Origin: Desulfobacula sp. | GTDB taxonomy: Bacteria; Desulfobacterota; Desulfobacteria; Desulfobacterales; Desulfobacteraceae | Assembly (NCBI GenBank): GCA_029940235.1 | Contig: JAOZRI010000055.1 | Coordinates: forward strand, 1 to 11,153 | Direction of reading: 5' to 3' | Length of the DNA stretch: 11,153 bases | In this document: positions 1 to 11,153 of the stretch, piece by piece | How the letters are laid out: each line of letters starts with the position of its first letter | Numbering within the stretch: position 1 is the stretch's first letter | The notes under the pieces: generated by a model | What the model was told of the DNA's origin: nothing | The model's input: only the letters and a program-made list of their open reading frames with translations | The model's database searches: none | Translations under genes and position numbers: made by a program

Positions 1-66
1 CTGTAGTACATGAGGATTGCAAAAGTTTGAAGCAACGAAGCAGATGGGTGAGTTTACGTTCAAACA
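1..66. other. Non-coding flank downstream of the SDR gene
   Basis: This short stretch lies beyond the stop of the minus-strand dehydrogenase gene. I see no complete gene and no hairpin followed by a T-run. The minus strand is open through it (an ATG at 64-66 runs to the window edge), but without a ribosome binding site or recognisable protein it is not called a gene. The text around 24-54 resembles, from memory, dispersed intergenic repeats of some proteobacteria, but no second copy is visible here. Confidence 0.35.
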
Positions 67-897
67 TTAAAGTTCCATTAACTGACCGCCACAGATATTC
101 AATGCCTGGCCAGTAACATAAGATGATGAATCTGAAGCCAGGAATAATGCCATATCAGCAACCTCTTTCGGTAACCCAATGCGGCCCACAGGAATAGTTT
201 CACACATTTTGAGCTCCTGCTCTTCAACACTTGTATTAAAAAATTTTGCCTCCTGTTCAAAACGCCATTTTTCAAGATCAGTCATGATTTGCCCCGGACA
301 GATGGCATTAACCCTGATTTTAAGACCTGCAAGTTCTTTTGCCATAACCTTGGTAAGCATGATAACACCTGCTTTTGACACAGAGTATGCACCATTGAAA
401 AGCGCCGGGACTTTACCAGCCCGGGATGCAGTATTAATAATATTACCGCCTTTTTCCTGCATAAGCGGAACAATTGCTTTGGACATCCTGAAAACCCCAT
501 GAAGATTGACATCAACAGTTCTAAGCCATGCATCCTCATCATAGGTATGAACCCCATTTGGCACACCAAATGTGGCACCGGCGTTGTTGCATAATATATC
601 TATGGTCTGAACTTGCTCCTTGATGACAGATACCATTTTTTCAATGGTTCCACTGTCTGTCACATCAACGTGAACAGCAAGTGTATTTACACCATAAGCT
701 TCTCCCAATTCCTGCACTATCAATGACATCTCATCCATGGAACCTGTCTTGAGATCTGCATTTAAATCTTTGCCGCTCCCGTAATCTGCAATGATAATAT
801 TACAGCCCTGTGAAGCAAACTTTTTTGCAATGGCATATCCTATTCCGGTTTTTTTACCAGAACCAGTAATTATTGCTGTTTTTCCCTTTAAATCCAT
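67..897 (-). CDS. SDR-family NAD(P)-dependent oxidoreductase
   Basis: A classical short-chain dehydrogenase/reductase of about 276 residues, probably a cytoplasmic NAD(P)H-dependent alcohol/3-hydroxyacyl or ketone reductase of unknown substrate. Numbered from the chosen start, the Rossmann nucleotide motif is TGSGKKTGIG (residues 11-20), NNAG lies near residue 104, and the catalytic residues are Ser158 and Y171-x3-K175, followed by the PGQIMTDL segment. There is a longer loop than usual after the second strand (DYGSGKDLNADLKTGS), which may affect cofactor or substrate choice. I chose the ATG at 895-897 because AGGAGAGG sits just upstream. An in-frame ATG at 913-915 would add six residues but has AAAGG directly against it. 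The gene follows a TetR-family regulator on the same strand with a short gap, so that regulator probably controls it. The family is sure; the substrate cannot be read from sequence. Confidence 0.9.
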   Translation of the reverse strand: MDLKGKTAIITGSGKKTGIGYAIAKKFASQGCNIIIADYGSGKDLNADLKTGSMDEMSLIVQELGEAYGVNTLAVHVDVTDSGTIEKMVSVIKEQVQTIDILCNNAGATFGVPNGVHTYDEDAWLRTVDVNLHGVFRMSKAIVPLMQEKGGNIINTASRAGKVPALFNGAYSVSKAGVIMLTKVMAKELAGLKIRVNAICPGQIMTDLEKWRFEQEAKFFNTSVEEQELKMCETIPVGRIGLPKEVADMALFLASDSSSYVTGQALNICGGQLMEL

Positions 898-965
898 TTT
901 TTCCTCTCCTGTCATCCTTTTATACTTTGCTGCAGCGGTTATTATTACTAATCTGCCAGCAACGT

Positions 966-1583
966 TTATTTAATGCTGTAAATTAATCTTTGCACACTAA
1001 ATTCGTAAATCTCTTCAAGATTTTGATTTCCAAGAATAGTTTTCTCAAATTTTTTAAAATGGGTTAAGCCATGTAAAGCACCCCAGAACAAGATTGAAAA
1101 TTTCTGAGGATCTTTCTCTTTAAAAACTTTTTGCTCACTCCCCTCAGCTACAATATTTTGTATTATCAATAAAATTTTATTGCCTGACATATCAATCTGG
1201 TTTTTTAAATCTGGTTCAAAAAAAACTTTGGGTGTTGTCAAAAAATAATTAATAAGATCAAAATAATTTTTATGTTCCTGGCTGAAATTATAATAACTTA
1301 AGGCTATCTGCCTTAATTTTTCTTCATGGGGGGCTTTAGTTTCTGAAATTTTAAAAATAATAGAATAAAGAAGGGTTAAACCCTCTTCCTGAAGTGCAGT
1401 AAAAATCTGTTCTTTGTTTTTAAAATAAAAATAGATTGTGCCAACGCCAAGTTCAGCCTGTTTTGAAATTTTATTGATTGAAACACTATCAATACCGGAA
1501 GAGAACAGCAGTTTTCTTGCTGCATCAAGAATCTGATTTTTCCTGTTTTGCCTTTCCAAGGCTTTTCGCTCTTTTACTCCCAT
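966..1583 (-). CDS. TetR/AcrR-family transcriptional regulator
   Basis: A 205-residue one-component repressor-like protein. The N-terminal DNA-binding domain spans about residues 15-61. It contains the pattern ILDAARKLLFSSGIDSVS, and the helix-turn-helix is near residues 36-55 with the hallmark GVGTIYFYFKNKEQIF, a close match to the TetR consensus. The remaining 140 residues are the variable ligand-binding and dimerisation domain, so the ligand cannot be predicted. It lies upstream of and on the same strand as the SDR gene (about 70 nt from stop to the SDR start), suggesting an autoregulated two-gene unit. GAAC-type inverted repeats between 1618 and 1676 are candidate binding sites. The start ATG (1581-1583) has only a weak upstream GGGCTGGG, and no better in-frame start is visible. 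A lipid or acyl-CoA ligand is possible by analogy with TetR/SDR pairs, but this is inference. Confidence 0.9.
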   Translation of the reverse strand: MGVKERKALERQNRKNQILDAARKLLFSSGIDSVSINKISKQAELGVGTIYFYFKNKEQIFTALQEEGLTLLYSIIFKISETKAPHEEKLRQIALSYYNFSQEHKNYFDLINYFLTTPKVFFEPDLKNQIDMSGNKILLIIQNIVAEGSEQKVFKEKDPQKFSILFWGALHGLTHFKKFEKTILGNQNLEEIYEFSVQRLIYSIK

Positions 1584-1617
1584 TTGACCCAGCCCTTTGA
1601 TATTTTAACATCCAATG

Positions 1618-1640
1618 GAACATATTTTTGCAATACGTTC
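1618..1640. promoter_or_regulatory. Inverted repeat, candidate TetR operator 1
   Basis: GAACATATT (1618-1626) and AATACGTTC (1632-1640) form an inverted repeat with 8 of 9 positions matching and a 5-nt spacer. It lies 35 nt upstream of the TetR-family start codon, where an autoregulatory operator would be expected. The symmetry is seen directly; binding by this regulator is inferred. Confidence 0.45.
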
Positions 1641-1665
1641 TAAAAATTTATATCCATCATTTTTC

Positions 1666-1676
1666 GAACGCCATTC
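1666..1676. promoter_or_regulatory. Inverted repeat, candidate TetR operator 2
   Basis: GAACGCCATTC is a near-perfect palindrome (GAACG / CATTC, one mismatch) sharing the GAACG half-site with the repeat at 1618-1640. Two related dyads in one regulator promoter fit cooperative TetR-type binding. It is short, so chance remains possible. Confidence 0.35.
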
Positions 1677-1812
1677 TAATATTGATTGGTACTCTAAAAA
1701 CCTGGGTGTGTCAACAACTATTTTTCAGCACCCCTTGGAAACCTTGAAATGACAAATTAAGGATATACTCAGTTTCAAAACAAGAGGGTGAAACCGTAAA
1801 AAATAATTGTTT

Positions 1813-2118
1813 TTATGGCAGTTTGATTTGCTGTTTTTCCTGATCCTTGCAGGGACGGTATAAAATAGCAACATGGCCAATCATACCTGCAATGTGGGAG
1901 TGGGTAGCTTTTGCAATTTCGCTGGTTAAAGAATTTTTGTTTTCTTTATCTTTAAAATCATTAAATTTTATTTTGATTACTTCTGCTGCTTCAAGGGCAT
2001 TGTCTATCTCTTCAATCAAAGCCTTTGAAAGTCCTTTTTGCCCTATAAAAGCTGATGGATTCAAATTGTGGGCAAGTCCGCGTAAATATTTTTTTTGTGA
2101 TCCTTTTAACTCTTTCAA
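1813..2118 (-). CDS. yhbY: YhbY/CRM-domain ribosome assembly RNA-binding protein
   Basis: A 101-residue single-domain protein of the CRS1-YhbY (CRM) family, which binds RNA and associates with the pre-50S ribosomal subunit. It opens with LKGSQKKYLRGLAHNLNP, then IGQKGLS carrying the GxxG loop (residues 26-29) that contacts RNA, and ends with the conserved IGHVAILYR strand. It is full length for the family, with a short basic tail. The start is a TTG (2116-2118), supported by AAGGA 8 nt upstream and by the conserved N-terminus beginning there; no ATG fits. It stands alone on the minus strand, divergent from the HMA-hgcAB operon, with its own extended -10 promoter. The function is a housekeeping one and is unlikely to be linked to mercury methylation. 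Confidence 0.93.
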   Translation of the reverse strand: MKELKGSQKKYLRGLAHNLNPSAFIGQKGLSKALIEEIDNALEAAEVIKIKFNDFKDKENKNSLTSEIAKATHSHIAGMIGHVAILYRPCKDQEKQQIKLP

Positions 2119-2153
2119 AATATATCCTTATAAATTTTATTTGTAAAAATTCT

Positions 2154-2182
2154 ATTATACCACAAAAAACAAAAATGTTTAA
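2154..2182 (-). promoter_or_regulatory. Extended -10 promoter for yhbY
   Basis: On the minus strand a perfect TATAAT (2154-2159) is preceded by TGG, an extended -10 element. A weak -35 (TTAAAC, 2177-2182) lies 17 nt away. The predicted start of transcription, near 2147, gives a leader of roughly 30 nt before the TTG start of yhbY. Motif match only. Confidence 0.6.
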
Positions 2183-2248
2183 GAAGCAATAAATAATGAA
2201 GAGATGGATTAAAATTATTTTTCAACAATTTTAAATTTCTCAATACCG

Positions 2249-2295
2249 GATCAAAATACTAATTATTCATCATATTGACGATGGTGTTTTTGATC
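2249..2295. repeat. Inverted repeat GATCAAAA / TTTTGATC flanking the -35
   Basis: GATCAAAA (2249-2256) and TTTTGATC (2288-2295) are perfect 8-nt inverted copies separated by 31 nt. They lie on both sides of the -35 box of the HMA-hgcAB promoter. They could be half-sites of a regulator that bends or loops the promoter, but the AT-rich setting makes chance occurrence plausible. Confidence 0.3.
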
Positions 2296-2303
2296 ACTAT
2301 TAT
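2275..2303 (+). promoter_or_regulatory. Sigma70-type promoter of the HMA-hgcAB operon
   Basis: TTGACG (-35, 2275-2280) and TATTAT (-10, 2298-2303) are separated by exactly 17 nt, a near-consensus housekeeping promoter. Transcription would start near 2310, leaving a leader of about 55 nt before the HMA-domain gene. No other convincing promoter is visible between here and tilS, so hgcA and hgcB are probably transcribed from this site. Motif-based, not tested. Confidence 0.6.
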
Positions 2304-2318
2304 ATACTAATATGGTAT
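2304..2318. promoter_or_regulatory. Imperfect dyad over the hgc operon transcription start
   Basis: ATACTAATATGGTAT pairs ATAC with GTAT, plus one inner A-T pair and a G-T position, around a 3-nt centre. It overlaps the region from the -10 box to the predicted start site, where a repressor would act. ArsR-type regulators are known near hgcAB in some genomes, but no regulator gene is present in this operon. Tentative. Confidence 0.3.
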
Positions 2319-2365
2319 GATTTATTATTTTCTTTAACTTAAACAATTAATAAAGGGTGATCAGC

Positions 2366-2581
2366 ATGGCAGACAAAAAAATATCTTTAAATATAGAAGG
2401 CATGAGTTGCTCTCATTGTTCAGGCATGGTTCAAAAGACTCTTGAAGGAATTGACGGCATTTGTAATATATCTGTGGATCTCGATGGGAACAAAGCTTAT
2501 TTTGAAACCACAGATGACAATCTTGTTGAAAAAGCTGTAAAAGAGGTGACTGAAGCAGGATACAAAGCATCAAAAGAGTAA
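2366..2581 (+). CDS. Heavy-metal-associated (HMA) domain metallochaperone
   Basis: A 71-residue single-domain HMA protein related to CopZ/MerP-type chaperones, which carry a soft metal ion (usually Cu(I); Hg(II) in MerP) between two cysteines. The metal motif is GMSCSHCSGMV (Cys15 and Cys18), and the rest follows the ferredoxin-like fold ending in the conserved EAGYKA. There is no signal peptide, so it is cytoplasmic, unlike true MerP. The ATG at 2366 is preferred, with AAAGGGTG upstream; an in-frame GTG at 2357 would add three residues but overlaps that ribosome binding site. It is the first gene after the promoter at 2275-2303 and lies 36 nt before hgcA, so it should be co-transcribed with hgcAB. 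A role in metal supply or protection for Hg methylation is possible; a copper chaperone is the conservative name. Confidence 0.92.
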   Translation: MADKKISLNIEGMSCSHCSGMVQKTLEGIDGICNISVDLDGNKAYFETTDDNLVEKAVKEVTEAGYKASKE

Positions 2582-2617
2582 TAAATTCACTGAGAAAAAA
2601 ATCAAGGGGAAAAATCA

Positions 2618-3784
2618 ATGGGTAAGACAACCCAATCAGGTAGTACAATATCAACTCCGAGTGTAAATCTGATGGCTTCCATGGATGAAGCGACTTCAAG
2701 CTGCGCAATCCAGCCTGTGGATCCTAAAGCAATCTATGAAAAACCTGGATATAAGTTATACTCCTTTGTGGATAAATTCGTTAAAACAGATACAGGATTT
2801 ATACCAGTCATTAAATCAAAACTAGATAAAAATGATCTTGTTTCAACCTTTTTTGTCAGGTGTGGAGTCAATAGATATCAATATCGAGTAACACCAGGTC
2901 TTTATGGAATTGGAAAGCCAAATAAAAACAGTGAAGTTCTTGTGACTGCAAATTTCAAATTAACCTTTGATCATTTAAGAAAGGAACTTGGCAAAATAAA
3001 TGCCTGGATTCTGGTTCTGGATACAAAAGGGATCAATGTATGGTGTGCTGCAGGCAAGGGTACCTTTTCAACCATGGAAATTGTAAAAAGAGTTAAAGAG
3101 TGTTTCCTTGATAAAATTGTTGATCACAAACGTATCATTGTTCCTCAACTTGGTGCCACTGGAGTGTCTGCAAGGGATGTTAAAAAACAGTCTGGATTCA
3201 GAGTTATTTATGGCCCTGTACGTGCCAGTGATATTCCAATGTTTTTAAAAAACAGTAAAAAAGCAGATAAACAGATGAGACAGGCCACTTTTACAATTTA
3301 TGAAAGATTCATCCTCACACCTGTTGAACTTCAAAACACACTGAAACCAGCTTTAATTACTGCACTTGTCCTCTTAATCATTGCAGGCATAGGCCCTGGA
3401 ATTTTCTCTTTTGCACACATCTGGGAGAGAGGTATGATATCCATACTGGCTCTTGTTACAGGTATATTATCCGGTGCTCTTATAACTCCGGTACTGCTGC
3501 CTTTTATCCCTCCCAGAGAATTTGCCCTAAAAGGAATTATATCAGGAAGTGTTGTTTCTATTTTATTTTTAATTATGGGTTCTTCTATTATTGGTGGTAT
3601 AACAGGCTTTATGGCACTTTTTTTATTCAGCATAGCAATAAGCTCTTTTCTTGCCATGAATTTTACAGGAACAACTCCTTTTACTTCACCCTCGGGTGTT
3701 GAAAAAGAGATGAAACGATATATACCTGCCCAGCTTGGAGCTTTGGTGATTTCATCAGGGTTGTGGATATACTCTGCATTTTGA
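2618..3784 (+). CDS. hgcA: HgcA, corrinoid methyltransferase for mercury methylation
   Basis: HgcA transfers a methyl group from its corrinoid cofactor to Hg(II), making methylmercury. The diagnostic cap-helix motif NVWCAAGK occupies residues 140-147. Cys143 is expected to be the lower cobalt ligand. The soluble corrinoid-binding domain covers roughly residues 50-230. It is followed by a membrane domain from about residue 243 to the end with five hydrophobic segments, the known HgcA layout. The protein has 388 residues. From memory the ND132 protein has 338 with its ligand at Cys93, so this one carries about 50 extra N-terminal residues, Ser/Thr-rich with Cys29. The ATG at 2618 follows AAGGGG. 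It sits between the HMA gene and hgcB (19-nt gap). The NVWCAAGK motif separates it from acetyl-CoA-pathway CdhD/CFeSP proteins. Identification is near certain. Confidence 0.97.
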   Translation: MGKTTQSGSTISTPSVNLMASMDEATSSCAIQPVDPKAIYEKPGYKLYSFVDKFVKTDTGFIPVIKSKLDKNDLVSTFFVRCGVNRYQYRVTPGLYGIGKPNKNSEVLVTANFKLTFDHLRKELGKINAWILVLDTKGINVWCAAGKGTFSTMEIVKRVKECFLDKIVDHKRIIVPQLGATGVSARDVKKQSGFRVIYGPVRASDIPMFLKNSKKADKQMRQATFTIYERFILTPVELQNTLKPALITALVLLIIAGIGPGIFSFAHIWERGMISILALVTGILSGALITPVLLPFIPPREFALKGIISGSVVSILFLIMGSSIIGGITGFMALFLFSIAISSFLAMNFTGTTPFTSPSGVEKEMKRYIPAQLGALVISSGLWIYSAF

Positions 3785-3803
3785 CCTTTTAAAGGATTTA
3801 TAC

Positions 3804-4100
3804 ATGGAAGATTTAAAACTAAGACACCTTAAAGATGTATCAACTCTGGTGCTTGACAAGGAAAGATGTATTGGCTGTAGTTTATGCACTGAAGTCTGCC
3901 CCCAGGCAGTGTTTGAAATGCAGGATAACAAGGCGCACATTGTTGATTTTGACGCCTGTATGGAGTGCGGTGCCTGTGTTAACAACTGTCCGTCCCAGGC
4001 AATATCTGTCAGCCCTGGAGTTGGCTGAGCTTCCTATATTATCCAGGTGTGGATAAAAGGAGAAGAGAATGCATCGTGCGGTGATGGCGGGTGCTGCTGA
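3804..4100 (+). CDS. hgcB: HgcB ferredoxin, putative selenoprotein (Sec75 by TGA readthrough)
   Basis: HgcB is the 2[4Fe-4S] ferredoxin that reduces the HgcA corrinoid and is thought to pass Hg to it. Cluster motifs are CIGCSLCTEVCP (residues 22-33) and CMECGACVNNCP (52-63). The frame meets TGA at 4026-4028 (codon 75) directly after SPGVG, where the family has its strictly conserved Cys (Cys73 in ND132, from memory). Translation beyond it reads ASYIIQVWIKG and later SCGDGGCC, then TGA at 4098-4100. The last two residues, Cys97 and Cys98, match the C-terminal vicinal Cys pair of HgcB. Total length is 98, against about 95 in ND132. A SECIS-like hairpin follows the TGA. I therefore read codon 75 as selenocysteine; a nonsense mutation or sequencing error are the alternatives. 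The ATG at 3804 follows AAAGGA. Conventional gene calling would stop at 4028 with 74 residues. Confidence 0.88.
4026..4056 (+). promoter_or_regulatory. SECIS-like element after the in-frame TGA of hgcB
   Basis: After TGA (4026-4028), TTATCCA (4039-4045) and TGGATAA (4050-4056) pair as a perfect 7-bp stem closed by the tetraloop GGTG (4046-4049). Sixteen nt separate the TGA from the A of AGGTGT. In the E. coli fdhF SECIS, from memory, 17 nt precede AGGUCU, and the loop G and U are what SelB recognises. The stem position, short upper helix and GGU in the loop all match bacterial SECIS rules. The assignment was made by eye, not with a SECIS-search program or folding energy. Confidence 0.75.
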
Positions 4101-5214
4101 TAATATTATAATGGAAACAGACAAAAAACATAATTTCGGAAATGCAAATGATTCCCAGGAAACCCTTTTTTTGCAAATGGTCACAAACACCATTAGTGAC
4201 TTTAAAATGGTTGAAAAAAAGGATAAAATCCTTGTTGCAGTATCAGGCGGGGCTGATTCAATCTCTCTTGTACTCTCCCTGCTGGCTTTAAAAGACAGAT
4301 ATCAAATCAAGCTGGGCATTGCACACCTTAATCATATGTTAAGGAAAGAAGAATCCATAAGAGATGAGGTCTTTGTAAAACAGTTTGCCGACAGACTTGG
4401 TCTGCCTTATTTTTCCAGGCAGGTTAATGTAAAAGCCCATGCAAAAAAACATGGTTTATCTGTTGAGCAGGCAGGCAGGGAAGTTCGATATGCATATTTC
4501 CAACAGCTTGCCTGTGATCATGGATATACAAAAATTGCCACGGGCCATAACAAAGATGATAATGCTGAACTTGTATTAATGAATCTTCTGAGGGGGTCCG
4601 GACCAAAAGGGCTTTGTGGAATTCCACCTGTAAGAAACAACATTTATATCAGACCCCTGCTCAGGATATACAAAAGAGAGATTCTTGATTTTTTAGACTC
4701 CATCAATCAGGAGTATATGTTTGATTCTTCCAATGATGACATGACTTATTTAAGAAATAAAATCAGATGCAAATTACTTCCTCATCTTGTATCTGAATTC
4801 AATCCTGAAATTATTGATGCCTTGGACAGACTTAGCAATATATTAAAAACAGAAGAGGAGTATTTTGAGATTGAAACTCAAAAAGCGTATATGCTTTGTC
4901 TGCAAAAAACTGATGATCTATCTGTTGCTCTGTTTAAAACAAAATTGTCTGATCTTCACCCGGCAATTTTAAACCGGGTGATAAGAGAGGCGATCAGGGC
5001 CGTTAAAAACAACCTGAACCGGATTACTCTTGCCCATATTAATGATATTATCCAATTCTCTTTTAATGCTCTTTCAGGCACCAGCCTTGATCTGCCAGGT
5101 CAGATAAGAGTGTATAAAGAAAATAAAATTATTATTTTCAGAAAAGAGAAACAACCTCTACGGGATATGGGTAAAAAAGCAAAAGACCAACGATGGGCAG
5201 CACAAAAACAGTAA
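4069..5214 (+). CDS. tilS: tRNA(Ile)-lysidine synthase TilS
   Basis: TilS uses ATP and lysine to convert C34 of the CAU-anticodon tRNA-Ile to lysidine, so that it reads AUA codons; it is essential in most bacteria. The PP-loop ATPase motif SGGADS is at residues 59-64. It is followed by the family signatures AHLNHMLR, GHNKDDNAELVLMNLLRG and PLLRIYKREI, then a helical region. The C-terminal domain is shorter than in E. coli TilS. The start is uncertain. The ATG at 4069 has an excellent AAAAGGAG upstream but lies inside the proposed HgcB C-terminus (frame +1) and gives a 57-residue lead before the PP-loop, longer than usual. The ATG codons at 4111 and 4177 give more typical N-termini but lack a clear ribosome binding site. 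It appears to share the hgcAB transcript and precedes ftsH, a common neighbour. Confidence 0.94.
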   Translation: MHRAVMAGAADNIIMETDKKHNFGNANDSQETLFLQMVTNTISDFKMVEKKDKILVAVSGGADSISLVLSLLALKDRYQIKLGIAHLNHMLRKEESIRDEVFVKQFADRLGLPYFSRQVNVKAHAKKHGLSVEQAGREVRYAYFQQLACDHGYTKIATGHNKDDNAELVLMNLLRGSGPKGLCGIPPVRNNIYIRPLLRIYKREILDFLDSINQEYMFDSSNDDMTYLRNKIRCKLLPHLVSEFNPEIIDALDRLSNILKTEEEYFEIETQKAYMLCLQKTDDLSVALFKTKLSDLHPAILNRVIREAIRAVKNNLNRITLAHINDIIQFSFNALSGTSLDLPGQIRVYKENKIIIFRKEKQPLRDMGKKAKDQRWAAQKQ

Positions 5215-5240
5215 GTAAAAAGAGAGAGCTAAATTTTTTT

Positions 5241-5270
5241 TTGACGTCTCCCAAGTTTTTCTTGTATATT
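5241..5270 (+). promoter_or_regulatory. Sigma70-type promoter upstream of ftsH
   Basis: TTGACG (-35, 5241-5246) and TATATT (-10, 5265-5270) with an 18-nt spacer lie in the 202-nt gap between tilS and ftsH. Predicted transcription starts near 5277 and gives a leader of about 140 nt before the ftsH TTG start. This would let the ftsH-folP-ybbR-coaX set be expressed independently of the hgc operon promoter. Confidence 0.6.
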
Positions 5271-5296
5271 CATATTTCATGTTTAATATAAAGAGG

Positions 5297-5373
5297 TGTG
5301 AGTTTTGAGGATTGAAGATTGAGAACCCTGATAAAATTGCCAGGCTGTCACTTGTCATCACCCACTACTCACA
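5297..5373 (+). other. Long ftsH leader with a possible closing stem
   Basis: TGTGAGT (5297-5303) and ACTCACA (5367-5373) are perfect inverted copies that could close a large loop in the ftsH 5' leader. The enclosed region also has the repeated word GATTGA around 5310-5322. No known riboswitch or heat-sensor motif (such as a ROSE or fourU element facing the ribosome binding site) is evident. The pairing is short and may be chance. Confidence 0.2.
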
Positions 5374-5416
5374 ACTAAATCAATAACAACTTTAATTAAA
5401 AAAGAGAGGGTTTTCC

Positions 5417-7411
5417 TTGAATCATTTTTATAAAAATATTTCTCTGTGGCTGGTAATAGTCCTGATGATGGTCATGCTGTATAATATCTTTAATCAGCAG
5501 CAACACACAGGACAGGTGATAGATATAGGTTATTCCCAGTTCCTATCAATGGCTGAAGACGGGCGTATTCAAAATGTTGTAATCCAGGGCCAGGACCTGT
5601 TTTTAACCGATGAAAACGGTGCAAAGTATAAATGTTTTGCACCGGAAGATGGTGATCTGATAAGTTTTCTCAGAAAAAATGGAGTTGCTATAAAGGCCAA
5701 ACCTCCGGCTGAAAACTCCTGGTTCATGTCAATAATTGTCTCCTGGCTGCCCATGATTGTACTGATTGGTGTGTGGATATTTTTCATGCGCCAGATGCAG
5801 GGTGGTGCCGGTGGAGGCAAAGCCCTATCCTTTGGAAAAAGTCGCGCAAGGCTGCTGGATGATAAAGGTGAAAAAGTCACCTTTGATAACGTTGAAGGAA
5901 TTGATGAAGCCAAAGAGGAGTTGACTGAGATTGTGGATTTTCTAAAAAATCCAAAAAAATATACACGACTTGGGGGACGAATTCCCAAAGGTGTGCTGCT
6001 TGTAGGGAATCCCGGAACTGGCAAGACTCTCCTTTCACGGGCTGTTGCAGGAGAAGCAGGAGTACCTTTTTTTACCATCAGTGGTTCTGATTTTGTTGAA
6101 ATGTTTGTGGGTGTCGGAGCCTCAAGGGTAAGAGATCTATTTGCCCAGGGAAAAAAGAATGCACCATGTATTATATTTATTGATGAAATTGATGCAGTGG
6201 GACGACAAAGGGGTGCAGGTCTTGGTGGAGGACATGATGAAAGAGAACAGACCCTTAATCAACTGCTTGTTGAAATGGATGGTTTTGAATCCAATGAAGG
6301 CGTTATTCTCATGGCTGCCACCAACCGGGCAGATGTATTAGACCCAGCTCTTCTCAGACCTGGACGTTTTGATCGTCAGGTCATGGTGGATATGCCTGAT
6401 ATCAGAGGTCGTGAAGGTATTTTAAAGGTTCATATGAAAAAGACACCTTTAGATGACGATGTGGATCCTGTCATTCTTGCAAAGGGAACTCCAGGGTTTT
6501 CCGGAGCAGACCTTGAAAATCTTGTTAACGAAGCAGCCCTTCTTGCAGCCAAGCGGGGGCATGAAAAACTGACCATGAAAGATTTTGAGGACTCAAAAGA
6601 TAAAGTTTACATGGGCCTTGAAAGAAAATCCAAAGTTATCAAGGAAGAAGAGAAAAGGACAACTGCCTATCATGAAGGCGGGCATGCTCTTGTGGCAAGG
6701 TTTCTGCCAAATACCGATACTGTTAATAAAATAACCATTATACCAAGGGGCAGGGCAGCTGGTGTCACCTGGTTTCTTCCAGAAGAGGGAGATTTTAAAT
6801 ACAAGGATCAGCTTGAAAATGAGCTTGCAATTGCCTATGGAGGCCGTGTTGCTGAAGAGATAATTTTTAAAAGAATCAGTACGGGAGCATCCAATGATAT
6901 CAAGCAGGCAAGCAAACTTGCAAACTCTATGGTCAGGACATTTGGCATGGGTGACAACTTAGCGCCTCTCTCCTATGAAGACCACAATGATAATATTTTT
7001 ATAGGTCGTGAAATGACCCAGGCAAAAGCCTATTCCGAAGAGACCGCAAGACAAATCGATGCTGAAGTAGCTTTAATTATCAACCAGGCATACAAAACTG
7101 CAAAAGAAATTCTTGAAGATAATATTGAACTGCTCCATGCATTGACTGATCTTCTTATTGAAAAAGAGACTGTACTTGGACCGGAACTTGACGACCTGAT
7201 TGCATCCATACGACCGGAGTTTGATTTTTTTGGAAAAAAGAACACCTATACAAAACCTCAAAGACCCAATAAGCCAAGAGAGCAAACACAATCAGAAACT
7301 AAGGAAAAGCCAGAGGATATTAAAAAAGAGGATATTAAAATTGTTGATGAAGCTGATATAAAAAAAGATGAGACTGCTTCTGATAAAACAGATGGTAAGG
7401 AAGATAAATAA
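5417..7411 (+). CDS. ftsH: ATP-dependent zinc metalloprotease FtsH
   Basis: FtsH is the membrane-anchored AAA+ protease that degrades misfolded membrane proteins and short-lived regulators. The order is: N-terminal transmembrane helix (about residues 9-25), a periplasmic FtsH_ext domain, and a second helix (about 103-125). The AAA+ module follows, with Walker A GNPGTGKT (197-204), Walker B IIFIDEID (252-259) and the arginine-finger region [10 protein letters not shown]. The peptidase has HEGGH (419-423) with Asp494 as probable third zinc ligand. The 664 residues end in a Lys/Glu/Asp-rich tail of about 55 residues containing the repeated DNA word AAAGAGGATATTAAA. The start is a TTG (5417-5419) with GAGAGG upstream, and the first transmembrane segment begins right after it. 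It follows tilS and leads into folP 17 nt later. Confidence 0.98.
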
Positions 7412-7428
7412 TCATAAGATAGTATATA

Positions 7429-8295
7429 ATGTCACAATTTTCACTTCAATTTAATAATTTTAACCTGGAACTTGGGTTCCGAACATGTATCATGGGAATT
7501 TTAAATGCCACCCCGGATTCATTTTCCGACGGCGGCAGATTCAATACCTTTGAAACAGCAGTAGAACAGGGAATCAAACTTGCTGAAGATGGAGCACATA
7601 TTCTTGATATTGGTGGTGAATCTTCAAGACCTTTTGCAACACCGGTTTCAGAGCAGGAGGAACTTGACAGAGTCATACCTGTGATTGAAAACCTTTCAAA
7701 ACTTATTAATATTCCCATTTCCATTGATACTGTAAAATCCAATGTTGCAAAAGAAGCACTTAATGCCGGAGCTTCCATTATCAATGATATCTCTGCTTTT
7801 GAAAAAGACCCTGCCATGGCTGATCTTGTTGCCAAAAGAGATATACCTGTTGTTCTCATGCACATGAAGGGAACTCCGAAAACAATGCAGATTGATCCTG
7901 GCTATGATGATTTAATGTTTGAAATCACAGATTATCTAAAATCCAGAGCAGAATATGCAATACAAAAAGGCATACAAAAAAAAAACATAATACTTGATCC
8001 AGGCATTGGTTTTGGCAAAACCATTGAACATAATCTTGTTATTATAAATCATCTTGTAAAAATTACAGATCTTGGTTTTCCAGTTCTCATGGGTCCTTCA
8101 CGAAAATCATTTATTCAAAACATTCTCAGTAAAAAAGAGAATGTCAAAATTGATTCAGACAATATCAAAACTCAATACGGCACCATGGCTGCTGTTGCTG
8201 CATCTATACTCAATGGAGCTCACATTGTACGGGTACATGATGTTGAAAAAGTAAAATCTTTTACCCATATTATAGATTCAATCTCCAATGCATAA
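7429..8295 (+). CDS. folP: Dihydropteroate synthase FolP
   Basis: FolP condenses dihydropterin pyrophosphate with p-aminobenzoate to make dihydropteroate, a folate precursor and the sulfonamide target. The TIM-barrel signatures are all present. MGILNATPDSFSDGG (residues 22-36) carries the metal- and phosphate-binding Asn26. DIGGESSRP (60-68), LDPGIGFGKT (from Asp190) and GPSRKSF with Arg225 and Lys226 bind the pterin and the pyrophosphate. The length of 288 residues is normal. The start at 7429 has a poor ribosome binding site, so translation may be coupled to ftsH, whose stop is 17 nt upstream. Its stop overlaps the start of the YbbR-domain gene by 8 nt. In many bacteria cdaA (diadenylate cyclase) lies between folP and ybbR; here it is absent. 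Confidence 0.97.
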   Translation: MSQFSLQFNNFNLELGFRTCIMGILNATPDSFSDGGRFNTFETAVEQGIKLAEDGAHILDIGGESSRPFATPVSEQEELDRVIPVIENLSKLINIPISIDTVKSNVAKEALNAGASIINDISAFEKDPAMADLVAKRDIPVVLMHMKGTPKTMQIDPGYDDLMFEITDYLKSRAEYAIQKGIQKKNIILDPGIGFGKTIEHNLVIINHLVKITDLGFPVLMGPSRKSFIQNILSKKENVKIDSDNIKTQYGTMAAVAASILNGAHIVRVHDVEKVKSFTHIIDSISNA

Positions 8296-9214
8296 ATCCA
8301 GGTTTCTCTTAATTGTCATGCTTCTTTTTTTGGTAGCTTGTACCACAGAACCTGTGGAGACAGATCTTCTTCTTCCCGTTGATTTTTCCAATATCCCTAA
8401 TAATATGATTTTAACTGATTTTCATACTGATAAGATAGAAATCAAGATCCAGGCTGCTCCCAAATTAATGGAACTTACCAACAAAGAAAATATCCGCTAT
8501 ACAGTGGATTTATATACTGATCTTGAATTTGACCCTGCAGGCGCTTCTGATTCCATAGAACCTGGTGCATATTTAATTCCGGTGGAGTTAAAACGAATTC
8601 CCATGAATCCTGGAATAACAATTTTAAGTATTAACCCCTCTTATTTAAGTGTTCAGCTTGAAAAAAAAATTGATAAAACATTTAAAATTACCACACCCTA
8701 TGAAGGTCTGCCCGCCAAAGGATATATTGCCCTTGAGCCTATTATAACTCCCAACAATATAAAATTAACAGGTGCAGCTCCTTTTATTAACTCCATTAAA
8801 ATTTTAAAAACAAAACCCATTGATCTTGCCAATGCAAAAAAAACTTTTCAAAAAAATATACCTCTTGACCTTAATAATACATCTGTAATTTCATCACCTG
8901 ATCATATCATCTCTGTAAAAATTCCAATTGTTCAGCAATTGATTTCAAAGACAATAGAAAATATTCCCATACAGATATATAATTGCCCTGCCCCTGCAGA
9001 TTCTGCAAATATTGCACCTTCAAAAATCACAATCAAGATTAAAGGTCCTTTTGAGGCTTTGAACAACAAAGAAATTATGGATCAGATATATTCATTTATT
9101 GACATGAAAGATTTAAAACCAGGAGTATATGCCCGGCATGCATATATTAACATCCCTGTGGGTTTAATAATGACAGATGCCACGCCACAGGTATTTACCA
9201 TAAAAATAGAGTGA
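8288..9214 (+). CDS. YbbR/CdaR-domain lipoprotein
   Basis: A 308-residue exported protein with three YbbR-like repeats. The N-terminus is a lipoprotein signal: a basic MHKSR, a hydrophobic stretch and the lipobox LVAC with Cys18 as the lipidated residue. YbbR repeats are visible as strand-rich units. The clearest is the middle one, with GLPAKGYIALEPIITPNN and LTGAAP, each followed by an LxxxxxxF and LDL-type segment. The last begins near ENIPIQIYN and ends in VFTIKIE. In Firmicutes the YbbR protein CdaR is a membrane protein that regulates the c-di-AMP synthase CdaA; here there is no cdaA neighbour and the anchor is a lipid rather than a helix. The ATG lies within the end of folP with no clear ribosome binding site, so translational coupling is likely. 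The function is not established. Confidence 0.85.
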   Translation: MHKSRFLLIVMLLFLVACTTEPVETDLLLPVDFSNIPNNMILTDFHTDKIEIKIQAAPKLMELTNKENIRYTVDLYTDLEFDPAGASDSIEPGAYLIPVELKRIPMNPGITILSINPSYLSVQLEKKIDKTFKITTPYEGLPAKGYIALEPIITPNNIKLTGAAPFINSIKILKTKPIDLANAKKTFQKNIPLDLNNTSVISSPDHIISVKIPIVQQLISKTIENIPIQIYNCPAPADSANIAPSKITIKIKGPFEALNNKEIMDQIYSFIDMKDLKPGVYARHAYINIPVGLIMTDATPQVFTIKIE

Positions 9215-9215
9215 A

Positions 9216-9228
9216 CTGCCATTGGCAG
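9216..9228 (+). other. Small hairpin after the ybbR stop
   Basis: CTGCC (9216-9220) and GGCAG (9224-9228) pair around a 3-nt loop, starting one base after the TGA of the YbbR-domain gene. No T-run follows, so it is not a clear intrinsic terminator. It could slow exonucleases or pause transcription. Confidence 0.35.
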
Positions 9229-9235
9229 ATCTGTT

Positions 9236-9259
9236 CTTTCACCCAGGTTGGGGTGAGAG
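9236..9259 (+). other. Hairpin in the ybbR-coaX gap
   Basis: CTTTCACCC (9236-9244) and GGGTGAGAG (9251-9259) form a 9-bp stem with one G-T wobble and a 6-nt loop. It is stable-looking but lacks a following T-run, so it is more likely an RNA-processing or stability element than a strong terminator. With the hairpin at 9216-9228 it fills the otherwise empty 88-nt gap before coaX. Confidence 0.45.
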
Positions 9260-9302
9260 GCATAATAAGAGTTTGAAAAATTAATATAATAAGGAGAATC
9301 TC

Positions 9303-10082
9303 ATGCTTCTTGTGATTGATGTGGGTAATACAAATACAGTTATAGGTGTTTATAACGATGATACTCTTGAACAGGACTGGCGGATTCGAACAATACGGGA
9401 TACAACAGCTGATGAATTTAATATCCTTGCCAACTCACTTTTTGCAGACAAAAACCTTGAACGTGAAAAAATCACAAAAACCATTATCTCCTCGGTTGTT
9501 CCGTCAGCTGTTCCCATATTAAATGCTTTTTGTGAAAGATATTTAAAATTAACGCCCACATGGATAAATCCTGATTCTGTGAAAAAATTGATGCCTATTT
9601 TATATAATAACCCCAATGAAGTCGGCCCGGACAGAATTGTGAATGCAATAGCTGCCTATGCTATATATAAAACAGCCATGATAATTATTGATTTTGGAAC
9701 TGCCACAACTTTTGATGTCATATCCAGTAAAGGAGAATACCTTGGTGGAGCAATTGTCCCGGGTGTCATGATTTCTTCCGAAGCTCTTTTTCAAAAAGCA
9801 TCCAGACTTCCCAGAGTAGAAATATTCAAAGCCCCTGGCAGGGTTATTGGTAAAGATACAATTGAAAGTATAAAATCCGGTATTATATATGGGAATGCTG
9901 CCATGGTGGATGGCATGGTTGAAAGAATGGCAAAGGAGATGGAAACAAAACCAAAAATCCTGGCCACAGGCGGACTGGCTCCTTTAATTGCAGGCGCATC
10001 CCACACCATTGAAAAGATAGAGCAGTCACTGACACTGGATGGTCTGAAAATCATCAGTAATTTTATTGAGAATGGGTCGTGA
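9303..10082 (+). CDS. coaX: Type III pantothenate kinase CoaX
   Basis: CoaX phosphorylates pantothenate, the first committed step of coenzyme A synthesis. It is a cytoplasmic ASKHA-fold enzyme that needs a monovalent cation and is not feedback-inhibited by CoA in characterised members. Seen here: the phosphate-binding DVGNTNT at residues 6-12, GPDR at 108-111 (pantothenate/catalytic region), DFGTATTFD with Asp130, the GGAIVPGV segment, and ATGGLAPLI near the C-terminus. Its 259 residues match the family. The ATG at 9303 is preceded by AAGGAGAA at good spacing. It follows the YbbR gene in the same direction after two small hairpins, and its TGA overlaps the GTG start of the next gene by 4 nt. 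Confidence 0.97.
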   Translation: MLLVIDVGNTNTVIGVYNDDTLEQDWRIRTIRDTTADEFNILANSLFADKNLEREKITKTIISSVVPSAVPILNAFCERYLKLTPTWINPDSVKKLMPILYNNPNEVGPDRIVNAIAAYAIYKTAMIIIDFGTATTFDVISSKGEYLGGAIVPGVMISSEALFQKASRLPRVEIFKAPGRVIGKDTIESIKSGIIYGNAAMVDGMVERMAKEMETKPKILATGGLAPLIAGASHTIEKIEQSLTLDGLKIISNFIENGS

Positions 10083-11153
10083 AAAACCTTTTTATTCTAT
10101 TTTTAATTTTTCTCTATTCTCCTTACACTTTTGCTCTTGAACCAGAAGAAGTCCTTGTTGTTGCAAACCTTAATGTAAAAGAGAGTAAAAAACTTGCCCG
10201 ATTCTATATGGACAAAAGACAGATCCCCAAAAAAAATCTTGTTTTACTGTCCATTACGGATAAAGAGACCTGCACCAGGGATGAATATACAAAAACAGCC
10301 ATTCCCCCCATAAGAGAATTCTTAAATCATAACAATCATATAAGAGCTATTGTCACAATATTTGGAGTTCCCCTGAAGATTGCCTCTCCCGGTCGAACCA
10401 AAGCTGAAAAAACAAAATTACACAGGCTTGATAAATTAAAACAAAAACTTGAAAATCAACTGTTTCAAGATGAAACTATTGAAGCAAAAGCCAAGTCAGG
10501 AGAATCATCTAAATTATCAGATATAAAAAAAGAGATATCAGACTTTAAAAAATCAATCGACAAGGTGGCATCTTTTGATTCTGAATTAAGCCTTGTTAAA
10601 AAGGATAATTATGATCTTAATATGTGGCTGCCAAATCCATATTACCTCGGGTTTAGAAACCAGCCCCTTGATATCAAGCGTTCTGAAGTTTTAATGACAA
10701 GCAGACTTGATGGTGCCAGCGCAAAGATTGTAAAACGCATTATCAATGATACCATTGAAGCTGAAAAACAAGGAATCAAAGGTTCAGCATATTTTGATGC
10801 AAGGTGGAAAGACCCAGGCCAAGAAAAAAAACTTGAGGGCTATGCTTTCTATGACAGATCCATCCATGGAGCATCACAACTTCTTTTAAAAGAGAAAAGA
10901 ATCAATGTTGTACTCAATGATGAAAACACCTTATTTCAAGATGGGCAATGTCCTGATGCTGCACTTTACTGCGGCTGGTACAGCCTTGCAAAATACATTG
11001 ATTCCTTTAAATGGGTAAAAGGATCTGTGGGATATCACATTGCAAGTTCAGAGTGTACAACCTTAAAAAAAAAACACAGCCAGGTGTGGTGTAAAAAGAT
11101 GCTGGACAATGGGATTGCAGCAACAATAGGCCCTGTGGGAGAACCTTATGTCC
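10079..11153 (+). CDS. TIGR03790-like secreted protein, 3' truncated by window end
   Basis: An open frame of 358 codons running off the window edge. It starts at a GTG (10079-10081) within the GTGA overlap with coaX, which implies translational coupling. The first 20 residues form a signal peptide (MKNLFILFLIFL then SPYTFA, likely cleaved before LEPEE), so the product is exported. EEVLVVANLNVKESKKLARFYM and, near the visible end, SVGYHIASSECTTL plus IAATIGPVGEPY resemble the uncharacterised TIGR03790 family found in deltaproteobacteria and others (recognised from memory). A Lys/Glu-rich segment near residues 105-175 may be coiled coil and looks like an insertion. No enzyme activity is known. 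The stop codon and C-terminus lie outside the window. Confidence 0.8.
   Translation, partial: MKNLFILFLIFLYSPYTFALEPEEVLVVANLNVKESKKLARFYMDKRQIPKKNLVLLSITDKETCTRDEYTKTAIPPIREFLNHNNHIRAIVTIFGVPLKIASPGRTKAEKTKLHRLDKLKQKLENQLFQDETIEAKAKSGESSKLSDIKKEISDFKKSIDKVASFDSELSLVKKDNYDLNMWLPNPYYLGFRNQPLDIKRSEVLMTSRLDGASAKIVKRIINDTIEAEKQGIKGSAYFDARWKDPGQEKKLEGYAFYDRSIHGASQLLLKEKRINVVLNDENTLFQDGQCPDAALYCGWYSLAKYIDSFKWVKGSVGYHIASSECTTLKKKHSQVWCKKMLDNGIAATIGPVGEPYV

What the first reader, a model, noticed from the sequence alone, without database searches (positions are those of the whole stretch)
3804..4100. HgcB appears to be a selenoprotein: TGA replaces the essential mercury-handling cysteine
Seen: the hgcB frame has TGA at codon 75 right after SPGVG, continues open for 23 codons, and ends in GGCC then TGA. 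The continuation restores normal HgcB length (98 residues) and the C-terminal vicinal Cys pair. Known: HgcB has a strictly conserved Cys (Cys73 in ND132) between the second cluster motif and the C-terminal pair, proposed to bind Hg and hand it to HgcA; in ND132 the pair is 94/95. Codon 75 here matches that Cys (23 residues before the last Cys, against 22). Inference: the position is Sec. Selenolate binds Hg(II) far more tightly than thiolate, so a Sec-HgcB could change Hg capture, transfer rate or selenium dependence of methylmercury formation. I do not know of a described Sec-HgcB, but I cannot search.
Basis: partly seen in the sequence, partly recalled or inferred. Interest (0 to 1): 0.96.

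Follow-up and report, generated by a model that had tools for sequence, protein, structure and literature searches.

The report
Selenocysteine version of mercury-methylation protein HgcB
In this bacterium the gene for HgcB, one of the two proteins that make toxic methylmercury, has a UGA codon exactly where relatives encode a key cysteine, and it is likely read as the selenium amino acid selenocysteine, so methylmercury formation would depend on selenium; such an HgcB was already predicted in print, but the same codon sits in all 55 hgcB genes found in the genomes searched of the host's family.

Summary
hgcB (3804-4100) has an in-frame TGA at 4026-4028 (codon 75). The frame continues 23 codons to GGCC and a real TGA stop. 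The site aligns with the cysteine that is residue 73 in Pseudodesulfovibrio HgcB. It is not a sequencing slip: TGA stands there in 55 of 55 hgcB genes found in 86 genomes of the host family, and in 9 genes from 8 genomes of other families. A hairpin follows the TGA: full 7-pair stem plus GG loop in 60 of 61 distinct TGA sequences, 0 of 86 Cys homologues. Its three Ile codons show no synonymous change across 56 tree rows; other fully conserved multi-codon positions outside its upper stem show 6-19. The genome has selA, selB, selC and a selD with its own TGA. The TGA genes form one clade (SH-aLRT 100): one switch, no reversal seen. But it is not a new discovery: a 2026 review lists HgcB "GVGU", citing Haft & Gwadz 2023. 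What may be new is the family-wide fixation, single origin and frozen SECIS. Whether selenium changes mercury handling is untested.

The parts
2618..3784 (+). hgcA, corrinoid protein of mercury methylation, 388 aa; keeps an ordinary Cys in NVWCAAGK
   Evidence: NF040863 427.8 bits, cut-off 275
3804..4100 (+). hgcB with in-frame TGA, 98 codons plus stop; dicluster ferredoxin
   Evidence: NF040864 123.3 bits, cut-off 99
4026..4028 (+). TGA codon 75, predicted selenocysteine, on the Cys73 column
4031..4062 (+). Predicted bacterial SECIS hairpin: upper stem 4039-4045 with 4050-4056, loop GGTG 4046-4049, lower stem 4031-4035 with 4058-4062
   Evidence: MFE -11.8 kcal/mol over 4026-4066, z -2.68; upper stem 7 of 7 pairs in 61 of 61 distinct TGA sequences, against 2 of 86 Cys sequences; stem codons frozen; lower stem varies
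4089..4100 (+). C-terminal GGC-TGC-TGC end (Cys pair) and the true TGA stop; the pair is restored only by read-through

Best explanation
The hgcB gene here carries a UGA at the codon of the essential Cys73 and is likely translated into a full-length selenoprotein, in which a hairpin just after the UGA is predicted to recruit SelB and the selenocysteine tRNA. Shown: the codon, its alignment with Cys73, the open frame to the C-terminal Cys pair, the frozen hairpin sequence, the sel genes and the single-clade distribution. Inferred: that selenocysteine is really inserted. Also inferred: that its selenolate does the job of the Cys73 thiolate, as a ligand for Hg(II) or for the CH3Hg+ product passed on by the C-terminal Cys pair (the role proposed for Cys73 in PMC7305189, passages), and that methylmercury formation in this family therefore depends on selenium.
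For: TGA at the Cys73 codon in 55 of 55 hgcB genes found in the 86 family genomes searched (all 55 read at DNA level). Full stem plus GG loop in 60 of 61 distinct TGA sequences and 0 of 86 Cys ones. No synonymous change at the three stem Ile codons (ATT, ATC, ATA) and one at Gln, against 6-19 at the other fully conserved multi-codon positions outside the upper stem, over 56 tree rows, although hgcA of the same rows uses ATT 558, ATC 505, ATA 242. Cys homologues use ATC, ATT and ATA at the first two of these sites. selA 588.7, selB 356.2, selC 76.5, selD 368.3 bits, all over cut-off; selD has its own in-frame TGA. selB over cut-off in 54 of 62 other TGA-hgcB genomes. One clade, SH-aLRT 100. Cys73-to-Ala abolished Hg methylation in ND132 according to PMC7305189 (passage), so a 74-residue stub lacking it should be inactive.
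Against: No protein or selenium measurement. Raw reads of this assembly were not available. 8 of 62 genomes lack an over-cut-off selB match: G772, G762 and G742 have none at the threshold; G769, G775, G737, G629 and G752 weaker matches only. Seven of these are rated under 92% complete, but G752 is rated 100% complete (1270 contigs, 7% contamination). Two loops read GGGC and one AGTT instead of GGTN. 5 of 63 distinct TGA tails do not end in CC (L192, L208, L209, L210, L212). Over the longer stretch 4020-4075 the fold is not unusual (z -1.17). No Rfam family reached its threshold in the window. One database homologue (P0002) has Leu at the site.
Confidence: 0.94

Rival explanations
1. The TGA is an ordinary stop: this lineage makes a 74-residue HgcB without the third Cys and without the C-terminal pair.
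For: Gene callers read it so: 67 of the 120 listed database homologues end exactly at GVG.
Against: The downstream frame is conserved: 58 of 63 distinct TGA tails end in CC, and the hairpin codons are frozen. Cys73 is essential in ND132 (PMC7305189, passage). Behind a true stop the tail should decay over such divergence.
Confidence: 0.03
2. TGA is reassigned as a sense codon genome-wide (for example Trp), or read by a near-cognate tRNA, without selenium.
For: The frame is open on either reading.
Against: hgcB and hgcA of the window both end in TGA. The column is Cys in the 96 other loci, not Trp. A full set of sel genes is present.
Confidence: 0.01
3. A sequencing or assembly error turned TGC or TGT into TGA.
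For: The window comes from a fragmented assembly of 615 contigs, 78.69% complete.
Against: The same TGA is in 55 of 55 family genes and in 64 distinct coding blocks.
Confidence: 0.01
4. Selenocysteine is inserted, but as protection: selenium traps mercury or resists oxidation and is not what makes methylation work.
For: Selenolates bind mercury very tightly (recalled), which could slow release.
Against: The site is the one whose loss abolishes methylation in ND132 (PMC7305189, passage), which argues for a place in the working path. Neither reading was tested.
Confidence: 0.25

Closest known systems
HgcB selenoprotein, NF040864, motif GVGU (Haft & Gwadz 2023, J Bacteriol 205:e0025922, as listed in PMC13188914)
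   Same: Same family and same motif GVGU, hence the same residue (passages).
   Different: That paper was not read (not held), so I cannot say which organisms it covers. The family-wide count, single clade and codon freezing are measured here.
Cys-HgcB of Pseudodesulfovibrio (ND132 type)
   Same: Two CxxCxxCxxxCP motifs, GVG-C73-A, C-terminal Cys pair, hgcA upstream.
   Different: TGT in L079 and L080 in place of TGA; 1 or 2 of the 7 stem pairs; residue 73 of 95 against 75 of 98.
HgcA selenoprotein, NF040863, motif CU (PMC13188914 table)
   Same: Partner protein in the same pathway, also listed with Sec.
   Different: The HgcA of this window keeps Cys in NVWCAAGK, as do the TGA loci in which that motif was found; where a TGA was seen in the frame of their hgcA I read it as the stop or beyond it, from the ends shown.
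SelD (selenophosphate synthase) of the same genome
   Same: In-frame TGA, codon 28; precedent within the genome for recoding.
   Different: A different protein; its recoding is predicted too.

Membership tests
HgcB (NF040864) | Score over curated cut-off | tested here: met
   123.3 bits against 99 with read-through; stub 101.8
HgcB (NF040864) | Two CxxCxxCxxxCP cluster motifs | tested here: met
   CIGCSLCTEVCP and CMECGACVNNCP
HgcB (NF040864) | Third conserved Cys after the second motif | tested here: met
   Position met, but by a TGA codon; Sec is predicted in place of Cys
HgcB (NF040864) | C-terminal Cys pair | tested here: met
   Cys97/98, only with read-through
HgcB (NF040864) | Directly downstream of hgcA | tested here: met
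   hgcA 2618-3784, 427.8 bits
HgcB (NF040864) | Mercury methylation activity | not testable with these tools
   needs culture
Bacterial selenoprotein gene | In-frame TGA aligned with Cys in homologues | tested here: met
   70 TGA against 96 TGC/TGT of 166 loci
Bacterial selenoprotein gene | SECIS-like hairpin just after the TGA | tested here: met
   7 of 7 pairs in 61 of 61, GG loop in 60; loop GG from the 18th nt after the TGA. The rule for distance and loop G is recalled
Bacterial selenoprotein gene | selA, selB, selC, selD in the genome | tested here: met
Bacterial selenoprotein gene | Conserved TGA in relatives | tested here: met
   55 of 55 in the family genomes searched
Bacterial selenoprotein gene | Selenium in the protein | not testable with these tools
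   75Se or mass spectrometry needed

The most novel reading that the evidence does not exclude
Mercury methylation in a whole bacterial family is locked to selenium: one ancient Cys-to-Sec switch in HgcB, fixed with a frozen SECIS, never undone in the 56 lineages on the tree, and carried along when hgcAB moved into other families that also decode Sec. Selenium supply would then control part of environmental methylmercury formation.
Probability: 0.45. Interest if true: 0.75.

Novelty: new member of a known kind. Interest (0 to 1): 0.5.

Why it matters
If right, a whole family of putative mercury methylators would need selenium at an HgcB residue whose loss abolishes methylation in ND132, linking two element cycles in a directly testable way. 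It also warns that gene callers cut these HgcB proteins at GVG: 67 of the 120 listed database homologues end there, and those of them that show a name in the listing bear generic iron-sulfur or ferredoxin-type names, so counts of complete hgcB from metagenomes may miss them.

Tried and rejected
Rejected: ordinary stop, code reassignment and sequencing error (see rivals). An idea that Val in QVW is imposed by the hairpin loop was dropped: P0005-P0007 and P0025 are Cys-type HgcB with QVW. TGA flags in G226, G039, G213, G277, G265 and G569 were checked at DNA level: all six have Cys at the site; in five the TGA is the stop after the Cys-rich end, and in G265 it lies in the tail. A heavy-metal chaperone gene upstream as a conserved partner was dropped: it is in the window and in L051, its close relative, while the four other TGA loci with enough upstream DNA lack it; 52 TGA loci were too short to tell. 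Solved structures: the 58 PDB sequences matched are named as other ferredoxin-type proteins, none as HgcB. Rfam: nothing in the window. One search was a pattern used only to learn the genome handle.

Full report
What is there. The window holds hgcA (2618-3784, NF040863 427.8 bits, cut-off 275) and hgcB (from 3804). hgcB meets a TGA at 4026-4028 after SPGVG, stays open for 23 codons, and ends in GGCC and TGA at 4098-4100. With the TGA read as a residue the protein has 98 residues, keeps both cluster motifs and regains the C-terminal Cys pair; it scores 123.3 bits for HgcB against a cut-off of 99.

Which residue. In two Pseudodesulfovibrio records (L079, L080) the aligned Cys is residue 73 of 95; in the window the site is residue 75 of 98. 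In ND132, changing Cys73 to Ala abolished methylation, and changing both terminal Cys lowered it by 95% (PMC7305189, passages read). A stub ending at residue 74 would lack all three.

How widespread. In the host's family (86 genomes held) 55 have hgcB over the cut-off, and all 55 carry a TGA; read at DNA level, all 55 have it at this codon. In a sample of 389 genomes of the order, 164 have hgcB over the cut-off: 48 in the family and 116 outside it (my count from the table). For 12 of those 116 the matching row was not listed; of the other 104, 8 genomes (9 genes) have TGA at the site. In a sample of 395 genomes of the phylum, 115 have hgcB over the cut-off; of six such rows flagged TGA only the window's own has it at this site. 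One further row there, flagged TAG (G172), was not fetched. A scan of the wider collection of bacterial and archaeal genome contigs found 173 relatives and kept the best 80; of these, 43 gave the site, 5 with TGA (L051-L055, all MAGs titled Deltaproteobacteria or Desulfobacterales/Desulfobacteraceae) and 38 with Cys. Other phyla were not surveyed further.

The hairpin. The RNA from 4026 to 4066 folds at -11.8 kcal/mol (z -2.68; 1 of 200 shuffles as good). The upper stem starts at the 11th nt after the TGA and its loop starts with GG at the 18th. All 61 distinct TGA sequences keep the 7-pair stem and 60 have GG at the start of the loop (L206 has AG); of 86 distinct Cys homologues 2 pair fully (L061, L063), 7 have GG there, and none has both. 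Against this: a longer stretch (4020-4075) gives a weak z of -1.17, and the lower stem is not constant.

Selection on RNA, not protein. In 64 distinct TGA blocks the codons at +4, +5, +8 and +9 are ATT, ATC, TGG, ATA in all and +6 is CAG in 63. On the tree these Ile codons need 0 synonymous changes and Gln 1; every other multi-codon position whose residue is constant in the 56 rows needs between 6 and 19. Val at +7, in the loop, varies in its third base, as a loop base may (8 changes). All three Ile codons are common in hgcA of the same rows (ATT 558, ATC 505, ATA 242). This internal control shares the same tree, so short divergence does not explain the freezing.

Machinery. The genome (78.69% complete) has selA, selB, selC and selD, each over its curated cut-off; the selD frame contains a TGA of its own (codon 28 by the sequence). 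Among 62 other genomes with TGA-hgcB, 54 have selB over the cut-off; 8 do not, listed under evidence against. Of the 8 TGA genomes outside the family, 7 have a full selB; G629 has only a piece at a contig end. selA, selC and selD were sought in the window's own genome only.

History. A tree of HgcA plus HgcB with the site and tail left out (134 rows: 56 TGA, 78 Cys; quick method, SH-aLRT only; repeats and loci without enough hgcA were dropped from the 166) puts all 56 TGA rows in one clade with support 100 and needs one change. The direction Cys to Sec is inferred from the wide spread of Cys; the tree is not rooted. Seven TGA rows from six other families sit inside the clade (L215-L219, L221, L223), and one genus, g304, holds both kinds (G440 and G482 TGA, G536 Cys). 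That means transfer of hgcAB or contigs binned to the wrong genome; not resolved. Two TGA genes (L220, L222) had no hgcA in reach and are not on the tree.

What is known. PMC13188914 (passages) lists HgcB, NF040864, GVGU, and HgcA, NF040863, CU, as selenoproteins, citing Haft & Gwadz 2023. PMC11588087 says that some hgcA and hgcB homologues may be selenoproteins (passage). The 2023 paper itself is not held, so I cannot say whether it reports the family-wide pattern, the hairpin or the single origin. Four library searches (listings only, and the list was capped at 15 of 3,128) showed me no other paper on it. The prediction of Sec-HgcB is thus prior art.

Annotation. Of the 120 listed database homologues (239 found), 67 end at GVG, 52 read GVGC and 1 GVGL. 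Some named examples of the cut kind are called 4Fe-4S binding or dicluster protein, including Desulfobacula sp. (P0023) and Desulfobacula phenolica (P0101). The host genus is perhaps Desulfobacula or close to it; that is inference from these names.

Verdict. A selenoprotein gene by the sequence tests run here, a new member of a described kind, with a striking fixation across a family. Selenium in the protein and its effect on mercury remain to be measured.

Noticed in passing
window 2357-2581 (+): A small heavy-metal-associated (HMA) chaperone gene lies just upstream of hgcA; L051, a close relative, has it too, while the four other TGA loci with enough upstream DNA lack it.
   Followed up: partly
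window 4069-5214 (+): The tilS frame as listed starts inside the read-through hgcB; the ATG at 4111, just after the hgcB stop, looks like the likelier start.
   Followed up: no
L018 1528-1530: selD of the same genome has an in-frame TGA near its 5' end, codon 28 from the ATG at 1447.
   Followed up: partly
L208, L209, L210, L212 and L192: Five TGA-hgcB genes do not end in CC; L209 has a further TGA before the Cys pair. A second recoding, base errors and tail decay were not told apart.
   Followed up: partly
L216 and L217 (G629): One genome bears two different TGA-hgcB genes that fall apart on the tree; two copies or a mixed bin.
   Followed up: no
P0002 (database protein): A full-length homologue of the TGA kind with Leu at the site; a possible loss of Sec or a base error.
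   Followed up: no
window 10079-11152 (+): A long open frame running off the window without any Pfam match at E 0.001.
   Followed up: no
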